Translations under genes and position numbers: made by a program
From: Acidobacteriota bacterium
Lineage (GTDB): Bacteria; Acidobacteriota; Terriglobia; UBA7540
Direction of reading: 5' to 3'
Length of the DNA: 64,000 nt
Assembly: GCA_902812465.1 (NCBI GenBank)
Contig: CADDZE010000007.1
Coordinates: 1-64,000, forward strand
Shown here: piece after piece, positions 1 to 64,000 of the stretch
Numbering within the stretch: the first letter of the stretch is position 1
How the letters are laid out: the number at the start of each line of letters is the position of its first letter
The notes under the pieces: model-generated
Seen by the model: the letters and a program-made list of their open reading frames with translations, nothing else
Told to the model about the DNA's origin: nothing
The model's database searches: none

Positions 1-1
1 G

Positions 2-2875
2 CGACGGGATTTGATCATCGATCCGGTGCTGCTCTACTCGACGTACCTGGGGGGGAGCGGTGGGGACGTGGCGTATGGCCTTGCCGTCGACAGTTCCGGC
101 AATACCTACATCGCTGGGATCACCAACTCGACCGATTTCCCGACCACCTCTGGTGTCAAGCAGACGAAGAGCGGTGGCGCCGGCGACGCCTTTGTGACGA
201 AGCTCAATTCCACTGGCACAGCGCTGGTTTGGTCAACCTATCTGGGCGGCTCGGGAGCGGATAGTGCCGCCAGTGTGGCGATTGATTCCGCGGGCGATGT
301 GTTTGTCACCGGCACGACCAACTCGGCCGACTTTCCTGTTGCCCCCAATTCGGCACAATCGCAAGCCTTTCAAGCCGTCTATGGCGGCCAGGGCGATGCC
401 TTCGTCGCGGAGCTTTCCAGCAACGGTGCTTCTCTGGTGTACTCGTCCTACCTGGGCGGGAGCGGCGCGGACTTCGGCCAGGCCATCGTCGTCGACTCCA
501 CGGGTAACGCTTATGTGACCGGCTCAACGCAGTCCGCGGATTTTCCGATTCCGCCAGGAACGACGCCCTATCAGTCAACCCTGCAGGGCGCATCCGACGC
601 GTTCGTGGCCAAGGTCAATTTCTCCGGCACGGCCCTGGTCTACTCGACTTACCTTGGGGGGTCGCAGGCCGATACAGGCCAGGGCATCAAGGTGGATAGT
701 GCGGGGAACACTTATGTGAGCGGGTACACATTTTCGACGGATTTTCCGACGCTGAACCCGATCTACGGTTCGAACGCTGGCGACGCGGACGCGTTCGTCA
801 CCGAGGTTAACCCGAGTGGCTCCGGTTTGGTTTTCTCCACCTACCTCGGCGGCCAGGGACGCGATCGTGCCTTTGGACTAGCTCTCGACAGCACCGGTAT
901 TTACGTCGCCGGTGACACTCAGTCCGCGGATTTTCCCCTCACACCGGGTGTGTTTCAGAGCACTTACAGCGGCAATGGCGACGCTTTTGTCGCCAAGCTG
1001 AGCCCTTCCGGCACGACCCTGCTTTACTCGACCTTCATCGGAGGCAGCGGCGTCGACCAGGCCAACGGGATTGCAGTTGATTCGTCCGGGAACGCGGCCG
1101 TGGTAGGTTTTACTCAGTCCAGCAACTTTCCCACGGTGAATCCCCTGCAATCCATTTTGGGGCTCACCGGCGGTGGCTCGTGCGGAGCGAACCCTTGCGC
1201 GGACGCCTTTGTCGTCAAGCTCAACGCTTCGGGCAGCCAGGCTGCCTATTCGACCTATCTGGGCGGCAGTGGAGCCGACTTTGGCCAGGCAGTAGCGGTG
1301 GACAGCTCGGGCGATCCTTACGTGGCTGGCAGCACTTCCTCTAACAATTTCCCCGCGGTCGCCGGGGCCTACCAGGGAACTCTTGCCGGGGTGGCCGGCA
1401 ATGCTTTTGTAGCGAAGATTGATCCGGCGGATTCGCCCGCTATCGCCCTCTCTCCGTCCAAACTCAATTTCGGAAACCAGACAATCAACGTGAAGAGTCC
1501 CGCTCTCGCGGTTACTGTCATCGACGCCGGCAGCGCGCCTCTGACTATTACCTCCATTACGCCGCCCAGCAGTAATTTTGCCGAAACGGACAATTGCATT
1601 GGCACAGTAGCGCCGCGGGGCGGCACTTGTACCATCAACGTGACGTTCACCCCAACGTCGACCGGCGCGGTGACTGACCGGTTTTCCATCGCCGACAACG
1701 CGGCCAACAGCCCACAGACCTTCACCGTGACCGGTACAGGAGTGACCCAAGCCACCTCGGTTACGCTGGCACCGACCAGCCTGGTTTTCGGCAATCAGAT
1801 GGTGGGAACGGTCAGCGCGGCACAGATGGTGACCATTACCAACACAGGTTCCGCCACGCTCGACATCACTTCCATCAGTACCAGCGGCGATTTCTCCCAG
1901 ACTAACACTTGCTCAGCTCTCAACAACGTGCTCAATCCTGGCCAGAGTTGCTCAGTGAGCGTGACGTTTGCACCCACGGCCACCGGCAGTCGAACCGGCA
2001 GCCTGACCGTCAGTGACAACGCTACCGGCAGCCCGCAGAGCGTGGCCCTGTCGGGAACCGGACTGGCAGTTTTCTCGCTATCTTCCGGTAGCCCGGCGGT
2101 CTCGACGGTCATCGGTTCAACCTCGGTGAACTTTACGGTCTCCGCTACTGCCGCCAGTGGCTTCAGTGGAAGTATTACGCTGTCGTGCCCTACCGGCCTC
2201 ACGTGCACTTTTAGCCCCAGTTCCATATTTGCCGGGCAGAGCAGCACGCTGACCGTGAGCGGGCTTTCTACTTCGACGCCGAATCCCTATAACTTCACGA
2301 TCAGCGGCACCAGCGGATCGCAAACCGCTACGCTCAATCTGACGATTCTCTTTCAAACCTTTACCCTGTCGGTGACCCCTGCGCTCAACACCATCGTACC
2401 CGGGGCCAGCGCCAACTACACGGTGCTGGTGACACCGGTGAACGGCTTCAAGCAGCAGGTTCAGATGAGCTGCACCAACCTACCAGCCGGGGCCACCTGT
2501 TCCTTCTCGCCCTCTGCGGTCACGCCCAACGGATCTTCCCCATCCACGGTGGGGCTCACCATCACAACTACTCAGGCTCTAGGCTTGGGGCGGCGAGTCG
2601 ACCCCCATCCACCCGGCGGCGTTTGGCTGCTTCTGGGCGGTCTCTGGCTAACGTTGTGCTTCGTCGACCGTCGATTCAAGGGACGGCTGGCGCTTGGCCG
2701 GAGCCTCCTCGCCGCGACGCTCCTGCTGGGGTTGCTTCTTGCGGCCAGCTGCCGGGGAATCAGTCCCCACACCTCGCCTACTCCGACCGGCAACTACATC
2801 ATCACGATCACTGGCACGCTCAGCTCGAATCCCGCTGTCCAAGTGACCACAACGGCGGACTTGTCGGTGACGTAG
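2..2875 (+). CDS. SBBP-repeat, HYDIN-like domain exported protein (5' truncated by window)
   Basis: The reading frame is open to the first bases of the window, so the N-terminus is missing; the TTG at 11 is not a convincing start because family members usually carry a long region before the first SBBP repeat. About seven SBBP-type beta-propeller repeats of 55-70 residues follow (each with a YSTYLGG-like start, a VDSxGNxYVxG centre and a DFP end), up to about residue 475. Two HYDIN/ASPM-like Ig domains follow (about 475-575 and 580-685, each with FGNQ and TGTG signatures), then two further Ig-like segments. Two hydrophobic stretches (about 870-885 and 896-913) interrupt the last Ig-like unit. 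Such proteins are common in Acidobacteriota and are presumed to be surface or secreted; no function is established. The call rests on clear repeat recognition. Confidence 0.85.
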   Translation, partial: RRDLIIDPVLLYSTYLGGSGGDVAYGLAVDSSGNTYIAGITNSTDFPTTSGVKQTKSGGAGDAFVTKLNSTGTALVWSTYLGGSGADSAASVAIDSAGDVFVTGTTNSADFPVAPNSAQSQAFQAVYGGQGDAFVAELSSNGASLVYSSYLGGSGADFGQAIVVDSTGNAYVTGSTQSADFPIPPGTTPYQSTLQGASDAFVAKVNFSGTALVYSTYLGGSQADTGQGIKVDSAGNTYVSGYTFSTDFPTLNPIYGSNAGDADAFVTEVNPSGSGLVFSTYLGGQGRDRAFGLALDSTGIYVAGDTQSADFPLTPGVFQSTYSGNGDAFVAKLSPSGTTLLYSTFIGGSGVDQANGIAVDSSGNAAVVGFTQSSNFPTVNPLQSILGLTGGGSCGANPCADAFVVKLNASGSQAAYSTYLGGSGADFGQAVAVDSSGDPYVAGSTSSNNFPAVAGAYQGTLAGVAGNAFVAKIDPADSPAIALSPSKLNFGNQTINVKSPALAVTVIDAGSAPLTITSITPPSSNFAETDNCIGTVAPRGGTCTINVTFTPTSTGAVTDRFSIADNAANSPQTFTVTGTGVTQATSVTLAPTSLVFGNQMVGTVSAAQMVTITNTGSATLDITSISTSGDFSQTNTCSALNNVLNPGQSCSVSVTFAPTATGSRTGSLTVSDNATGSPQSVALSGTGLAVFSLSSGSPAVSTVIGSTSVNFTVSATAASGFSGSITLSCPTGLTCTFSPSSIFAGQSSTLTVSGLSTSTPNPYNFTISGTSGSQTATLNLTILFQTFTLSVTPALNTIVPGASANYTVLVTPVNGFKQQVQMSCTNLPAGATCSFSPSAVTPNGSSPSTVGLTITTTQALGLGRRVDPHPPGGVWLLLGGLWLTLCFVDRRFKGRLALGRSLLAATLLLGLLLAASCRGISPHTSPTPTGNYIITITGTLSSNPAVQVTTTADLSVT

Positions 2876-3076
2876 GACTGAGGCGAAGGTCGGCCCACGT
2901 GGTGGGCGCAGCCGTCGATTCCTCTCAACCGCCCGGTTTGGCCACTACTCGGCGCTTGCTTGGCTGCTGCGCACTGGCGTACGCGAACTGGAGTAAGCCT
3001 GCCGGGTCAATCGAGCTGGAATTAAGCGTGCCGCTGCGCTATTATTACCAGCATCCTACGGGCGGGGGTGGGCAAC

Positions 3077-4549
3077 ATGAAAGAGTATCCGTTAACGCCG
3101 ATGCAGGATCTGCTGCGAGCGGTCACGCGACGCCATTTCTTTAAGCAGGCGGGGTTCGGAATTGGGGCTGCAGCGCTCTCATCGCTGATTAATCGTTCGG
3201 GCTGGGCGGCCGCCACCCCGGCCATGAATGCTGCCAATCCCCTGGCGCCCAAGCCGCCCATGTTTCCCGCCAAGGCCAAAAGCATCATTTACCTCTTCAT
3301 GGCCGGGGCGCCTTCCCAAGTGGACCTGCTGGACTACAAGCCCAAGCTCCAGCAGTACGACGGGCAGAACATCCCCGAGGAGATGCTGAAGGGAGAGCGC
3401 TTCGCCTTCATCCGGGGGACGCCGAAGTTGCTCGGCTCGCCTTACGAGTTCAAGAAATGGGGAAAGTCTGGCGCCGAAATCTCCGAACTCCTGCCACACC
3501 TGGGCGAAATCGCTGACGACATCGCCATCGTTCGCTCCGTGCATACGACCCAGTTCAACCATGCGCCGGCACAGATTTTCATGAATACCGGCTTTCAGAT
3601 TATCGGCCGGCCGAGTATGGGGTCGTGGTTGACTTACGGGCTGGGAAGCGAGTCGTCGGACTTACCCGGCTTCGTCGTGCTGATCTCGGGCGAGAACCAG
3701 CCTGACGGCGGCAAAGCCTGCTGGGGGAGCGGATTTCTGCCCACCGTGTATCAGGGTGTTGAGTTTCGCTCCAAGGGTGATCCTGTCCTGTTTCTGACCA
3801 ACCCGGAGGGCGTGACGCCGCAGATGCGGCGCGAGTCGCTGGATGCACTCAAAAGCCTCAATGAAATGTGCTTGCAGAGTAATGGCGATCCGGAGATTTT
3901 GACGCGCATCGCCTCCTACGAGATGGCCTACCGCATGCAATCGAGTGTGCCGGAGTTAACCGATATTTCGAAAGAGCCGCCGTCCATCCACCAGATGTAC
4001 GGCACGGAACCGGGCAAGAAGTCCTTCGCGAATAATTGTCTGCTAGCACGGCGGCTGGTGGAGCGCGGGGTGCGCTTCGTCCAGCTGTATCATCGTGGGT
4101 GGGATAACCACGGTACGTCAAGCCACGACGACATCGTCAACCGCCTCCCCAGCCTTTGCCGGGAGACCGACCGGGCCGCCGCCGCGCTGGTGAAGGACTT
4201 AAAACAGCGCGGCCTGCTCGAGACCACACTGGTTGTCTGGGGCGGGGAATTCGGACGCACGCCGATGAACGAGGCACGTAATCAGTCCAAGTTCCTCGGG
4301 CGGGATCATCATCCGCGTGCCTTCTCGATGTGGCTGGCAGGTGGCGGCATCAAGCCGGGTGTGACCATCGGAGCGACCGACGAGCTCGGCTACAATCCTG
4401 TCGAAGACCCCATTGACGTTCATGACCTGCACGCCACCATTCTTCACCTTATGGGAATCGATCACACCAAACTCACCTACCGCTTTCAGGGCCGCGATTT
4501 CCGCCTGACGGACGTTTCGGGAAACGTCATCGAGAAGCTGTTGGCGTAG
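3077..4549 (+). CDS. DUF1501 family exported protein (alkaline-phosphatase-like fold)
   Basis: A 490-aa protein with an N-terminal twin-arginine-like signal (RRHFFKQAG at about residues 18-26, then an Ala-rich stretch), so export by Tat is likely. DUF1501 proteins belong to the alkaline phosphatase/sulfatase-like superfamily. The metal-site-like motifs are visible: [10 protein letters not shown] near 80, [12 protein letters not shown] near 335, GGEFGRTP near 385 and [10 protein letters not shown] near 405. ATG 3077 is chosen over GTG 3068 because a G-rich stretch (GGGGGTGGG) lies just upstream at Shine-Dalgarno distance. The usual DUF1549/DUF1553 partner gene of the planctomycete/acidobacterial pairs is absent here. 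The substrate is unknown. A second DUF1501 gene lies at 24560. Confidence 0.85.
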
Positions 4550-4962
4550 AGCTAGCTGCAGGTGGACCTTCGGTCCCTCATTAGAAGTGTGGGAACCGTG
4601 CCGGGCATGCGCAGTGTGGGTAGCAGCGTACTTCCAGAGATTTCGCCACCCTAACAGCGGACTCGTCTCGCAACTTTGGCGTCGGCGGACGGCCTGAGCT
4701 CGCGACGGGCGAGAAGGTGGAGGGGGAGCTCACTTCCCGCCCTGTCGCAGCTTACTTAGGTTATTCCCAGTGTCTAACGGAGAGGGTGAGATGTCAATGC
4801 CTCTATCGATTCCTGCGGATGGTTCCATTTGGGTTCGTTGAAGCCGGTCTGGCGTGCGGTTGGATCTACCGGCGCGAAGCAAGACTCCCGCCGTTCAAAG
4901 GGGGCATCCAAGGATATCTGGAAGCCCAGGATCGCGGGGAGGCACCCATCCTGACGCAACCT
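4550..4962. other. Intergenic stretch with short hairpin
   Basis: About 410 bases between the DUF1501 gene and the likely start of the YihY-like gene. The only structure seen is a 5-bp hairpin GGACC-TTC-GGTCC at 4564-4576, 15 bases after the stop codon and without a T tract, so at best a weak terminator. An in-frame extension of the downstream gene back to GTG 4717 is open, but its sequence does not resemble the family. Confidence 0.4.
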
Positions 4963-5874
4963 ATGACAGGATCATCGAGGGTCCGCTGGCGCAAGATGCT
5001 GGGGCGTGTGTGGAACAGGATGACCGCCGACCGCGTCACCGGCCTTGCTGCGGAGATGTCCTACTACTTCATTCTGGCCTTCTTTCCCTTCCTGATTTTT
5101 CTCGCGGCCGTGGTTGGCACGCTACCATTCACCGGGCTGTGGACCCGAGTCCTGCAGTGGATCACGCTGTATCTGCCTGACGACTCGCAGCGCGTTGTTT
5201 TCGAGACCGTTGTCGGCCTCATGGCGGGACGAAAGAGCTTTCTTTCAATCGGCCTGCTGGGGACCGTCTGGGCCGCCACGGGCGGGGTCATGTCCTTGAT
5301 ATCCGCCTTAAACCGAATCTACGAGGTTGCCGAGACGCGCAGTTACGGGAGGCGAGTTGCCTTGGCGTTAGTCATGCTCTTGGTCTTGGCCCTCTTCCTC
5401 CTGGCGACTTTCGGGCTGTTGACCGTGGGCGACTGGCTTGACCGCTGGCTCGCCGCGCACTGGGCGCCGGGCCCGGTCCTGGTGCTGTGGCGCGTGGGGC
5501 GGCGGGCCCTTTCGGTGATCCTGATGTCGGTCTGCCTGGCCGTGATCGATCAAGTACTCCCCAACCTCCAGCGCCCCTGGCGCTGGATCCGGCCGGGCAC
5601 CTGGTTCGTCGTGCTGGGATGGTCCGCGGCCACGATGGGGTTCAATTTCTATGTTCAGCACCTGGGCTCGTACGGCAGAACGTATGGCGTGCTCGGCGCG
5701 TTCGTCGTGCTCATGGTATGGACTTATCTGGTCAGCCTGATCGGCCTCATTGGAGCCGAAATCAACTCCGAGCTGGAGAAGATGCGGCAGGAAGCTGCGC
5801 CCGCCAACCAGAAGGCTGCCTCCGAGCGGGGCGCGGGTGGCGCCGTTCGGAGAGTTCTTGGTGGTCACCCCTAG
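4963..5874 (+). CDS. YihY/BrkB-family inner-membrane protein
   Basis: About 303 aa with the start at ATG 4963. The family core begins with the segment DRVTGLAAEMSYYFILAFFP, then FLIFLAAVVGTLPF. Five to six hydrophobic segments follow, with family-typical GLLGTVWAATGGVMSLISALNRIYEV and, near the C-terminus, GRTYGVLGAFVVLMVWTY and GLIGAEINSELEK. YihY/BrkB proteins (once called RNase BN or virulence factor BrkB) are polytopic inner-membrane proteins of uncertain function. The frame is open back to GTG 4717, but the extra 82 residues are unlike the family. No strong Shine-Dalgarno lies before 4963, so the start is uncertain. The stop is 27 bases before the Omp85 gene, suggesting co-transcription with the outer-membrane module. 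Confidence 0.85.
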   Translation: MTGSSRVRWRKMLGRVWNRMTADRVTGLAAEMSYYFILAFFPFLIFLAAVVGTLPFTGLWTRVLQWITLYLPDDSQRVVFETVVGLMAGRKSFLSIGLLGTVWAATGGVMSLISALNRIYEVAETRSYGRRVALALVMLLVLALFLLATFGLLTVGDWLDRWLAAHWAPGPVLVLWRVGRRALSVILMSVCLAVIDQVLPNLQRPWRWIRPGTWFVVLGWSAATMGFNFYVQHLGSYGRTYGVLGAFVVLMVWTYLVSLIGLIGAEINSELEKMRQEAAPANQKAASERGAGGAVRRVLGGHP

Positions 5875-5901
5875 AGAGCAGTGGCGAGTCTGGGATTCCG
5901 G

Positions 5902-8847
5902 ATGGAGCGTAATCTTCCAATCGTTCTAGTGACGGTGCTCAGCGGGGCGCTCCTGACCGGAAGGCTGGCCGAGGGGGAGCTCTTGCAAGCGCAGCAGATT
6001 CCGCCAGCCACAACATATGAGGGACAGCGGGTGGGAAAAGTGGACCTGGCGGTCTGGCCACTCATCAACGTGGAGCCACTGCAGCCGCTCGGCGCCCAGA
6101 AGGCCGGTGAGCCCTATTCGGCCGAACGGGTCCAAAGCGGTGTGGCGGCGTTGCTGGGAACCCATCAGTTCAGCAGGGTGGATGTAGAGGCGAAGCCGGA
6201 GACCCAGGGCCTGCACCCAACCTTCGTGATGGAGCCAGCCTATTACATCGGTCTGGTCCACTTTCCTGGTGCCGAGGAGACGTTTAGCTATTCTCGGCTG
6301 CTTGAAGCGGTCAACTACCCTCTTCAGGACCCCTATGAGCCAAATCGGGTGAAGCAGGGCGCCTCAGCCCTGGAACGTTTCCTCGCCCGCCAGGGCTACT
6401 TTGACGCCCGTGTCAAGGCGGAGGCGTACTTCGATGAGGCTGACCGCCTGGCCAACATCATTTACCACGTCACTTTGAACCGCCGGGCTAAGTTCGGCCC
6501 GGTGCGCATCACCGGCCTGCCGCCGGTTCGGGCGACCGAGCTCGAGAGAGCCCTCCGCTCCTTTCGGGCCCGCCTGCGGGGTGCCGATCTCCGCGCTGGA
6601 AGGCCCTACAGTCCCCAGCGGATCCAGGCTGCAACGCGCTTCCTTCAGGCCTACCTGGCCAGGCAGGGCCACCTTGCCAGCCAAATCCGCCCCGGTGAAC
6701 CCAGATACGACCGGGCTAGCAACCGAGCCGCACTGGAACTGCAGGTCACCGAAGGTCCCAAGGTGCGGGTGCGCGTCGAGGGCGCGCACGTGTCGGATCG
6801 CGTGCTGCGCAAGCTGATTCCCATCTACGAGGAGAATGCCTTTGATCAGGGTTTGGTCGAGGAGGGCGAGCGAAATCTGGTTGCGTATTTTCAGGCCAAG
6901 GGCTTCTTCGATGTGAGCGTCAATCCACAGGTGACTGATGAAGCCTCAGCAATGTCCTTGGTATATCACGTTGATCGCGGAAGCCGGCACCGCGTTATGA
7001 GCGTGCGGCTGACCGGTAACCGACATTTCTCTAACGACGACCTTGCCAGCCAGATACTCGTGAAGCCCGGGCGATTCCTGTCGCGCGGCAAGTTCAGCCA
7101 GGACCTCCTCCGGCGCAGCGCCGACAACTTGACTGCCTTTTACATCGATGAGGGCTTTGCGGACGTTAAGGTGCAACCCCAAGTGATCGATCGCGAGCCT
7201 GGGGTGTATGTGACCTTTGCGATTGCCGAAGGCGAGCGGACCTTGGTCGATTCTTTGCGAATCGAAGGCAACCAGACGCAAAGCCTTGCCACGCTGGCAC
7301 CCGACGGACTCAATCTGAGGCGCGGCCAGCCGTATTCGCGGGCGCGCCTCACCGAAGACCGCAATCAGATCATCGCTAGCTACCTGAACCTGGGCTACCC
7401 CAACGCCGCCTTCCGCTCCACGGTGGTGCCTTTGGCCGGCAATCCTCATCGGGTGGCCGTCACCTATCAGATTGCCGAGGGTCCGCGAGTTCGCGTCGGT
7501 CAGGTGACCTACCTGGCACAGAAGCCTACCCGCAAAGAATTCCTCGAGCGCAACACTCAGGTGAACGTCGGGTCGCCCTTAAGCGAGGGGAAACTTCTCG
7601 AGTCTGAGAGCAATCTGTACAACCTGGGCGTGTTCGATTGGGCCAACGTGTCACCCCGTCGCCCCATTTCCGACCAAAGGCAGGAAGAGGTCGTCGTCCG
7701 AGTGCACGAAGCAAGGCGCAATTCCATCACCTACGGTGTCGGGCTGCAGTCGATCTCGCGAGCCGGTGGCCTTTCCGCTGGGATCGTCGCCCTCCCGGGC
7801 CTGCCCAGCATCGGGTTGCCGCCTCAATTCAAGATCATCGAGAAGAACATTTTCAGTCCGCAAGGCTCGCTGCAATACAGCCGGCTGAACCTGCGCGGCC
7901 TGGGCGAAACCGCCGCGATCGCCACGCTGCTTTCCCGGCTGGACCAGCGCGCCAACGTCACGTATAGCCAGCCTCGCTTGGGCGGCTTGGATTGGAGCGC
8001 GCTGTGGAGTCTTTCGGTTGAGCGCACCACACAGAACCCCCTCTTTACGGCACGCCTGGGCTCCGCCTCCTTCCAGCTCGACAAACCGCTGGACCCGGCC
8101 AAGACCGAGCACCTGCAGCTTCGCTACAGTTTCCAGCGCACCTCCCTCACGCACTTGCTGATCCAAAATTTTGTCGCACCAGAGGACCTTAATGTGCGGA
8201 CCTCCAGAGTGTCCGTCTCCTTCGTGCGCGATACGCGCGACAAGCCCCTGGACGCGCACCGGGGTTTCTACCAGACCGCGGACCTGGGCATCAGTCCGAA
8301 GTTCACCGGCTCCAGCAACAGCCTGGTGCGCTTTCTTGGGCAGACAGCCTATTACCGCGAGGTGAAGCCCTGGATGGTCTGGGCCAATAATGTGCGTCTG
8401 GGCATGGTCAAGGCTTTTGCTGGCAGTCACGTTCCCTTGAGCGAGCGCTTCTTTGCCGGCGGTGCCGACAGCCTGCGTGGGTTCTCCCTGAATGAAGCCG
8501 GCCCTTCTGCGGCCGCGCTGCTTTGCACCAGCGAAGACCTATCCACCTGCACCTACAAGATTCGCGTCCCAGCGGGCGGGCACGAACTATTCATTTGGAA
8601 CTCGGAGGGCCGCTTTGCGCTTCCGCTTAAGAAGGGGTTGGGTGGCGTGATCTTCTACGATGGTGGCAACGTGTACGATCGCATCGGCTTTAGCCGCTTT
8701 TTGACCGATTACTCGAATTCGGCCGGCTTCGGCCTGCGCTACAACACGCCCGTAGGGCCCCTTCGCATCGACATTGGCCGCAATCTGAATCCCGTTCCCG
8801 GGCTGAAGAAGACGCAGATTTTTGTCACCCTAGGGCAGGCGTTTTGA
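5902..8847 (+). CDS. Omp85-family outer-membrane assembly protein with about seven POTRA repeats (BamA/TamA-like)
   Basis: A 981-aa protein with an N-terminal hydrophobic signal (about residues 5-25). Roughly seven consecutive POTRA-like units of 75-90 residues cover about 40-610; each ends in a strand such as VTEGPKVRVRVEG or IAEGERTLVDSLRIEG and holds a GYF/GFF-type helix end (ARQGYFDARV, AKGFFDVSV, DEGFADVKV, NLGYPNAAF). The C-terminal part is the beta-barrel: the L6 motif LRGF occurs near residue 860 in GGADSLRGFSL, and the chain ends in Phe (LGQAF), as outer-membrane barrels do. BamA has five POTRA domains and TamA three, so this is an expanded form. It lies 25 bases before a TamB-like gene, which favours a TamA-like role; a BamA role cannot be excluded. 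ATG 5902 is preferred over GTG 5881. Confidence 0.9.
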   Translation: MERNLPIVLVTVLSGALLTGRLAEGELLQAQQIPPATTYEGQRVGKVDLAVWPLINVEPLQPLGAQKAGEPYSAERVQSGVAALLGTHQFSRVDVEAKPETQGLHPTFVMEPAYYIGLVHFPGAEETFSYSRLLEAVNYPLQDPYEPNRVKQGASALERFLARQGYFDARVKAEAYFDEADRLANIIYHVTLNRRAKFGPVRITGLPPVRATELERALRSFRARLRGADLRAGRPYSPQRIQAATRFLQAYLARQGHLASQIRPGEPRYDRASNRAALELQVTEGPKVRVRVEGAHVSDRVLRKLIPIYEENAFDQGLVEEGERNLVAYFQAKGFFDVSVNPQVTDEASAMSLVYHVDRGSRHRVMSVRLTGNRHFSNDDLASQILVKPGRFLSRGKFSQDLLRRSADNLTAFYIDEGFADVKVQPQVIDREPGVYVTFAIAEGERTLVDSLRIEGNQTQSLATLAPDGLNLRRGQPYSRARLTEDRNQIIASYLNLGYPNAAFRSTVVPLAGNPHRVAVTYQIAEGPRVRVGQVTYLAQKPTRKEFLERNTQVNVGSPLSEGKLLESESNLYNLGVFDWANVSPRRPISDQRQEEVVVRVHEARRNSITYGVGLQSISRAGGLSAGIVALPGLPSIGLPPQFKIIEKNIFSPQGSLQYSRLNLRGLGETAAIATLLSRLDQRANVTYSQPRLGGLDWSALWSLSVERTTQNPLFTARLGSASFQLDKPLDPAKTEHLQLRYSFQRTSLTHLLIQNFVAPEDLNVRTSRVSVSFVRDTRDKPLDAHRGFYQTADLGISPKFTGSSNSLVRFLGQTAYYREVKPWMVWANNVRLGMVKAFAGSHVPLSERFFAGGADSLRGFSLNEAGPSAAALLCTSEDLSTCTYKIRVPAGGHELFIWNSEGRFALPLKKGLGGVIFYDGGNVYDRIGFSRFLTDYSNSAGFGLRYNTPVGPLRIDIGRNLNPVPGLKKTQIFVTLGQAF

Positions 8848-8872
8848 ATTTCACATTCTGAGTGCTGAATCT

Positions 8873-11800
8873 ATGATTCGAGCCAGGCAGCTTGTCCCTC
8901 TGATTGCTCTTTTGGTGCTCGCCGCTGCGACGGCGGCAATGCTGGCCCTGCGTAGCCGTACCTTTCATCAGTTCGTTCTCCGAAGTTTGATTCGACAAGG
9001 CGCAGCAGCTACCGGAGGGCGGGTCGAGATTGGGGATTTTACCTTTTACTGGTCCAGCCTGCGCATGGAGCTCTATCGAGTGACGCTTCATGGCACCGAA
9101 GCCGCCTCTCTACCTCCTCTATTTCAGGCGAACCATGTCGGTGTGGCCCTCCGGGTGGTCTCCTGGTTCGGGCGCAAGATCAATGTGAGGGAGATTGTAG
9201 TCGATCGTCCGGTGGCGCATCTTTTCGTAGATCCAAGCGGCCATAGCAACCTGCCCCAGCCGCCGCCGGGCACCAAGCCGGCGAATGTCTTCGACCTGGC
9301 GATCGGCCGTCTGCTCGTGCAGCAAGGCGAGATCTATTACAACAACCGCCCGTGGGCCCTCAATGCCGAGCTCCACGACTTTCAGACGCACATCGCCTTC
9401 GACCCTGCCAAGACCGAATACGCAGGAGATCTCAGTTACCGGCGAGGAAAGGTGCAGGTAAGAGACTTCCATCCCTTGGAGCACGATCTTCGCGCTCAGT
9501 TCGCCGCATCGCCTGCCGGCTTGACCGTCCGTTCGCTGGAGCTCGAGAGCTCCGTCTTGCACCTTACTGCGGCAGCGCAGTTACACAATTACAGCACGCC
9601 GACCATCGACGCCTCGTACCAAGCCGTGCTGGCCACGCGGGAGTTGGGCTATGCACTCAACCAGCCGCTGCCCGCGGGCCGGCTGTTTTCCGAGGGTACT
9701 GCCCGGTACGCGGGTGGCGAAGGCAAACCTCTGCTCGACGCTCTCTCGATCGAAGGCCGGCTGAGGAGCCCGGCGCTCACCCTCGATCTTCCTCCAGTCC
9801 GCTCCGAGGTCCGGAATCTCAGCGCGGAGTACCGCCTGCGCGGCGGCACGCTGGAAGCTCGCAACGTGCAGGCGGAGGTACTAGGCGGCCGAGTGGCTGC
9901 CGACCTCACCATGACGGGACTGCGCGAGAAGCCAGAAACACGCCTGACGACGGAGATTCGCGGCGTCGAGCTGGCCAATGCCAGTGCAGCCCTGAGGGTG
10001 CGTCCCCTCGAGCGCTTGGCGGTTAGCGGCCGCCTGGACGGAAGCCTCCTCGTCACGTGGCACGGCACCCTGAAGGAGCTCCGGGTCCAGTCGGACGCAA
10101 CGGTCACCGCCAGCGCGCCCCCACCGGCCGGCGGGAGCGCGGCATCCGTTCCTTTGGCGGGTAGGGTGCACTTGGCCTACGACGCCGCCCGCAACCTGCT
10201 GTCATTCCAGCAGAGCGAGCTCCACACGCCGCAAACCCGCGTTGAGCTCGACGGCAGCCTCGGCCACCGGTCCAGTCTGGCGGTCCACCTGCAAACCCAG
10301 GACCTCCGCGAGGTCGATAACCTGCTGCTTGCCGTCCGCGAAGCCGTGTCGCCGCCTCTCCCGCGTGCCACGAGACCCGAACCGCTGAATCTCGCTGGCT
10401 CGGCGTCGTTCAAGGGCCAAATACACGGCTCCGCCGGCCAGCCGCGCGTTTCCGGTCTTCTTTCAGGCGCCAACCTTCGCTATCAGAACCTGACCATCCC
10501 ATGGTGGCGCAGCGCTGTCGATCTCAGTCCCTACGGCATCGCGTTCCGCGCAGGAGAACTGCAGACCAGCCAGCTGGGCCACGCCTTTTTTGAGGGGGCG
10601 GTAAGCCTCAACAACTGGTCATACGATCTGCATAATCCAATAAGCCTGCGGCTCCAAGCGAGTCTTCCTGTAGCTGACGTGCAGCGGCTGGCGGGGACAA
10701 GCTACCCGTTAAGCGGCGCCTTGTCAGCCAACCTTTCTCTGCGCGGGACCCTAGAAAGTCCCCAGGGCCAAGGGAGCGTGCGCCTGCTGCAGGCACGGGC
10801 TTGGGGTGAGCCCATCCAATCGCTCGCCCTTCAGCTCCAGGGGACTGGCAGTGCTCTGCAATCGAACTTCAACCTTCGCACCCTAGCCGGAACGGCCAAT
10901 GCGAAGGCCACTTACTATCCCCGAAGCCAGGGCTACGACGTCGAGTTGAATGTTCCCGACCTGCGGCTCGAGCGGCTCGAGGTCTTGCACCAACACAGCC
11001 TGGAGTTAACCGGAGTGGTTAGGTTGTCGGCTCGCGGCCGCGGCAACCTTCGGTCGCCGCAGCTGGATGCCATGCTGGAGGCGCCCCAGCTCGAATTTAT
11101 GGGGGAGAGGTTAGACGGGTTGAAGGCGTATGCTAGCCTGGCTCACCAGCAAGCAAGGCTCGAGGTGACCTCCGCCGTCGCCGGGGCCGCCATCAATGCG
11201 CGCGCTGCAGTCAACTTGGTGGGCGACTACGAGGCGATTGCCACCTTCGATACGCCGGGGTTTGCCGTTGGACCCTTGCTGGAACATTTCCTTCCGGGGG
11301 AGACTCCCGATCTGCACGGCGAAACGGAGGTGCACGGCTGGCTGAAGGGCCCGGTGAAGCACTTCGAGGAAGTTGCGGCCCATCTCGAGATTCCCCGCCT
11401 CAGCATCAGCTACCGATCGCTCGAATTGGCGGCTGCGACGCCCATTCGCGCCGACTATCGCGGCGGAATGCTGGCGTTCGATCGCGCCGAGCTGAAAGGA
11501 ACGGGCAGCGATCTGCAGCTACAAGCTGTTGTGCCCGTGCCAGGCCCAGGAGCGTTGCGGGCCAGGGCCACGGGGGTCATTGATCTGCACATCTTGCAGC
11601 TGCTTCATCCCGAGTGGGACAGCTCAGGGCGGGTGGAACTTGATGTCGCGGCGCAGGGTACGCGTGCCAGCCCGACTATCCGCGGCTCGTTCCGCATCGT
11701 CAATGCGGCTCTTCAGCCTCCCAGTGCGCCCCTGGGGATCGAGAACCTAAATGGCGAGCTGGAGCTGCTGGGCGACCGGGTCAACATCAAAACGCTCACC

Positions 11801-12793
11801 GCCCAGTCGGGGGGCGGAAACGTGTCCGTAACAGGTTTTATTGGGGTGCGGCCTTTCCCTCAGTTCAACCTCGGGTTAGCGGCCAAGGATGTTCGTCTGC
11901 GCTATCCGGAGGGCGTCCGAGCGGTCCTGGAGAGCGACCTGAGGCTGAACGGCAGCCCGGACTCGGCCGCCTTGAGCGGGCAGATGCTGATTGACCGCCT
12001 GTCATTCACCAGGGCGTTCGACCTGGCCAGGTTTACGGATCAGTTTATTGTTCCCAGCGCTCCAGCCCGCGAAAGGTTCATGCAAAACCTTAAACTGGAT
12101 GTGGCGTTGCGATCGTCGCAGCAGCTTGGTGTCGTCAGCAGCGCCCTCAGTGTTCAGGGGTCGGCGGACCTGCGGATTCGGGGGACGGCCGCTGAACCGG
12201 TGATTCTGGGCCGAGTGGCACTGACGGGTGGCGAACTCTTTTACAACGGGCGGCGTTACGAAGTGGAGAACGGGGTGATCCAGTTTGCCAATCCGGTCCG
12301 GACGGAGCCGGTGGTCAACCTGCGGGTGACGACGGTCGTCGATCAGTTCCACGTCAACCTGGACTTGGTCGGTCCGCTGGAACGCCTGCGCACCACTTAC
12401 ACTTCAGATCCGCCCCTGCCTCCCGTAGACGTCATCAACCTGCTCCTAACCGGCCAGACCGCCGAGGCAGCAGCAGGGAATCCAGCGACGCCGCAGGGGG
12501 TTGTTGCCCAGCAGCTCGCTGGCGAGGTCAGCAGCCGCCTGGGCAAGTTGGCGGGCTTTTCCTCGCTGACGATTGACCCGCAGATCGGCGGACAAGGTGG
12601 CACCGGCACACGCCTAGCCATTCAACAACGCGTGACACGTAACCTGTTCTTGACCTTTACTACCGATGTGACCAACGCCCAGAGCCAGGCCTTCCAGGTC
12701 GAGTATCACATTACTGGCAAATACTCCCTCAGCGCGGCCCGTGACCAGAACGGAGGCTACGGATTCCAAGTAAGGGTGCACAAGGTCTTTTGA
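8873..12793 (+). CDS. TamB-like translocation/assembly module protein (DUF490)
   Basis: A 1306-aa AsmA/TamB-superfamily protein. It has one N-terminal transmembrane anchor (about residues 7-27, rich in L, A and V) followed by a very long, repetitive beta-rich region that would span the periplasm. The C-terminal DUF490 domain is recognisable: TGGELFYNGRRYEVENG near 1120, VNLRVTTVVDQFHVNLDLVGPL, PPLPPVDVINLLLTGQ near 1185, and the terminal VEYHITGKYSLSAARDQNG. It ends in Phe. TamB-type proteins are thought to bridge the inner membrane to an Omp85 partner and to help outer-membrane protein insertion or lipid transfer. The Omp85 gene ends 25 bases upstream, so the two form an operon. Confidence 0.92.
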   Translation: MIRARQLVPLIALLVLAAATAAMLALRSRTFHQFVLRSLIRQGAAATGGRVEIGDFTFYWSSLRMELYRVTLHGTEAASLPPLFQANHVGVALRVVSWFGRKINVREIVVDRPVAHLFVDPSGHSNLPQPPPGTKPANVFDLAIGRLLVQQGEIYYNNRPWALNAELHDFQTHIAFDPAKTEYAGDLSYRRGKVQVRDFHPLEHDLRAQFAASPAGLTVRSLELESSVLHLTAAAQLHNYSTPTIDASYQAVLATRELGYALNQPLPAGRLFSEGTARYAGGEGKPLLDALSIEGRLRSPALTLDLPPVRSEVRNLSAEYRLRGGTLEARNVQAEVLGGRVAADLTMTGLREKPETRLTTEIRGVELANASAALRVRPLERLAVSGRLDGSLLVTWHGTLKELRVQSDATVTASAPPPAGGSAASVPLAGRVHLAYDAARNLLSFQQSELHTPQTRVELDGSLGHRSSLAVHLQTQDLREVDNLLLAVREAVSPPLPRATRPEPLNLAGSASFKGQIHGSAGQPRVSGLLSGANLRYQNLTIPWWRSAVDLSPYGIAFRAGELQTSQLGHAFFEGAVSLNNWSYDLHNPISLRLQASLPVADVQRLAGTSYPLSGALSANLSLRGTLESPQGQGSVRLLQARAWGEPIQSLALQLQGTGSALQSNFNLRTLAGTANAKATYYPRSQGYDVELNVPDLRLERLEVLHQHSLELTGVVRLSARGRGNLRSPQLDAMLEAPQLEFMGERLDGLKAYASLAHQQARLEVTSAVAGAAINARAAVNLVGDYEAIATFDTPGFAVGPLLEHFLPGETPDLHGETEVHGWLKGPVKHFEEVAAHLEIPRLSISYRSLELAAATPIRADYRGGMLAFDRAELKGTGSDLQLQAVVPVPGPGALRARATGVIDLHILQLLHPEWDSSGRVELDVAAQGTRASPTIRGSFRIVNAALQPPSAPLGIENLNGELELLGDRVNIKTLTAQSGGGNVSVTGFIGVRPFPQFNLGLAAKDVRLRYPEGVRAVLESDLRLNGSPDSAALSGQMLIDRLSFTRAFDLARFTDQFIVPSAPARERFMQNLKLDVALRSSQQLGVVSSALSVQGSADLRIRGTAAEPVILGRVALTGGELFYNGRRYEVENGVIQFANPVRTEPVVNLRVTTVVDQFHVNLDLVGPLERLRTTYTSDPPLPPVDVINLLLTGQTAEAAAGNPATPQGVVAQQLAGEVSSRLGKLAGFSSLTIDPQIGGQGGTGTRLAIQQRVTRNLFLTFTTDVTNAQSQAFQVEYHITGKYSLSAARDQNGGYGFQVRVHKVF

Positions 12794-12863
12794 GAAGGCG
12801 GAGGCTGGCTTCCGCGCCGTGGCACCCGTTCCGGCCAAATGGGCCCTCGAGCCGAAGCCTGGA

Positions 12864-13322
12864 TTACTGACTGACGACCACCGTATACCCGAGCAGAACG
12901 TTGTGCCGGTCCCGTAAAGGCTCGACGGACTGCACGGTGAAGGGCTTGTGCAGGCGGCGCTGAAGGATCTCCCGAATAGCCTCATCAGGCTTCTTAGGAG
13001 CCAGAGACTCAACCAGGCGCGAGTCCACAATGTAGTGCCAGCCGTCCGCCGTCCTACCAACTTCCACTACGCCCTGAACGTGCCGCAAATCCGTGAGCTC
13101 GAAGGTGGGGCGATCATTGAACACGGAGCGCGGCGTAAGAAAGATGAAGGCGAGGATCAAGGCACAGATGATATCGTACTGCCAGCTGCCGCGTTCGTAG
13201 ACCCAGAAAATGGACCGCGCGCACCCCAGCTTGAGGCGTTCCCAGGCGCGCTCCCAGGTGCCGGGTCCGCCCGTCAGCTCGCGGCTCGCAATTTCTTCGC
13301 GAATAGGAGTGCTTTCTGCCAT
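12864..13322 (-). CDS. Small single-pass membrane protein, function unknown
   Basis: A 152-aa protein with a soluble N-terminal segment, one clear membrane helix at about residues 49-65 (YDIICALILAFIFLTP) and a C-terminal domain of about 80 residues predicted outside the membrane (VGRTADGWHYIVDSRLVE, then VLLGYTVVVSQ at the end). I do not recognise a named family. It lies about 70 bases downstream of the ABC ATPase gene on the same strand and is probably the last gene of that operon, so a role with the lipoprotein/ABC unit is a reasonable guess. It is convergent with tamB. Confidence 0.7.
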   Translation of the reverse strand: MAESTPIREEIASRELTGGPGTWERAWERLKLGCARSIFWVYERGSWQYDIICALILAFIFLTPRSVFNDRPTFELTDLRHVQGVVEVGRTADGWHYIVDSRLVESLAPKKPDEAIREILQRRLHKPFTVQSVEPLRDRHNVLLGYTVVVSQ

Positions 13323-13393
13323 GGGTGCTTCAACGCCTAAGGATGATCATCGCCGCCGGCCAAGGCCCGCCTTCTGAGGGAGCGCACCCGCCA

Positions 13394-14065
13394 TCAATCG
13401 GGAAGAATGTAACCATCGCGCATGCGAATCGTGCGATCGGCCACGGCCGCGGCCTCAGGGTTGTGGGTGATCATCACGATGGTCTGGCGGAAATTGCGGT
13501 TAAGAGTCCGCAGCATGTTGAGCACCACCTGCGAGTTTTCCGTGTCCAGGTTACCGGTAGGCTCATCGGCCAGCAGAATCTTTGGCTCGCAGATGACGGC
13601 GCGGGCGATGGCCACCCGCTGCTGCTCGCCACCGGAGAGCGCGTAAGGCTTGTAGTCCAGCTTGTCCTTGATACCGAGCATTTCCACCACCGCCTCAAAG
13701 CGATGAGGATTATACCCATTTCCCTGGATGTGCTGCGCGATCTCGATGTTGTTGCGCGCCGTGAGCGTCGGCAGCAGATTGAAGCGCTGAAAGACGAAGC
13801 CGATTTTGTGCCGGCGAAACCGCGTCCGGTCGGCGTCGGTCATCTTCGAGAAATCGTTCCCATCCACCAGGACCTTGCCACTGGTCGGCGAGGTGAGCCC
13901 TCCCAGGATATGGAGCAGTGTAGACTTTCCGCAACCCGAAGGGCCAACAATAGCCACAAACTCGCCTTCGTGGACCAGCAGATCAACGCCCCGCAGGGCC
14001 GGAACATCCACCTTACCCACGTGGTAGACCTTCTTCAGATTTTCGGTGAGGATGATCGGCTCCAT
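13394..14065 (-). CDS. ABC transporter ATP-binding protein, LolD/MacB type
   Basis: A 223-aa nucleotide-binding subunit. Walker [10 protein letters not shown] lies at about 41-49, the Q-loop [10 protein letters not shown] near 90-99, the signature [14 protein letters not shown] at 143-156, Walker [13 protein letters not shown] at 163-174, and the switch His in MITHNPEAA near 198. The ADEPTGNLD form and the short length are typical of the LolD/MacB/FtsE group that works with FtsX-like permeases. The permease gene ends about 270 bases upstream on the same strand, so this is the likely ATPase of that exporter. It hydrolyses ATP at the cytoplasmic face of the inner membrane. Confidence 0.93.
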
Positions 14066-14333
14066 ATCAGGCTTGCACTGCGCTCCCGGCTGTTAGTTCG
14101 CCTCCGCGCCCCGGCTGGTTCCCGTTCCAGGCAAAGTGGGGAAGAAGGGAGCCAGAAGAGTATGCGCGAACGCCAAAGGTTGCTGCCGGAACAGCTTCGA
14201 TCGGCTAGGGCCAGATGCCAGAAACTCGCTCTACTCTGCGAGCGGTCGCGGTTTCGCTACCGCTTAGCCCCCAAGCTTCGGCCAGTGCGGCCGCCGCACC
14301 TTCCGTGAGCCTACCCTTAGGGTCAAACCCTGG

Positions 14334-15440
14334 TCATTCATACGCCAGCGCGTCGACCGGATCGAGCTGCGCGGCCCGCAGGGCCGGGTAAAATGCCCCC
14401 AGCATTGTTCCACCCAGAGCCAGTAGTGCCGCCCAAACGGCCCATTCCACCGAGAGATCCACGCTGAGAGTGGGAAATGACGCCAGAATCACTCTCTTCG
14501 CCCCCAGCGCGCCCAGAAAGCCGCCCACGATGCCGACGGCGGCTAAGACCGCCGCCTCACGCAGAATAATAGTCATGATAAACCCTTTCGAGGCTCCCAG
14601 TGACTTCAAGATGCCGATCTCGCGCGTCCTTTCGGTAATGGTGGTATACATCGAAAGAAAGATAACCAACAATCCGATGATCACGGCGACAGCAATCAGC
14701 GCGGTGATAAAGGCATCAAGGGCCGGCAGATTGTTAGCGGTCATTAAGGTCATATATTCCCGGACGGAGATCACCTGGTACTGGGGCGCGAGCTGGTGCA
14801 CGGCCTTCATGACATCATCGGTATAGCCGGGGTCGGTGCACTTCAGAAAGAAGATCGACGCCTTGTCGTGTGCGGAGGCCAGATCCTGGGCTGTGGCCAT
14901 CGGGATAAAGAGCCGCGAGCCCTTCCCATGCTCGACGATACCCGCCACGCGGAAGTCGTGGTTGAGCAGGCTGATGGTCATTCCCACCTTGACGTGGTGG
15001 GCCTTGGCATAGAGGTCGTCCACCAAGGCGTCGTAAGGCCCGGAGAACATCCCCCCCTTGAGAAACACGAAGCCACCAGTTACCCGGTCGAAGCTAGCGG
15101 GATCGATCCCCCAAATGACGTTAACGCCCGAGCCCACGTTGGTGTTCGACTGAAACAGTACGGGCGTCACGGCCAGCACGTGCGGGATTTGTGCCAACCG
15201 GTCGGCCACCTTGATCGGCACGGGAGCCCATCCCAGTCCGAAAAAGAACGAAGCTCCGGGCGGCTCCACCATGATGTCGGCGCCCAAGCCCTCCACGCGC
15301 CGCGCGGCATCGTGCAGCAAGCCCGTCGTCATACCCACGACCAGCAGTACCATGCCCACCTCGATGGCAATGGCGAGAATGCTGACCACCGTGCGAATCG
15401 GGCGATGCAAGAGGTTCGACAGGATCATCTTATTGACCAC
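14334..15440 (-). CDS. FtsX/MacB-type ABC transporter permease
   Basis: About 368 aa. It has a transmembrane helix near the N-terminus (RTVVSILAIAIEVGMVLLVV), a large periplasmic MacB-like domain (about 40-230), then three C-terminal helices with the FtsX-family stretch MYTTITERTREIGILKSLGAS between the first and second. The GTG at 15440 is chosen because an AGGGGGTGG Shine-Dalgarno lies just upstream; ATG 15428 and GTG 15473 are alternatives. With the GTG start it overlaps the upstream lipoprotein gene by 11 bases, indicating translational coupling. Type VII ABC (MacB/LolCDE) permeases use ATP to move substrates from the membrane or periplasm rather than across the inner membrane, which suits a lipoprotein-handling role. 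Confidence 0.88.
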   Translation of the reverse strand: MVNKMILSNLLHRPIRTVVSILAIAIEVGMVLLVVGMTTGLLHDAARRVEGLGADIMVEPPGASFFFGLGWAPVPIKVADRLAQIPHVLAVTPVLFQSNTNVGSGVNVIWGIDPASFDRVTGGFVFLKGGMFSGPYDALVDDLYAKAHHVKVGMTISLLNHDFRVAGIVEHGKGSRLFIPMATAQDLASAHDKASIFFLKCTDPGYTDDVMKAVHQLAPQYQVISVREYMTLMTANNLPALDAFITALIAVAVIIGLLVIFLSMYTTITERTREIGILKSLGASKGFIMTIILREAAVLAAVGIVGGFLGALGAKRVILASFPTLSVDLSVEWAVWAALLALGGTMLGAFYPALRAAQLDPVDALAYE

Positions 15441-16362
15441 TGGCCACCCCCTGCCCGCCAGAGCCCGCTTCACTCAAGTCGACACGCTGAGCCTGAGCTG
15501 GTTGCTTCAGCTCAAACTGGCTGCTTTCAATTGGCTGGTTGAAACTAGCCTTCCGCACGTTGATTTGCAAGGCATAATCCTCAACGGGCCGGGTCAGCCG
15601 AATGCGCGTGGGGTAGCGAATACCGCCGAAGTCGCGGTAGTTGGCGTAGTCCACGCCTTCCAGGTACTTGCCTCCGGGCCCATAAAACTGCACCCGCACG
15701 ATCTCCAGGTTCGACCGGTCGAACCAAATGCGCCGCTTGAGCTTCAGTTCGTCACCTCCATTCTTATCGAAAACCTCGACGACGTAATAGCGACGGCCAG
15801 TCTCTTCCGCTTCCTGCAGGCTGAAGCGCTCGGAAGCTGCATCTGCACCCGGCATCAGGAGTGCCTCGAGAATATGCTGCGGGCGCAGGTTTTCGAGCGC
15901 CTGGGCCGCCGGCTTGGCCACCTCAGTCTTACCGACAATGAACTTCTGCTTCGAGGGAATGTAGACCTGAAACTCGTGGCCGTCGGAGGCCATATCGAAG
16001 ATGTCGGTGCGCACGACGGGCGCCTGTCCCACCATGCGGATCCTAGCTGGCCGCTCTGCCAGAATGAAGGACCTCACATCATGGTACTGCCTGATGACGC
16101 CGGAGTAGATGGACCCGGCTATCGGCTCCAGATCGGCGGTGGCCTTTAGCGATTGTACCGCTTGGCTGGCGGCACGAATTGCCTCCAGCAACTGTTCCAG
16201 CGATGCCACTTGGACCGCGGGTGGAACGGCAGCCGGAGCCACCTTTACGGTATGCTTCACCGCGCACCCTGCTGCGCACACCAGCAGCCCGAGAAGCGCT
16301 GCAGCTGAGGCCAGTCTGCCTGCAGGCACGGCTATCCCCGCCCCCGTTATGGGATGCGCCAT
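15430..16362 (-). CDS. DUF4292-like lipoprotein with LolA/LolB-type fold
   Basis: A 310-aa protein whose signal peptide ends in a lipobox-like LLVCAAGC, with the lipidated Cys at residue 33. The mature part looks like the LolA/LolB superfamily: a helix with QAVQSLKATADLEPIAGS near 70, alternating strands (SFILAERPARIRMVGQAPVVRTDIF cut into strands, DGHEFQVYIPSKQKFIVGK) and a DYANYRDFGGIRYPTRIRLTRP-type region near 250. Such folds bind acyl chains of lipoproteins. It is the first gene of an operon with an FtsX-type permease and a LolD-like ATPase. A LolB-like acceptor or a substrate-binding role for the ABC unit is inferred from fold and context; no direct evidence exists in the sequence. Confidence 0.8.
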   Translation of the reverse strand: MAHPITGAGIAVPAGRLASAAALLGLLVCAAGCAVKHTVKVAPAAVPPAVQVASLEQLLEAIRAASQAVQSLKATADLEPIAGSIYSGVIRQYHDVRSFILAERPARIRMVGQAPVVRTDIFDMASDGHEFQVYIPSKQKFIVGKTEVAKPAAQALENLRPQHILEALLMPGADAASERFSLQEAEETGRRYYVVEVFDKNGGDELKLKRRIWFDRSNLEIVRVQFYGPGGKYLEGVDYANYRDFGGIRYPTRIRLTRPVEDYALQINVRKASFNQPIESSQFELKQPAQAQRVDLSEAGSGGQGVASGQ

Positions 16363-16836
16363 GGCCGCGCCTCGTTCCTGGAGGAAGCGAGGCTTGGGTG
16401 TTGACGGTACTTCAAATTACCTTTCCTCACCTGGTGTTTGGCTCTCTCGCCCGTCCCGCACTCCGGCCCACGACGGCCTTGGGTCGGACCAGCGGTAACT
16501 GCCCCATTCCAGGTTACTGCATTCGCAAATTGAAACCTACCGCCATTGCCGGCGGAACCAGTCACGCGCGGCCGGCAGTTTCCGGTGCTGGGGAAAACGA
16601 AACGGTTGCAATGTAGGCTTTGTATACTTTCCCGTGGTTTGTTTACCCCCCGTGACGGGGAAGGCCGCTCTGCAGAGGAAGAGTGTGCGGCAGAATGAGA
16701 TTTGACCAAACGAACCGGATATGTGCTTGAAAATAAAGGATCGGCTCTCCGAACAAGGACGCTTTCGATCCGGCCACTGGACGCAAGCACACAAGGCGCA
16801 ACGTTTGTCATAATGGTCGGGGATGGAAAGTCAGCG
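16363..16836. other. Divergent intergenic region holding copy A of a conserved motif
   Basis: About 470 bases between the lipoprotein gene (minus) and the TPR gene (plus). It must hold both promoters, though none could be assigned with confidence; a TATACT hexamer at 16623-16628 lacks a good -35. A short CCCCG-TGA-CGGGG hairpin is at about 16648-16660. The 38-nt conserved motif described separately lies at 16708-16745. Confidence 0.5.
16691..16773 (+). repeat. Conserved non-coding motif, copy A
   Basis: Bases 16708-16745 match 61917-61954 at 37 of 38 positions, and weaker similarity continues about 15 bases upstream. The core includes AACGAACCGGATATGTGC and then a purine-rich AAAGGATCGGC. 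In this copy CCGGAT (16715-16720) is complementary to ATCCGG (16768-16773). It lies on the plus strand about 90 bases before the TPR-gene start. It could be a leader RNA element, a protein-binding site or a small mobile repeat; orientation is assumed. Confidence 0.6.
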
Positions 16837-18267
16837 ATGGGATTGCAGGCTGTAGCACCGCCTTGGGCGAACCTCCGAATCGCCAGAAGGGCGACCGCGG
16901 TCTTGCACCTAGGCGTTCTGCTGCGCGGGTTCGTTTTAACCCTTGGTCTTGCCAGCCACACGCTGGCCTTGCCTCAGCGACCTGCGGCGGAGCAACCTGG
17001 GTCGCCGGAAATCGGCAATGCGTTGCTGGAGACGGCCCAAGGGGCGCTCAACCGGCACGACTACGTCAACGCCGCCACCGCACTGAAGCAGGTCGTCGCG
17101 CAAGACCCGCGCTCGGTCGCGGGATGGTTTAACCTCGGCTATGCCTATTCCGGCTTGGGCCAGAATGACGCAGCCGTGCGCGCGTATCAGAGGGCCATCG
17201 AGCTTGATCCCAACTTGTTCGAGGCGCGGATGAACCTGGGGATTCTCCTGCTTGAGGCCCAGCACCCGAATCAGGCGCTGGAGCAACTGCAAAGAGCTGT
17301 GGCGCTGAAGCCAGACCGTGCGACGGCCCACCTGTATTACGCCCGAGCGCTGTGGCTTGATGGCAAGGACGGCGAGGCGTTGGCTGAGTTCCGCGAAGCG
17401 TTGCGCCTCGACCCCAGCCTGGCCATTGCCCACTACGACATGGGACAGCTGGCCCTTTCAAGGAAACAATTTGCGGAGGCCCGTGCCAGCTTCGCGCAGG
17501 CGGTAAAGCTTGATCCTCACCTGGCGCAGGCGCGGTTAGGGTTGGCGCGGGCGGCCGAAGGGCTCCAGGACACGGCAGGGGCTGTCAATGCGCTGCGTGC
17601 CTATCTCGAGGTCCAGCCGCGCGACCAAGAAGCTCGCTTTCATCTGGCGCGCCTCTACCTGCAGCAGGGGATGAACGAAGAAGCTCTCAGCACCCTGGAG
17701 CAGATCTATCAAGCTAACCCGAAGCTCCCGGGTCTGGCCGCAGCGCTGGGAGACGTGCACGCCTTGCTGAAGCGCTACGCGGAGTCCGAGCGTTTTTACC
17801 GGGAGGCTTTGGCGGAGGCACCCCCCAATAGAAGCCCTTGGGAGGAATCCGACCTGCGGCGCGCGCTAGGACAAACTTTGCTCGATGAACACGCCCAGCT
17901 CGAAGCCGATGGCAAGGCGGACCAAGCGGCGACAAAGCTCGCCAGCGCAGAGAAAGAGTTCCGCCACGCCCTGCAGCTGGATCCTCACAATGCCGAGGCC
18001 GCCAAGGGGCTGGCTAGCAGCCTCTATCTGGAAAAGGGTTACGCTGAGGCGGTACCGATCATCGAAGGGCTCGTCCGCACCGGGAATGCGCCACCGGGAG
18101 TCTATTTCGTCCTGGCCACGTGTTACGACCACTTGCGCGACCGGCCGCGCGCTCTGGAAGCTTACGAAAAGTTCCTCAGCCTTGCCCCCGACCGTAACTC
18201 GGACCAGGTGTGGCAAGCCGAGCAGCGAGCGAAGCTGCTGCGTCGCGAACTCCACCGACAGCGGTGA
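16837..18267 (+). CDS. Exported tetratricopeptide-repeat protein
   Basis: About 476 aa from ATG 16837, which has GGAAAG upstream; ATG 16813 and the far upstream ATT/TTG codons lack a ribosome site. An N-terminal hydrophobic segment (about residues 22-45, ending near LALPQ) suggests a signal peptide. The rest is built of some ten TPR units, each about 34 residues with the GWFNLGYAYSGLGQNDAAV-type A helix and an AIELDP-type end (ELDPNLFEA, ALKPDRATA, RLDPSLAIA, KLDPHLAQA, QLDPHNAEA). TPR arrays mediate protein contacts; a periplasmic scaffold or assembly role is possible but nothing specifies the partner. Confidence 0.85.
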   Translation: MGLQAVAPPWANLRIARRATAVLHLGVLLRGFVLTLGLASHTLALPQRPAAEQPGSPEIGNALLETAQGALNRHDYVNAATALKQVVAQDPRSVAGWFNLGYAYSGLGQNDAAVRAYQRAIELDPNLFEARMNLGILLLEAQHPNQALEQLQRAVALKPDRATAHLYYARALWLDGKDGEALAEFREALRLDPSLAIAHYDMGQLALSRKQFAEARASFAQAVKLDPHLAQARLGLARAAEGLQDTAGAVNALRAYLEVQPRDQEARFHLARLYLQQGMNEEALSTLEQIYQANPKLPGLAAALGDVHALLKRYAESERFYREALAEAPPNRSPWEESDLRRALGQTLLDEHAQLEADGKADQAATKLASAEKEFRHALQLDPHNAEAAKGLASSLYLEKGYAEAVPIIEGLVRTGNAPPGVYFVLATCYDHLRDRPRALEAYEKFLSLAPDRNSDQVWQAEQRAKLLRRELHRQR

Positions 18268-18451
18268 GTGATTGCGGGCTCAGTGGGCGACAGAAGGGCC
18301 GTCTAGGGGTTTTCAGGAGGGGGCGCGGCGGGCTGGAAGTTTGACTGTCGGGCCGCTCAGCCCCGGTTTCGATAACCGAGGCAAAGCGTGATAGACTGCC
18401 GGCGGGGAGAAGGCCCCGTGGAGCGCTGAGGCTGGCTGAAGGGCACCCGCC

Positions 18452-19093
18452 ATGGCATGGGCCACGGTTCTGCTTGCGGAAGACCACGCGATTGTTGCTG
18501 AAGGGCTGGAAGCGCTGCTCAGGGACAGGTTCAAGCTGGTAGGAACCGTACACGATGGCCGGGCGCTGCTGGAGGCGGTTAGCCAGCTCAACCCGGACGT
18601 CATCGTCACGGACATTTCGATGCCCGCGCTGAACGGCTTGGACGCGGTTCGGCAAATCAAGCGGGAAAGGCCAGACGTCAAGGTAGTGATCCTTACTGTA
18701 CACGCGGATGTGGAGATGGCGGCCGAGGCTTTCCGTGCCGGGGCAGCAGCCTACCTGCTCAAGCTTTCATCGGGCGAGGAACTGGTGATGGCCATCGAGG
18801 AAGTATTGCGCGGAGGCGCGTATCTCTCCCCCCGGATCAGCCGTGACCTCCGGGCGGTGACGATGCAAGCCAGGGGGCGACCAAACGCCTGGCGTTCGAA
18901 GATCACCCCGAGGCAGCGGGAGGTGCTCCAGCTCATTGCCGAAGGACGAACCATGAAAGAAATTGCGGGGATCCTGGGAATATCGACGCGCACCGCTGAA
19001 ACGCATAAGTACGCCATGATGGAGGCGCTGGGCATCAAGACCACGGCGGAGCTGATTCAGTACGCGGTTCGCCTGAAGCTCGTCTCCTGTTAG
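18452..19093 (+). CDS. NarL/FixJ-family response regulator
   Basis: A 213-aa two-domain regulator. The receiver domain (about 1-120) keeps the acidic pair E10-D11, the phospho-acceptor D54 in VTDISMP, T82 and K104. The C-terminal LuxR-type HTH (about 148-210) shows ITPRQREVLQLIAEGRTMKE followed by IAGILGISTRTAETHK. It is expected to bind DNA once phosphorylated. The cognate kinase gene begins 29 bases downstream, so the two form an operon; the kinase carries the HisKA_3 module that usually pairs with NarL-type regulators. GAAGGG lies about nine bases before the ATG. Confidence 0.93.
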   Translation: MAWATVLLAEDHAIVAEGLEALLRDRFKLVGTVHDGRALLEAVSQLNPDVIVTDISMPALNGLDAVRQIKRERPDVKVVILTVHADVEMAAEAFRAGAAAYLLKLSSGEELVMAIEEVLRGGAYLSPRISRDLRAVTMQARGRPNAWRSKITPRQREVLQLIAEGRTMKEIAGILGISTRTAETHKYAMMEALGIKTTAELIQYAVRLKLVSC

Positions 19094-19122
19094 GTGGCCT
19101 TAGGAGGGAGCCCCACTGATAG

Positions 19123-21186
19123 ATGGGTATCCAAGCGATGAAACTCGCAGACGACCGTGGTCGGCAATCGCAACCGCCATCACATACCAAGGATCGCCTT
19201 CGGGGGCCGACGGACACCGCGGGGCGGGTGGGCAGGATCACCTTCAATACCAAGCAGGTGGATCCCGAGGAAGCCCTGAAGCGCAGCGAGGAACTGTATT
19301 CCCGGCTGGTGAACTCCCTGGATTGCATCGTGTGGGAGGCAGACGCCGCGACCCGGCAGTTTATTTTTGTCAGCCAGCGGGCGGAGCAAATCCTCGGCCA
19401 TCCCGCTGCCCAATGGCTCGAGCCGGGCTTCGGGGCTCAACACGTCCATCCGCACGACCTCGACTGGTGGGTGCGCTGTTGCAAACAGGCCGCCGAGAAT
19501 AGCGGGGACCACGAATTCGAATACCGGATGATTGCGGCCGATGGACGGATCGTGTGGTTGCACGATGTGGTGAGTGCACTTGTGGAGCGGGATGGCTCCG
19601 TGCGATTGCGCGGCGTGATGATGGATGTCACCCCTCATAAGCACGCGCAGGCGGTTCTGGAGGAGAGCGAAGCGCGCTTTCGTCTTCTCTTCGAGCGGAG
19701 CTGCGCGGGCATGGATATTGCGGACGTCGGCGGGCGGATCCTGAGCGCCAACCCTGCCTTCTGTGAACTGCTCGGGTACTCGCCGGCCGAGCTACAAGAC
19801 CGAAACCTGCTCGACCTCATACACCCCGAAGACCGGTGGAAGACCGCGGCCTACTTCGAAGAGGCACAACGCAAAGGCGAGGCGACCTGTGACATCGAGG
19901 AACGCTACCTGCGGCGCGACGGGGAAGTTGTCTGGTGCTGTACCAGCGCCGCCTTCCTGGCGGCCCCCGGACGCCCCGCTTGCTCCGTGGGGGTTCACCT
20001 GGATATTTCTGTGCAAAAGCGCGCCGAAACCCTGCTGCGCGAGAGCGAAGAGCGCTTTCGGATCATCGCCAACGACACGCCCGCTTACTTGTGGATGAGC
20101 TCGGAGCTAACAGAGAACTCGTTCATTAACCGCTCCTTGGCAGTCTTTCTGGGAGTTAATGACACGGCGCTGGGAGCGCGCTGGAGCGATTTCGTCCACC
20201 CCGACGACCGGGAGCGGGTGCGCCAAAAGTTCCTCAACTGCATCGCTGCCCGCCACGACTATTTCGACGAGTTTCGCGTCCGCCGCTTCGACGGTGAGTA
20301 TCGCTGGATGCTTGACCAGGGCGTTCCCCGCTTCGGACCGCAAGGGAACTTCCTGGGCTACGCGGGGTCACTGACAGACGTCACCGAGGAGAGGCGCGCC
20401 GCCCAGCTCGCTCGGGAAGCTTGTGACCGGTTGGCTCGGGAGCTGGCGGAGCGGACGCGCGCCGAGAGAGAGATCGCCGCGCTGAGCCGGCGGCTGATCG
20501 ACGCACAGGAGCAGGAGCGCGCGCGCATCGCGCGCGAGCTGCACGACGATTTGGGCCAGCAGGTCGCAGCCCTGGGAATCGCGCTGAGCCGCATCCGCCA
20601 GCAAATTCCGCGCGACCGGCAGGAGGCGCACCGACAAGCTGACCGCGCTTGCCGAAGAATCGCCGAGATCGGTGCTACCATCCACAACCTCTCCCGCCAG
20701 CTGCATCCGAGCGTGCTGGAGCGCGGTGGCCTCGTGCCAGCCCTGGAGTCGCTCTCGGCCGAATTGCAAAGCCTCACGCAGGTCGCCTCCACCATCGAAG
20801 CCGACGGCGACTTTCACGACCTGCCCGCCAATGTTTCGCTAGGCCTTTTCCGGATTGCTCAGGAGGGTTTGCAGAATGTCTGGAAACACTCTGGGGCGAA
20901 GCAGGCCAGAATCCGGCTGAGCCGATCTGAACACCACGTGCGTCTGGAGATCGTCGACGAGGGAAGGGGGTTCGACATTTTGGAGAACTCCACCCAGGGC
21001 CTCGGCCTGATCAGCATGCGAGAGCGAGCGCGCCTTTTGGGTGGCACGTTTTCTGTCCAGAGTTTCCCCGGCCGTGGGGCAGTGCTCACCGCGGTCCTGC
21101 CCGTCCTGAGGCCGTCTCATGAGCGCCCGCGAACGGCATGGAGGAGAGCGAAGCACGTGGCCCGGAAAACTGAGACCTGCAAGTAG
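19123..21186 (+). CDS. Soluble three-PAS sensor histidine kinase (HisKA_3/NarX type)
   Basis: A 687-aa protein with no membrane helix, so a cytoplasmic sensor. Three PAS/PAC units lie at about 55-180, 185-300 and 308-425 (PAC ends such as VMMDVTPHK, VHLDISVQK and SLTDVTEER). A coiled linker follows (425-465). The HisKA_3 dimerisation box has RIARELHDDLGQQ with the phospho-acceptor His at about 474. The HATPase domain shows an N-box (FRIAQEGLQNVWKHSGA), VDEGRGFD and GLGLISMRERARLLGG. The PAS ligands (haem, flavin or none) cannot be read from the sequence. It partners the response regulator immediately upstream. TAGGAGGG precedes the ATG by about 13 bases; ATG 19138 is an alternative start. Confidence 0.93.
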   Translation: MGIQAMKLADDRGRQSQPPSHTKDRLRGPTDTAGRVGRITFNTKQVDPEEALKRSEELYSRLVNSLDCIVWEADAATRQFIFVSQRAEQILGHPAAQWLEPGFGAQHVHPHDLDWWVRCCKQAAENSGDHEFEYRMIAADGRIVWLHDVVSALVERDGSVRLRGVMMDVTPHKHAQAVLEESEARFRLLFERSCAGMDIADVGGRILSANPAFCELLGYSPAELQDRNLLDLIHPEDRWKTAAYFEEAQRKGEATCDIEERYLRRDGEVVWCCTSAAFLAAPGRPACSVGVHLDISVQKRAETLLRESEERFRIIANDTPAYLWMSSELTENSFINRSLAVFLGVNDTALGARWSDFVHPDDRERVRQKFLNCIAARHDYFDEFRVRRFDGEYRWMLDQGVPRFGPQGNFLGYAGSLTDVTEERRAAQLAREACDRLARELAERTRAEREIAALSRRLIDAQEQERARIARELHDDLGQQVAALGIALSRIRQQIPRDRQEAHRQADRACRRIAEIGATIHNLSRQLHPSVLERGGLVPALESLSAELQSLTQVASTIEADGDFHDLPANVSLGLFRIAQEGLQNVWKHSGAKQARIRLSRSEHHVRLEIVDEGRGFDILENSTQGLGLISMRERARLLGGTFSVQSFPGRGAVLTAVLPVLRPSHERPRTAWRRAKHVARKTETCK

Positions 21187-21255
21187 AGGTTGGCAATTGC
21201 CCGGCGGGCCGGCGCTGCTTACAATGGGCAGCGGGCGCTTGAAAAGGGGCGCGGC

Positions 21256-21870
21256 TTGCATTTTCTCCGAACTCTTTCCACCCGTCTAGGGCTGGTGCTG
21301 GCGCAATACGGCCCTTTGGGTCTCGTCGCTATCAATTTTCTCGACTCTTCCTTCCTCGCTTTTCCGGTCATCAATGACCTGCTGCTGTTGCATCTGAGCG
21401 CTCAGCAACCAAGCAAGGCGTGGATTTTCGCCTTCGCGTCCACCTGCGGCTCCGTCGCCGGCGCCCAACTGATGTACGAAATCCCGCGGCGGGGCTTGCG
21501 CTTTTGGCACCGCCGAAGCCGCGTCGAGGAGCGGGAAATCAGCAGCACACAGGCGTGGCTGGCACGCAACGACATGTTGACTGTGATGGTTGCCTCCCTG
21601 CTGCCGCCCCCCGCTCCCTTCAAGATTGTGCCGCTGGCAGCGGGAGCCCTGCGGGTGAACGCTGCCCGCTTTGTGACGGCGTTGTTCTTTGGACGGGCAC
21701 TGCGCTTCGGGGCCGAGAGCTGGATCGGCATGCGTTACGGAGGACAGGCGGAGGCTTTCCTGAGGCGGAACTGGGGCTGGGCATCCTGGTCCGCGGCGAT
21801 CTTGATTCTGGCCGTGACCTTAGCGTATCGCTGGATACAGCGCGGATTCTCCAACAACGAGAACCGGTAA
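21256..21870 (+). CDS. VTT/DedA-like (YqaA-type) inner-membrane protein
   Basis: About 204 aa if it starts at TTG 21256, which has AAAAGGGG upstream; an earlier in-frame start at 21190 adds residues that do not resemble a membrane protein. Hydrophobic segments include YGPLGLVAINFLDSSFLAFP and WGWASWSAAILILAVTLAYR. The conserved VTT-domain feature VASLLPPPAPFKIVPLAAGA is present, with G and P residues of a re-entrant loop. VTT/DedA proteins take part in lipid scrambling and membrane homeostasis in several bacteria. It follows the kinase gene by 69 bases and may share its transcript. Confidence 0.8.
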   Translation: MHFLRTLSTRLGLVLAQYGPLGLVAINFLDSSFLAFPVINDLLLLHLSAQQPSKAWIFAFASTCGSVAGAQLMYEIPRRGLRFWHRRSRVEEREISSTQAWLARNDMLTVMVASLLPPPAPFKIVPLAAGALRVNAARFVTALFFGRALRFGAESWIGMRYGGQAEAFLRRNWGWASWSAAILILAVTLAYRWIQRGFSNNENR

Positions 21871-22250
21871 TGAAAATAGCGGCGGAACCAGGGCTCCGTC
21901 GTCCGCAGGATCGTTCGGGGGCTTGCTGCTGTCTTTGTCAACTGTACGGACTGACGGCGCGAGTAGGGTAGCTCTCACCCTGATCCACGCCTCGCGTCCG
22001 CCAGACGGAAGGTCGGGTTTGAGATTTCCAGGGTGAGCGCGATCCGCTTGGAATGGAATGGCACTTCCCAGAGTGTGAAGGAGATTGACACAGGTCTTAG
22101 CTAGCCAGTGTATATCTGCAGCGTAATCTCCTACCTTTTTTCGTTTCTTTTCGCGCTTCTGCAGTTGACGTCCATTGCCGCGGCATTTGGCAGGCTACCT
22201 GCACCTCGCTGCGACGGGCTTGGTGGCAACACGCCACGCTGGAAGGAGCG
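21871..22250. other. Intergenic region with candidate sigma-70 promoter
   Basis: About 380 bases with no convincing gene. A TTGACA at 22085-22090 is followed after 18 bases by TGTATA at 22109-22114, a plausible plus-strand promoter for the downstream small ORF and DUF1800 gene. The small open frame 22108-22362 lacks a ribosome site and has no protein-like composition. Confidence 0.4.
22085..22114 (+). promoter_or_regulatory. Candidate sigma-70 promoter
   Basis: TTGACA (22085-22090), an 18-base spacer, then TGTATA (22109-22114). It reads toward the small membrane ORF at 22251 and the DUF1800/DUF1501 genes. Assigned by consensus match only. Confidence 0.4.
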
Positions 22251-22568
22251 ATGCAGGCACAAGCAAGCGGGCCGCGCCATTCCGCATCCGAATTGGTGTT
22301 TCAGGCCTATGCGGTCGTCTCCCTCATCTCGACCTCGGGCATTGACGTCCTGCTCCTCCTGACCCTGCTCATCCTCGCCGTCATCTCCGCCATCAGCTTG
22401 TGGAGGCGAAGCACACGCTCAATGCCTTGTACCTCACAGGGGACTTGCCTGCGCAACTTTTTCCCGATTAACGTGTTGTTTCCAATGAATGCAGACGTGG
22501 TCGAACCCTCAGGGAAGACTTTACGTGAGAGCGGGTGGCTGCGACGCCTCGCCCTGTGGAAGGCTTAA
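22251..22568 (+). CDS. Possible small membrane protein, hypothetical
   Basis: A 105-aa frame with a strong AAGGAG two bases before its ATG (rather close). It has one convincing hydrophobic segment at about residues 27-50 (GIDVLLLLTLLILAVISAIS) followed by basic WRRSTR. The first 55 residues loosely recall the N-terminus of TolQ/ExbB proteins, but nothing after that does, and it overlaps the next gene's frame by 80 bases. It may be a small membrane peptide, a decayed tolQ/exbB fragment, or not a gene. Confidence 0.3.
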   Translation: MQAQASGPRHSASELVFQAYAVVSLISTSGIDVLLLLTLLILAVISAISLWRRSTRSMPCTSQGTCLRNFFPINVLFPMNADVVEPSGKTLRESGWLRRLALWKA

Positions 22569-24495
22569 GCTTTCCCGCACGAGGGTGCGGGAAGCAGATA
22601 CGCAGCGGCCTGCGGCTGGAACCCCTAGCCTTCGACCTCGATCACAAAGCCTGGCAGCGTTGACGCTCGGTTCAATCCTCTCGACTCTGCCAGTTCTTTC
22701 CCTAACCGCGGTTGATACGGCCCCCCAGCCCGGAACAACTTCTTTAGCAGAGTGGGGAAAGCTGCTGCCACCCGACCAGCGGGTGATCCAGCTTCTCAAT
22801 CGCATCACTTTCGGACCGCGTCCCGGCGATGTCGAGCGTGTGAGGCGAATGGGCCTCGAAGCTTTTCTCGATGAGCAGCTCCATCCGGAACGCACTAATG
22901 ACGGGGACATGGAGGCTCGACTTATCGACCTGCCCACCCTCACCATGACGACGGAGGAGCTGGTGGAGAGTTATCCGCCCGTCAAGCGGCAAATCAGGCG
23001 CGAAGAGCGCTCGTTAACGGAAAAGGCCGGTTCCACAACGGCCATGTCCGAAGGCTGGACGGCAAGGACGAACTTGCCAGACGGTGCTCAACCTTCGGGA
23101 GAGGGTACGGGTCAGGGTCCGCAAGAAATTCTCACGGAGCTGGCGCGGGAAGAGGTTCTGCGCGCGGTTTACAGCAAGCGCCAATTGCTGGAAGTGATGG
23201 TGCAGTTCTGGATGAATCACTTCAACATTTTCGCGCCCAAAGGAGCTGACAAATGGCTGATGACTTCCTTCGAGCGCGACGTAATCCGCCCACACGCCTT
23301 GGGCAAATTCGAGGATCTGCTGGTGGCGACGGCGGAGAGCCCTGCGATGCTGTTCTATCTGGACAACTGGATGAGCTCGGCGACCGCCTTCGAGTCTATC
23401 AGGCGACCAGCAGCACCCGCCCGGGGTGCAAAATGGCCACTTCCCAGGGGCCGCCAAATCATCCGCCGATGGACCTTTTTCGGCGGTGATTCTCAAGCCC
23501 GGCCGGCGAATTTCCTGATCCCCAGCGCCCAGCGTCCCAATCGCGGGCTGAACGAAAATTACAGCCGCGAGCTGATGGAGCTCCACACGCTCGGCGTGGA
23601 TGGCGGTTACACGCAGCGCGACGTGATTGAAGTGGCCCGCTGCCTGACGGGTTGGACGATCAACCGCCCTCGCCAAGGCGGCGGATTTATCTTTCGCCCC
23701 GCGCGGCACGACTATGGCCCCAAGATCGTCTTGGGCCACCGTATTCCGCCGGGCCGGGGTCTGGAGGACGGCCTGGAGGTGCTGCACATCCTCGCCACGC
23801 ACCCCGCGACGGCCCATTTCATCGCGCGCAAGCTTTGCCAGCGCTTTGTGGCCGACGATCCGCCGCAAACCCTGGTCGATCGCGCTGCTCAGACGTTCAC
23901 TAGGTCAGGCGGCGACATCCGAGTCGTCCTGAAGACTATCCTCACCTCGCCGGAATTCTATTCAGAAGCGGCGTACCGAGCGAAGACGAAATCGCCCCTA
24001 GAGCTGGTGGCCAGCACGATGCGCGCCCTCGGGGCGGAAACGGATGCTGGCCCCTGCTTGCTCCAACTCATCGGGCGCATGGGTCAGCCGATGTTTCAAT
24101 ACCAGGCTCCCGCGGGCTTTCCCGACCGCGCCAGTACCTGGATCAATTCCGGCTCGCTGCTGGCGCGAATGAACTTCGCCACGCTCGTGGCTGCCAACCG
24201 AGTACCGGGCACGCGAGTCAACTGGGAACACGTCGCTCCGGGGGTGAGCAGCCGGCCGGAGGCTGTTATCGCCTCGCTGGATCGGCAGCTCCTGCACGGT
24301 GGGCTTAGCGAGCAGACTCGCCGCGCCCTCTTGAACCAAGCAGCCATGGGACCGCCTCTCGAGGCTGCAGCGGGCCAGCCCCTCTTGGGGCGCCGCACCA
24401 GACTCCTGCCCGCCGGCGAGCCTTCCGCAGCAGCCGGGCAGGTTTCCACGCTCGCGGCTTTGCTCATCGCTTCGCCCGAGTTTCAGCGGCGATGA
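22489..24495 (+). CDS. DUF1800 family exported protein
   Basis: Up to 668 aa. The start is uncertain: ATG 22489 gives an odd N-terminus, and a TTG near 22660 would place a hydrophobic signal-like stretch (LTLGSILSTLPVLSL) at the front. DUF1800 marks are clear: LLNRITFGPRPGDVERVRRMGLEAFLDEQL cut as LLNRITFGPRPGD and GLEAFLDEQLHP, VMVQFWMNHFNIF near 240, NENYSRELMELHTLGVDGGY near 365, VARCLTGW near 395 and FIARKLCQRFVADDPP near 445. The function of the family is unknown. It is almost always paired with a DUF1501 gene, as here (65 bases downstream), suggesting a shared exported process. Confidence 0.88.
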   Translation: MQTWSNPQGRLYVRAGGCDASPCGRLKLSRTRVREADTQRPAAGTPSLRPRSQSLAALTLGSILSTLPVLSLTAVDTAPQPGTTSLAEWGKLLPPDQRVIQLLNRITFGPRPGDVERVRRMGLEAFLDEQLHPERTNDGDMEARLIDLPTLTMTTEELVESYPPVKRQIRREERSLTEKAGSTTAMSEGWTARTNLPDGAQPSGEGTGQGPQEILTELAREEVLRAVYSKRQLLEVMVQFWMNHFNIFAPKGADKWLMTSFERDVIRPHALGKFEDLLVATAESPAMLFYLDNWMSSATAFESIRRPAAPARGAKWPLPRGRQIIRRWTFFGGDSQARPANFLIPSAQRPNRGLNENYSRELMELHTLGVDGGYTQRDVIEVARCLTGWTINRPRQGGGFIFRPARHDYGPKIVLGHRIPPGRGLEDGLEVLHILATHPATAHFIARKLCQRFVADDPPQTLVDRAAQTFTRSGGDIRVVLKTILTSPEFYSEAAYRAKTKSPLELVASTMRALGAETDAGPCLLQLIGRMGQPMFQYQAPAGFPDRASTWINSGSLLARMNFATLVAANRVPGTRVNWEHVAPGVSSRPEAVIASLDRQLLHGGLSEQTRRALLNQAAMGPPLEAAAGQPLLGRRTRLLPAGEPSAAAGQVSTLAALLIASPEFQRR

Positions 24496-24559
24496 CCGCC
24501 GCAACATAAGGCTGGTTCCGACCAGCACAGCAGCGGCGAGGAGGGAGAGAGCGGGGGAT

Positions 24560-25837
24560 ATGAAGATCGTACGGCGATACTTCCTGAAATCGGCGGGGCT
24601 CAGCCTGTTTGGCACGGGCTTGGTGCCCAGCTTCCTCAGGCGCACAGCCTTCGCCCTGGAGCAGTCCCCCTGGAGCACGCGAAAGAAGATTCTGGTGGCC
24701 ATCTTCCAGCGGGGCGCTGCCGACGGCCTGAACATGGTTGTGCCTTTTGGCGAAAAGGAATACTACTCGCTGCGGCCCACGATCAGCATCCCCGCGCCGA
24801 AGGCGTGCGCCGGTGAAGGCGAGTGCGCTATTGATCTCGATGGATTCTTTGGACTCCATCCTAGCCTAAGGTCCTTGAAGCCTCTGTTCGACGCCCAGCG
24901 CTTAGCGGTGATCCATGCTGCCGGCTCGCCGGACAACACGCGGTCTCATTTCGACGCGCAGGACTACATGGAGACCGCCACGCCGGGCATGAAATCCACG
25001 GCCGATGGCTGGCTGAACCGGTTCCTGCAAGCCAACCCCGAGGCGGAGGCAGCGCCCTTCCGTGCTATCGCCCTTACGCCTCGCCTGCCGCGCAGCCTGA
25101 TGGGACCAGCGCCCGCCCTCGCCATCGACGATCTCGGGGGCTTCCGTTTGCGAACTAACCCTCAGTCGAGGGCGAGCAACGTGCTGCGAAGCGCGTTTGA
25201 GACGATGTACGTTTCCGCAGCGGATCGTTTAATCAGCCGCACTGCCCACGAAACCTTCGAGGCCATGGACGCGCTCGGACGCATCGCCCCGGAAGACTAT
25301 CGGCCTGCCAACGGTGCGGAGTATCCCAAGGGCCCGCTGGGCCGCAGCTTGCAGCAGATTGCCCAGCTTATCAAGGCCAACGTGGGGCTCGAGGTGGCCT
25401 TTGCGGAAGTGGGAGGCTGGGACCACCATGTGAACGAGGGCGGTGTACAAGGCCAGCTTGCCAATAGCCTGCAACAATTCGCAGACGCGCTGGCCGCGTT
25501 GGACCGCGATCTCGGCGATCGCATGGCCGATGTCGTCGTGCTGACCATGACCGAGTTTGGCCGGACGGCGCGGGAGAACGGCAATCGGGGAACGGATCAC
25601 GGGCACGCCAATGCCATGCTGGTGCTCGGAGGACCCGTCAAAGGCGGCAAGGTCTACGGCCGCTGGCCAGGCCTGAAGCCTGACGACCTTTACGAGGGAC
25701 GCGATTTGGCACTGACGACGGACTTCCGCGACGTCTTCGCCGAGATCCTGGTGCGCCATCTGGGTGCGCGGCAGACGGCTGCCATCTTCCCCGGCTTCAA
25801 GCTCTCTGCCGCGCGCTTTCAGGGTTTTTTGAGCTGA
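24560..25837 (+). CDS. DUF1501 family exported protein, partner of DUF1800
   Basis: A 425-aa protein with a signal-like N-terminus (VRRYFLKSAGLSLFGTGLVP; the RRYFLK part fits a Tat motif). Family marks include FQRGAADGLNMVVPFGE near 50, FGLHPSLRSLKPLFD near 98, HAAGSPDNTRSHFDAQDYME near 120, VGGWDHHVNEGG near 290, TMTEFGRTARENGNRGTDHG near 335 and LVLGGPVKGGKVYGRWPGL. These are the metal-site-like motifs of the alkaline-phosphatase-like superfamily. It differs markedly from the DUF1501 protein at 3077, being of the type that accompanies DUF1800. GGAGAGAGC lies before the ATG. The substrate is unknown. Confidence 0.88.
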   Translation: MKIVRRYFLKSAGLSLFGTGLVPSFLRRTAFALEQSPWSTRKKILVAIFQRGAADGLNMVVPFGEKEYYSLRPTISIPAPKACAGEGECAIDLDGFFGLHPSLRSLKPLFDAQRLAVIHAAGSPDNTRSHFDAQDYMETATPGMKSTADGWLNRFLQANPEAEAAPFRAIALTPRLPRSLMGPAPALAIDDLGGFRLRTNPQSRASNVLRSAFETMYVSAADRLISRTAHETFEAMDALGRIAPEDYRPANGAEYPKGPLGRSLQQIAQLIKANVGLEVAFAEVGGWDHHVNEGGVQGQLANSLQQFADALAALDRDLGDRMADVVVLTMTEFGRTARENGNRGTDHGHANAMLVLGGPVKGGKVYGRWPGLKPDDLYEGRDLALTTDFRDVFAEILVRHLGARQTAAIFPGFKLSAARFQGFLS

Positions 25838-25918
25838 GCGGCTTAAGGGGCAGTGGCGGGACAGTCGGCGTTGAGCCAAGTTTCGGGCAGCGCTCGCTGC
25901 GGAGGGCGTTGCTCGATA

Positions 25919-25967
25919 GAACGGGCCGAGACTGGCCTTCCCCTTAGGGTCAGTCTCGACCCCGTTC
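25919..25967. terminator. Strong hairpin between convergent genes
   Basis: The lower stem GAACGGG (25919-25925) pairs with CCCGTTC (25961-25967). After a small internal loop, CGAGACTG (25927-25934) pairs with CAGTCTCG (25951-25958) around a 16-base loop. It ends four bases before the nrdR stop codon and 82 bases after the DUF1501 stop, so it can serve both converging transcripts. There is no long T tract on either side. Confidence 0.7.
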
Positions 25968-25970
25968 GTT

Positions 25971-26432
25971 TCACTTGCGCCGCGCCTTCAGGAGGTCCTT
26001 CAACTCATCCATGAACTCGCGGACATCCTTGAAATCGAGGTAGACCGAGGCGAAGCGGACGTAGGCCACCTTATCCAGCGTCTTGAGGCGGTTCATGACC
26101 AGCTCGCCGACCGCGGAGCTGGGACGCTCTCGGTCGGCGGACTCGGCTACGTAGGCTTCCGCCTCGTTAACGATCTCCTCGAGCTTGCTCATCGGTACTG
26201 GCCGTTTCTCGCAAGCCTTGAGCAGCCCGGTCAGAATCTTCTGCCTGTCAAATTTCTCGCGGCGGCCGTCCTTTTTGACGATCATGTGCGGGATCTCATC
26301 GATGCGCTCGTAGGTGGTGAAGCGGCGCCCACACTTCGCGCACTCGCGGCGGCGGCGGATGGTGTCGCCTAGCTTCGCTTCCCGCGAATCCACTACCCGA
26401 TCCTCGATGTGCCCACAGAAGGGACAGCGCAT
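25971..26432 (-). CDS. nrdR: Transcriptional repressor NrdR
   Basis: A 153-aa protein of normal length for NrdR. The N-terminal zinc ribbon has C3, C6, C31 and C34 (MRCPFCGH, then ECAKCGRRF). The ATP-cone domain follows (about 47-135: [20 protein letters not shown] and [20 protein letters not shown], split here). NrdR senses dATP/ATP and represses ribonucleotide reductase genes by binding paired NrdR boxes; no such box or nrd gene is in the window. It is convergent with the DUF1501 gene and lies downstream of the flippase-like gene. Confidence 0.97.
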
Positions 26433-26504
26433 AGGATGCCGATGGTAATCACTGGATGGCTCAAAGGAAGACCGCTTGATTGGCTGTTCACCCTTGGCGA
26501 TTCG

Positions 26505-27575
26505 TCACTGCCTCTGCAGGGCGGCCTCCTGAGCTTCGCGGGCCAAACCGCCCAGCCTGCGGAACGACGAGCCCTCTTGGATCACGATGATTAGTCCCAA
26601 GGCGAGGCAGGGGATCACCAGCAGAATCCAGACGAGAATGGCAGCCTCGGTCGCCTGCTGGCCGGAGACGCGAAAGATGCGGGTGAGGGCCAGGATCACA
26701 CCGACCTGGTAACCGCCTCCTACGCCCGGTAGCTGAATCAGCAGGCCCAGCGCTGCGCAAAACAGAACCAAAGCCGACGCCATCCAGGACATGCTGCCCA
26801 GCCCTACACTGTGGAACGTGAACCACAAAAAAGAAGTGTTCACCACCCAGAGCAGAGCCGTTAGCACAATGCTTGCCGTTAGGTCCCGCCAGTTCTGAAT
26901 CACGTTGAGCCCCTCGGCAAACGAGCGGGCTAGCTGCCGCAGTCCTCTTCGCCAGGATGCGGGGAGAAAGGCAAGGGCTCGGCCAGCGGCCGCAGTGAGC
27001 TGTTCTGCGCGCAGGCGGAAGATCACTAGGCAAGTAATGATCACCAGCGTCAGGAGCAAGGCAGCATTGCCTCCCTGCTGCCAGTGGGCCAACAGGCGGC
27101 GTCCGTGATGCGTGGCAGGGGCGAAACGCAGCAGGTGCAGCGTTGCCGAAAAAAGCAGCACCATGGCTAGTGAGTCGTAGACGCGCTCCAGCAGCCACAC
27201 AGCCAGCATAGAGGTGAAGGGCACCCGCTCCTTGCGCGCGATGTAAGCTGGGCGTACGAGCTCGCCTGGCCGCCCAATCAAGTAGATGGAGCTGAAGCCA
27301 AGAATCTGGCCGGCAAACAGTACCCACAACGATGAATGCTTTTTAATAGGATCAAGAAAGAACTGCCAGCGGCAGGCGCGCAGCAAATAGCTGACGTAGG
27401 TGGAAGCGACAGCCGCCAGCAGCAGGCCGGGGCGCGCGTGGAGCAGCGACTCGCCGAGGCGGTCCCAGCTAAACGACTGCCACTCCTCGTTTTGCCGGAG
27501 GTGAAGCAGCAGCAAGGCGAGAAAAACAGCACTTGCGGCCAAGCCCAGCCACCGTCTCTGGCTCCCTTTGGTCAT
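26505..27575 (-). CDS. Lysylphosphatidylglycerol synthase TM-region/UPF0104-type flippase-like protein
   Basis: A 356-aa polytopic protein with about seven or eight hydrophobic segments. Family marks include YVSYLLRACRWQFFLDP near 64, GFSSIYLIGRPGELVRPAYI near 93 (the conserved GRxGE-RPA block), LAVWLLERVYDSLAMVLLF near 125 and IQLPGVGGGYQVGVI near 280. Related membrane domains act as lipid or lipid-linked substrate flippases (MprF, AglD-like). The substrate is unknown; no glycosyltransferase neighbour is present. The gene lies 72 bases upstream of nrdR on the same strand. Confidence 0.88.
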   Translation of the reverse strand: MTKGSQRRWLGLAASAVFLALLLLHLRQNEEWQSFSWDRLGESLLHARPGLLLAAVASTYVSYLLRACRWQFFLDPIKKHSSLWVLFAGQILGFSSIYLIGRPGELVRPAYIARKERVPFTSMLAVWLLERVYDSLAMVLLFSATLHLLRFAPATHHGRRLLAHWQQGGNAALLLTLVIITCLVIFRLRAEQLTAAAGRALAFLPASWRRGLRQLARSFAEGLNVIQNWRDLTASIVLTALLWVVNTSFLWFTFHSVGLGSMSWMASALVLFCAALGLLIQLPGVGGGYQVGVILALTRIFRVSGQQATEAAILVWILLVIPCLALGLIIVIQEGSSFRRLGGLAREAQEAALQRQ

Positions 27576-27681
27576 TGCGGGCCCGCGACCGCCTGAAGGA
27601 AAGCTAGACTAAACGGCGGAAGCCTGTCAAGGAAGCTGGCTGGCGCCCTAGTTGTCTCAGGGGATGAACCGGCGCTTGGCG

Positions 27682-27999
27682 CTAAAGGGTCGGTGGCTCT
27701 TCTCGAGCGGTGCCGAAGTGGAGGTGTGGATCTCCGGCTATTCCTTCGGCTGTAATGCGGAGCCTCACCGGATGGCCTCGGCCGAACTTGCGCGTCATCC
27801 AGTCCTCCATATCCGCGCGCAGGGCATCCAAGTCAACGCGGAAGCCCGCTTCCAGGAGGCCGTCGGCCACCGGCAGGGTATCGTCAAAGGCGGAGCGGCC
27901 CGTGAAGCTCCTCATGCAAAAGCTGTCAAGCCACTGCATGGGGCAAGGTCGGGGCGTTCCAGGCTCGAGAACCTCTACACGAAGCTTGCGGGCAAACAT
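27682..27999 (-). CDS. Small protein, function unknown
   Basis: A 105-aa frame on the minus strand. Its second half has high G+C at third codon positions, as real genes here do, while the overlapping plus-strand frame does not. AGGGA lies about eleven bases upstream of the ATG. Recognisable pieces are CPMQWLDSFCMRSFTG and a predicted amphipathic helix VDLDALRADMEDWMTRKFG. I recognise no family. It stands alone between the flippase-like gene and the DnaC-like gene. Confidence 0.5.
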   Translation of the reverse strand: MFARKLRVEVLEPGTPRPCPMQWLDSFCMRSFTGRSAFDDTLPVADGLLEAGFRVDLDALRADMEDWMTRKFGRGHPVRLRITAEGIAGDPHLHFGTAREEPPTL

Positions 28000-28186
28000 G
28001 ACGCAACCATTCCCTGGATATGGCGAAGGTATTACAAAACCTAGCGGCGAAGGCGGCTGCCGGATGTAACGTCAGAGTTAGGGTTTAACCCCGGAGTCAA
28101 AAAGGACCGGCTGGGCGCAATGCTGATGAACGACATCCCGAAGACCTGTGGAGCCTCCCTGGTCGCCAAACTTTTGGCAAAGCATT

Positions 28187-28966
28187 TCAGTCAGCATGGA
28201 AGCGGTATCCCGCTTGCTTGATAGCTTTCCGATAGTCGTCGGAGTGCATCTCAACCAGTTTACACATCTCGTACAGGCGCGAAGCGAGCGTAGCCCCGAA
28301 GTGGTTCAGCGTTCGTTCGAGGTCGGGAATAGCTTCGCCGGAGGGCATCACGGCGTTGCCGGCGTCCTTTGGCGGGACTAACGTGGTGGTGATCAAGGTT
28401 ACGCGCTTCTGGTTGTAGCGCGAGTTGATGATATAGGCGAGGGTTTCCTTCACCCAGTCGCTGGGGTTAGCGGCCGCCATCTCGTCGAGCAGGAGTACCT
28501 CCGTGTCCAGCACCGGCTGGAGGACACGCAACTCGGAAGTTTGCGAGACGGGGTTGTAGCTGTCCTGGATCTCCTTCAGCAGGTCATGGAAGTCATAAAA
28601 GAGGCACGGCACCCCTTTGCGCAGCATCAGCTCGCGCAGCACCGCTACGGCCAAGTGGGTCTTGCCCACGCCGGTCGGGCCGACAAATAGCAGCCCGAAC
28701 TCCGTAGGATACTCTTCGACGAACTTCTCAGCTACCCGGCGTGCCCACCAGAGTGACCTATTTTCCTGGCCAGATTGGCGCGTTTTGCGGACGTCGAAGT
28801 TCTCAAGGGCACAGTGCTCGTAGCGGCGTGGAATGCGGCCCTGCTCGAGGAGTTGCTGGATGCGCTTCGTAGCGCTACACTCGCACCGTACCAGCCGGCG
28901 GATCCCGTTCGCCTCCACCGGGCGCCATCCCGTACCATCACACTTCGAGCAATCCCTTCTGGCCAC
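28187..28966 (-). CDS. DnaC/IstB-like AAA+ ATPase with N-terminal Cys cluster
   Basis: About 259 aa from GTG 28966; the frame is open further upstream but that part is not protein-like. The N-terminus has C6, C9, C28 and C30 (CSKCDGTGW and RCECS), a likely metal site. Walker A GPTGVGKTH lies at about 96-104, Walker B VLLLDEMA near 157-164 and a sensor-1-like LITTTL near 190. DnaC/DnaI/IstB ATPases load the replicative helicase or act with transposases. No IS transposase gene is adjacent, so a helicase-loader-type role is more likely. A similar Cys cluster occurs in DnaI-like loaders. Confidence 0.85.
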   Translation of the reverse strand: MARRDCSKCDGTGWRPVEANGIRRLVRCECSATKRIQQLLEQGRIPRRYEHCALENFDVRKTRQSGQENRSLWWARRVAEKFVEEYPTEFGLLFVGPTGVGKTHLAVAVLRELMLRKGVPCLFYDFHDLLKEIQDSYNPVSQTSELRVLQPVLDTEVLLLDEMAAANPSDWVKETLAYIINSRYNQKRVTLITTTLVPPKDAGNAVMPSGEAIPDLERTLNHFGATLASRLYEMCKLVEMHSDDYRKAIKQAGYRFHAD

Positions 28967-29099
28967 GTTGCCGATTCTAGCAGGTTGACCAAGCCAGTGC
29001 GGAAGGCAACTCCGCAGTACCAAGCTTCTGGTGAGGCCCGTTCCCAGCGCGTCAAGGCGGCCGGGAGTGGGGAGCGAGGGCAGCCGTAGCTTCTTTTGG

Positions 29100-29528
29100 T
29101 CAAGCTGGGCGCGGCGGCTTGGGCCGTGGGCTCTCCACCCGGCGCGGGGCGGCACGAACCAGCTGGGGCGGTCCGACCCGCACCATCGCGTTCACCGGTG
29201 ATCGGCTGGCCCGGCCCAACATCTCCTGGCGGACGAACTCCACGAAGGCGCGCATCTGCTGTTCCATTTGCTCTAGCCGCTCCCGCATGTTCAGGATGAT
29301 CTCGGTCCCGGCCAGGTTCACGCCCAGGTCGCGCGTGAGGTGCAGGATGGTCTCGAGCCGTTCGAGATCTTTCTCCGTATAGAGGCGGGTATTGCCTTCG
29401 CTGCGCGACGGTGTCAGTAAACCCTCGCGCTCGTACATGCGCAGTGTCTGAGGATGGAGACCATACTTCTCTGCCACCGCGCTGATCATGTAGCCCACAG
29501 GACGTCGTTTCGGGTTTGCTCGGGCCAT
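29100..29528 (-). CDS. hspR: HspR, MerR-family heat-shock repressor
   Basis: A 142-aa protein. The MerR-type winged HTH (about 13-80) has ISAVAEKYGLHPQTLRMYER, then LLTPSRSEGNTRLYTEKDLE, and a coiled segment ILNMRERLEQMEQQMRAFVE. The C-terminal tail is Pro/Arg-rich. HspR represses dnaK operons by binding HAIR inverted repeats and uses DnaK as co-repressor. Its position as last gene after dnaK and dnaJ is the classical arrangement, and a HAIR-like site overlaps the dnaK promoter at 33272-33292, so autoregulation is likely. Confidence 0.93.
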   Translation of the reverse strand: MARANPKRRPVGYMISAVAEKYGLHPQTLRMYEREGLLTPSRSEGNTRLYTEKDLERLETILHLTRDLGVNLAGTEIILNMRERLEQMEQQMRAFVEFVRQEMLGRASRSPVNAMVRVGPPQLVRAAPRRVESPRPKPPRPA

Positions 29529-29615
29529 AGTTCTGACTGAAGCGACGTCGGGCGGGCGAGGGGGCGGCCGAAGAAACCATCGGCGACGGCCGCCGCTCTC
29601 GCCCCGATGCCCTAA

Positions 29616-30797
29616 CTAATGTAAGCTGCCTACTTCCTTTAGATCCTTACGGGGATCCTCCGGGTTCAGCCTCGCTAGTTCGCGCAAGAGCTCCTTCGTG
29701 CGCTCGTCTGCTACGCGCGGCACCACCACCTGGATCTCCACAAACTGGTCACCGCGCGCGTCGCCCCGCAGCGACGGTGCACCCCGGCCGCGCAGGCGCA
29801 GCTTCTGCCCGCTCTGCGTACCAGGAGGAATGCGGATAGTGCTCAGCCCGTCCAGCGTTGGAACCTCTACTTTCGCTCCCAATGCTGCTTCGGTGACGGT
29901 AACCGGCAGCTTAACGTAGATGTTATCGCCTTTGCGTTCGAAGAAGGGATGCGGTTCCACGTCGGTGATGATCACCAAGTCGCCCGGCGGACCGCCGTTC
30001 ACGCCCGCGTTCCCTTTGCCGGGCACACGCACCCGCGAGCCGGTGTCCACCCCTGGAGGGATCCGGACTTCGAGCGTCTCCGGCTTGCGGGTGTAGCCGG
30101 TGCCATTGCAAGACGGGCATGGGCGGCGGCGCCTTCCGCTGCCGCCACATTCCGGACAGGGCCCGGAGAAGCGCATGACGCCCGCTTGGCGGCTGATCTT
30201 GCCCGTCCCACCGCAGGCCGTGCACACCACGGAGGCACCGCTGGCCGTTCCCGTGCCGTGGCACGTGGGGCAAGCTTCGTTGCGTGCGATCGTGAGCCTT
30301 ACCTTGGTGCCGCGCATCGCGTCCCAGAAGCCTAAATGCATGCGGTGCTCGATGTCCGAGCCGCGCAGCGGACCCTCGGGCTCTTCCTCCGACTCTCCGA
30401 CGCGCGAAAAGAAGGAGGAGAAAAGATCGCGGAAGGAGGAGGCGAATCCACTCCGGCGGTCGGCCGGCTCCTCACCCATGTTCATGAAGTCGAAGCCGGA
30501 GAAGTCGAAGCCGCCCGCTGTGCCGGCGCCGGGCGGCGGCCCCGGCTGATAGCCTGGTGGAATGTTGTCAGCATAGAAGCCGTACTGGTCGTAGATCTGC
30601 CGCTTCTTTTCATCGCTCAGGACTTCGTAGGCTTCGGAGATCTCCTTGAACTTCTCCTCGGCTGCCTTGTTACCCGGGTTCAGATCGGGATGGTACTTCC
30701 GGGCCAGATGACGATAGGCCTTGCGGATCTCCTCGGGCGTGGCCTTCCGGTCCACTCCGAGGATAGCGTAGTAATCTTTTTGGGTTCCAACAGGCAT
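29616..30797 (-). CDS. dnaJ: Chaperone DnaJ
   Basis: A 393-aa type I J protein. The J domain (about 6-75) has the HPD motif in [14 protein letters not shown]-like linker with [19 protein letters not shown] follows. Four CxxCxGxG-type zinc motifs lie at about 180-245 ([32 protein letters not shown]). The C-terminal substrate-binding domain has [17 protein letters not shown] and [13 protein letters not shown]. It stimulates DnaK ATPase and delivers clients. It lies between the small Cys/His gene and hspR in the dnaK operon; a 149-base structured gap separates it from the former. Confidence 0.97.
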
Positions 30798-30892
30798 GAG
30801 AGGCTAGTGGCCACTGGCTAGTGAACAACACCCTAGTGCCCGGTCGCGGAAGGCAACAACCCTGGCCGGCACTTGGCTCCCCTGCTTACCCT

Positions 30893-30930
30893 GGCTGACC
30901 ATCCCGAACCGGCTGCCCCCTTGGTCAGCC
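30893..30930. other. 9-bp inverted repeat in the gap before dnaJ
   Basis: GGCTGACCA (30893-30901) and TGGTCAGCC (30922-30930) are perfectly complementary around a 20-base loop. The repeat starts 17 bases past the stop codon of the small Cys/His gene and 96 bases before the dnaJ start. It could be an RNA processing or attenuation structure that lowers dnaJ-hspR expression relative to dnaK. Nearby, GGCTAGTG occurs twice (30802-30809, 30816-30823). Confidence 0.45.
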
Positions 30931-30946
30931 CCGGCTGCCAGTTCGG

Positions 30947-31165
30947 TCAGTTTTTCGTGAACCTAGAAATAGAGCTCAAATGATCCGGACAATGCGAGGC
31001 CATCCAAGCCTCGATCTGGCGGCGAATTTCCAACGCTAGCGCGGATTGCTGGAGCGATGGCGTGTGGTCCAGCTCAACCTCCACAAACTGCCTCCAGTGG
31101 CACTGGGGGCACTCGACGCCGACATGTGCTCGATGTTCAACCATACTCACACTTTCCCTTTTCAT
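30947..31165 (-). CDS. Small Cys/His protein in the dnaK operon, unknown function
   Basis: A 72-aa protein from ATG 31165, or 65 aa from ATG 31144, which has a GGGA-type site nearby. It has C19 and C22 (VECPQCHWRQF) and a C-terminal HCPDH (about 58-62), which could together bind zinc. The middle is a predicted helix (SALALEIRRQIEAWMASH). I do not recognise the family. Its position between dnaK and dnaJ suggests a role linked to the chaperone system or its control. Confidence 0.6.
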   Translation of the reverse strand: MKRESVSMVEHRAHVGVECPQCHWRQFVEVELDHTPSLQQSALALEIRRQIEAWMASHCPDHLSSISRFTKN

Positions 31166-31243
31166 CCGTCTAGTGCTAGCGAAGCCCAACGCAACTTCAT
31201 TGGGCCAAGATGGGCTCACGCTGCTGCGTCGTCCGATGTCGCG

Positions 31244-33184
31244 CTAGTGCTTTTTCTTTTCATCTGAGTCGATCACCTCGGCGTCGATCACCTCGCCTTC
31301 CGGCCGCCCCTTGCCATCGCTGGCTGCCGGACCGCTGCTGGCTGCGGAAGCTCCCGAGCCTCCCGCCGTGCCCGCGGCTTGCCCCGCTTGCCGGTACATG
31401 GCCTCGGCAAGCTTGTGAGAGGCCTGCGTGAGCCGGTCTACTGCCGCCGTAATGGCTGATGTGTCGCTACCCTGAATAGCTTTCTTGGCCTCCTCGATGG
31501 CAGATTCAATGTTGCGGGCATCCGACTCGGAAATCTTGTCGCGATGCTCCTTCAACATCTTCTCCGTCGAGTAGACCATGGCATCCGCCCGGTTTTTAAG
31601 CTCGATCTCCTCCTTTCGCCGACGGTCTTCTTCGGCGTGCAGCTCGGCTTCCCTCTTCATGCGTTCCACTTCTTCCTTGCTGAGGCCACTTGAAGAGGTA
31701 ATGGTGATCTTCTGCTCTTGTCCGGTGGCGCGGTCTTTCGCCGATACGCTGAGGATACCGTTGGCGTCAATATCGAATGTCACCTCGATCTGGGGAACGC
31801 CGCGCGGAGCGGGCGGGATACCAACCAGATGAAACTTGCCTAGAGTACGGTTGTCGCGCGCCAGGGGCCGCTCGCCCTGGAGGACGTGGATCTCGACGGA
31901 GGTCTGGTTGTCCGCGGCGGTTGAGAAGACCTCCGTCTTGCGCGTCGGAATGGTAGTGTTGCGCGGAATGAGCGGTGTCATAACCCCACCCAAGGTCTCC
32001 ACGCCGAGCGTCAATGGGGTCACGTCGAGGAGCAACAGGTCCTTCACCTCCCCGGCCAGGACGCCCGCCTGGACGGCTGCTCCAACGGCTACGACTTCGT
32101 CCGGATTCACACCCTTGTGTGGCTCCTTGCCGTGGAAGAGGTTCTTGACGATCTGCTGGATGCGCGGAATCCGCGTCGACCCGCCCACGAGCACCACTTC
32201 GTCAATCTGGTCGGGAGTCAGGCCGGCATCTTCGAGCGCCTGCTTAACCGGACCCACCGAGCGCTGGAAGATGTCCTCGCACATCTGCTCGAAGCGCGCA
32301 CGCGTGAGCTTCATGTTGAGGTGCTTTGGGCCGGAGGCATCGGCCGTGATGAAGGGAAGGTTGATCTCCGTTTCGAGTAGCGTGGAAAGCTCCATCTTGG
32401 CCTTCTCAGCTGCCTCCTTAAGCCGCTGCAAGGCCATCCGATCTTTCGAGAGGTCGATGCCCTGATCACGCCGGAACTCTTCTATGATCCAGTCCATGAT
32501 GCGCTTGTCGATGTCATCGCCCCCTAGGTGGGTGTCGCCGTTCGTGGATTTCACCTCCACGACGCCCTCGCCCACCTCGAGGATCGAGATGTCAAAGGTG
32601 CCCCCGCCGAAGTCATACACCGCAATGGTCTCGTCCTTTTTCTTGTCCAAGCCATAGGCCAGCGCTGCCGCCGTGGGCTCGTTCACAATGCGTAGGACTT
32701 CCAGACCAGCGATCTTGCCAGCGTCCTTGGTGGCTTGGCGCTGGCTGTCGTTGAAGTACGCCGGCACCGTGATTACCGCTTGCGTCACCTTTTCGCCCAG
32801 GTACTGCTCGGCAGCGTCCCGCATCTTTTGCAGGATCATGGCGGAAATCTCCTGGGGCGTGTACTCCTTCCCCAGCGCCACAACCCTAACTCCGCCGTCG
32901 GGCGCTTCCACCACCTTGTAAGGCACCGTCTTAATCTCGTTTTGCACCTCGCTGAAGCGACGGCCCATGAAGCGCTTGATCGAGTAAATGGTGTTCTCCG
33001 GGTTGGTGATGGCCTGCCGTTTGGCCGCCTGCCCGACTAGCCGCTCGCCTGACTTCGTGAATGCCACTACGGACGGAGTCGTACGTGCTCCCTCCGGGTT
33101 GGGAATAACGGTTGGCTCGCCCCCTTCCATGACGGCTACCACCGAGTTGGTCGTTCCCAGGTCGATTCCGATGATTTTGCCCAT
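31244..33184 (-). CDS. dnaK: Chaperone DnaK (Hsp70)
   Basis: A 646-aa full-length Hsp70. The ATPase domain begins [18 protein letters not shown], with [17 protein letters not shown] near 140, [13 protein letters not shown] near 195 and [13 protein letters not shown] near 335. The substrate-binding domain has [14 protein letters not shown] near 390, and the C-terminus ends in [16 protein letters not shown] with a Gly/Ala-rich linker before it. It folds and protects proteins with DnaJ and a nucleotide exchange factor; grpE is not in this operon or elsewhere in the window. Transcription is likely from the promoter at 33263-33291, controlled by HspR. Confidence 0.98.
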
Positions 33185-33494
33185 GACCGCTCTCCAAAAG
33201 TTTATTCTATAAGTCTGTTCTACCCGCCCACGTAAGATGCTACCTTAGGTTAGTCGGTTGCTATAATGAACCATGAGTGTGAGCCTGTCAAGTATCTAAT
33301 GCCTAGTTAAAAGCAAATCCAGCTAATTTGCCGGATACGTGGGTAACATTAAGAGCTGAGAAGTGGACGGCTGTGGGATAAGGACAGACACGGCGCGGTG
33401 AGCTTTAGAACATGCCATCGGCGCCGTGGCTGCTTTCATTAATCCGGCAGAGTAGCTGTCGTTGCTAAAACATGCCTAACGAGCTGCCGGAAGC
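33185..33494. other. Intergenic region with dnaK control elements
   Basis: About 310 bases between dnaK and the bactofilin gene, both on the minus strand. The dnaK promoter and HAIR-like operator occupy its dnaK-proximal third. The remainder, downstream of the bactofilin gene, shows no hairpin with a T tract that I could identify. Confidence 0.4.
33263..33292 (-). promoter_or_regulatory. dnaK promoter overlapped by HAIR-like HspR operator
   Basis: On the minus strand TTGACA (33286-33291) is followed after 17 bases by CATTAT (33263-33268), a good sigma-70 pair. The 21 bases at 33272-33292 read, on the minus strand, CTTGACA, seven bases, ACTCATG; this matches 11 of 14 defined positions of the HAIR consensus CTTGAGT-N7-ACTCAAG. 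The operator covers the -35, which explains repression by HspR. Confidence 0.7.
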
Positions 33495-33857
33495 TCACGC
33501 CCGTGGCTGGTCGAAAGTGCGAACTTCTCCTTCAAAGTCAGCTTCAGTTTCAACTACAATAATAGGTGTATAGGCGTTCCCTTTCAGTGACGCCCCACGG
33601 TGGATGACAAGCAATTCGCTCGCTTGAACGTCGCCACACACAGTACCGAATAAGTCAACCTTCCTGGCATGGATCTCACAGTGGCAGACCGAGCTTTGAC
33701 CAACCTCCACCTCACCCCAGGAATGGATGCACCCATTCACCGTGCCGTTGATCCGGATCACCCCTGCAGGAGCCTCCAGTTCCCCCGTTATAATAACGTC
33801 TCTCTCAACCAATGCTACGATGGATTCTCGTGGGTGTTCTTTGGCTGGATTACTCAT
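33495..33857 (-). CDS. Bactofilin (polymer-forming cytoskeletal protein)
   Basis: A 120-aa protein of the bactofilin family. Short beta-helix turns are visible: DVIITGELEAPAGVIRINGT, CHCEIHARKVDLFGTVCGDV and ELLVIHRGASLKGNAYTPII. The N-terminal tail is short and polar and the C-terminal tail is only a few residues. Bactofilins self-assemble into filaments without nucleotides. It is the third gene after parA and parB, 56 bases downstream of parB; in Myxococcus, bactofilins position the ParABS machinery, so a similar link is plausible here. Confidence 0.9.
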   Translation of the reverse strand: MSNPAKEHPRESIVALVERDVIITGELEAPAGVIRINGTVNGCIHSWGEVEVGQSSVCHCEIHARKVDLFGTVCGDVQASELLVIHRGASLKGNAYTPIIVVETEADFEGEVRTFDQPRA

Positions 33858-33913
33858 TTCCCTTTAGGCATACCATTCGAACAACCACTACTATAACAGT
33901 AGTTGGCTGTCGA

Positions 33914-34780
33914 TCAGGCTAGCTTCCATGTTATCAGCTCGTAGATTCTTTGTAGATCCGAGCCTGAATAATAACTGATCTCAATACGACCCCGTTTTTC
34001 GTCGCCAACGATTCTTACCTTCGTACCAAGTGTCCTCTCGAGCTCGTTCCGAGCGGAGAGAAGATTGGGATCTTGTCGCGGAGTCGGCTTGGACTGACTG
34101 GAGGCCTTGCGTCCAGCTGCGGCCCGGGCCATCCTTTCGGCCTGACGAACGGAAACTTGGCGCTGGGCAAACAGCTCAGCTAAGCGAAGCTGCTCATCCG
34201 GGCTTTCCATGGCAAGCAACGAGCGAGCATGTCCGCTAGAAAGTCTTCCATCGCGAATCATGGCTTGAACCTGCGGATGCAGCCGAAGGAGGCGTAAGGT
34301 GTTGGTGACAGTTGATCGATCGACACCCAGCTTCTGGCCTATTTCTTCGTGACTTAGTTTGAACTCATCTTGGAGGGCCTTGTATGCCATCGCTACGTCC
34401 AAGGGATTGAGGTCCTCGCGTAGCAGGTTCTCGATGAGCGCTATTTCTAACGCCTCTTTGTCGTTGATTGCCTTAACGATAGCCGGGATCGAATCGAGGC
34501 CTGCCAGCTTCGCCGCCCGCCAGCGCCTTTCTCCTGCAATTAGCTGATAGGTCTCGCCTTGAGGACGCACGAGGATGGGCTGGACCACTCCGCTCGACCT
34601 GATCGAATCGGCCAGCTCTTGGATTGACTCCTCGGAGAAGGTCTGGCGTGGCTGCGATGGATTAGGTTTGATGGAGTGGATTGGTATGTTCTCGACTGCT
34701 GTCTGGTTCGGTGGCGGCAGGGGTGGATGATCGTCCCGAATCAGGGCGCTCAGTCCCCTTCCTAAGGCCTTCCGCGTCAT
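33914..34780 (-). CDS. parB: Chromosome partitioning protein ParB
   Basis: A 288-aa ParB. It starts RKALGRGLSALI, typical of the ParA-contact region. The CTP-binding domain has NPSQPRQTF near 38, IAGERRWRAAKLAGL near 82 (the GERRxR box) and EIALIENLLREDLNPLD near 110. The HTH contains LSHEEIGQKLGVDRSTVTNT near 138. A linker and C-terminal dimerisation domain (GTKVRIVGDEKRGRIEISYY) complete it. ParB loads at parS sites as a CTP-dependent sliding clamp. Its ATG lies inside the parA frame, 119 bases before the parA stop, with AGAGGTGA upstream. Confidence 0.97.
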   Translation of the reverse strand: MTRKALGRGLSALIRDDHPPLPPPNQTAVENIPIHSIKPNPSQPRQTFSEESIQELADSIRSSGVVQPILVRPQGETYQLIAGERRWRAAKLAGLDSIPAIVKAINDKEALEIALIENLLREDLNPLDVAMAYKALQDEFKLSHEEIGQKLGVDRSTVTNTLRLLRLHPQVQAMIRDGRLSSGHARSLLAMESPDEQLRLAELFAQRQVSVRQAERMARAAAGRKASSQSKPTPRQDPNLLSARNELERTLGTKVRIVGDEKRGRIEISYYSGSDLQRIYELITWKLA

Positions 34781-35534
34781 GACTTATCACCTCTTTAGCG
34801 AGTTCCAGATAGCTCTCGGCTCCTCGACAGTTTGGGTCGTACAGGAAAATGGCTTTACCGTGGCTAGGCGCTTCTGCCAGCCGAACGTTTCGGGGTATGG
34901 GCGTCGAGAAGACCTGATCACCAAAGAAGCCCTGAAGGTCTTCGCGCACTTGGCGAGAAAGATTGGTCCGCTCATCGAACATGGTGAGCAAAATTCCCTC
35001 GACCGTGAGGCGGCTGTTGTGGGCTCTCCGAATTCTGATCAGAGTGTCGATCAACTCAGACACGCCTTCGAGGGCGAAATATTCGCACTGAACTGGGATC
35101 AAGACCGAGTCGGCAGCGACTAAGGCGTTTAAAGTCAGCAGGTCGAGGGCCGGGGGGCAGTCTAGAAGGATGAAGTCAAAATCAGCACTCAATGGCTGAA
35201 TGATATCCCGCAGTGTGAATTCCCGTTGAGGTCTCTCAGCGAGCTCGATGGTGGCGCCGACCAAATTTTTCTCGGAAGGGATTATTTTGAGGTGAGGTAT
35301 TTCGGTTTGAAGGGTGATGCCAACGGCTGGAGTTCCGAGGACCATGGCATGATAAATAGACTTCCGAGAGGTATCTCGCTGCAAACCCAAGCCGGCTGTG
35401 CAGTTGGCCTGTGGGTCGCAGTCAACAAGGAGGGTTTCCATTCCCAGGGTGGCCAGGGCAGCGCCAAGATTGATGGCGGTGGTCGTTTTTCCGACGCCAC
35501 CTTTTTGGTTAGCTATTGCGATGATGCGTGCCAC
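34662..35534 (-). CDS. parA: Chromosome partitioning ATPase ParA (Soj)
   Basis: A 290-aa Walker-type ATPase. It begins ARIIAIANQKGGVGKTTTAI with the deviant Walker A KGGVGKTT at about 11-18; DCDPQANCT near 40 and LLDCPPALDLLTLNAL near 125 follow. The start is GTG 35534 with GAGG about nine bases upstream. The last ~40 residues (GTERPDSGRSSTPAATEPDS region) are a polar tail encoded within the parB reading frame region, an overlap of 119 bases. ParA binds DNA non-specifically and is driven by ParB; a parS site lies 89 bases upstream. Confidence 0.97.
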   Translation of the reverse strand: MARIIAIANQKGGVGKTTTAINLGAALATLGMETLLVDCDPQANCTAGLGLQRDTSRKSIYHAMVLGTPAVGITLQTEIPHLKIIPSEKNLVGATIELAERPQREFTLRDIIQPLSADFDFILLDCPPALDLLTLNALVAADSVLIPVQCEYFALEGVSELIDTLIRIRRAHNSRLTVEGILLTMFDERTNLSRQVREDLQGFFGDQVFSTPIPRNVRLAEAPSHGKAIFLYDPNCRGAESYLELAKEVISHDAEGLRKGTERPDSGRSSTPAATEPDSSREHTNPLHQT

Positions 35535-35622
35535 TGAGCGTCCTCTTGGACGATTCAGGCCGAATGTATCAGATAGGGAGTAGGTAGAGCAATAGGATTG
35601 GGGGTGGGGTTAGGAATTCGGA

Positions 35623-35638
35623 TGTTCCACGTGAAACA
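35623..35638. promoter_or_regulatory. parS centromere site
   Basis: The 16 bases TGTTCCACGTGAAACA match the bacterial parS consensus TGTTTCACGTGAAACA at 15 positions. It lies between parA and thyX, upstream of parA, the usual place for at least one parS in a chromosome. ParB should nucleate here. Confidence 0.92.
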
Positions 35639-35680
35639 TAATCTGGGTCCGCGACCAGAACTGATTTGAATCGCCAACCG

Positions 35681-35727
35681 GATAAATTTATATAAACTAT
35701 TGATTTATAAGGACATAAACTATTTAT
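35681..35727. other. AT-rich island near parS
   Basis: Forty of these 47 bases are A or T, against a GC-rich background. It lies 43 bases from parS, between parA and the thyX stop. It might be a promoter or spacer region or an unwinding element of an origin; no DnaA box (TTATCCACA-like) was seen within the neighbouring bases, so an origin cannot be claimed. Confidence 0.4.
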
Positions 35728-35749
35728 GCCTGCATGCGAAACAGGGCGT

Positions 35750-36541
35750 CTAAACTTTAGAATGCTGTACTCTGACCTCCGGGATTCCATCCGCCCCGTT
35801 CGTGATTTCGATGTCGCCAAAGAGATTCGGGCTTTCCTGTCTTAACACCTTGGCTACCTCCACCGCCAGTCGCCGAATCTCTGCTTCCGCATGCGGGCTG
35901 CCGCGCTGCTCAAGGAAGTGCCGCCAAGCCCTAGCGTTGCCAGTTACGAAGATTTTCGTTTCGCAGGCGTTAGGCAAAACGGAACGGGCCGCCTGCCTGG
36001 CCCACTTCCGCCGGTCCCGAGCCGGAATCTCAGGATGAGATTCCTGTACATACCTCACCGTGGCTTCGGCTAGTTCAGCGTAAGCCTTGCGAGCACATTC
36101 GATGGCTTTCTGCCACAGCTCCAGAAGCTCCGATGATTCCTGGTACAGCGGCGGGATCACGTATTTCGCCTCGCTTTCGTCCACGTAGCGCTGCGAAAGC
36201 TGGGAATAGCCAAACCCAGCCCGGTGCCGCACAAGCTCGTGGGTCAGCGAGCGGCTAACCCCCGTAATCAAGAGATTCCAGACAGCGTGCTCGAGCACGC
36301 TTCCGTGCTTCGACTCCAGGATGTTTTCAAGATACTCGCGATTAGATTTTCGGCCCTTCCCGAAGGACATATAGCAGGTGCGGCCAGCTATTTCGTTCAA
36401 AATCTCGGCCGGGATCTCAGTGTCCGTTGCAAACGCCAGACCCTCGTCGTCCAGGAACCGTTTGAGTTCCTCGCTGACAACCTGCTGCCTTCCAAGCAGG
36501 TAAACCTTTGGCTTAGTAACGTAAATTTCCGATGTCGGCAC
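35750..36541 (-). CDS. thyX: Flavin-dependent thymidylate synthase ThyX
   Basis: A 263-aa protein. The ThyX signature region reads HELVRHRAGFGYSQLSQRYV near 90; the usual motif is RHR-X7-S, and here the spacing to the QxSxRY serine is one residue longer. SFGKGRKSNREYLENILESK near 60 and MSxxHGSVLEH-type KHGSVLEHAVWN fit the FAD/dUMP site. NARAWRHFLEQRGSPHAEAE near 208 is the C-terminal family block. It makes dTMP from dUMP using methylene-tetrahydrofolate and FAD. The start is GTG 36541. GlyA, which supplies methylene-tetrahydrofolate, is at 58432. Confidence 0.93.
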   Translation of the reverse strand: MPTSEIYVTKPKVYLLGRQQVVSEELKRFLDDEGLAFATDTEIPAEILNEIAGRTCYMSFGKGRKSNREYLENILESKHGSVLEHAVWNLLITGVSRSLTHELVRHRAGFGYSQLSQRYVDESEAKYVIPPLYQESSELLELWQKAIECARKAYAELAEATVRYVQESHPEIPARDRRKWARQAARSVLPNACETKIFVTGNARAWRHFLEQRGSPHAEAEIRRLAVEVAKVLRQESPNLFGDIEITNGADGIPEVRVQHSKV

Positions 36542-36636
36542 GGCGGTTGGAAACCACTACGGTGTGGGAGACTGGAAAAACCCTCGGGCGAAGTTCCAGC
36601 ATGTAACTACAAATATAGTGTAATCTTCAAGCCAAT

Positions 36637-36879
36637 CTACGGGTTGGAATCCGCCACCGTCGCCTCTGGCTTGCGAACGTTCGCGTATTTCCTCTGGAAG
36701 CGCTCTACGCGACCCGCGCTATCCACCAGCTTCTGCTTGCCAGTAAAGAACGGATGGCAGTGCGAGCATATCTCGATATGCAGCGTATCACCTTTGTAGG
36801 TGGAGCGAGTCTTAAACGTATTGCCGCAGGCGCAGACCACGGTGACTTCGTGATAGTCCGGATGAATGCCCTGTTTCAT
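36637..36879 (-). CDS. rpmE: 50S ribosomal protein L31, zinc-binding form
   Basis: An 80-aa L31. ATG 36879 gives the family start [15 protein letters not shown]. Four Cys (C16, C18, C38, C41) form the zinc site of the C+ type. The conserved [20 protein letters not shown] and RVERFQRKY blocks are present. It belongs to the large subunit near the central protuberance. GAGGG lies about five bases before the start. The frame is open further upstream, but those residues do not fit L31. Confidence 0.96.
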
Positions 36880-37082
36880 TAGACCCTCGCCGTATTGCAG
36901 ACGCCAACATTCTAACGGTCGCGGCATGCGGTTTGCAACGGAAAAGAGCACCGACACTCGACAGTAGAAGTGGCCCACTCTGAAAGGCTACGAAGCCCGA
37001 TGATTCATGAAGGCGGCTTGGAAATTCTCCTAAGATTCGGAGCTCCGGCAGAAAACGGCGGGGCTGTTACAATAGGAACGAT

Positions 37083-37763
37083 ATGGGAACCGAGCCGAAT
37101 TTGAACGGCACGCGCCTGCTGATCTTCGATCTCGACGGGACGCTGATCGACAGCGAAGCAGACCTCGTGCAAAGCGTCAACGCGGTTCGCACTTGGATGG
37201 GACTCGACCCGCTTCCCGCTAAGCTTGTGGCTACCTACGTCGGTCGGGGCGTGCCGGTATTGATGCGGCGCGCGTTGGGCGAGGACGCGTCCGAGGAGGA
37301 CATCGCGCGGGGTGTCGACTACTTCCTTCATTTCTATCAGGAGCACATGCTTGACCACACGGTGCCGTATCCTGGCGTCCGCGAGGCCCTCGAGCGCCTC
37401 AACGGCCGCTCGCTGGCCGTGCTGACCAACAAACCGGTCCATTTCAGCCGCGCCATCCTCGAGGGGCTCCGCCTGGCTCCTTACTTTTCATTCGTTTACG
37501 GGGGGAATAGCTTTGAGCACAAGAAGCCCCATCCGGTGGGCGTGCTACGATTGATGGAAGAGACAGGAGCCTCGGCGGCGGAAACGCTGATGGTCGGCGA
37601 CTCGGACACGGACGTTCTTACCGGGCGCAACGCGGGCGTGAAGATTTGCGGTGTCACCTACGGCATCGGATCTCACACGCTGCAGAACACACCGCCTGAT
37701 TTCCTGGTCGACGACCTGCGGGAACTGGCCGGTAAACTGGCTGCGCGATCCTCAACCGCCTGA
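37083..37763 (+). CDS. HAD hydrolase, phosphoglycolate phosphatase-like
   Basis: A 226-aa haloacid dehalogenase-superfamily enzyme. Motif I LLIFDLDGTLIDSEADL lies near 9-25 with the nucleophile Asp in DLDGT. Motif II is LAVLTNKP near 115, motif III K in EHKKPHPVG near 145 and motif IV MVGDSDTDVLTGRNAG near 165. The alpha-helical cap (about 25-90) is of the subfamily I type seen in phosphoglycolate phosphatase, so Gph is the best guess, but HAD specificity cannot be read from sequence. Maf follows 17 bases downstream, probably on the same transcript. Confidence 0.88.
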   Translation: MGTEPNLNGTRLLIFDLDGTLIDSEADLVQSVNAVRTWMGLDPLPAKLVATYVGRGVPVLMRRALGEDASEEDIARGVDYFLHFYQEHMLDHTVPYPGVREALERLNGRSLAVLTNKPVHFSRAILEGLRLAPYFSFVYGGNSFEHKKPHPVGVLRLMEETGASAAETLMVGDSDTDVLTGRNAGVKICGVTYGIGSHTLQNTPPDFLVDDLRELAGKLAARSSTA

Positions 37764-37780
37764 CGCTGGACTTCCTCATC

Positions 37781-38380
37781 ATGTCTTCGAAGATCACCGC
37801 TGCGCGGCCACTGATCCTCGCATCGCGCTCGCCACGCCGTCAGGAGCTGCTCAGGAATGCCGGCATCGCATTTCGGGTCGACGCCAGCTCGGTGAATGAA
37901 GTGATGCGGGAGGGCGAGTTGCCGGAAGGGTTTGCCCGGCGCATGGCTTGCGAGAAGGCGTGCGCCGTGGCAGCCCGCTCAGCACCAGGGTGCCTGGTTC
38001 TCGGAGCGGACACCGTGGTGACGCTAGGCGGTCAGCTGCTGGGCAAGCCCTTGGACGCTGCCGATGCCGCGCGTATGCTGCGCTTGCTTTCCGGAGTGAC
38101 CCATCGCGTAATCACCGGCTTCTGTCTCGTGTCGTCGCCCGCGTGCGTGCGGGCCCTCGATCACGAGACGACGTACGTGACCTTCCGGCCTCTGACAGAG
38201 GAAGAGATCCAGTCCTATGTCGCAAGCGGCGAGCCCATGGACAAGGCAGGAGCCTACGGCATTCAGGGTCTGGCCTCCCGTTTCGTCACGCGCATTGAGG
38301 GCTGCTACTTCAACGTCGTGGGGTTGCCGGTGGCGCGCGTCTGGCAAGCGATTCAAGAGGTGGATTCAGACCAGTCCTGA
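37781..38380 (+). CDS. maf: Maf-family nucleotide pyrophosphatase
   Basis: A 199-aa Maf protein. LILASRSPRRQELLRNAGI lies near 11-29 with the SxRR binding motif, VLGADTVVTLGGQLLGKP near 73 and DKAGAYGIQGLASRFVTRIE near 152, containing the catalytic Asp of KAGAYG-type Maf proteins. Maf enzymes hydrolyse non-canonical nucleoside triphosphates (dTTP/UTP or modified). The start codon ATG 37781 follows the HAD gene closely, so the two are likely co-transcribed as nucleotide/metabolite house-cleaning genes. Confidence 0.95.
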   Translation: MSSKITAARPLILASRSPRRQELLRNAGIAFRVDASSVNEVMREGELPEGFARRMACEKACAVAARSAPGCLVLGADTVVTLGGQLLGKPLDAADAARMLRLLSGVTHRVITGFCLVSSPACVRALDHETTYVTFRPLTEEEIQSYVASGEPMDKAGAYGIQGLASRFVTRIEGCYFNVVGLPVARVWQAIQEVDSDQS

Positions 38381-38573
38381 GGTCCCGAGGGGGTAGGAAG
38401 CAAAGTGGTGGCGGTGCTCTCCAACCACGCCGCTCGAGGCTGCTCGCTCTGCCACGGAGTGGAACACCCGCCCTACGCTCGGCAAGCGCCGTGGCATCTG
38501 CCATTTGGCCAGGGCAGTGCGTGAAGGCCGGGGCCGCAGCCCCGAGCGGAGATGCTTGGTGATCAAGGGCTTG

Positions 38574-39791
38574 TTACGTGCGGTAGGAAGCGTTGATGGT
38601 GATGTAGTCGTGCGTCAGATCGCAGGTCCAGATCCGGGCAGAGGCGTGGCCTTGGTGCAGGTGGACGTGCAAATGGACCTCCGGGCGCTCCAGCTCGCGG
38701 CGGGCTTCCGCCTCCGCAAACCCGGTGTCCAGGCCGCGGCGGCACAGGTAAAGGCCGTTCACGCGGATGTCCACGCGAGCCGGATCGAAGCGCGCGCCGG
38801 AGTAGCCCGCGGCACAGAGGATGCGGCCCCAGTTGGGGTCGCTGCCAGCAAGGGCTGTTTTCACCAGAGGTGAGTTGGCGATGGCGCGGGCGGCGCGGTC
38901 GGCATCAGCGCGGTTGCGCGCCCCGTGAACTTCCACGGTGACCAGCTTCTTGGCACCTTCGCCGTCTCGGGCGATCATCCGGGCCAGGGTCTGACAGAGC
39001 TGCGTGAGGCCGCCAAGAAACATCGCGCGGTCAACCGCTGAGCGCAGGGCCACGCCCGAAGCGCCGTTGGCGAGGATGACCACGGAGTCGTTGGTGGACG
39101 TATCGCCGTCCACGGTGACGCAATTGAATGACTTGTCCGCCGCCTCGCGCAGCATGTGCTTCAACGGAGCTGGAGCAATGGCCGCATCCGTAGTGATGAA
39201 GGCGAGCATGGTAGCCAAGTGCGGATGAATCATTCCGGAGCCCTTGGCCACGCCGGCGAGGTGAACCAGCCGGCCGGCCCTTCGAACTCGCAGCACGGCA
39301 CTCTTGGGCACGGTGTCTGTGGTCAGGATGGCGCGCGCCACCTCTTCCGCCCGCTCCGTGGAAAGCGCTCGCATGAGAACAGGAAGCTTCTCGAGAATCA
39401 GAGACGGCTCCAGAGGCACGCCGATAACACCCGTCGATGCCACCAACACCTGGGCTGCCGGCACGTTCAGCAACCGCGCGGCGGTCCGCACGGTGCGTGT
39501 CGCGGTGCGCATGCCGGCCCGCCCGGTACAGGCGTTGGCGTTGCCCGAGTTGACCACAATAGCCCGTGCCCGGCCCCCGCTCGAACGCAACTGGCGGCGC
39601 GAAAGCTCGACGGGAGCAGCCGCCACGCGGTTAGTGGTGAAGACGCCTGCCGCCGCGGTGTTGGCCACGTCAGAAACGATTAGCGCCAAGTCCAAGGCGC
39701 CCGGAGTCTTCTTGATGCCCGCCGCCAGGGCGGCCGCCCTGAAGCCCTGCGGGGTGGCCAAGCTACCTTCCACTGACTCCCAATTGGCCAT
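38574..39791 (-). CDS. argJ: Bifunctional glutamate N-acetyltransferase/amino-acid acetyltransferase ArgJ
   Basis: A 405-aa ArgJ. The self-cleavage site is in HPHLATMLAF; T194 would be the nucleophile after cleavage at A-T. GFRAAALAAGIKKTPGALDL near 17, AIVVNSGNANACTG near 77 and NCVTVDGDTSTND near 230 are family blocks. The C-terminus ends in INASYRT, matching the family. It makes N-acetylglutamate and recycles the acetyl group from N-acetylornithine in arginine synthesis. No other arg gene is nearby. Confidence 0.96.
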   Translation of the reverse strand: MANWESVEGSLATPQGFRAAALAAGIKKTPGALDLALIVSDVANTAAAGVFTTNRVAAAPVELSRRQLRSSGGRARAIVVNSGNANACTGRAGMRTATRTVRTAARLLNVPAAQVLVASTGVIGVPLEPSLILEKLPVLMRALSTERAEEVARAILTTDTVPKSAVLRVRRAGRLVHLAGVAKGSGMIHPHLATMLAFITTDAAIAPAPLKHMLREAADKSFNCVTVDGDTSTNDSVVILANGASGVALRSAVDRAMFLGGLTQLCQTLARMIARDGEGAKKLVTVEVHGARNRADADRAARAIANSPLVKTALAGSDPNWGRILCAAGYSGARFDPARVDIRVNGLYLCRRGLDTGFAEAEARRELERPEVHLHVHLHQGHASARIWTCDLTHDYITINASYRT

Positions 39792-39870
39792 TTCAGGTTT
39801 ACCTCCTCCGGGCGCCGGCGCGGTGAGAACGCGTCGACTGCTGAGTAACCAAAGCTTCCAGCCGCGGCGG

Positions 39871-40476
39871 TTACTTCCGCGGCATGTTGTAGACGGGTGG
39901 CGTGGCGGCTGGCGGTTCAGGACCCGCCACTTTGATGCTCCGCAAGGTCTCTTCGCAGGCTCTCAGATAAAGATCCTGGTCGTCCAGTCCGGTCGAGCAA
40001 TTTGCCTCGACAATGCGCTCGGGTGAAATGATGTGCGCCGTTACCAGCATGGAGTGATCCTTGAGTTCCCAGATCAGCGCTGCGTCGCGGTGGTTGATCT
40101 TCTCGTGGCTGAAGTTATAGCGGGGAATATCCTCCAGAGCGCCGCGCGACTGCCACTTGGCCAGGACCTGGGGCGAGAACTCGAATTCTTTGCCGGGATT
40201 GAGCTGCGACGTGATGGTGAGGGACGGTCCCACGCTCCAGAAGCGCGGGCGGTAAATTCGCACCCCGTCCGGTAGCGACTCGATCTTGCCGTAGATGCCG
40301 CTGGCAATTTGCATCTCGATACCCAGGTTCTCATTGCGATAAGGCAACAGCCTCAGGGTCTCTTCTGCCACACGCTGCTTGTGCAGCGGGTACCAGTTGA
40401 CCAGAAAGTACTCGCCTCCCAGCAGCGCGCTGCCCGCCAGGACAATGCCTGCGGCAATCCACAACTGAGTTTTCAT
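39871..40476 (-). CDS. Membrane-anchored protein, unknown function
   Basis: A 201-aa protein with an N-terminal membrane segment (about 5-24, LWIAAGIVLAGSALLGGEYF), which may be a signal anchor. The rest is a periplasmic-looking domain with alternating strands (GIEMQIASGIYGKIESLP, then RPRFWSVGPSLTITSQLN) and a Pro-rich tail. I recognise no named family. It lies between argJ and the M28 peptidase on the same strand, with a gap of about 110 bases on each side. Confidence 0.7.
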   Translation of the reverse strand: MKTQLWIAAGIVLAGSALLGGEYFLVNWYPLHKQRVAEETLRLLPYRNENLGIEMQIASGIYGKIESLPDGVRIYRPRFWSVGPSLTITSQLNPGKEFEFSPQVLAKWQSRGALEDIPRYNFSHEKINHRDAALIWELKDHSMLVTAHIISPERIVEANCSTGLDDQDLYLRACEETLRSIKVAGPEPPAATPPVYNMPRK

Positions 40477-40589
40477 AGAACGGCATCGTACCTGTCAGCT
40501 CGCCGGCAGGCAAGAGAGGGCAAAGCCTGCTTACAAGTCTCGTCTTTGGACCCAGCCTGGTCTCATCCGTCAAGCCCGAAGTGCGGCGG

Positions 40590-42932
40590 TCAGGGGTGAC
40601 GATGCATCTCGAAATGCCGGAACGTGCGGCTGACCAGGGTCGACGAATCGAATGGCACCGCCGGTGAAGGCATCAAGTGATGGGGCCGAGACGGTAGTGG
40701 CCGGTCCGAGATTGGGGGCAGGCCGTCCGATTGATCGACCAGCCGAACTTCCGGGTTTGCGCCTCCCTCCACCGTCAGGTCCAGCAGGAAGCCCCGCTCA
40801 GGAACGTTGGTGTAGACCAGCCCCCAGTTCGTCTGATCCGGCGCCGCACTCGTGCCGGCTTGCTTTCCGTTCACCGCGGCGCCGAGCACCTTTGCGTTGC
40901 GCACTTCGACCCACAGGACGCGGGCGTGGCGCGGCGAAGTGATGAGGAAGCGCAGCGTGCGCTCGGTGCCGATACTCACGTCGTCGGTCAGCTGGAGGCT
41001 GGGCGGATCGACCTTGACCGAAGGCGCTGGTGCGCCCAGAAATGTTCCCCAAGGCATCAGCCCGTCAAAGGGCGACGGTACATGTTCCGGGTGCTGGCCG
41101 CTGCCGAAGAATTGGGCTGTCCACGCATCCGGGGCGGCATCGGCGCTGGCCCAGAGGGATTGGCTCGAGTCGGAATCCAGCACGTAAAAGAGGCTGTCGG
41201 CGCGCGGATTGCTGTCGCTGTAGCCAGCGGCGAGCATCCCGACCACGATGAACGCCAGCGCTGCAGCCAGCGCAGCAGAGGGCAGTAGCCACCGACGGCG
41301 GGCAGTCATAACATGAACCCAGGGCGCGAGATATCCGACCAGCAGCGCCATAGAAAGCGTTGTAGGAAGCAGGCCGACGTTGCTTAGCAGCAACAGCACC
41401 ATGTAAGGCACGATGCCGAATAGCAGGATGCCCACAATTGCCGGGAGCGTCCAAACCAGAACACTCTCGGCTTCGGCTTCGGGATGGCGGCTGAGAAAGG
41501 CGTAGCCGAGCTCGACCAAGCCGGCGAGAAGTGGCAGCACGAAAAGGTAGCTGGCACCGCGGGCGTAGAATGTGGTGATGGCTGCGAGGACTGCCCACCA
41601 GGCCAACGCTCCGGTCGCCAGGCTGCTAATCCGCACTCGCTGGCCTAGCACCGCGTAGAAGCTGCAAACGATCGCCACGGTGAGGGCGATGAAGCCTAAG
41701 AGATAGTCGTCGCCGTTGTAAGCCACGCCGTCCGGTAGCGATGAAACGAGGCGGGCCTTTTCCAGGAGGATCCAAAACCATTGGGAAATTGCGGCTGAGA
41801 CCATCGCTGCCCCTAGCCACCCGCCGAATCCCGCCAGGATGCCCTTCCACGTCAACTGCTGCCGCTTCAAGCCGAAGGCTGTAACGACCGCAAACAAGGC
41901 GAGACTCAGGATCAGCAAGGGGGAGGCTGCTGAGGCCGGGTAGCTAAACAGGAAATGAAGCACGGCGAAGTAAATGGCGCCGCTCTGTGACGGATGGCGG
42001 AGGTCAAGATTGCCAAAGTACCGCGCCAGGGCGAGTGCCTGCACGCCGTCATGTTGAAGGCTGCGCAGGCTGATATTCGCCAGGTCGTCGCGCAGGGTGT
42101 GGTAGCGCCACCAGCACCCGGCAAAGGCGAAGTTCAGCGCGGGCATGCCAGCACGCTTGAAGAGGGTGGCATCCGTATCGTTCGGCATGCGTCTATAGAC
42201 TTCGTAAAACATCGAAGAAGCCACCGGATAGGGTGCCGCACGGCCAAACTGGCGGATCAACCAGCCGTTGGCGGTGCTGGCCTCGAACATCATCGAAGGG
42301 CCGCAGGCGCCGCGAGCATCGAAGTTTATTGCCAAGCCTACTTCCCGGGCTGCCGGGCTTTCGTCCACAAAGGCCTGCGCGCCGAGCAGCCCCAGCTCTT
42401 CGCCATCCGTGACGAGAAAGATGACGTCGTTGCGCAGAGGCGAGCCGGCTTTTAAGGCGCGCGCGGTTTCCAGCAAGGTCACCACGCCCGAGCCGTCGTC
42501 GCTGGCGCCTGGCCCGCCAGCCACCGAATCGTAGTGAGCGGCCAGCATGAGCGCCCTTGTGTTCTGCGTACCCTTAAGTCTGGCCACGATGTTGTTTACG
42601 GTGGCGGCCGCGGGGCCAGGCCAGTGGGGCTCCTGGCGCACGGTGGTTGCGGTCTGGATCTCGGCCGCAAGTCCCAGCGCACGGAAGCGAGCTAGTATGT
42701 ATTCCCTTACCCGCGCGCTATCGGGCGAGCCAGTCGGGTGAGGCCGCTGAGCAATCGTACGGAGATCCTCCAGAGCCCGGAGGGCGGAGAAGACGTTGGC
42801 GGGCGCGCTGGCGGGTAGGGGAGTTGGTGGCTGCGTCTGCTGGATCGCCAGAAGCACCAGCGCGGCCACCAGGGCCAGGGCGGCCACGGCGGACCCAAAA
42901 CGCGCCTGTTCACCAGAAGCGTCAAGTTTCAC
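40590..42932 (-). CDS. M28-family metallopeptidase with C-terminal membrane domain
   Basis: A 780-aa protein from GTG 42932. A signal anchor lies at about 16-32. The M28 domain (about 50-310) has the two-zinc ligands H133 and D135 in AAHYDSVAGGPGASDDGSG, D145, E178-E179 in TDGEELGLLG, D205 in NFDARGACG and a His in WWRYHTLRDDLANI near 276. About eight transmembrane helices follow (330-590) and then a soluble C-terminal domain. The layout resembles the eukaryotic ER aminopeptidase ERMP1. It would cleave N-terminal residues of peptides outside the cytoplasm. Confidence 0.9.
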   Translation of the reverse strand: MKLDASGEQARFGSAVAALALVAALVLLAIQQTQPPTPLPASAPANVFSALRALEDLRTIAQRPHPTGSPDSARVREYILARFRALGLAAEIQTATTVRQEPHWPGPAAATVNNIVARLKGTQNTRALMLAAHYDSVAGGPGASDDGSGVVTLLETARALKAGSPLRNDVIFLVTDGEELGLLGAQAFVDESPAAREVGLAINFDARGACGPSMMFEASTANGWLIRQFGRAAPYPVASSMFYEVYRRMPNDTDATLFKRAGMPALNFAFAGCWWRYHTLRDDLANISLRSLQHDGVQALALARYFGNLDLRHPSQSGAIYFAVLHFLFSYPASAASPLLILSLALFAVVTAFGLKRQQLTWKGILAGFGGWLGAAMVSAAISQWFWILLEKARLVSSLPDGVAYNGDDYLLGFIALTVAIVCSFYAVLGQRVRISSLATGALAWWAVLAAITTFYARGASYLFVLPLLAGLVELGYAFLSRHPEAEAESVLVWTLPAIVGILLFGIVPYMVLLLLSNVGLLPTTLSMALLVGYLAPWVHVMTARRRWLLPSAALAAALAFIVVGMLAAGYSDSNPRADSLFYVLDSDSSQSLWASADAAPDAWTAQFFGSGQHPEHVPSPFDGLMPWGTFLGAPAPSVKVDPPSLQLTDDVSIGTERTLRFLITSPRHARVLWVEVRNAKVLGAAVNGKQAGTSAAPDQTNWGLVYTNVPERGFLLDLTVEGGANPEVRLVDQSDGLPPISDRPLPSRPHHLMPSPAVPFDSSTLVSRTFRHFEMHRHP

Positions 42933-43293
42933 GTCCTGATAGAATGAGATGCTCGACCCTGGCTGTCAATGGAGGCTGAGGCCAACAGGATGCATTCGGT
43001 CGCCTGATTTGGAAAGCCTCTGCCGAATCTCGTCCCGGCGGGAAGCAGGCGGGGACGAAGAACTGAGGCAGGCTAAAGCAGCGAGCCGCGAGAAGTCAGG
43101 TCAAGCTTTCGGGTGATCCGTACTGCTCCGGAACCGCAATGTTCTCCGAAGCGCGTGCCAGCAGATTCTCCAGGCAAAGACGTGTGAAATGTCCTGGCTG
43201 TAACTTACGTATGTTTCGGTGTGGCCGGCCCTCCCGTAGCTTGTGGCGATGGCGCGAGGGCGGTTGGTTCTGTAACGGGGAGGAGTGGAAGCC
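42933..43293. other. Divergent intergenic region, nothing recognised
   Basis: About 360 bases between the M28 peptidase gene (minus) and the ABC ATPase gene (plus). It should hold both promoters. I found no clear promoter pair, hairpin or coding sequence. Confidence 0.4.
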
Positions 43294-44313
43294 ATGCCCA
43301 TCGGCGTGCGGATTCGTGATCTGCGCAAGGTCTATGTGTCGTCCCCGCCTTCTGCGGCGCAGGCCTCGGGGTCAAGCTTGATCGGGACACCAGGGCCGAG
43401 GGGAACTAGCAAGGCGGAAGTTGTTGCTCTGGGCGGCATATCTCTGGACATTGAGGCAGGTGAAATATTCGGTCTGCTGGGTCCGAACGGCGCCGGCAAA
43501 TCGACTACTGTCGGCATTCTCACCACGCGCGTGCGTCCCACCGCCGGGCGGGCCTGGATCGGCGATCACGACGTCTGGGAGGATCAGGTGGCGGTGCGGC
43601 GGTTGATTGGCGTGGTACCGCAGCGGCCCAACCTCGATTTTGCGCTCACTGCCCGCGAGATTCTGACGTTTCATGGGGCCTATTTTGGTCTTAGTTCCGC
43701 GGCACGGGAGGCGCGCGCCACCGCGCTGCTGGAAGAATTCAGGATCGCCGACCGGGCGGACCAGATGGTGCGGGGCTTCTCGGGGGGCATGATGCAGCGT
43801 CTCTCGATCGCGCGCGCCCTGATGCACGATCCCACGGTGCTCTTTCTCGACGAACCGAGCGCTGGCCTCGATCCGCAGACCCGGCTGCTGCTGTGGGACA
43901 TCGTGCGCGACTACAACCGGCAGGGAAAGACGATCGTCATCACCACGCACAACATGGAAGAGGCGGATGCGCTATGCCACCGCGTCGCCATCCTCGACCA
44001 TGGCCGCGTGATTGCCCTCGGCACACCCGCCGCGCTCAAAGCGTCGATTCCCGGGGGCTACCTGCTTCGCCTCCGCTTTGCCAAACACACGCCGGATCTG
44101 CTCGCAAGGCTGCAAGCGCTTCCCGGCGTCCGCGAGGTGCGACCGCAGGACACCACCGGCGCCCACATCTACGCCGACCGCGGCGGCTCGCTGATTCCTG
44201 AAGTGGCCAGCCTGGCGGTGGCAGGCGGCGCGGAGCTGCTGGACGTTCACATTTCGGAGCCTAGCCTCGAGAACCTGTTTCTGCATCACACGGGAAGGAG
44301 CCTGCGCGATTGA
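43294..44313 (+). CDS. ABC-2-type exporter ATP-binding protein (DrrA-like)
   Basis: About 339 aa from ATG 43294 (GGGGAGGAG upstream). Walker A GPNGAGKST is near 67-75, the Q-loop GVVPQRPNL near 108, the signature FSGGMMQRLSIARAL near 162 and Walker B VLFLDEPSAGLDPQ near 185, with the switch His in ITTHNMEEADAL near 217. The C-terminal extension (about 245-339) is of the DrrA/CcmA type, ending LENLFLHHTGRSLRD. Such ATPases drive drug, lipid or polymer exporters. The TGA stop overlaps the TTG start of the permease gene. Confidence 0.93.
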   Translation: MPIGVRIRDLRKVYVSSPPSAAQASGSSLIGTPGPRGTSKAEVVALGGISLDIEAGEIFGLLGPNGAGKSTTVGILTTRVRPTAGRAWIGDHDVWEDQVAVRRLIGVVPQRPNLDFALTAREILTFHGAYFGLSSAAREARATALLEEFRIADRADQMVRGFSGGMMQRLSIARALMHDPTVLFLDEPSAGLDPQTRLLLWDIVRDYNRQGKTIVITTHNMEEADALCHRVAILDHGRVIALGTPAALKASIPGGYLLRLRFAKHTPDLLARLQALPGVREVRPQDTTGAHIYADRGGSLIPEVASLAVAGGAELLDVHISEPSLENLFLHHTGRSLRD

Positions 44314-45077
44314 ACTGGAGAACCTTCGCTGCCCTGTTGGCGCGCGACGCCCACGTAGTCCGTCGCAACGCCGTGCAGTTGTTTCTGCAAACTTTTCTGC
44401 AGCCCTTAATGTTCGTGTTTATCTTCGGGCGCGTCATGGTGCGCAGCGGCTACATGCCTCCAGCCTATAAGGCCCTGCTACTGCCGGGCATCATGGCCAT
44501 CAGCATGATCTTCACCGGCATCTGGGCCGTCGCTATGCCGCTCATCGCTGAGTTCCAGTGGACCCGGGAAATCGAAGACCGCCTGCTCGCACCGATCGGG
44601 AATGCCTGGCTGGCGGTTGAGAAGGTGCTAGCCGGCACGATTCAGGCGCTGGTGGCGGGCCTGGTGGTGATCCCCCTGGCCTGGCTTCTGCTGCGCCCGG
44701 TGGACATCAGCATCCATGCGCCACTCCCCTTCGCCACCATGACGTTGCTGGTGGCGGCGCTGTCCGCCTGCGGAGGCCTGGCGCTGGGATGCAGCGTAGA
44801 CCAACAGCATATCGGGCTGATGTTCAGCATGGTGCTGACGCCGATGATCTTCTTCGGCTGCACCTACTATCCCTGGAGCGCCCTGAACGCGTTCCCGGTC
44901 CTGCAGAAGATCGTGCTCGTCAACCCTTTGGTCTACGCTAGCGAAGGGTTGCGCGGAACACTGGCCCCGCAGTTTCCACACTTGCCGGTAACTGCTGCCG
45001 CCGCCGTCCTACTAGGGGTTGACCTCCTGGTGCTGGCCGCGGGACTGCATCGGTTCCGCAACAAAGCGGTAAGCTGA
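44310..45077 (+). CDS. ABC-2-type transporter permease
   Basis: A 255-aa ABC-2 membrane subunit with six predicted helices. Visible segments include QTFLQPLMFVFIFGRVMV, KALLLPGIMAISMIFTGIWA, LVAGLVVIPLAWLLLRPVD and the family block MVLTPMIFFGCTYYPWSAL with LQKIVLVNPLVYASEGLRGT. It starts with TTG 44310 overlapping the ATPase stop by four bases, a sign of translational coupling. The substrate is unknown. Six bases separate it from larB. Confidence 0.9.
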   Translation: MNWRTFAALLARDAHVVRRNAVQLFLQTFLQPLMFVFIFGRVMVRSGYMPPAYKALLLPGIMAISMIFTGIWAVAMPLIAEFQWTREIEDRLLAPIGNAWLAVEKVLAGTIQALVAGLVVIPLAWLLLRPVDISIHAPLPFATMTLLVAALSACGGLALGCSVDQQHIGLMFSMVLTPMIFFGCTYYPWSALNAFPVLQKIVLVNPLVYASEGLRGTLAPQFPHLPVTAAAAVLLGVDLLVLAAGLHRFRNKAVS

Positions 45078-45083
45078 GAAGGG

Positions 45084-45839
45084 GTGGGGAGCTTGACACC
45101 TCAAATCATCGCGCACATGCTGCGCCGCGTCCGGCGGGGAACACTCAGCGTGGAGGAGGCCCTGGAGCGGCTGCGCAACCTGCCCTACGAAGACCTGGGC
45201 TATGCCAAGATCGACCATCACCGGCCGTTGCGGCAGGGCCTGCCGGAAGTAGTCTTCGGGCGCGGTAAGTCGCCGGAGCAGGTCGAAGCGATGGTACGGC
45301 GCATGCTGGGCCGGGGCCACAACATTCTGGTCACACGGGCAGATCCCGCCCAGTTTGAGCGGGTCCGCAAGCTCGACCCCGCTGCCGAATTTCATCCTCT
45401 CTCCGGAACCATCGCCATCCGCCGCAACCGTAAGCTGAACGGCAAGGGAAAGATCTTAGTCATCACCGCCGGCACCACGGATGTTCCGGTGGCCGAAGAA
45501 GCGCTGGTCACAGCGGAGGCGATGGGCAATCGCGTGGAAGCGCTCTACGATGTCGGAGTAGCGGGCATCCACCGGCTGCTGGGCGAGAGTCATCGCTTGC
45601 GCGGGGCACGCGTGATCATCGTCGCCGCGGGTATGGAGGGTGCGCTCCCCAGTGTGGTCGCTGGACTGGTCGGCGTTCCGGTGATAGCTGTGCCGACCAG
45701 CGTCGGCTACGGCGCCAGCTTCCGCGGCTTGGCGGCGCTGCTGGGCATGCTCAATAGTTGTGCCCCCAACGTCGCCGTCGTGAACATCGATAACGGCTTT
45801 GGGGCAGGGTATCTCGCCAGCATCATCAACCGGCTGTAG
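45084..45839 (+). CDS. larB: Nickel-pincer cofactor biosynthesis protein LarB
   Basis: A 251-aa PurE-like protein. The C-terminal AIR-carboxylase-like core has ITAGTTDVPVAEEALVTAEA near 128, DVGVAGIHRLL near 152, VIIVAAGMEGALPSVVAGL near 180 and VPTSVGYGASF near 203. The N-terminal part with GTLSVEEALERLRNLPYEDL is typical of LarB. LarB carboxylates and hydrolyses nicotinate adenine dinucleotide as the first step toward the nickel-pincer cofactor. LarC, LarE and LarA are not seen in this window. The start is GTG 45084 or TTG 45093. Its nearness to the ABC-2 exporter may be only operonic. Confidence 0.92.
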   Translation: MGSLTPQIIAHMLRRVRRGTLSVEEALERLRNLPYEDLGYAKIDHHRPLRQGLPEVVFGRGKSPEQVEAMVRRMLGRGHNILVTRADPAQFERVRKLDPAAEFHPLSGTIAIRRNRKLNGKGKILVITAGTTDVPVAEEALVTAEAMGNRVEALYDVGVAGIHRLLGESHRLRGARVIIVAAGMEGALPSVVAGLVGVPVIAVPTSVGYGASFRGLAALLGMLNSCAPNVAVVNIDNGFGAGYLASIINRL

Positions 45840-45889
45840 GTGGGTACAGCCCTGCCAGTCCTAGCGCAGGCTTGGCCTGCCCGGCACGT

Positions 45890-47392
45890 ATGGAAACGAT
45901 CTCCTCCTGGTCCGGAGTCCGTCGCCGCTCAGCCGTCCTGGCGGCCGCGCTGGGCCTGCTCGTCCTGTTGTGGCCGCGTCATTCCCTAACGGGAGACAAT
46001 TTCGTTTTCTACATGCCTGGGGGTCATCAAATTGTCCCCGTGAACACCGTTAATGGCGTTCGCTACCTCCCCGCCCTCCAGGTCATGGGGCTGGCCGGAA
46101 ACGTCAGCGTCCTGCAGCAAAAGAGGAATTCGCTGAAAGCGGTGTTGGGCGGTACTGAGGTTGATTTCCACGTGGGCGACGCCAAGGTGCGGGTCGGCAA
46201 GGTGCAGATCGAGCTGGCGCAGCCCGTTCGGATACTCCAAGGGCAACTGCTGGTGCCGCTGGATTTTTTGACCCAAGTAATGCCCATGCTGACGCCGCAG
46301 CGCGTCCGCTGCGAGCCGGGAAGCGGCCGCGCCTTCATCGGCAACATTAATCCTGTTACCTTCACCCTGCGGACCGAGCCCGCACCCAACGGCATCCGGG
46401 TCGTCGTGCGGTTCAGCGACAAGGTAAACGTGCAGACCGCTTCCACCAACGGCAGGTGGATTATTTACCTCGGCGGGCAGCCCGTTGAGCCCTTGGAGCC
46501 CGCCTTTACGTTTCAGAGCCGGTACCTGAGCAATGTGCAATTCGACGACCGGGACGGTGTGCCGAAACTGATTCTGACGCCGGCATCGCCGAACCTGAAC
46601 CTGTTCCCTAAACTGGCCGAGGACCAGAAGGTACTGATGGCTGAGGTCATCCAGCCGCCCCCAATAGCCATCCAGCAATCCCCCGTCGCGCCGGGTGCGC
46701 CGGGGAAACCCCCCGGGCAGCCGCCAGGCGGACTAGCCCCGCAGACTCCGCCTTCGCCGCCTCCACCGCCCCTGCCTGCGGTGGTGGTGGACCCGGGACA
46801 TGGGGGTGCGGACGCTGGCGCTCGCAGCCGAGATGGCATCCTGGAGAAGGATCTGGTGGCCGGGCTCGCCGACCGCGTGCGGAACGCCCCTCCCATAACC
46901 AGGCGATACCGCGTGGTGCTGACGCGCGCGGGTGATGCCAACCCGTCGTTCGACGAGCGCGAGACGAAGACGAACAGCGAGCGTCCGATCGCCTTCGTCA
47001 CGCTCCACGCCGGCGATCTCGGCGAGACCTCACCCGCCGTCCGCCTCTACGTCTACCCTTTCGAATCGCCGGCCACGCTTTCGGCACCAGAGGAAAAAGT
47101 GCTGCCTCTCTTTGTTCCCTGGGCAGCCGCCCAGCAGCCACACCTCGAACAAAGTCGGGTGCTCGCCCAGGCTATTAGAGCCCAACTGGCGCAGGTGGCG
47201 GGTCTCACTGTGGCAGACGTGGAAGACGCTCCCGTCCGGCAGCTGCGCAGTGTGGCAGCGCCTGCGGTCGCCATCGAGCTCGGCACCCTCAGGCCGGCGA
47301 GCGACGCCGGAGTGCTGACGCAGCCGGATTTTCAGCAGAAGCTGGCCGAGGCTATCGCCCAGGGAATCCTGCAGTTCGGGAGCGGAGGCTGA
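45890..47392 (+). CDS. N-acetylmuramoyl-L-alanine amidase with AMIN-like N-terminal domain
   Basis: About 500 aa from ATG 45890 with a signal anchor (AVLAAALGLLVLLW). The N-terminal half (about 35-125) resembles a copper-amine-oxidase-N-like fold, followed by an AMIN-like region with RVVVRFSDKVNVQT and FTFQSRYLSNVQFD. A Pro-rich linker (about 262-295) leads to the Amidase_3 domain. Zinc ligands are H in VVDPGHGGADAG, E in DGILEKDLVAGLA and H in FVTLHAGDL; the catalytic Glu is in VAIELGTL. The enzyme would cleave the peptide stem from glycan in the periplasm. The GerMN gene starts three bases after its stop. Confidence 0.9.
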   Translation: METISSWSGVRRRSAVLAAALGLLVLLWPRHSLTGDNFVFYMPGGHQIVPVNTVNGVRYLPALQVMGLAGNVSVLQQKRNSLKAVLGGTEVDFHVGDAKVRVGKVQIELAQPVRILQGQLLVPLDFLTQVMPMLTPQRVRCEPGSGRAFIGNINPVTFTLRTEPAPNGIRVVVRFSDKVNVQTASTNGRWIIYLGGQPVEPLEPAFTFQSRYLSNVQFDDRDGVPKLILTPASPNLNLFPKLAEDQKVLMAEVIQPPPIAIQQSPVAPGAPGKPPGQPPGGLAPQTPPSPPPPPLPAVVVDPGHGGADAGARSRDGILEKDLVAGLADRVRNAPPITRRYRVVLTRAGDANPSFDERETKTNSERPIAFVTLHAGDLGETSPAVRLYVYPFESPATLSAPEEKVLPLFVPWAAAQQPHLEQSRVLAQAIRAQLAQVAGLTVADVEDAPVRQLRSVAAPAVAIELGTLRPASDAGVLTQPDFQQKLAEAIAQGILQFGSGG

Positions 47393-47394
47393 GC

Positions 47395-47979
47395 ATGTCA
47401 GGGCGGACGAAAATCCTCCTGCTGGTTCTGCCCGTCATTCTGGTCGTGGGGTTCGTCTACCTGCGCTACCTGGTGAAGCGCGTCTTCTTCGAAAGCGCCC
47501 AGCCGGGCGAGCAGGAGGTGCGCACGCGGCTCAGTGAGGCGGCCTTGGAGACCGATGCTACCAGCCCACGGCTCGTGACGCTCTACTTCCCCTCACCGGA
47601 CGAAGACAAGCTCATTGCCGAGACGCGCTCAATGAGCGTCGCAAAGAGTGAGGTCGACCGGATGCGGCAAATTCTGCTAGCTCTAGTAGAGGGGCCTCGG
47701 CAGGGCGAGGAGCGAGCCCTGCCGCCATCGACGGCCGTCCGGGCCGTATTCTTGACTCCTGACGGCACGGCTTACCTGGACTTCTCCCAGGACCTGCAAT
47801 CAACCCCCCACCCAGGCATCCGTAGTGAGACGCTGGCAGCTTACGCCATCGTGGACTCGCTGGCTGCGAACCTCCCGGAAGTGAAGCGAGCCAAGATCCT
47901 AGTCCAAGGCCAGGAGGTGGATACGCTCGCGGGACACGCCGACCTCACCGGCTACTGGGTGCCCAACCTGCCCCAGTGA
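47395..47979 (+). CDS. GerMN-domain membrane protein
   Basis: A 194-aa protein with an N-terminal transmembrane helix (about 6-26, ILLLVLPVILVVGFVYLRYL). The soluble domain matches GerMN: VTLYFPSPDEDKLIAETRS near 60, LVEGPRQGEERALPPSTAVR near 97, AVFLTPDGTAYLDFSQDL near 117 and TLAAYAIVDSLAANLPEVKR near 145. GerMN proteins are found with cell-wall amidases beyond spore formers. It starts three bases after the amidase stop, so the two act together on peptidoglycan. Confidence 0.92.
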   Translation: MSGRTKILLLVLPVILVVGFVYLRYLVKRVFFESAQPGEQEVRTRLSEAALETDATSPRLVTLYFPSPDEDKLIAETRSMSVAKSEVDRMRQILLALVEGPRQGEERALPPSTAVRAVFLTPDGTAYLDFSQDLQSTPHPGIRSETLAAYAIVDSLAANLPEVKRAKILVQGQEVDTLAGHADLTGYWVPNLPQ

Positions 47980-48035
47980 ACCTTCTGCTCGCGTTTCCCT
48001 GTCGTTGCGGTGACCTGGCCCTAGCCGGCCGGCGA

Positions 48036-48812
48036 TCAGATAAAGTTGATCCCTATCAGGAATTTGTCAATGAAGAAGTCCAGAATTAAGATCAGGACCG
48101 AGGCAACGACCATGGCGCGTGTCGTCGCTCGGCCGACCCCTTCCGTGCCGCCAGTGGTGTTCAGGCCTGAGTAACAGCCCACCGAGGCGATGACCACGGC
48201 AAAGACGAGAGGCTTAATGAGGCCTTCCGTCACGTCATGGAAGCCGAGCGCCTGATAGGCAGAGGTCCAGTATTCCTCCGTGGTGAGATTCGTCACCGAG
48301 ACACTGACCAAGTACCCGCCCAGCAGGGCCATAAAGTCCGCGAGCACGGTCAGTAGGGGGAGCGTGCACACCGTGGCATAGAGCCGCGGGGCGACCAGCT
48401 TGCGCAGCGGATCGGTGCCCAGAGCCCGCAGAGCATCCACTTGCTCGCTGACCAGCATCGATCCGATCTCCGAAGCCATAGCTGAACCGTTCCGGCCCGT
48501 GACCATCAGCGCCGTCAACACCGGCCCCAGCTCTGCCACCACCGAGAGCGAGACGGCGTGGCCCATGAGGCCGACCTCGCCAAACGTCTGAAGGGTGCGG
48601 TAGGCCTGAAGCGCCAAGATGCCGCCGGTGAAGAAGCCAATCAGCAGGACAATAGGCAGTGACCCCACGCCGATGACGTCCATCTGGATGATGAAATCGA
48701 CGTAGTAGCGCGGTCGGGAAAAGGCTGCGCGGCAGGCGCGAACGAGAAGGTCAGTGAATTCCTGTAGGACCAGGAGCTGGCGCTTCACAAAACTGCCCAC
48801 CCAGGAACTCAT
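48036..48812 (-). CDS. mlaE: MlaE-family ABC transporter permease
   Basis: About 258 aa from ATG 48812; the frame extends to 48947 but only with unconserved residues. Family marks are GVGSLPIVLLIGFFTGGILA, VAELGPVLTALMVTGRNGSA and MASEIGSMLVSEQVDALRAL, then GTDPLRKLVAPR. The membrane helices include SVGCYSGLNTTGGTEGVGRA. MlaE permeases move phospholipids between inner and outer membranes with MlaF and an MCE-domain protein. Partners MlaF and MlaD are not in this window. Confidence 0.93.
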   Translation of the reverse strand: MSSWVGSFVKRQLLVLQEFTDLLVRACRAAFSRPRYYVDFIIQMDVIGVGSLPIVLLIGFFTGGILALQAYRTLQTFGEVGLMGHAVSLSVVAELGPVLTALMVTGRNGSAMASEIGSMLVSEQVDALRALGTDPLRKLVAPRLYATVCTLPLLTVLADFMALLGGYLVSVSVTNLTTEEYWTSAYQALGFHDVTEGLIKPLVFAVVIASVGCYSGLNTTGGTEGVGRATTRAMVVASVLILILDFFIDKFLIGINFI

Positions 48813-49223
48813 GATCGGTAGATTCTGGTCCTGCGAGCCAGGTTTCAGCGCGTGCTCCAAGGCACGCCCAGCTCGTGCCGGACGATGGGAGGCGGAGAGG
48901 CGTGTCTCCTCGCCAATGCAGCCAGCGAGCGCGGGCAACTCAAGCACGCGGATTGCCAGGGTTGCGCTTTCGCAGGCGAGATTGAAGGCTCCATGAAAAG
49001 CGGCTACACTCCTCCAGTACTGGCTTGGCGCAGCCTGACATTTCCCGCCACTCGCGGAGCGGAAAGAGCCGCCCGACCGGCGCGAACTCGAAAGTGATGC
49101 GCCAAACCGGGACGTAAGTCAAGGGACAAGAGAGCTGCGGGCCTTGCCCACGGCCCGGTTGTAGGGCTTTAGCCTGCGCTCTCAAGCACGGGCCGCTAGC
49201 CCTGCGCGAAGGAGTATCCCAGC
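48813..49223. other. Divergent intergenic region, nothing recognised
   Basis: About 410 bases between mlaE and the C45-type hydrolase gene. I found no motif or credible coding sequence beyond the open extension of mlaE to 48947. Confidence 0.35.
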
Positions 49224-50819
49224 ATGAGATCAGGAAAGAAGCTTGTCGGTCTCCTGCCAATTCTGGGGTTCGCTGTACTGGCGTCTTGGATGACGCAGCG
49301 CGAGTCCGGTCGGTGCGCGACCGGATCCTGCTATCCCCTTCCGAGGTTCGCCTGTGACCCAGAACTGCCCAAGGCAACCGGACGGCTGCTGGCTTCGGCC
49401 GCCGCCATGCCCGGCCTCCTGGCGAGCCCCGCGGAGAAAATGAGCGGCAAGGGGCAGGAATCTGACGCGCGGCTGCGCGGCGCCTATCGCTTTGAGAAGG
49501 GCGGCTGGCTTTACATCCACCTGCAGGGCGCACCTTCGGCCGTCGGTTATCAGCACGGCTATCTTCTGGCGCCCGAAATCTGGGATGCTTTCCAGGCCGT
49601 CAAACTGGGCAGCACGCATTCGACCAAGCGCGATTGGGACTTTTTCCGCACCGCGGCGCGCGAGATGCTGTGGCCCAAAATCGATGCCGAGTATCAGGAG
49701 GAGCTCTCCGGCATCGCCGAAGGGCTCAGGGCGCGCGGCGTGACCATGGACATTGACGACGTGGTGGCCCTCAACGCCTTCGAGGAGTTGCCCGACTACT
49801 ACGTTCCCTGGTACAACGCGCAGCACAAGGTGGCGTATGCACCCCGGCTTGTCAGTCCGGGGAATTGCACCGCCTTCGTTGCCACGGGCAGCTACACCAA
49901 AAACCATGACATCGTCATCGCCCACAACAACTGGACCAGCATCCTCGACGGCGAGCGCTGGCGCGTCATCTTTGACCTCGTCCCCGCTCACGGCTATCGC
50001 ATTTTCATGGACGGCTTTCCCGGCGTCATCACCAGCGACGACGACTTCGGCGTGAACTCGGCCGGCTTGATGGTGACCGAGACCACCATTACTCAGTTCA
50101 GTGGCTGGGATCCGAACGGTAAGCCCGAGTTCGAGCGCTCCCGCAAGGCACTCCAGTACGCCCGTTCGATCGACGACTACGTCCGCATCATGCTGGACGG
50201 CAACAACGGCGGCTATGCCAACGATTGGCTGTTGGGAGACCGCAAGACGGGCGAGATCGCCCAGTTCGAGCTGGGACTTAAGGCGCATCGCCTCTGGCGC
50301 ACCAAGGATGGTTACTTCGTGGGCTCGAACTTTGCCCGCGATCCCGAGGTGATCGCTAAAGATACCACCTTCGATCCGAATGATCCTGAGACGTCACCGA
50401 ATGCGCGTCGCACCCGCTGGGAAGAGCTGATGAGAGAGAACAAGGGCAAGATTGACGTGGCCCTAGCTCAGAAGTTCATGGCTGACCACTACGACGCCTA
50501 TGCCCGCAAGGAAGGCGCCGATGAGCGAACGCTGTGCGGCCACGTGGAAACGTCACCGCGCGGCGTCAAGGTGTGGGAATGGGGTCCGTACTACCCTGGG
50601 GGCGCCGTACAAGCCAAGGCGACGAACAGCCAGATGGCCCAAGCCTTGAGCTTCGTGGCGCGCGCCGGCCATCCGTGCGGCCAGAGCTTTTGGGCCAAGC
50701 CTTTCCTGAAGGCCCATCCCCAATATTCCTGGCAAGCCCCGCTCCTGCGCGACATGATCGCCGGCCCGTGGACTACCTTCCACGCGGGCCAAACTCCGCC
50801 GGCTGACGCCGGCCGCTAA
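49224..50819 (+). CDS. C45/phospholipase B-like N-terminal nucleophile hydrolase
   Basis: A 531-aa exported protein with an N-terminal hydrophobic segment (about 7-22). The putative nucleophile Cys is C215 in GNCTAFVATG, preceded by a propeptide, as in C45 acyltransferases and PLBD proteins. Family marks include GYQHGYLLAPEIWDAF near 107, VVALNAFEELPDYYVPWYNA near 175, HNNWTSILDGERWRVI near 234 and NPDG-type NDWLLGDRKTGEIAQFELGL near 332. These Ntn hydrolases act on amide or ester bonds of lipids or peptides. Substrate not known. AAGGAG lies eight bases upstream of the ATG. Confidence 0.85.
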   Translation: MRSGKKLVGLLPILGFAVLASWMTQRESGRCATGSCYPLPRFACDPELPKATGRLLASAAAMPGLLASPAEKMSGKGQESDARLRGAYRFEKGGWLYIHLQGAPSAVGYQHGYLLAPEIWDAFQAVKLGSTHSTKRDWDFFRTAAREMLWPKIDAEYQEELSGIAEGLRARGVTMDIDDVVALNAFEELPDYYVPWYNAQHKVAYAPRLVSPGNCTAFVATGSYTKNHDIVIAHNNWTSILDGERWRVIFDLVPAHGYRIFMDGFPGVITSDDDFGVNSAGLMVTETTITQFSGWDPNGKPEFERSRKALQYARSIDDYVRIMLDGNNGGYANDWLLGDRKTGEIAQFELGLKAHRLWRTKDGYFVGSNFARDPEVIAKDTTFDPNDPETSPNARRTRWEELMRENKGKIDVALAQKFMADHYDAYARKEGADERTLCGHVETSPRGVKVWEWGPYYPGGAVQAKATNSQMAQALSFVARAGHPCGQSFWAKPFLKAHPQYSWQAPLLRDMIAGPWTTFHAGQTPPADAGR

Positions 50820-50985
50820 GGCGACAGGTGAGCGCTGGGCGTCATGCCTCCACCTCTCCAGTGGCGGTCGCGGGGTGTTTGCCCGTACCGCGAATCTTCC
50901 CCCTTCTTTGTATCGCGCGCGGCCAACCTCATGCTGATCTGCCATTTGCTGCCCGCGAGCTGGATGGTGTACCTTGAAGGCTCTG

Positions 50986-51058
50986 GGGCCGGTAGCTCAA
51001 TCGGTAGAGCACTGCCCTTTTAAGGCAGGGGTTCTGGGTTCGAGTCCCAGCCGGCTCA
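50986..51058 (+). tRNA. tRNA-Lys (anticodon TTT)
   Basis: A 73-base cloverleaf. The acceptor arm GGGCCGG (50986-50992) pairs with CCGGCTC (51051-51057) with one G-T. The D arm is GCTC...GAGC, the anticodon stem CTGCC/GGCAG with loop CTTTTAA (anticodon TTT), and the T arm CTGGG...CCCAG with TTCGAGT. The discriminator is A and no CCA is encoded (next bases CA). Confidence 0.97.
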
Positions 51059-51100
51059 CACTTCCTTGTCCTCCAAACCGGCGATGATACGAACGAGCAG

Positions 51101-52084
51101 CTAGAACAAGCTGATCCGGACATCGGGCCGTTTCGAGAGGTACACCGAGTCAATGAAGCGAGCGCGCCGGGTGGCGCAGGTCATCACCAGAGAGTTGACG
51201 CGGACGCCGTCGCCGAAGAAGCGCACGCCCTTCAGCAAGCTGCCTTCCGTCACACCGGTGGCAGCAAAGATCATCTCCTTTCCGGGAGCAAGGTCCTGCG
51301 TGGTATAGATTTGCTTCAGGTCGCGGATGCCCATGGAGCGGATGCGCTCTGCCTGAGCCTCGTCCTTCACCACCAGCCGCGCCAAGATTTCGCCGTTCAG
51401 GCAGCGCAGCGCCGCGGCGGTCAGCACGCCTTCCGGAGCGCCGCCGATCCCCATCACCGCGTGGACGCCGGTCCCCAGCACTGCCGCGGTAATGCCCGCC
51501 GAGAGGTCGCCATCCGGGATCAGGCGGATGCGCGCCCCGGCCTCACGAATCGCGGTGATCAGCTTCTCATGGCGCGGACGGTCCAGGACGACCACCACGA
51601 GGTCCTGAACATCACGCTCCAGCCGACGGGCGATGGCGCGCAGGTTGTCCTTCACCGGCGCGTCCAGGTCGACGGCCCCTTTGGAAGAGGGACCCACAAT
51701 CAGCTTCTCCATGTAGCAATCCGGGGCGTGCAGAAGGCCACCTTTCTCGGAGGCGGCGAGTGCAGTGATCGCCCCGGAGACGCCCATGGCGCAAAGGTTG
51801 GTCCCTTCGAGTGGATCGACGGCAATGTCCACCTCGGGGACGGTGTCGTGGTACTCCTGCTTGAGCCCCACCTTTTCTCCGATGTAGAGCATCGGTGCTT
51901 CGTCGCGCTCGCCCTCGCCGATCACTACCGTGCCCGCGATGGGCACCGTATCCAGGGCGCGGCGCATGGCCTCGACCGCCATCTGGTCCGAATACCGGCG
52001 GTCGCCGCGGCCCATGGTGCGGGCGGCGGCGATCGCAGCCTCCTCGACAACGCTAACGAAATCTAAGGAAAGCTCCGCTTCCAT
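51101..52084 (-). CDS. glpX: Class II fructose-1,6-bisphosphatase GlpX
   Basis: A 327-aa GlpX. Family marks include [20 protein letters not shown] near 11, [20 protein letters not shown] near 55, [20 protein letters not shown] near 85 and [11 protein letters not shown] near 143. The DPLEGTNL motif binds metal and substrate. It hydrolyses fructose-1,6-bisphosphate in gluconeogenesis. It starts at ATG 52084 and is the only carbon-metabolism gene nearby. Confidence 0.96.
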
Positions 52085-52229
52085 ATTGCCCTCTCATCCC
52101 CCGGTGATCGGCCCCTCGAAGTGGACTGGCTGATTCTAGCGCGTCTTCCTTCACGCTGTCTGCTCGTCATCAGTACGGCAGCTTCGCCGCTCACCGAGCA
52201 ATCGCCGACTTTCCGCCGTTACTCCTACG

Positions 52230-53285
52230 CTATCTGCCTTCAAGTCTGCGTGCCACGTAAGTGCTGACCGGGTACGTCCGGCGCAGCACCTGGATCCTTT
52301 CCAGGACTGGCCACAGGGCACGATCGAGCACTCGCAGCGGATAGTGCCAAGCAAACCGCACCGAGGAGGCAAACCCGGGACGCAACCCGTGCTGGCGAAT
52401 GAATTCGGGCCGCGAAGGCGGCAGGTCCTCCCACGTCAGCGGCTTCCCCCGCAGGCGCGTTCGCAGGAGGAAGTAGATCCAGTTCTGCGGCGGCGTTTGG
52501 TAGATGTTGCGGTCATTGTCCTCGCGCTCCAAGCGGAAGCCTGTTCGCTGGAGGTAGCTCTTCACTGTATTGCGGGTGAAGAAGAACAGGTGGCGGGGCA
52601 CATCCTCGCCGAAGAGGTAACGGGATGCCAGGCTCTCGAAGTTCGTCACCAGAAACACCAAGAGGCCGCCAGGCTGCAGCACTTTGGAAGCTTTGGCAAA
52701 GTGGGCCATGGGATCGTGGACGTGTTCCAGCACGGCCCACGCGGTGACCGCGTCGTAGGTTGGAGTATCCACGGGAATTTCGGGGAAAGGCTGGTTATAG
52801 ACCTTGAAATCGCGAATCGGCGTCGTCGCGCTCGACACCTCCACGCCTTCCACGATCCACCCACGGCCGGCCATGAAGCGCGGAAAGTCTCCGTTGGCGC
52901 AACCTATATCCAGCAGGCGCGGCGGCTGCGACCGCCCCTCGAACTCGCGCAGATAGAGGGCCTCAAGGGCGTAGCGCTTGCGGTGAAAGCGCGCGTTCTG
53001 AACAAACTCTTCCTCGTAGTAGACTGGCGGATAGTATGGAGCCATTTCGTCGAAGCGGGGGCGCGGATTCACAAACCCCAAGCCGCACTGCCGGCACTCG
53101 ACGACGTTGAACCAGCGATCCGGAAAGTAGCGGCGATCTGGCACCCGGTACACTTGACGGTGCTGTGTCGAACCGCACAGGTTGCAGGCCACCCTTTCCA
53201 TTCCCTGGTCGTCGGTCGCCATGCCGGCGATAGGGTCTTCGCTGCCGATCGGGGCTGACCGGCGCCTGATGAAGCTCCCGGCCAT
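52230..53285 (-). CDS. SAM-dependent methyltransferase with N-terminal zinc motif
   Basis: A 351-aa protein as read from ATG 53285; ATG codons 21 or 28 residues later are alternatives. The N-terminus has two CxxC pairs (CNLCGS and CRQCGLGFVNPRP), typical of sugar- or glycan-linked methyltransferases. The Rossmann SAM site is RLLDIGCANGDF near 118 with GVEVS after it, and WAVLEHVHDPMAHFAKASKV near 175 is the post-I block. The substrate is unknown. Its start abuts the phosphatase stop, so they are co-transcribed. Confidence 0.85.
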   Translation of the reverse strand: MAGSFIRRRSAPIGSEDPIAGMATDDQGMERVACNLCGSTQHRQVYRVPDRRYFPDRWFNVVECRQCGLGFVNPRPRFDEMAPYYPPVYYEEEFVQNARFHRKRYALEALYLREFEGRSQPPRLLDIGCANGDFPRFMAGRGWIVEGVEVSSATTPIRDFKVYNQPFPEIPVDTPTYDAVTAWAVLEHVHDPMAHFAKASKVLQPGGLLVFLVTNFESLASRYLFGEDVPRHLFFFTRNTVKSYLQRTGFRLEREDNDRNIYQTPPQNWIYFLLRTRLRGKPLTWEDLPPSRPEFIRQHGLRPGFASSVRFAWHYPLRVLDRALWPVLERIQVLRRTYPVSTYVARRLEGR

Positions 53286-54899
53286 CTATTTCATCGCCTC
53301 CGTCAGCGGGCGCCCTTGCGACCCCGCGGGTTGAGTCAACCCCAGCGCGGCCGCGAGCGTCGCCGCCAGGTCCACCGGCTGGCAGGCACTGGCATAGACG
53401 CCCGGCTTAAAGGCGTCGCCCCAAAACACTAAAGGCACCTGGCTATCGTAGTTCCATGGGCTGCCGTGGGTGGTGCGCAGATCATCTTCGGCCGGAACGG
53501 CGTAGGGATCGCGCACCAGGAAAACGTCGCCACTACGCTTAGGATTGAAACTGTTGGCTGCCTGGCGTGCCAGCGGCGAAGCTGGGAGGCTGCTGGTGAG
53601 GAACTGGATGCGGGTGAAGGCGGCATAGACACCCGGCGAGGACGCTGCGGCGGCCGCCGCTACGGACTCTGCCTTCGCTTCGTCCAGGTGATGCTTCTCC
53701 AGGGCGGAACGGTTCAGATAAATATAGAACTCGTCGGATGCTTCCACCCATTGATCGTCGCCGAAAGCCTGCCTTAAAGCCTGCTCGATCCGCTCGCGCA
53801 TCTGGTCGGTTGGGAAGTTGCCGATGCCCAAATGGTGCAGCTTAATGAAGGCCGGGTTGGGGGCCACACCGTGGTCGGCGGAGAGCGCGATCCAACAATG
53901 ATCCAAGCCCACCGTGCTGTCAACCGCCCGGAAAAATTCCGCCAGGTCGTGGTCCGTGCGGATCGTCGTGTCGACCACCCGGGCGCTGTACGGTCCAAAG
54001 GCGTGGCCGATGTGATCGTTCACGCTCAGCGAAATCGCTAGCAAGTCCGTTGCCCGTCCTTGGCCGAGGTGCTCTTGCCGGATAGCTTCCGTGGCAAACT
54101 TCAGCTCGATTTGATTCATGTAAGGGGTACTATCGAGCCAGGCGAGGAACCTTGCATCCGGACAAGGCTCGCCCGGCTGTGGGTGAAACTCGCCGAGAAG
54201 TTGACCACCGGCGTCCGGGGTTTCGGCCAGGGCCTGCCACCGCTGTCCGCAATAGGCGCGCGCCGGCTGCGACTGGTTGAACGCTGCCACCCACGCCGGC
54301 AGGGATGGCATGTAGTAGGTGCTGGTGACAAAATGGCCCGTCTTGCTGTCCCACCAGTAGGCGGCGTTGGCCGTGTGGCCCCCGGGGAGTACCGCGGCGC
54401 GATCCTTCAGCGAAATGGCGATAACTTTGGATTGGAAGTTTGAGGCCAAGCGCAGCTCGTCGCCCAGCGTGTCAACCAGCAAATTCCTGGGCGAGGCACC
54501 GGGACCTTCCGTGCCGCCCACCAGCCGCGTATCGGGGTCGGCAACGCAATAGGCCGTGTGGTGCGACGTGTGGTCGTACCATTCGTTTTCGGTGATGCCA
54601 TGAATGTTCGAGTACGTGCCGGTGAAAAGCGTGGCGTGACCGGGTCCGGTGGTGGTGGTGGCGTAATCGTAACGGCAGTCGCTGAAGCTGGCGCCCGAAA
54701 GCAGGAGATTGAAGCCGCCCGCCGAAAACTGCGGCCGGAAGCGCACCAGGTAGTCGTAACGGAATTGGTCGATGACGATCACTACTACCAGCCTGGGCCT
54801 GCGCACATAGGTGCGGGCCTGCACCGGCGGGTGCGCGGCGGCGAACAGTGGAATGAAGGCTAGCATAGCGACGAGTGGCCTTATCGTGCGTCGTTGCAT
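53286..54899 (-). CDS. Exported PafA-like alkaline phosphatase family protein
   Basis: A 537-aa protein from ATG 54899 (GGAG nine bases before). A signal peptide spans about 8-28. The metal site includes D44 in VIDQFRYDYL, T84 as nucleophile in TTTTGPGHATLFTGTY, DHGVAPNP near 338 and NDHIGHAFGP near 293. These are the marks of PafA-type phosphatases, which hydrolyse phosphate monoesters in the periplasm. A SAM methyltransferase gene follows directly. The specific substrate is not known. Confidence 0.88.
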   Translation of the reverse strand: MQRRTIRPLVAMLAFIPLFAAAHPPVQARTYVRRPRLVVVIVIDQFRYDYLVRFRPQFSAGGFNLLLSGASFSDCRYDYATTTTGPGHATLFTGTYSNIHGITENEWYDHTSHHTAYCVADPDTRLVGGTEGPGASPRNLLVDTLGDELRLASNFQSKVIAISLKDRAAVLPGGHTANAAYWWDSKTGHFVTSTYYMPSLPAWVAAFNQSQPARAYCGQRWQALAETPDAGGQLLGEFHPQPGEPCPDARFLAWLDSTPYMNQIELKFATEAIRQEHLGQGRATDLLAISLSVNDHIGHAFGPYSARVVDTTIRTDHDLAEFFRAVDSTVGLDHCWIALSADHGVAPNPAFIKLHHLGIGNFPTDQMRERIEQALRQAFGDDQWVEASDEFYIYLNRSALEKHHLDEAKAESVAAAAAASSPGVYAAFTRIQFLTSSLPASPLARQAANSFNPKRSGDVFLVRDPYAVPAEDDLRTTHGSPWNYDSQVPLVFWGDAFKPGVYASACQPVDLAATLAAALGLTQPAGSQGRPLTEAMK

Positions 54900-55506
54900 T
54901 GCACTAAGCTCCGTTCCGGGGCACGCTGCTAAGAGCAACTTGCTGAAAATACAGAAGATATCGGAAATTTACCGGTGTGTTGCTTAAAACCGGATGGCTG
55001 AATGCAGGTCGGCTCTCCACACCCGAGATGACTGGCTATCCTTCAACCCGATGTTCTAGGTGCCTCCGCCTAACTTTCAGTAAGTTGCTCGCTTCGTGCC
55101 CCATTGCCTCAATTAGGCCATCTTTTTTCAACAACTTAGCTCTCTAACGTATTTTCGGCCGCGGGTTTGGTTGTCCCTCCCATGGGACTCGGTTGGCCCC
55201 AGGCACACGTCGTTCTTCCGACCGGTGGCTGGAGCCGCTGCCGACCAAGACTGTGCCGCACCTCGTCAGCCTCTGTCACTCCGCGGGCGGCCCAGATGCG
55301 AGTCGATTCTACCAGCTTGCACAACAGAATGCAGAGGCGCCGGCGCCGGAGTCCGCCAGTGGGGGCACCGGCGCAACAAGCGACCGGCGATACTGTACTC
55401 ATGCGGTAGATGAGTCCTGCGGCATATCATGGGACCGCTCGTTATGTTAGGCTGCCGCCGGGGTCGTCCAACTCAGCAACACAGGTGAAAGGAGGGAAAT
55501 AAAACT
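54900..55506. other. Long intergenic region, no gene recognised
   Basis: About 600 bases between the PafA-like gene (minus) and the frameshifted gene (plus). The first 100 bases are locally AT-rich. A short GCCT-CAATT-AGGC hairpin followed by six T at about 55106-55127 is too weak to call a terminator. Short open frames here have no codon bias. AAAGGAGGG just before 55507 is the downstream ribosome site. Confidence 0.4.
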
Positions 55507-56330
55507 ATGAGGGCGAGAATCCTTGTGTGCGTTTGTGTGACTGTGCTCTGGGTGGCGGGCGCTACCGCTCAGTCCCAACCGGACTATTTGGGCGTCTTCA
55601 GTGTCCGGGTAAGGCCGGAGAAGCGTAACGACTTTGACGCCGACGTCAAAAAGTTCGCCGACGCTAACCGCAACAACGGCGGCGACACCTGGATCGCCAT
55701 GGAAACCGCTTACGGAGAGGGCAACACCGTCTTATTTGTCGCCACGCGGCAAAGCTACGCGGCGATGGAAAAGGCAACGGAAAGCTTTATGGGAGCGCTC
55801 AGCAAAGCCCTCGGCAAGGACGGGGCAGAAAAATTGTTCCAAGACATGGACACCACGCTCTTAAGCTCCCGGACCGAAACTCGGCAGCGGCGCTGGGACC
55901 TCTCGGCCAACGTACCGCCGGATCTCGCGGCGTTGCTGAAGATGGTAGGCCAGTCGCGCTATGTGCGCACCGTGCTGGTCCACGTGCGGCCCGGCCAGAC
56001 GGACAACTTTGAATCACTGCTGAAGGACATCAAGGCGGCGCACGAGAAGGCCCGTTCGGGTGTAACGCTTCTGGTCTCCGCGGCGACCCTGGGGCGGCGA
56101 ACTCACCCGGTATTACATTCAGCCGGATGCTGAAGTCCCTGGGAGATCTCGACGGCACCCCTCCCATGCGGCAGCTTTTAGGCGAGGAGGGCTACCAGAA
56201 ATTCCTTAAGATTAATGGGGAGGCGGTGGTGAGTGTGGAAACCTACGTCAACCGCTTTTTACCGGAGCTGAGCAACCCGCCGCACGAGGTCGCCGCGGCC
56301 GCCCCTGACTTTTGGACGCCTAAACCGTGA
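55507..56330 (+). pseudogene. Exported protein with apparent frameshift
   Basis: The first frame (from ATG 55507, with an AAAGGAGGGA site upstream) gives an exported protein with a signal peptide (VCVCVTVLWVAGATAQSQ) followed by DYLGVFSVRVRPEKRNDFDA and AMETAYGEGNTVLFV. It runs to a stop at 56133 with an uncharacteristic last 15 residues (RRTHPVLHSAGC region). The next frame, entered near 56085-56100 at a GGGGCGGCG run, continues with SRMLKSLGDLDGTPPMR and GEEGYQKFLKING to 56330 and looks like its true C-terminus. One base is missing from the frame, or the sequence has an error. The intact protein would be about 274 aa, function unknown. Confidence 0.75.
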
Positions 56331-56406
56331 GGCGGGGCCGTCTTGCTCCCAGGTCGGAATCTGACTGGGCGGATGCGGCTCGGAGTGGACCCGGGTGGAA
56401 GAACCG

Positions 56407-56988
56407 TTAGGAGGTCAGGCGGCGATAACTTTCCGGATCATCGATGTCCGCCAGGATGGCCTCGTCATCGACGGGCACGAACCGAGTTGTTTCCTGGTGC
56501 CGGCGCACGACGGTGTTGGCCCCCTGGGCGGGATCGAGGGCCAGCAGCTCGGCAAACAAGGGTCGCGCGAAAAGGACGGGGTGGCCACGCCGGCGCCCCA
56601 GCGTGGGCACGATCACGGATGCGCGCGACGAGGCAAAGGCGCCGACTAGCGTGCCGATAGTTTCCGCCGTCACCGCCGGATGATCGACCAGGTGCATCAG
56701 CACGCCCTCGGCCTCCGAACTCGCGAGTGCGCGCAGCCCGGCCTGCAGCGAAGAGGTCTGCCCCAGCCGGTATTCCCGGTTCACCACCACGCTGCAACCT
56801 TCCAGTGGCACCGCCCGCTGGATCACGTCGGCGTGATGGCCTAGGACGACCACCAGCGGACTCAGGCCAGTTCGGCGAAGGGTAGCCAGAATGGTTTCGA
56901 GGAAGGTACGGCCGCGGTAGGAGAGCAGCGCCTTGTCCTGTCCCATGCGGGAGGATTCACCGGCGGCGAGGATCAGCCCTGCGATCAT
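56407..56988 (-). CDS. MobA/MocA-like nucleotidyltransferase
   Basis: About 193 aa from ATG 56988; the frame extends upstream without similarity. The NTP-binding start reads AGLILAAGESSRMGQDKALL. VVVLGHHADVIQRAV near 50, HLVDHPAVTAETIGTL near 110 and RRRGHPVLFARPLF near 146 follow the MocA/MobA pattern. It likely joins CTP or GTP to molybdopterin cofactor (MocA type suits the neighbouring xdhC). The gene lies 95 bases downstream of xdhC on the same strand. Confidence 0.88.
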   Translation of the reverse strand: MIAGLILAAGESSRMGQDKALLSYRGRTFLETILATLRRTGLSPLVVVLGHHADVIQRAVPLEGCSVVVNREYRLGQTSSLQAGLRALASSEAEGVLMHLVDHPAVTAETIGTLVGAFASSRASVIVPTLGRRRGHPVLFARPLFAELLALDPAQGANTVVRRHQETTRFVPVDDEAILADIDDPESYRRLTS

Positions 56989-57082
56989 GGCGGTGTTGGC
57001 AAGCAGCGAGGGCCCAGAGGTTGAAGGCCTCCCAAAGGATTCACCATGCCGGCGCCATCCCATCGAAAAATCAGCAAACGGG

Positions 57083-57904
57083 TCACCCTTTGGCTGCCAC
57101 CTTGGGCTTGTAGGCCAGGGACGGCACAGAGGGAAGTGCATTCCGGCGCACCGCAATCAGCTCCGCCACCACGGACACGGCGATTTCCTCCGGAGTGAGC
57201 GCACCGATATCCAGTCCGGCAGGGGAATGGATGCGCTCGAACGTCTGCGGCGGAACGCCCTCCTGTTCGAGCACCTCGCAGAATTCGATCAGCTTACGGC
57301 GGCTGCCAATCATGCCGACAAAGCGCGCCGGCGTCCCCAGCGCCCAGCGGAGGCACAGCAAGTCCGCCTTGTGGCCGCGCGTGGCAATGACGATGTAGGA
57401 GAACTGGTTCAGGTTGAGTTTGGAAAAGCTTTCCTCCCAGGGTCCAGCATGGGTGGCCATGGCTTCCGGGAAGCGCTCAGGGTTGGCGAAAGCAGGCCGG
57501 TCGTCAATCACCACGATATCGAACCCAGCCAGGCTAGCGACTTTGGCGATGGCGCGCGAGACGTGTCCGCCTCCGAAGAGATAGAGTGTCGGCGCGGCAA
57601 GGATGGGCTCGATGAAGATGTCGAGGGAGCCACCGCAGACCAGGCCATTGTCATAGCGCGGGTCGCTGTTCAGGTTGAAGTGCAGGCGCCGGGGCTTTTC
57701 CTCCCGCATCACTTCCTGCGCTGCCGCCCAAACGTCTGCCTCGACGCAGCCGCCGCCGACAGTGCCGAGGGTCGAGCCGTCATCGCGGATCAAAAGCTTC
57801 GAGGTCTCATAGCTCGGCACGGACCCTTGCACGTCAACGATCGTCGCCAGAGCTGCCTTGCGGCCTTCGCGCCGCAGCCGCGCAATTTCGGCGTAGATAT
57901 CCAC
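57083..57904 (-). CDS. xdhC: XdhC-family molybdenum cofactor insertion protein
   Basis: A 273-aa XdhC/CoxI protein. The N-terminus has ALATIVDVQGSVPSYETSKL and GTVGGGCVEADVWAAAQEV near 50. The C-terminal Rossmann domain has LYLFGGGHVSRAIAKVASL near 108, VIDDRPAFANPERFP near 132, YIVIATRGHKADLLCLRWAL near 170 and VGMIGSRRKL near 195. XdhC binds sulfurated molybdenum cofactor and delivers it to xanthine dehydrogenase-type enzymes. With the downstream mocA-like gene it suggests such an enzyme, but none is in the window. Confidence 0.92.
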   Translation of the reverse strand: MDIYAEIARLRREGRKAALATIVDVQGSVPSYETSKLLIRDDGSTLGTVGGGCVEADVWAAAQEVMREEKPRRLHFNLNSDPRYDNGLVCGGSLDIFIEPILAAPTLYLFGGGHVSRAIAKVASLAGFDIVVIDDRPAFANPERFPEAMATHAGPWEESFSKLNLNQFSYIVIATRGHKADLLCLRWALGTPARFVGMIGSRRKLIEFCEVLEQEGVPPQTFERIHSPAGLDIGALTPEEIAVSVVAELIAVRRNALPSVPSLAYKPKVAAKG

Positions 57905-58037
57905 GGTCTATCAATTAGCGTAGAGGACGGCGGCGGCGGTGTCAAATTCCGCGCCCCCGGGGTACCTTGCATACGCCGCGAAAGATGGTAAAGTCGCGGA
58001 GCCGAGGCTCAGCGTGCCTCGGCAGCGGAGGTGGCTT

Positions 58038-58430
58038 GTGGCGGTAGCGAAACAGCTGTCGGTGATGCTCGAGAATCAGCGCGGAGCGCTCGCGCACCTG
58101 TGCTCCGAACTGGCCAAGGTGGCGGTCAACATTCTCGCCCTGATGGTGCCGGATCAGCCGGGCCTGGCGCCCGTCCGGCTGGTGGTGAATGATCTCGTGG
58201 CGGCCAAGAAGGTGTTGGACGAGCTCGGTCTGAAGTATGGCGAAGAGCCAGTCATCGCCGCCCACGTCTCCGACCGTCCGGGCGCGCTCGGAAAGCTTAC
58301 CCGGAAGCTGGCCGATCACGGTATCGACGTCCGCTACGCCTACGGCAGCATCTTGAAGGGTGCGGGCAAGGAGGCCCTGGTCATCCTGGGTGTGTCTGAC
58401 GTGCCGGCGGCGGAAAAGGTGGCGAAATGA
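58038..58430 (+). CDS. Tandem ACT-domain protein
   Basis: About 130 aa from GTG 58038 with GGAGG about seven bases upstream. Two ACT domains are visible: AVAKQLSVMLENQRGALAHL with LCSELAKVAVNILALMV, and VIAAHVSDRPGALGKLTRKL with LADHGIDVRYAYGS. Free ACT proteins bind amino acids or regulate metabolism. No enzyme domain is attached. It converges with glyA with a single base between the stop codons. Confidence 0.85.
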   Translation: MAVAKQLSVMLENQRGALAHLCSELAKVAVNILALMVPDQPGLAPVRLVVNDLVAAKKVLDELGLKYGEEPVIAAHVSDRPGALGKLTRKLADHGIDVRYAYGSILKGAGKEALVILGVSDVPAAEKVAK

Positions 58431-58431
58431 G

Positions 58432-59715
58432 CTAAGGCCGGGCCATCGCCGCCCGCCGACTTTCGTAGAGTGGAAACTGGGCCGTTAGCGCTTCGGCTTC
58501 GCGTCGCACCCGATGGATGACGCCTTCGTTGCCCGGCTCTCGCAGGACTTCGGCGATCCAGCGCGCGATCTGGCGCATCTCCGCCTCTTTCATGCCGCGA
58601 GTCGTGACGGCGGGCGTTCCGATGCGGATGCCGCTGGCCGTCATGGGCGGGTTAGTATCAAACGGAATGACGTTTTTGTTGACGGTTATGCCGGCGCGCT
58701 CAAGACTCTGCTCCGCCTGCCTGCCCGTGACGCCTTTCGAGAACACGTCCACCAGCATCAGGTGATTGTCCGTGCCGCCGGAGACGAGGCGGAACCCTTC
58801 CTCCGCCAGCGTCTCGGCCAAGGTCTTCGCGTTGGCCACCACTTGGCGCTGATATTCGCGAAACGCGGGTTGCAGCGCCTCGTGGAAGCAGACCGCCTTG
58901 GCCGCGATGACGTGCATCAGCGGGCCCCCCTGGATGCCAGGGAAGACGATCTTATCCAGCTCCTTGGCATATTGCGCTTTTGAGAAAACGGCGCCGCCGC
59001 GCGGACCGCGCAGCGTCTTGTGCGTGGTGGTGGTGACAAAATCGGCGTGGGGAAAGGGGCTGGGGTGGAGTCCGGCGGCCACCAGCCCAGCAATGTGGGC
59101 CATATCCACCATCAGCAGCGCGCCGTGGGCTCGGGCGATGGCTTCCAGGCGCTGGAAGTCGAAGACGCGGGGGTAGGCGCTGGCGCCCGCCACAATCAGG
59201 CGCGGCTTGTGCGCCGCGGCCAGCCGGTCCAGCTCGTCGTAGTCGAGGGTCTCGGTGTCCTTCCGCACGCCGTAGGAGACGATGCGGTACATCTTGCCAG
59301 AGAAATTGAGCGGGTGGCCGTGCGTTAGATGCCCGCCATGTGCCAGGCTCATCCCCAGCAGGGTGTCGCCCGGTTTGAGCACGGTCATGTAGACGGCCTG
59401 GTTGGCCTGGGCGCCGGAATGGGGTTGCACATTCACGTGCTCGGCGTTGAAGAGGCGCTTGGCGCGCTCAATGGCCAGCGATTCGGCCACGTCCACGAAC
59501 TCACAGCCGCCGTAGTAGCGCTTGCCGGGCAAGCCCTCGGCATACTTGTTAGTCAGCACCGACCCCAGGGCTTCCAGCACCGCCTCGCTGACGAAGTTCT
59601 CCGAAGCGATCAGCTCGAGGGTTCGGGCCTGGCGCTCTACCTCTTTCTCGATGGCTTGGGCGATCTCGGGATCGGTCTGTTCGAGTGCCCGGCGCGCAGG
59701 CATGCGGCAGCTCAT
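58432..59715 (-). CDS. glyA: Serine hydroxymethyltransferase GlyA
   Basis: A 427-aa PLP enzyme. Family blocks include [20 protein letters not shown] near 34, [20 protein letters not shown] near 56, [20 protein letters not shown] near 200 and the PLP-Lys block [15 protein letters not shown] near 228. [12 protein letters not shown] and [17 protein letters not shown] complete it. It converts serine to glycine and makes methylene-tetrahydrofolate. ATG 59715 or ATG 59703 could be the start. It converges with the ACT gene. Confidence 0.97.
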
Positions 59716-59876
59716 GACTCAGCTCCCTTTCCATCAGCCGTTGGACGCTGGCCGGAATCACCGCAGCGGATCCATTGGGCGTCGCCTTGATTCTAAACCA
59801 AGCGGGCGGATTTCTCGACCACTCGCCTCTCTCTCCCCAAGCGTCTTGCCGCGGCGGGCGTGGTATCCTTCTTTCT

Positions 59877-60734
59877 ATGAAGGCGGCTATCCCTCGGACG
59901 AGCCGATGCGGGATGTTGGTGGGAATCGCCGCGATTGTGTTATGGCACCTGGCAGCCCCTGCGGCGTCCGCCAAGAAGAAGCCCAGGCAGCCGCCGCCAC
60001 CGCCCAGTCTGGCGAGCCGGGTCAAGTACTTAGCCGAACACCTCTATGGCGTCCCTCTCGATGAGTCCGCGCCCATCACCGGCCAGATCGAAAGGCTCGT
60101 CTTCGACGACCTCGATCAGTGGATCGTTGCCCATCCACCCGGCATGGCCGGTGGCCCCAGCGAAGTTCCCTATGAGGTACAAGTGCGCCGCCGCCTTGAG
60201 GCTGCCTTCGCCGAGCTACACGACCCGCTGCTGGGCATTCCGTCAACCTTCGCCGCGCCCTGGCAGGAAGGCCAGCTTGTCGGCGCGGGCTACACTCTGG
60301 GCTGGACCGACCAGGATCGCACCAACGTCCTGGCGCTGTACGCGAGTGTAAACGGAAAGATGACGCGGGTGACCCTGACGCACTTCATCCCGCGCAGCGA
60401 CCTCCACTACGCCTTTCTGCCTTCTCCGGCGCCGGACGAGTTTCGCGTCCTCGTTTACGGCACGCGGTTGGGGAAAAGCCACCCGCGGCTGAGCGCCGTG
60501 CTCTACGCCTTCGACGGCCACGCCCTCAAGCCGCTCTGGAAGATCGAGGACGTCTATGACGGACGGCTCACCGTCGACCGGGATCGCGTCGTCATCCGCT
60601 ACCTGAACGAGGAGGAGCTGATCCAGTCGCTGCGTGAGCGCACTCCAGTGCCCCAGCACGAGGCGATCTACCGGGCAGATCCGGCGGGGCTAACCCTGGA
60701 AGTCGATCACCAGGTCGCAGGCACTGGCCGTTAG
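59877..60734 (+). CDS. Exported protein, unknown function
   Basis: About 285 aa from ATG 59877. The first 30 residues include a signal peptide (MLVGIAAIVLWHLAAPAASA) followed by a basic Pro-rich stretch (KKKPRQPPPPP). The body has VPYEVQVRRRLEAAFAELHD and GYTLGWTDQDRTNVLALYAS, then THFIPRSDLHYAFLPSP and LSAVLYAFDGHALKPLWKIE. The mix of strands suggests a beta-propeller or a lone beta domain. I recognise no family. It lies between glyA and efp. Confidence 0.75.
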   Translation: MKAAIPRTSRCGMLVGIAAIVLWHLAAPAASAKKKPRQPPPPPSLASRVKYLAEHLYGVPLDESAPITGQIERLVFDDLDQWIVAHPPGMAGGPSEVPYEVQVRRRLEAAFAELHDPLLGIPSTFAAPWQEGQLVGAGYTLGWTDQDRTNVLALYASVNGKMTRVTLTHFIPRSDLHYAFLPSPAPDEFRVLVYGTRLGKSHPRLSAVLYAFDGHALKPLWKIEDVYDGRLTVDRDRVVIRYLNEEELIQSLRERTPVPQHEAIYRADPAGLTLEVDHQVAGTGR

Positions 60735-60918
60735 CGGCAGAGCACTCAGCTTCGGTGACAGCATCCTACTGGCGGTTTGAGCCAGAACGTCGCGGCTCCA
60801 AAGGCGGGGGCTAGGCAAAACCTGTCAGCCCTGGCCGGCCCCGGAGCTGCCAGTGACCGCCGGACGGCGCCCGCCGGCCAACTCTCTCCATGCCTCCCTT
60901 GCGCTCAACGTCGGATTC

Positions 60919-61476
60919 TTATTTGGCCCGCTCCAGGTAGGTCCCTTCGGAAGTGTCGACGCGGATCACGTCACCTGCGTTGATGAACGGCGGGACGTTG
61001 ACCACCAGCCCGGTTTCCAGTTTGGCGGGTTTCATCACGTTGGTGGCCGAACCGCCCTTGATGCCGGGCTCCGTCTCTACCACCTTCAAATCGACCGCTG
61101 GCGGCAGGGCGATATCGATAGGCCGGCCTTCGTAGAACGCCACTTTCAGTATAACGTCCGGCACCATATAAAGGGCGCGATCCCCGATAACCTCCTTGGG
61201 CAGGTGAAGTTGCTCGTAGGTCTCGGTGTTCATGAAATAAAACGAATCGCCATCCGAGTAGAGGTATTGGACCTCCGCCTCATCGATCACCGCTCGCTCA
61301 ATGGTGTCTTCCGAGCGGAAGCGATGGTCGGTGATCACGCCGGAGCGCAGGTTCCGCAGCTTCGCCTGCACGAAAGCGCGCAGGTTGCCCGGGGTGCGGT
61401 GCTCTGCTTTAAAGATGGAGTAGAGCTCGTTGTTATGCTTAATCACCATGCCGGGACGCAAATCGTTGGCATTCAT
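60919..61476 (-). CDS. efp: Elongation factor P
   Basis: A 185-aa EF-P from ATG 61476. Three beta-barrel domains are recognisable: N-terminal NDLRPGMVIKHNNELYSIF, middle YSDGDSFYFMNTETYEQLHL and C-terminal VVETEPGIKGGSATN with LETGLVVNVPPFINAGDVIR. The ribosome-facing tip loop reads HRTPGNLRAF, so the residue usually Lys34 (or Arg32) is Asn31. EF-P relieves stalling at polyproline motifs. The absence of Lys or Arg suggests it is not modified by EpmA or EarP. Confidence 0.94.
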   Translation of the reverse strand: MNANDLRPGMVIKHNNELYSIFKAEHRTPGNLRAFVQAKLRNLRSGVITDHRFRSEDTIERAVIDEAEVQYLYSDGDSFYFMNTETYEQLHLPKEVIGDRALYMVPDVILKVAFYEGRPIDIALPPAVDLKVVETEPGIKGGSATNVMKPAKLETGLVVNVPPFINAGDVIRVDTSEGTYLERAK

Positions 61477-62114
61477 AACCCAAATCCTCTGTGAATGGGG
61501 TGGGGGGCGTGAAACCGGGAGGAAAGCCAGTCCCAAACAGCCCTGCTACCCATTTTAAGCCGGAAACCAGCTTTCGTCGAGAGTGTGAGAACGACCCGGA
61601 CGACCCCGCCGCCGCAAACTGATTGGAACCTCGGGTGAACAAGACGGGTCACGGGCGCTCACACCGGTCTGTCGTATCGTCTACGGAGCCCAGAGCCTGC
61701 CTGTTACACGCGCTGAATCCGGCCTATCCTAACCACAGCGCAGCCTGAGACCAGATAAGCCCTCGCCTGGTGGCCAGACTTCCCTGCCTTGGGCTGAATG
61801 CGTTGTGTGTTTCGTTCCTGATGAGACAAAAGTCGACATTGTGGACACGGTATACGCGCGCCCCGGGGAGCTAGGGACGCGGCCCGAGCAGCAATGCAGC
61901 TGAGAGAGTTTCGACGAAACGAACCGGATATGTGCTTGAAAAGAAAGGATCGGCCCGGCGAAAGCTCGCTGATTTGCATCCGCCAGCGCGTCTCAGTCGG
62001 GAGCGTTATGCGGCTTTGCAAAGCTAAACAGGGGTGCCGGCGGGAGCAGTCACCCACACGCTGGACAGCCTCGCCCCCTTTTGACACAGGCCGCCCAGGC
62101 GGCGTACCGTGAAC
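61477..62114. other. Divergent intergenic region holding copy B of a conserved motif
   Basis: About 640 bases between efp (minus) and trpD (plus). The conserved motif copy B lies at 61917-61954. A TATACG at 61851-61856 lacks a matching -35. No credible gene was found in either direction. Confidence 0.45.
61898..61983 (+). repeat. Conserved non-coding motif, copy B
   Basis: Bases 61917-61954 match 16708-16745 at 37 of 38 positions. In this copy CCGGAT (61924-61929) has a partial complement ATCCGC (61978-61983) at nearly the same distance as in copy A. The motif lies about 160 bases before the trpD start on the same strand. See copy A for possible roles. Confidence 0.6.
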
Positions 62115-63194
62115 ATGTCAGGTATGAAGCTGATCATGGAGACCGTCCGCACGGCCACGGCAAGGATTCGCTGCGGTGAACACCTGAAGCGCGCGGAAGC
62201 ACGCGCGGTGATGCAACAGCTCCTCTCTGGCTCGGTGCCGGATGGGGAAATCGTTGAGCTGCTTGTGGCACTGCGCGACCGGGGCGAGCAGCCAGAGGAA
62301 CTGATCGGCTTTGCCGAGGTGATGCGCGCCCGGGCGGCGGAGCGGCTGGAGGAGGCCGGTGTCCGCCTGGAAAGCCTCGCCGACGGCGGTCCATTGCTCG
62401 ACACCTGCGGCACCGGCGGAGATGCTTGTGGCACATTCAACGTCTCGACGGCCACCGCGCTGGTGGCAGCGGCGGCGGGCGTGCGCGTTGCTAAGCATGG
62501 CAACCGGTCGATCTCCAGCCGCTGCGGAAGCGCGGACGTGCTGGAGGCGCTGGGTGTTGCCATCGAACTTCCTTTAGAGCGCATTCCGGAGTGTCTCGCG
62601 CGCACCGGCATGGTTTTCCTCTTCGCGCCCCACCTGCACGAGGCGATGAAGCACGTGATGCGCGCGCGGCGCAGCCTTAAAAGCAAAACAGTTTTCAACC
62701 TGCTGGGTCCGCTCACGAATCCGCTGGGGGCCGGCGTCCAGCTTGCCGGCGTCTACGATCGTGCGCGAACCTCCATGATGGCGGAAGCTCTCGCGGCCCT
62801 GGGGACGCGCCAGGCTTTCGTCGTCGCCGCGGAAGACGGCATGGACGAGATTTCCACCACCGGCCCGACGCAACTCTCGGAGAGCAGGAACGGGAAGGTG
62901 AGGACGTACCGTGTCGCACCTGAGGACTTTGGATTGAGCTGCGCCCCGGCTGGGGTGCTCGCCGGAGGGGAGGCGGCGGAAAACGCTGCGATCCTCCGCC
63001 GCGTTCTCGATGGCGAGCCGGGCCCGCACCGCGACGTGGTGCTGGCGAATGCGTCCGCCGCGCTGGTCGTGGCAGGAGCCGTTTCGAACTTTAGCGAAGG
63101 AGTTGAACTAGCCGCCACGACAATCGATTCCGGCGCGGCGCGGCGCACCTTAGTCCGCCTGGTGGAATTCACCCAGAAGCACGGCGCCCGTTGA
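62115..63194 (+). CDS. trpD: Anthranilate phosphoribosyltransferase TrpD
   Basis: A 359-aa TrpD from ATG 62115. The phosphoribosyl-diphosphate loop is DTCGTGGDACGTFNVSTATA near 97 and VAKHGNRSISSRCGSADVLE near 127. MFLFAPHLHEAMKHVMRAR and FNLLGPLTNPLGAGVQLAGV follow, with GMDEISTTGPT near 237. It adds phosphoribose to anthranilate in tryptophan synthesis. No other trp gene is seen. Confidence 0.96.
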   Translation: MSGMKLIMETVRTATARIRCGEHLKRAEARAVMQQLLSGSVPDGEIVELLVALRDRGEQPEELIGFAEVMRARAAERLEEAGVRLESLADGGPLLDTCGTGGDACGTFNVSTATALVAAAAGVRVAKHGNRSISSRCGSADVLEALGVAIELPLERIPECLARTGMVFLFAPHLHEAMKHVMRARRSLKSKTVFNLLGPLTNPLGAGVQLAGVYDRARTSMMAEALAALGTRQAFVVAAEDGMDEISTTGPTQLSESRNGKVRTYRVAPEDFGLSCAPAGVLAGGEAAENAAILRRVLDGEPGPHRDVVLANASAALVVAGAVSNFSEGVELAATTIDSGAARRTLVRLVEFTQKHGAR

Positions 63195-63289
63195 GGGTCT
63201 CAAGCGGGCCGATGGGGGCTCCGTCGCACTCAGTGGGCAGGGCGAAGCCAAGGGACCAGGACGAGGCCTGGACATGCGCGCTTTTTTTA

Positions 63290-64000
63290 TCATTCAGCGA
63301 TCAGCAGGCTTTCTGCGAATGGCCACTCTTCATCCAGCCACTGGCCTGCACATCGGAATCCGGTTCGCCGCCCCATGAGGATCGCGTCGTTCGGCTGGTA
63401 CTTGTGCGAGCTCTCGGTCCAGATGGTTTCTCCCTCTTCGAGCGTGATCACCACATCGGCCTTGGCGATACGGACGACTTGCCGGGTGCAGGAGCGAAGG
63501 TGCATTTCGATGCGGCAGGGATCTGGATGATAACGCGCGACGTGCTCGAAGCGATGCAACTCAAACTCACCGTCCAGCTCGCGGTTGATGCGAGCCAGCA
63601 GATTCAGGTTGAAGGCCGCGGTCACGCCGAGCGGATCATCGTAAGCGGCCATGAGCTGTGCCACCGGCTTTACCAGGTCCGTACCTAGAAGCAGGGCGTC
63701 GCCCGGCTGGAGAGTAGTGCGTACTTCCCGGAGGAGGTGCTCGGCGGCGCGGCGCTCGAAATTGCCGATCGAGCTGCCAAGGAACAGAACCAGGAGGCGC
63801 GAGTCACCGCCCCGCTGAGCTGCCACTTCCCGCAATCCGTCGAGGTATTCGCGCTCGAGCCCTACGATGCGCACGGACGCCAGGTGACTGAGTTCGCGCT
63901 CGCAACGCGCGAGTGCCGAAGGTGAAATCTCGATGGGGAAATAGGTGGTGGCTTCGCGGGCTGCTACCGCTTCGAGAATCGCCCGCGTCTTGCGCCCGCT
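63290..64000 (-). CDS. egtD: L-histidine N(alpha)-methyltransferase EgtD, N-terminal part beyond window
   Basis: The reading frame is open to the last base, so the N-terminus is cut by the window. Within it are the EgtD marks SGRKTRAILEAVAAR and ATTYFPIEISPSALARCERE near the edge, LVLFLGSSIGNFERRAAEHL near 28 of the shorter frame, GDALLLGTDLVKP and DGEFELHRFEHVARYHP. The terminal block ETIWTESSHKYQPNDAI is typical. EgtD trimethylates histidine, the first step of ergothioneine synthesis. EgtB, if present, would lie outside. Confidence 0.92.
   Translation of the reverse strand, partial: SGRKTRAILEAVAAREATTYFPIEISPSALARCERELSHLASVRIVGLEREYLDGLREVAAQRGGDSRLLVLFLGSSIGNFERRAAEHLLREVRTTLQPGDALLLGTDLVKPVAQLMAAYDDPLGVTAAFNLNLLARINRELDGEFELHRFEHVARYHPDPCRIEMHLRSCTRQVVRIAKADVVITLEEGETIWTESSHKYQPNDAILMGRRTGFRCAGQWLDEEWPFAESLLIAE

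Follow-up and report, generated by a model that had tools for sequence, protein, structure and literature searches.

A repeat family dispersed between genes of Terriglobia (Acidobacteriota), with a core conserved as primary sequence

Two copies of the repeat in the window

The stretch of acidobacterial DNA analyzed here (64,000 nt, referred to as the window) contains two copies of a short conserved sequence. As the initial annotation had described, each lies in a divergent intergenic region; the gene upstream of it is on the minus strand and the gene downstream on the plus strand. The gene downstream of copy 1 encodes a TPR protein, and that downstream of copy 2 a trpD-type glycosyltransferase of family 3. 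The following parts were recognized:

approx. 16600..16655, no strand assigned: array with 9-bp periodicity preceding copy 1, with units like TTTGTATAC; a family-level signal, placed by eye in the single copy
16700..16744, plus strand: core of copy 1 (ATTTGACCAAACGAACCGGATATGTGCTTGAAAATAAAGGATCGG); model match of 62.4 bits, E 8.6e-17, and column profile of 71 copies
16702..16910, plus strand: 5' part of the mechanical ORF 16702-18267, overlapping core 1 and starting at a TTG within it
approx. 61830..61862, no strand assigned: array with 9-bp periodicity preceding copy 2 (ATTGTGGACACGGTATACG); a family-level signal, placed by eye in the single copy
61909..61953, plus strand: core of copy 2 (TTTCGACGAAACGAACCGGATATGTGCTTGAAAAGAAAGGATCGG); model match of 58.0 bits, E 2.1e-15, and column profile
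62081..62110, plus strand: sigma-70-like site TTGACA-N18-TACCGT; pattern match immediately preceding trpD, 172 bp 3' of the position where core 2 starts

The reported identity of bases 16708-16745 and 61917-61954 at 37 of 38 positions, both on the plus strand, was confirmed. This match is far beyond chance: about 6e-12 pairs of 38-mers with at most one mismatch are expected, and the 19-base core, with up to three mismatches, has exactly two matches in the window versus 0.03 expected from shuffles. The weaker similarity noted directly upstream is also real and has two parts, namely, WTTTGAC abutting the 38-mer and, beyond it, a degenerate 9-bp periodic array. The complement of CCGGAT that had been proposed to follow the motif is indeed present as ATCCGG in copy 1 and partially in copy 2, but it is not a feature of the family. 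ATCCGG is found in the corresponding interval in one of 71 copies, the same as in control windows, and the pairing was rejected as a chance occurrence.

The TPR ORF (16702-18267) begins at a TTG inside core 1, so that an automated annotation pipeline might translate the repeat in error. Its 5' part is probably not translated, since the same frame is stopped in 18 of 71 copies of the repeat and the start of the TPR gene is placed by codon scoring at approximately +204 relative to the core. The sigma-70-like site before trpD overlaps the earliest possible starts of this gene (62109 and 62115); thus, either translation would begin later, near 62124, or the match is false.

A repeat family in the source genome

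The genome from which the window derives (G000) is a 98.6% complete draft. With three mismatches allowed, the exact form of the window copies has five matches in this genome and a looser pattern has 23, versus none for a reversed-pattern control. A sequence-only covariance model was built from 21 copies, and the search of the full genome that the initial annotation had suggested recovered 77 copies at E<1e-6, a lower bound in a draft whose contigs break at repeats. The two sites originally reported were thus a gross undercount. In the column profile, for which 71 copies were extracted with their flanks, the core WTTTGACSAAACGAACCGGATATGTTRTTGAAAA covers about 34 nt, with an information content close to 2 bits at each position. 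CAAAnGT stands before it, and a variable tail, ACAAAGGNTCGG or AATCGAGGNCGG, comes after it. Homology is confined to approximately -10..+45, and no inverted ends were seen by inspection. Neither a larger transposon around the copies nor random placement within genes, both of which the initial annotation had cautioned about, was found: the copies lie outside any larger transposon and between genes.

A second subfamily, AACGAAGCCACCAAGTTRTTGAAAAYACG, was recovered with the looser pattern at about 19 sites of the same genome, none of them within the 64-kb window. Its copies are often in tandem, two or three of them about 80-240 nt apart. This subfamily sits between co-directional genes, with both neighbors on the plus strand in 13 of 14 cases.

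Gene context, promoters and the upstream array

Neighboring genes were taken from a simple ORF caller with codon scoring, without curation. In the source genome, the next gene is on the same strand as the repeat in 64 of the 68 copies with a known downstream neighbor (P ~6e-15; four copies form two close pairs sharing a gene), and the upstream neighbor has either orientation. The downstream genes are the first genes of unrelated units and include aroA, trpD, leuA, thiC, mutS, uvrC, relA/spoT, tig, glgA, a sucC-type gene, genes for TPR proteins and others. These genes are functionally unrelated, and almost none is common to the copies of genus g10, where two weak protein matches were seen; there is thus no conserved regulon. 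A regulon shared between genera was rejected, as none was seen.

Promoters were called solely as matches to the sigma-70 consensus in the sequence. By this measure, 17 sites fall into the +100..+149 bin of the source genome copies, versus 0-3 in the other plus-strand bins. Strict sites are located at +97 to +138 and at +169 to +172 of the core, and none was found in 70 regions upstream of it. Divergent promoter-like sites are present on the minus strand at -150..-250. The degenerate periodic array 5' of the core has a 9-bp unit of approximately TTGTANRCA. At the family level, lag-9 identity at -100..-40 is 0.351 versus a background of 0.25, and the 9-mer model scores 1012 versus 358-401 for shuffles. 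When free 9-mer arrays were sought by pattern, only two weak matches resulted, because the array is too degenerate.

The core is conserved neither as a peptide nor as a fold

Stops occur within 42 nt of the core in 66, 70 and 18 of 71 copies in the three frames, respectively. The last of these frames (TTG-ACG-AAA-CGA-ACC, encoding KRTGYVIENKGS) has codon-like variable positions; a coding peptide was rejected, given that TAA or TAG interrupts it in the 18 copies. RNAalifold returned an empty consensus structure for the 71 copies, and the two window copies are predicted to fold no more stably than shuffled sequences (z = +0.3 each). Compensatory changes, which the initial annotation had proposed to examine, point to no conserved secondary structure. 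A single column pair in a candidate hairpin 5' of the core, CAAAN-GTNN-NTTTG, is weakly supported (30 of 71 copies paired versus 22.5 expected, P 0.02). Rfam 15 has no match to the repeat in the window, where it recognizes only a tRNA elsewhere; a search of 301 bases at E 10 gave one chance match, and a search across 17 element loci only a neighboring tmRNA. The tmRNA gene in question adjoins one of the copies in genome G025 (L183 2486-2852). In summary, the repeat is a dispersed intergenic family of Terriglobia with a core whose conservation is at the level of primary sequence.

In genome G014 (L366-L369), a variant carries an inverted complement of the core just upstream of its AACGAAGCCGCTAAG core and, unlike the copies of the source genome, is predicted to fold into a long hairpin (z -3.9). 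Since this predicted hairpin is strong, some lineages appear to have built structure around the core.

Distribution and anatomy in other genomes

When 84,980 species genomes were scanned with AACGAASCNNNNANGTYRTTGAAAAYAMA, 110 stretches were obtained. The 80 of these that were listed are all from Acidobacteriota, under the names Terriglobia, Bryobacterales, Solibacter, or plain Acidobacteria/Acidobacteriota. Among 2.9 million viral contigs, none contains an exact match, and a viral origin was rejected on this ground. Within the taxonomic family, the number of pattern sites ranges from none detected to about 60; diverged copies are present in family f5. The repeat thus appears to be dispensable, since several family members have no detectable copies, although absence in relatives is only indicative when the genomes are drafts or metagenome bins and the model (R1) is biased to the spelling of the source genome and of G009.

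The anatomy of the elements differs between genomes. In G009, a member of a sister genus, homology spans approximately -40..+160 and includes three to four core-like modules, with a near-perfect (TGGGACAAA)n array just upstream; elements of G025 likewise have three to four modules over about 200 nt. A promoter of the form TTGAC-N17/18-TAGYCT, often with an extended -10, is located at -95 or about -160 of the G009 cores. In 27 of 36 G009 copies, the same strand carries a match to the strict form TTGAC-N17-19-TANNNT upstream of the element, 23 of these with an extended -10; none of 35 copies has one downstream. Same-strand promoters are also present at -100..-400 in G025 and in named genomes. 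G009 copies with a convergent downstream gene have the promoter as well. Thus, the elements of G009, G025 and similar genomes are probably transcribed regardless of the direction of the downstream gene. The orientation bias is moderate in G009 (26/35) and absent in both G025 (7/16) and a mixed set of named genomes (53/98). The core lies upstream of the promoters in the source genome and downstream of them in the other genomes. This difference in order is awkward, being the main obstacle to one common mechanism.

All four model copies with the source genome spelling in G014 are held by a single contig, C5 (L106, L136), and the copies on other G014 contigs are spelled differently; C5 may be misbinned or acquired. 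In G017 (JACQNR), a repeat of about 250 nt with the ends TGAATATCAA...TTGATATTCA is positioned directly 5' of resident cores and carries its own copy of the core. It was found at L237 (~1900-2200) and L254 (~2600-2900, minus strand), and also at L224, L227, L274 and L218. Its position and its own core copy suggest that it may be a MITE targeting the core repeat.

Genome-specific spelling and concerted change

The copies follow the skeleton AACGAASC-NNNN-ANGTYRTTGAAAAYAMA, where each genome has its own typical letters in the NNNN part and in the tail. Three genomes of one sister genus, G009, G029 and G023, were compared by matching of flanks. Reciprocal pairing with element loci of G009 was obtained for 8 of 10 loci in G029 and for at least 15 of 30 in G023. 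Column 16 is C in seven of the eight paired G029 loci and G in all eight G009 partners. Likewise, columns 40-43 are of AAAT type in 14 of 15 G023 loci versus TCGG type in most of the G009 orthologs. Most other columns are alike between the three genomes at syntenic loci. Independent point mutation at each syntenic locus is implausible, and the concerted spelling could be explained by gene conversion, re-insertion, or selection through a shared factor. The fact that four neighboring letters switch together favors at least some conversion.

Possible functions of the repeat

The initial annotation had offered three explanations, namely, a structured leader RNA, a regulator-binding site and a small mobile repeat, and we prefer the second. 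Tentatively, the core is regarded here as the recognition sequence of a putative genome-specific trans-acting factor, placed at the starts of many unrelated transcription units and belonging to a dispersed repeat that evolves in concert. The candidate factor, most likely a protein, would read the core in a strand-aware manner and would act at these starts on either DNA or the nascent transcript. Coordinated changes of spelling would reflect co-evolution of the core with the factor, and recombination between copies would help the spelling to change together. A simple antisense RNA partner is unlikely, since all 54 sites of a 13-mer from the core in the source genome are copies of the element. 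With an exact 13-mer, no second site complementary to the core was found in this genome, and an antisense guide RNA encoded elsewhere in it was rejected. A bolder version of the recognition-site reading, which we consider doubtful, posits a phylum-specific recognition code. The non-palindromic skeleton of Terriglobia would carry in its four variable letters a dialect common to the whole genome; a fast-evolving trans-acting factor would read it at the starts of dozens of housekeeping transcription units, and the sites would be respelled together in place.

Of the rivals, a structured cis-regulatory leader RNA of riboswitch type is the most improbable and has been largely refuted. Most copies in the source genome do share the strand of the downstream gene, the pairing signal of the pre-core hairpin is compatible with a leader, and the G014 variant is strongly folded. 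However, shuffle-like folding of the window copies, the empty consensus structure, the unconserved CCGGAT complement and the silence of Rfam even at E 10, save for one chance match, led us to reject it, and the 77 copies precede unrelated genes, with promoters of the source genome located between core and gene. Multicopy non-coding RNA genes are a serious rival, although still a rather unlikely explanation. Each element would be, or derive from, a small unit with its own sigma-70 promoter, producing an unstructured A-rich RNA with several core motifs that could serve as a sponge or guide. The upstream same-strand promoters of G009 (27/36, none downstream), retained where the next gene is convergent, those of G025 and the named genomes, and the multiple modules of G009 and G025 all agree with such units. 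The source genome does not: its elements are short and none of the 70 upstream regions has a strict promoter. Furthermore, no terminator was recognized by eye, Rfam provides no match, and a genome with 40-80 paralogous RNA genes would be exceptional.

Also a serious rival, although rather unlikely in our judgment, is a selfish or neutral repeat that was amplified independently in different lineages, homogenized by gene conversion or re-insertion and tolerated between genes, with purifying selection producing the orientation bias. This would fit copies that are similar within and different between genomes, blocks of adjacent letters that switch jointly as under conversion, downstream genes that genera do not share, absence from some relatives, and contigs that end at the element in several assemblies, as they do at near-identical repeats. 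As for the small mobile repeat of the initial annotation, dispersal is borne out, but no terminal inverted repeats were noticed by inspection, no RAYT-type transposase (Y1_Tnp) was detected in the 98.6% complete source genome, and no exact copies were found in viral contigs. Moreover, positions are stable between sister genomes (the paired loci of G029 and G023 described above), and the strong orientation bias and promoter spacing of the source genome would require a separate cause. Syntenic placement combined with concerted change makes the family a natural test case for distinguishing gene conversion from co-evolution with a binding factor. Such a factor, if it exists, would be a novel global player in Acidobacteriota, a soil phylum that ranks among the most abundant and the least studied.

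Comparison with known repeats

To our knowledge, dozens of near-identical intergenic copies are rarely kept for long by bacterial genomes. DNA uptake sequences (DUS) are present in thousands of copies. Their dialects in Neisseriaceae co-evolve with a receptor (PMC3630211, PMC3868556). The acidobacterial repeat resembles DUS in having genome- or genus-specific dialects of one skeleton; however, it is 34-45 nt long rather than 10-12 nt, has tens of copies and is strictly intergenic. Known dispersed intergenic repeats also include REP/REPIN elements with their RAYT transposases (PMC3116915, PMC8049555). Shared features are tens to hundreds of short intergenic copies, a genome-typical sequence and long persistence. 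By contrast, the repeat described here is non-palindromic, has a core of about 45 nt and is strand-linked to genes in the source genome. No dyad indicative of a palindromic 20-30 bp unit was seen in the core consensus by inspection, nor is there a consensus fold. PF01797 (Y1_Tnp) has no matches in the source genome versus matches in 5 of 14 control genomes, and a REPIN/RAYT system was rejected for this 98.6% complete draft.

The TAACTGA direct repeats of Beggiatoaceae are tandem intergenic heptamers adjoining start codons (PMC4679880). Similar to the acidobacterial repeat, they occur between genes in many copies, preceding unrelated genes of which some are essential, and are suspected of a regulatory role through a binder, whereas the repeat studied here has a unique core of 34-45 nt far upstream of genes and a separate 9-mer array. 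Within the same phylum, the genome of Solibacter usitatus contains numerous short repeats, most of them under 50-100 nt, in families that were left unnamed (PMC3174227). Solibacter-1, a candidate non-coding RNA motif from this organism, is listed in Table 1 of PMC2864571. It is not in Rfam, and it is possible that it represents an earlier sighting of the repeat. We found no published description of the repeat family in the open literature. Thus, dispersed intergenic repeats are already known, and the present family differs in being non-palindromic, strand-linked in the source genome and concertedly respelled at syntenic loci.

The repeats also account for assembly breaks and spurious small ORFs in genomes of Acidobacteriota. 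Many contigs of related assemblies stop within about 150 bases of an element, indicating that the repeats break assemblies. Examples are G023 C27:62, C52:56 and C58:56, G009 C13:65 and several named contigs.

Follow-up and report, generated by a model that had tools for sequence, protein, structure and literature searches.

The window analysed here, a stretch of 64,000 nucleotides from an Acidobacteriota genome, contains dnaK, dnaJ and an hspR-type gene in one gene run, together with a small gene for a Cys/His protein. All four lie on the minus strand, in the order dnaK, small Cys/His open reading frame (ORF), dnaJ and HspR-type gene. The dnaK gene (31244..33184, minus strand) encodes a protein of 646 aa, and no other Hsp70 match was found in the genome at E 1e-20; dnaJ (29616..30797, minus strand) encodes 393 aa. 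The gene at 29100..29528 (minus strand) codes for an HspR-type MerR-family repressor; the name hspR is likely rather than formal, because its score against NF047375 (102.8 bits) falls just under the cut-off of 105. The small Cys/His gene (30947..31144, minus strand) encodes 65 aa and ends in a TGA at 30947-30949. Its ATG at 31144 follows the dnaK stop after 99 nt, and 149 nt separate its own stop from dnaJ. Between dnaK and dnaJ, a consensus scan of the window detected neither promoters nor terminators, nor anything like them, on the minus strand, and it placed a further promoter-like site inside dnaK (32511-32484). The run is flanked on the same strand by a gene for an IstB/DnaC-like AAA ATPase (PF01695, E 2e-15; 28187-28972), just downstream of the HspR-type gene, and by a bactofilin gene (PF04519, E 1.7e-19; 33495-33857) upstream of dnaK.

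Upstream of dnaK, a promoter-like element, TTGACA-17-CATTAT, is overlapped by an imperfect, HAIR-like operator, CTTGACAGGCTCACACTCATG (33272-33292, 3 mismatches), the two together spanning 33263..33292 on the minus strand. The operator scan used what we take to be the HAIR consensus. Within the window alone it gave 2 matches against a chance mean of 1.6; a single match is thus not unusual, and only recurrence upstream of dnaK counts. Such recurrence was examined in the 250 bp upstream of dnaK in 16 of 21 sequences (L033, L044, L045, L048 and L050 were dropped, as the dnaK start is missing). Matches with at most 3 mismatches occur in 7/16 regions (300 shuffles: mean 0.18, maximum 3) and with at most 4 in 12/16 (shuffles: mean 1.1, maximum 4), the other 4/16 having none at that level. 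In the stretch from -145 to -60, which was picked after looking, the counts are 6/16 (shuffle maximum 1) and 10/16 (maximum 3), respectively. The best match lies off the usual place in L037 (-201), L039 (-141) and L042 (-205). These sequence statistics point to a HAIR-like operator at the dnaK promoter. No CIRCE operator, as defined by the pattern presumed for it, is found in the window.

The original prediction placed a 72-aa Cys/His frame at 30947-31165, between dnaK and dnaJ, and this frame is indeed present on the minus strand; frame 1 of the plus strand contains a stop in the same interval. Translation most likely begins at the ATG at 31144, giving a 65-aa protein, MVEHRAHVGVECPQCHWRQF...SHCPDHLSSISRFTKN. 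This start is preferred because AAGGGA precedes it by 10 nt and because conservation in the family begins at about this point. The other in-frame starts (31145..31219, minus strand), an ATG at 31165 for 72 aa and a GTG at 31219 for 90 aa, show no visible conservation in relatives. The 65-aa protein has no match among Pfam and NCBIfam profiles, and nothing significant was obtained for it from profile libraries and the PDB. A dnaK-dnaJ Cys/His protein of 65 aa was likewise not described in the titles and abstracts searched, a literature from which subscription papers were mostly absent.

Conservation was assessed in an alignment of 29 rows, comprising the window protein and 28 relatives, with the truncated L030 excluded. 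The first putative zinc ligand pair is CPQC (C12, C15; 31100..31111, minus strand), in which both Cys and the Pro are present in 29/29 sequences. The second is CPDH (C52, H55; 30980..30991, minus strand), with Cys in 28/29 and both Pro and His in 29/29. The four putative ligands, CxxC...CxxH, are therefore conserved in 29, 29, 28 and 29 of the 29 sequences, and the invariant residues are C12, P13, C15, W47, P53, H55 and N65. The protein had been described as having an HCxxH-like end; C52-P-D-H55 is conserved as CxxH, but position 51, His in the window, is Arg in 20/29 sequences, which leaves CxxH rather than HCxxH as the conserved pair. The C-terminal tail, TKN in the window (30950..30958, minus strand), is mostly SKN (17/29) or SRN (5/29) in the family, with the final Asn in 29/29. 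In one homologue (L020:1501-1692), the third conserved Cys, C52, is replaced by Phe (RFPDH), which reflects either genuine loss of the residue or an error in the sequence. Third codon positions are the most divergent in the gene alignment. The dN/dS ratio is below 1 in 406/406 pairs (Nei-Gojobori, 29 sequences), which indicates purifying selection; its median of 0.27, among 265 pairs with dS under 3, is only rough because dS is mostly high. Judged by this conservation of sequence, the small gene between dnaK and dnaJ is genuine and represents a conserved, previously unclassified family.

The gene was found in 30 of the 39 genomes of the GTDB family to which the window genome belongs (its own included). 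It lies directly downstream of dnaK in 30/30 loci and upstream of dnaJ in 27/30; in the remaining 3/30, the assembled sequence runs out between 0 and about 920 bp beyond the ORF. In the 9 family genomes that yielded no match, a family-type dnaK-dnaJ interval was never assembled: 6 lack any dnaK match, and in 3 the family-type dnaK is broken at residue 431, 503 or 555, each time no more than 3 bases from where the contig stops. Where such a genome has a matching dnaJ, the contig ends inside it (G021) or shortly upstream of it (145 bp in G032 and 293 bp in G005). The absence of the gene from these 9 genomes is explained by assembly. One genome, G006, carries a full dnaK-dnaJ pair without the small ORF (contig C142, locus L098), and this pair groups with another family. 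Among the DnaKs compared, its own is nearest to L146, which belongs to another family (79% over 380 residues). A separate, 90%-identical family-type dnaK is present in G006 as well, for which reasons the pair is probably bin contamination.

When 40 genomes of the order were searched with a profile, the same 30 were returned, plus one match in G023 that was read as chance. In a genome contig collection, a single-sequence scan found no match for the small protein, while an alignment-based scan with 61 pattern matches (one pattern) upheld 20 of these as loci and added no new lineages; the confirmed loci carry the labels Acidobacteria or Terriglobia bacterium, and 18 are MAGs and three are labelled 'gp13'. 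Each of the 30 genomes has only one strong match, the copy beside dnaK. Two weak second matches were also seen; that in G010 was read and judged to be chance, and that in G015 contains a stop.

Beyond the family, the picture is different. The original prediction looked to other dnaK operons for conservation of the frame and its Cys/His residues; this is borne out within the GTDB family and fails in the other Acidobacteriota sampled, the gene being present in 0/20 dnaK-dnaJ intervals of other Terriglobia families and absent from one sister-family genome. These 20 intervals were chosen among many matches in a class listing and come from 11 families; no small Cys/His homologue was detected in them at a tblastn E of 0.01. 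In 13 of them the gap measures 15-139 bp and in 7 it measures 457-1517 bp. The sister-family genome, G434, is the only one in the order (75% complete); its dnaK and dnaJ lie 67 bp apart and an hspR-type gene is present, with no ORF between. A phylum search matched 9/396 genomes, with the window genome alone giving a strong match, and a class search at E 0.001 matched 32/399, namely the 30 family genomes, G514 (2.4e-4) and G287 (6e-4); both searches scored the best 15 or fewer candidates per genome, and weak relatives could escape them. Among the weak matches read in detail, L053 (in G287) and those in G514, G023 and G010 lack the full ligand motif, those of family f29 (L052, L055, L056 and L058) share only the CPxC half, and that in L054 covers 20 residues in a frame running opposite a putative citrate synthase. 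In the collections searched, no convincing relative was found outside the GTDB family, and a general Acidobacteriota feature is rejected on the samples taken (the phylum and class searches, the 20 intervals and G434). A mobile origin was rejected as well, since viral contigs, plasmids and phages yielded no relative. The small gene thus looks like one gained in the ancestor of a single GTDB family and then kept.

The dnaK-dnaJ interval itself seems to be insertion-prone. Within the family, the spacing between the ORF and dnaJ ranges from an overlap of stop and start (TGATG, L047) or distances of 7 and 9 bp (L033 and L038) to gaps of more than 370 bp in 6/21 relatives and more than 600 bp in 5/21. 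Co-transcription with dnaJ is not certain in those relatives, because the gaps are long and often contain opposite-strand genes. A pair of small opposite-strand genes occupies the gap in L043 (5228-5821, minus strand), L036, L040, L049 and L023, and the partner alone is found in L050; in L043 one gene matches ParE_toxin (E 1.1e-9) and its partner has no Pfam match, the pairs of the other genomes being alike by eye. In L023 the first 28 dnaJ codons occur twice (1837-1920 and 2639-3190), flanking the inserted pair, as though the beginning of dnaJ had been copied or picked up by the insertion. The gap of L045 contains a gene with a nucleotidyltransferase domain (1759-2082; NTP_transf_2, E 4.3e-19). 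Among the 7 long intervals of other families, two hold an Hsp20 gene (L143:2137-2589, assigned by Pfam, and L142, by resemblance; Terriglobia family f94) and three an ORF of 126-127 aa, while one contains an Fpg-type glycosylase gene and one other small frames. The three ORFs encode an unclassified protein of about 127 aa (GIKRAGPPQAVQKLRE...) in Terriglobia family f91 (L130:2178-2561, also L131 and L132), of which the L130 copy has no Pfam match.

In other bacteria, the position between dnaK and dnaJ is often occupied by grpE. The small protein is too short to be GrpE, as had been noted from its length, with 65 aa against a model of 165 positions, and no GrpE profile matches it. A GrpE above the Pfam cut-off is encoded elsewhere in the genome, in an hrcA-grpE-dnaJ cluster on another contig. 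Because grpE exists there, beside hrcA and a second dnaJ, the small gene is no stand-in for a missing grpE, and GrpE replacement was rejected. With this cluster and a single Hsp70 match in the genome, the DnaK of the window presumably has as its partners two DnaJs and the GrpE of that other contig.

Structure prediction for the window protein with AlphaFold2 was weak (pLDDT 59.6). For the homologue L035, predicted from the same 21 sequences, the best model reached a pLDDT of 73.0 and a pTM of 0.51, the five models ranging from 57.6 to 73.0. In this model, strands 5-12 and 19-26 are joined by the CPxC knuckle, a helix follows at 34-50, and CPDH opens a second helix, a plausible single-zinc arrangement. 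Foldseek found no significant match to solved structures. The HPV E7 CR3 zinc domain was among the best rows for L035 (E 1.4-2.2, not significant; 6iwd, TMt 0.54 and Z 3.5; 2b9d, TMt 0.46 and Z 3.6), and VIA placed E. coli YoaG first (Z 4.3), followed by E7 CR3 (Z 3.1-3.6). With Z under 8, these rows may reflect only a common arrangement, and the likeness to E7 CR3 is a fold resemblance of a pLDDT 73 model that implies no relation.

The small protein may tentatively be regarded as a lineage-specific zinc protein of the HspR-controlled DnaK system, acting as a clade-specific cofactor of DnaK and DnaJ, a reading to which we give slightly less than an even chance. It is favoured because the tie to dnaK is strict, which is the strongest argument for it. 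Also in its favour are the conserved ligand pattern and W47, the low dN/dS, the short or overlapping ORF-dnaJ junctions of L047, L033 and L038, the recurring operator, the single Hsp70 match, the hairpin and two helices predicted for L035, the net charge and the Hsp20 gene in this interval in another Terriglobia family. Points against it are the poor window model, the spread of the L035 models, the lack of a significant structural match, the Phe of L020, the long ORF-dnaJ gaps of many relatives and the promoter-like site inside dnaK. One zinc would be held by C12, C15, C52 and H55, pinning the beta-hairpin, whose turn carries the CPxC knuckle, to the helix. Produced in step with DnaK and DnaJ, the protein could bind either of them and adjust the chaperone cycle, for example by stabilising nucleotide-free DnaK or by helping client handover. 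In bacteria, DnaK, DnaJ and GrpE are usually taken to make up a complete machine. That the small protein stands beside dnaK in every assembled family case, downstream of an HspR-type promoter, suggests that this lineage has added a component to it.

Adjacency to dnaK is nevertheless guilt by association, as genes of the ParE type, for a nucleotidyltransferase and for a glycosylase have entered the interval in other genomes. It is conceivable, though on the unlikely side, that the protein is a housekeeping zinc protein from outside the DnaK system, associated for instance with the ribosome or polymerase, and is heat-inducible merely since landing in the ancestor's operon. Small zinc proteins with CPxC-type motifs and unrelated functions are common, and the interval has repeatedly gained genes (Hsp20, the 127-aa ORF, ParE-type pairs, the nucleotidyltransferase and the DNA glycosylase). 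However, the only strong copy adjoins dnaK in 30 genomes and no loss is seen where the interval is assembled, which suggests a functional tie to dnaK.

Somewhat more doubtful is a role as regulator of the operon, in which the small protein would modulate HspR or the DnaK-HspR co-repressor complex, or would sense zinc or thiol oxidation and so de-repress the operon. The small gene shares one run with the hspR-type gene, the HAIR-like operator recurs, and the conserved Cys could be redox-active; HspR with DnaK as co-repressor is known from actinobacteria, according to a review (PMC8223512). Against this, the sister-family genome G434 has an hspR-type gene after dnaK-dnaJ and manages without the small protein, which in the family is near neutral to acidic and matches no DNA-binding domain. 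Its mean net charge of -1.3 (range -4 to +2) does not favour nucleic-acid binding. That the frame is spurious or non-coding is so improbable that it can be set aside, for although it is short and matches no Pfam or NCBIfam profile, its 29 aligned sequences retain invariant residues and a dN/dS below 1 in every pair.

Among known systems, the locus can be compared with the actinobacterial HspR-type dnaK operon. In actinobacteria, HspR is described as binding HAIR with DnaK as co-repressor, and the HspR-controlled gene set of mycobacteria comprises dnaK, dnaJ, grpE and hspR (PMC8223512). The window shares with this operon dnaK, dnaJ, an hspR-type gene whose score is just under the cut-off, and a HAIR-like operator at the dnaK promoter; it differs in that its run has no grpE and an extra Cys/His protein instead. 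The small protein would resemble GrpE in belonging to an HspR-controlled set, but is shorter and lacks a GrpE match.

A further comparison concerns Hep1/Zim17/Tim15 (zf-DNL), the escort of mitochondrial Hsp70. Hep1, a zinc protein, prevents the aggregation of mitochondrial Hsp70, a role as a 'fractured' J-protein has been proposed for Zim17, and zf-DNL is characterised by two CXXC motifs 21 residues apart (PMC4890766). The window protein has instead one CxxC and one CxxH, 36 residues apart, with a predicted helix between them. The Pfam zf-DNL profile touched 1/29 members (E 0.22, not the window protein) and gave no match above the cut-off, and the match to Tim15 (2e2z) was local and non-significant (E 1.1), spanning 17 positions of the profile near CPxCxxR. 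Since the defining zf-DNL features are lacking, Hep1/Zim17 is an analogy and not a case of membership; the likeness would be that of a small zinc protein serving an Hsp70, in way of working only. By this analogy, an escort of the Hep1/Zim17 kind is the most attractive specific version of the cofactor reading: a zinc-binding escort or cofactor for bacterial DnaK would have evolved in one Acidobacteriota family, in a grpE-less, HspR-controlled dnaK operon, and converged functionally with Hep1/Zim17. In this specific form the proposal is speculative and probably not correct. Should the protein bind DnaK, it would provide a bacterial parallel to the mitochondrial Hsp70 escorts and a simple system for studying why some Hsp70s need a zinc partner.
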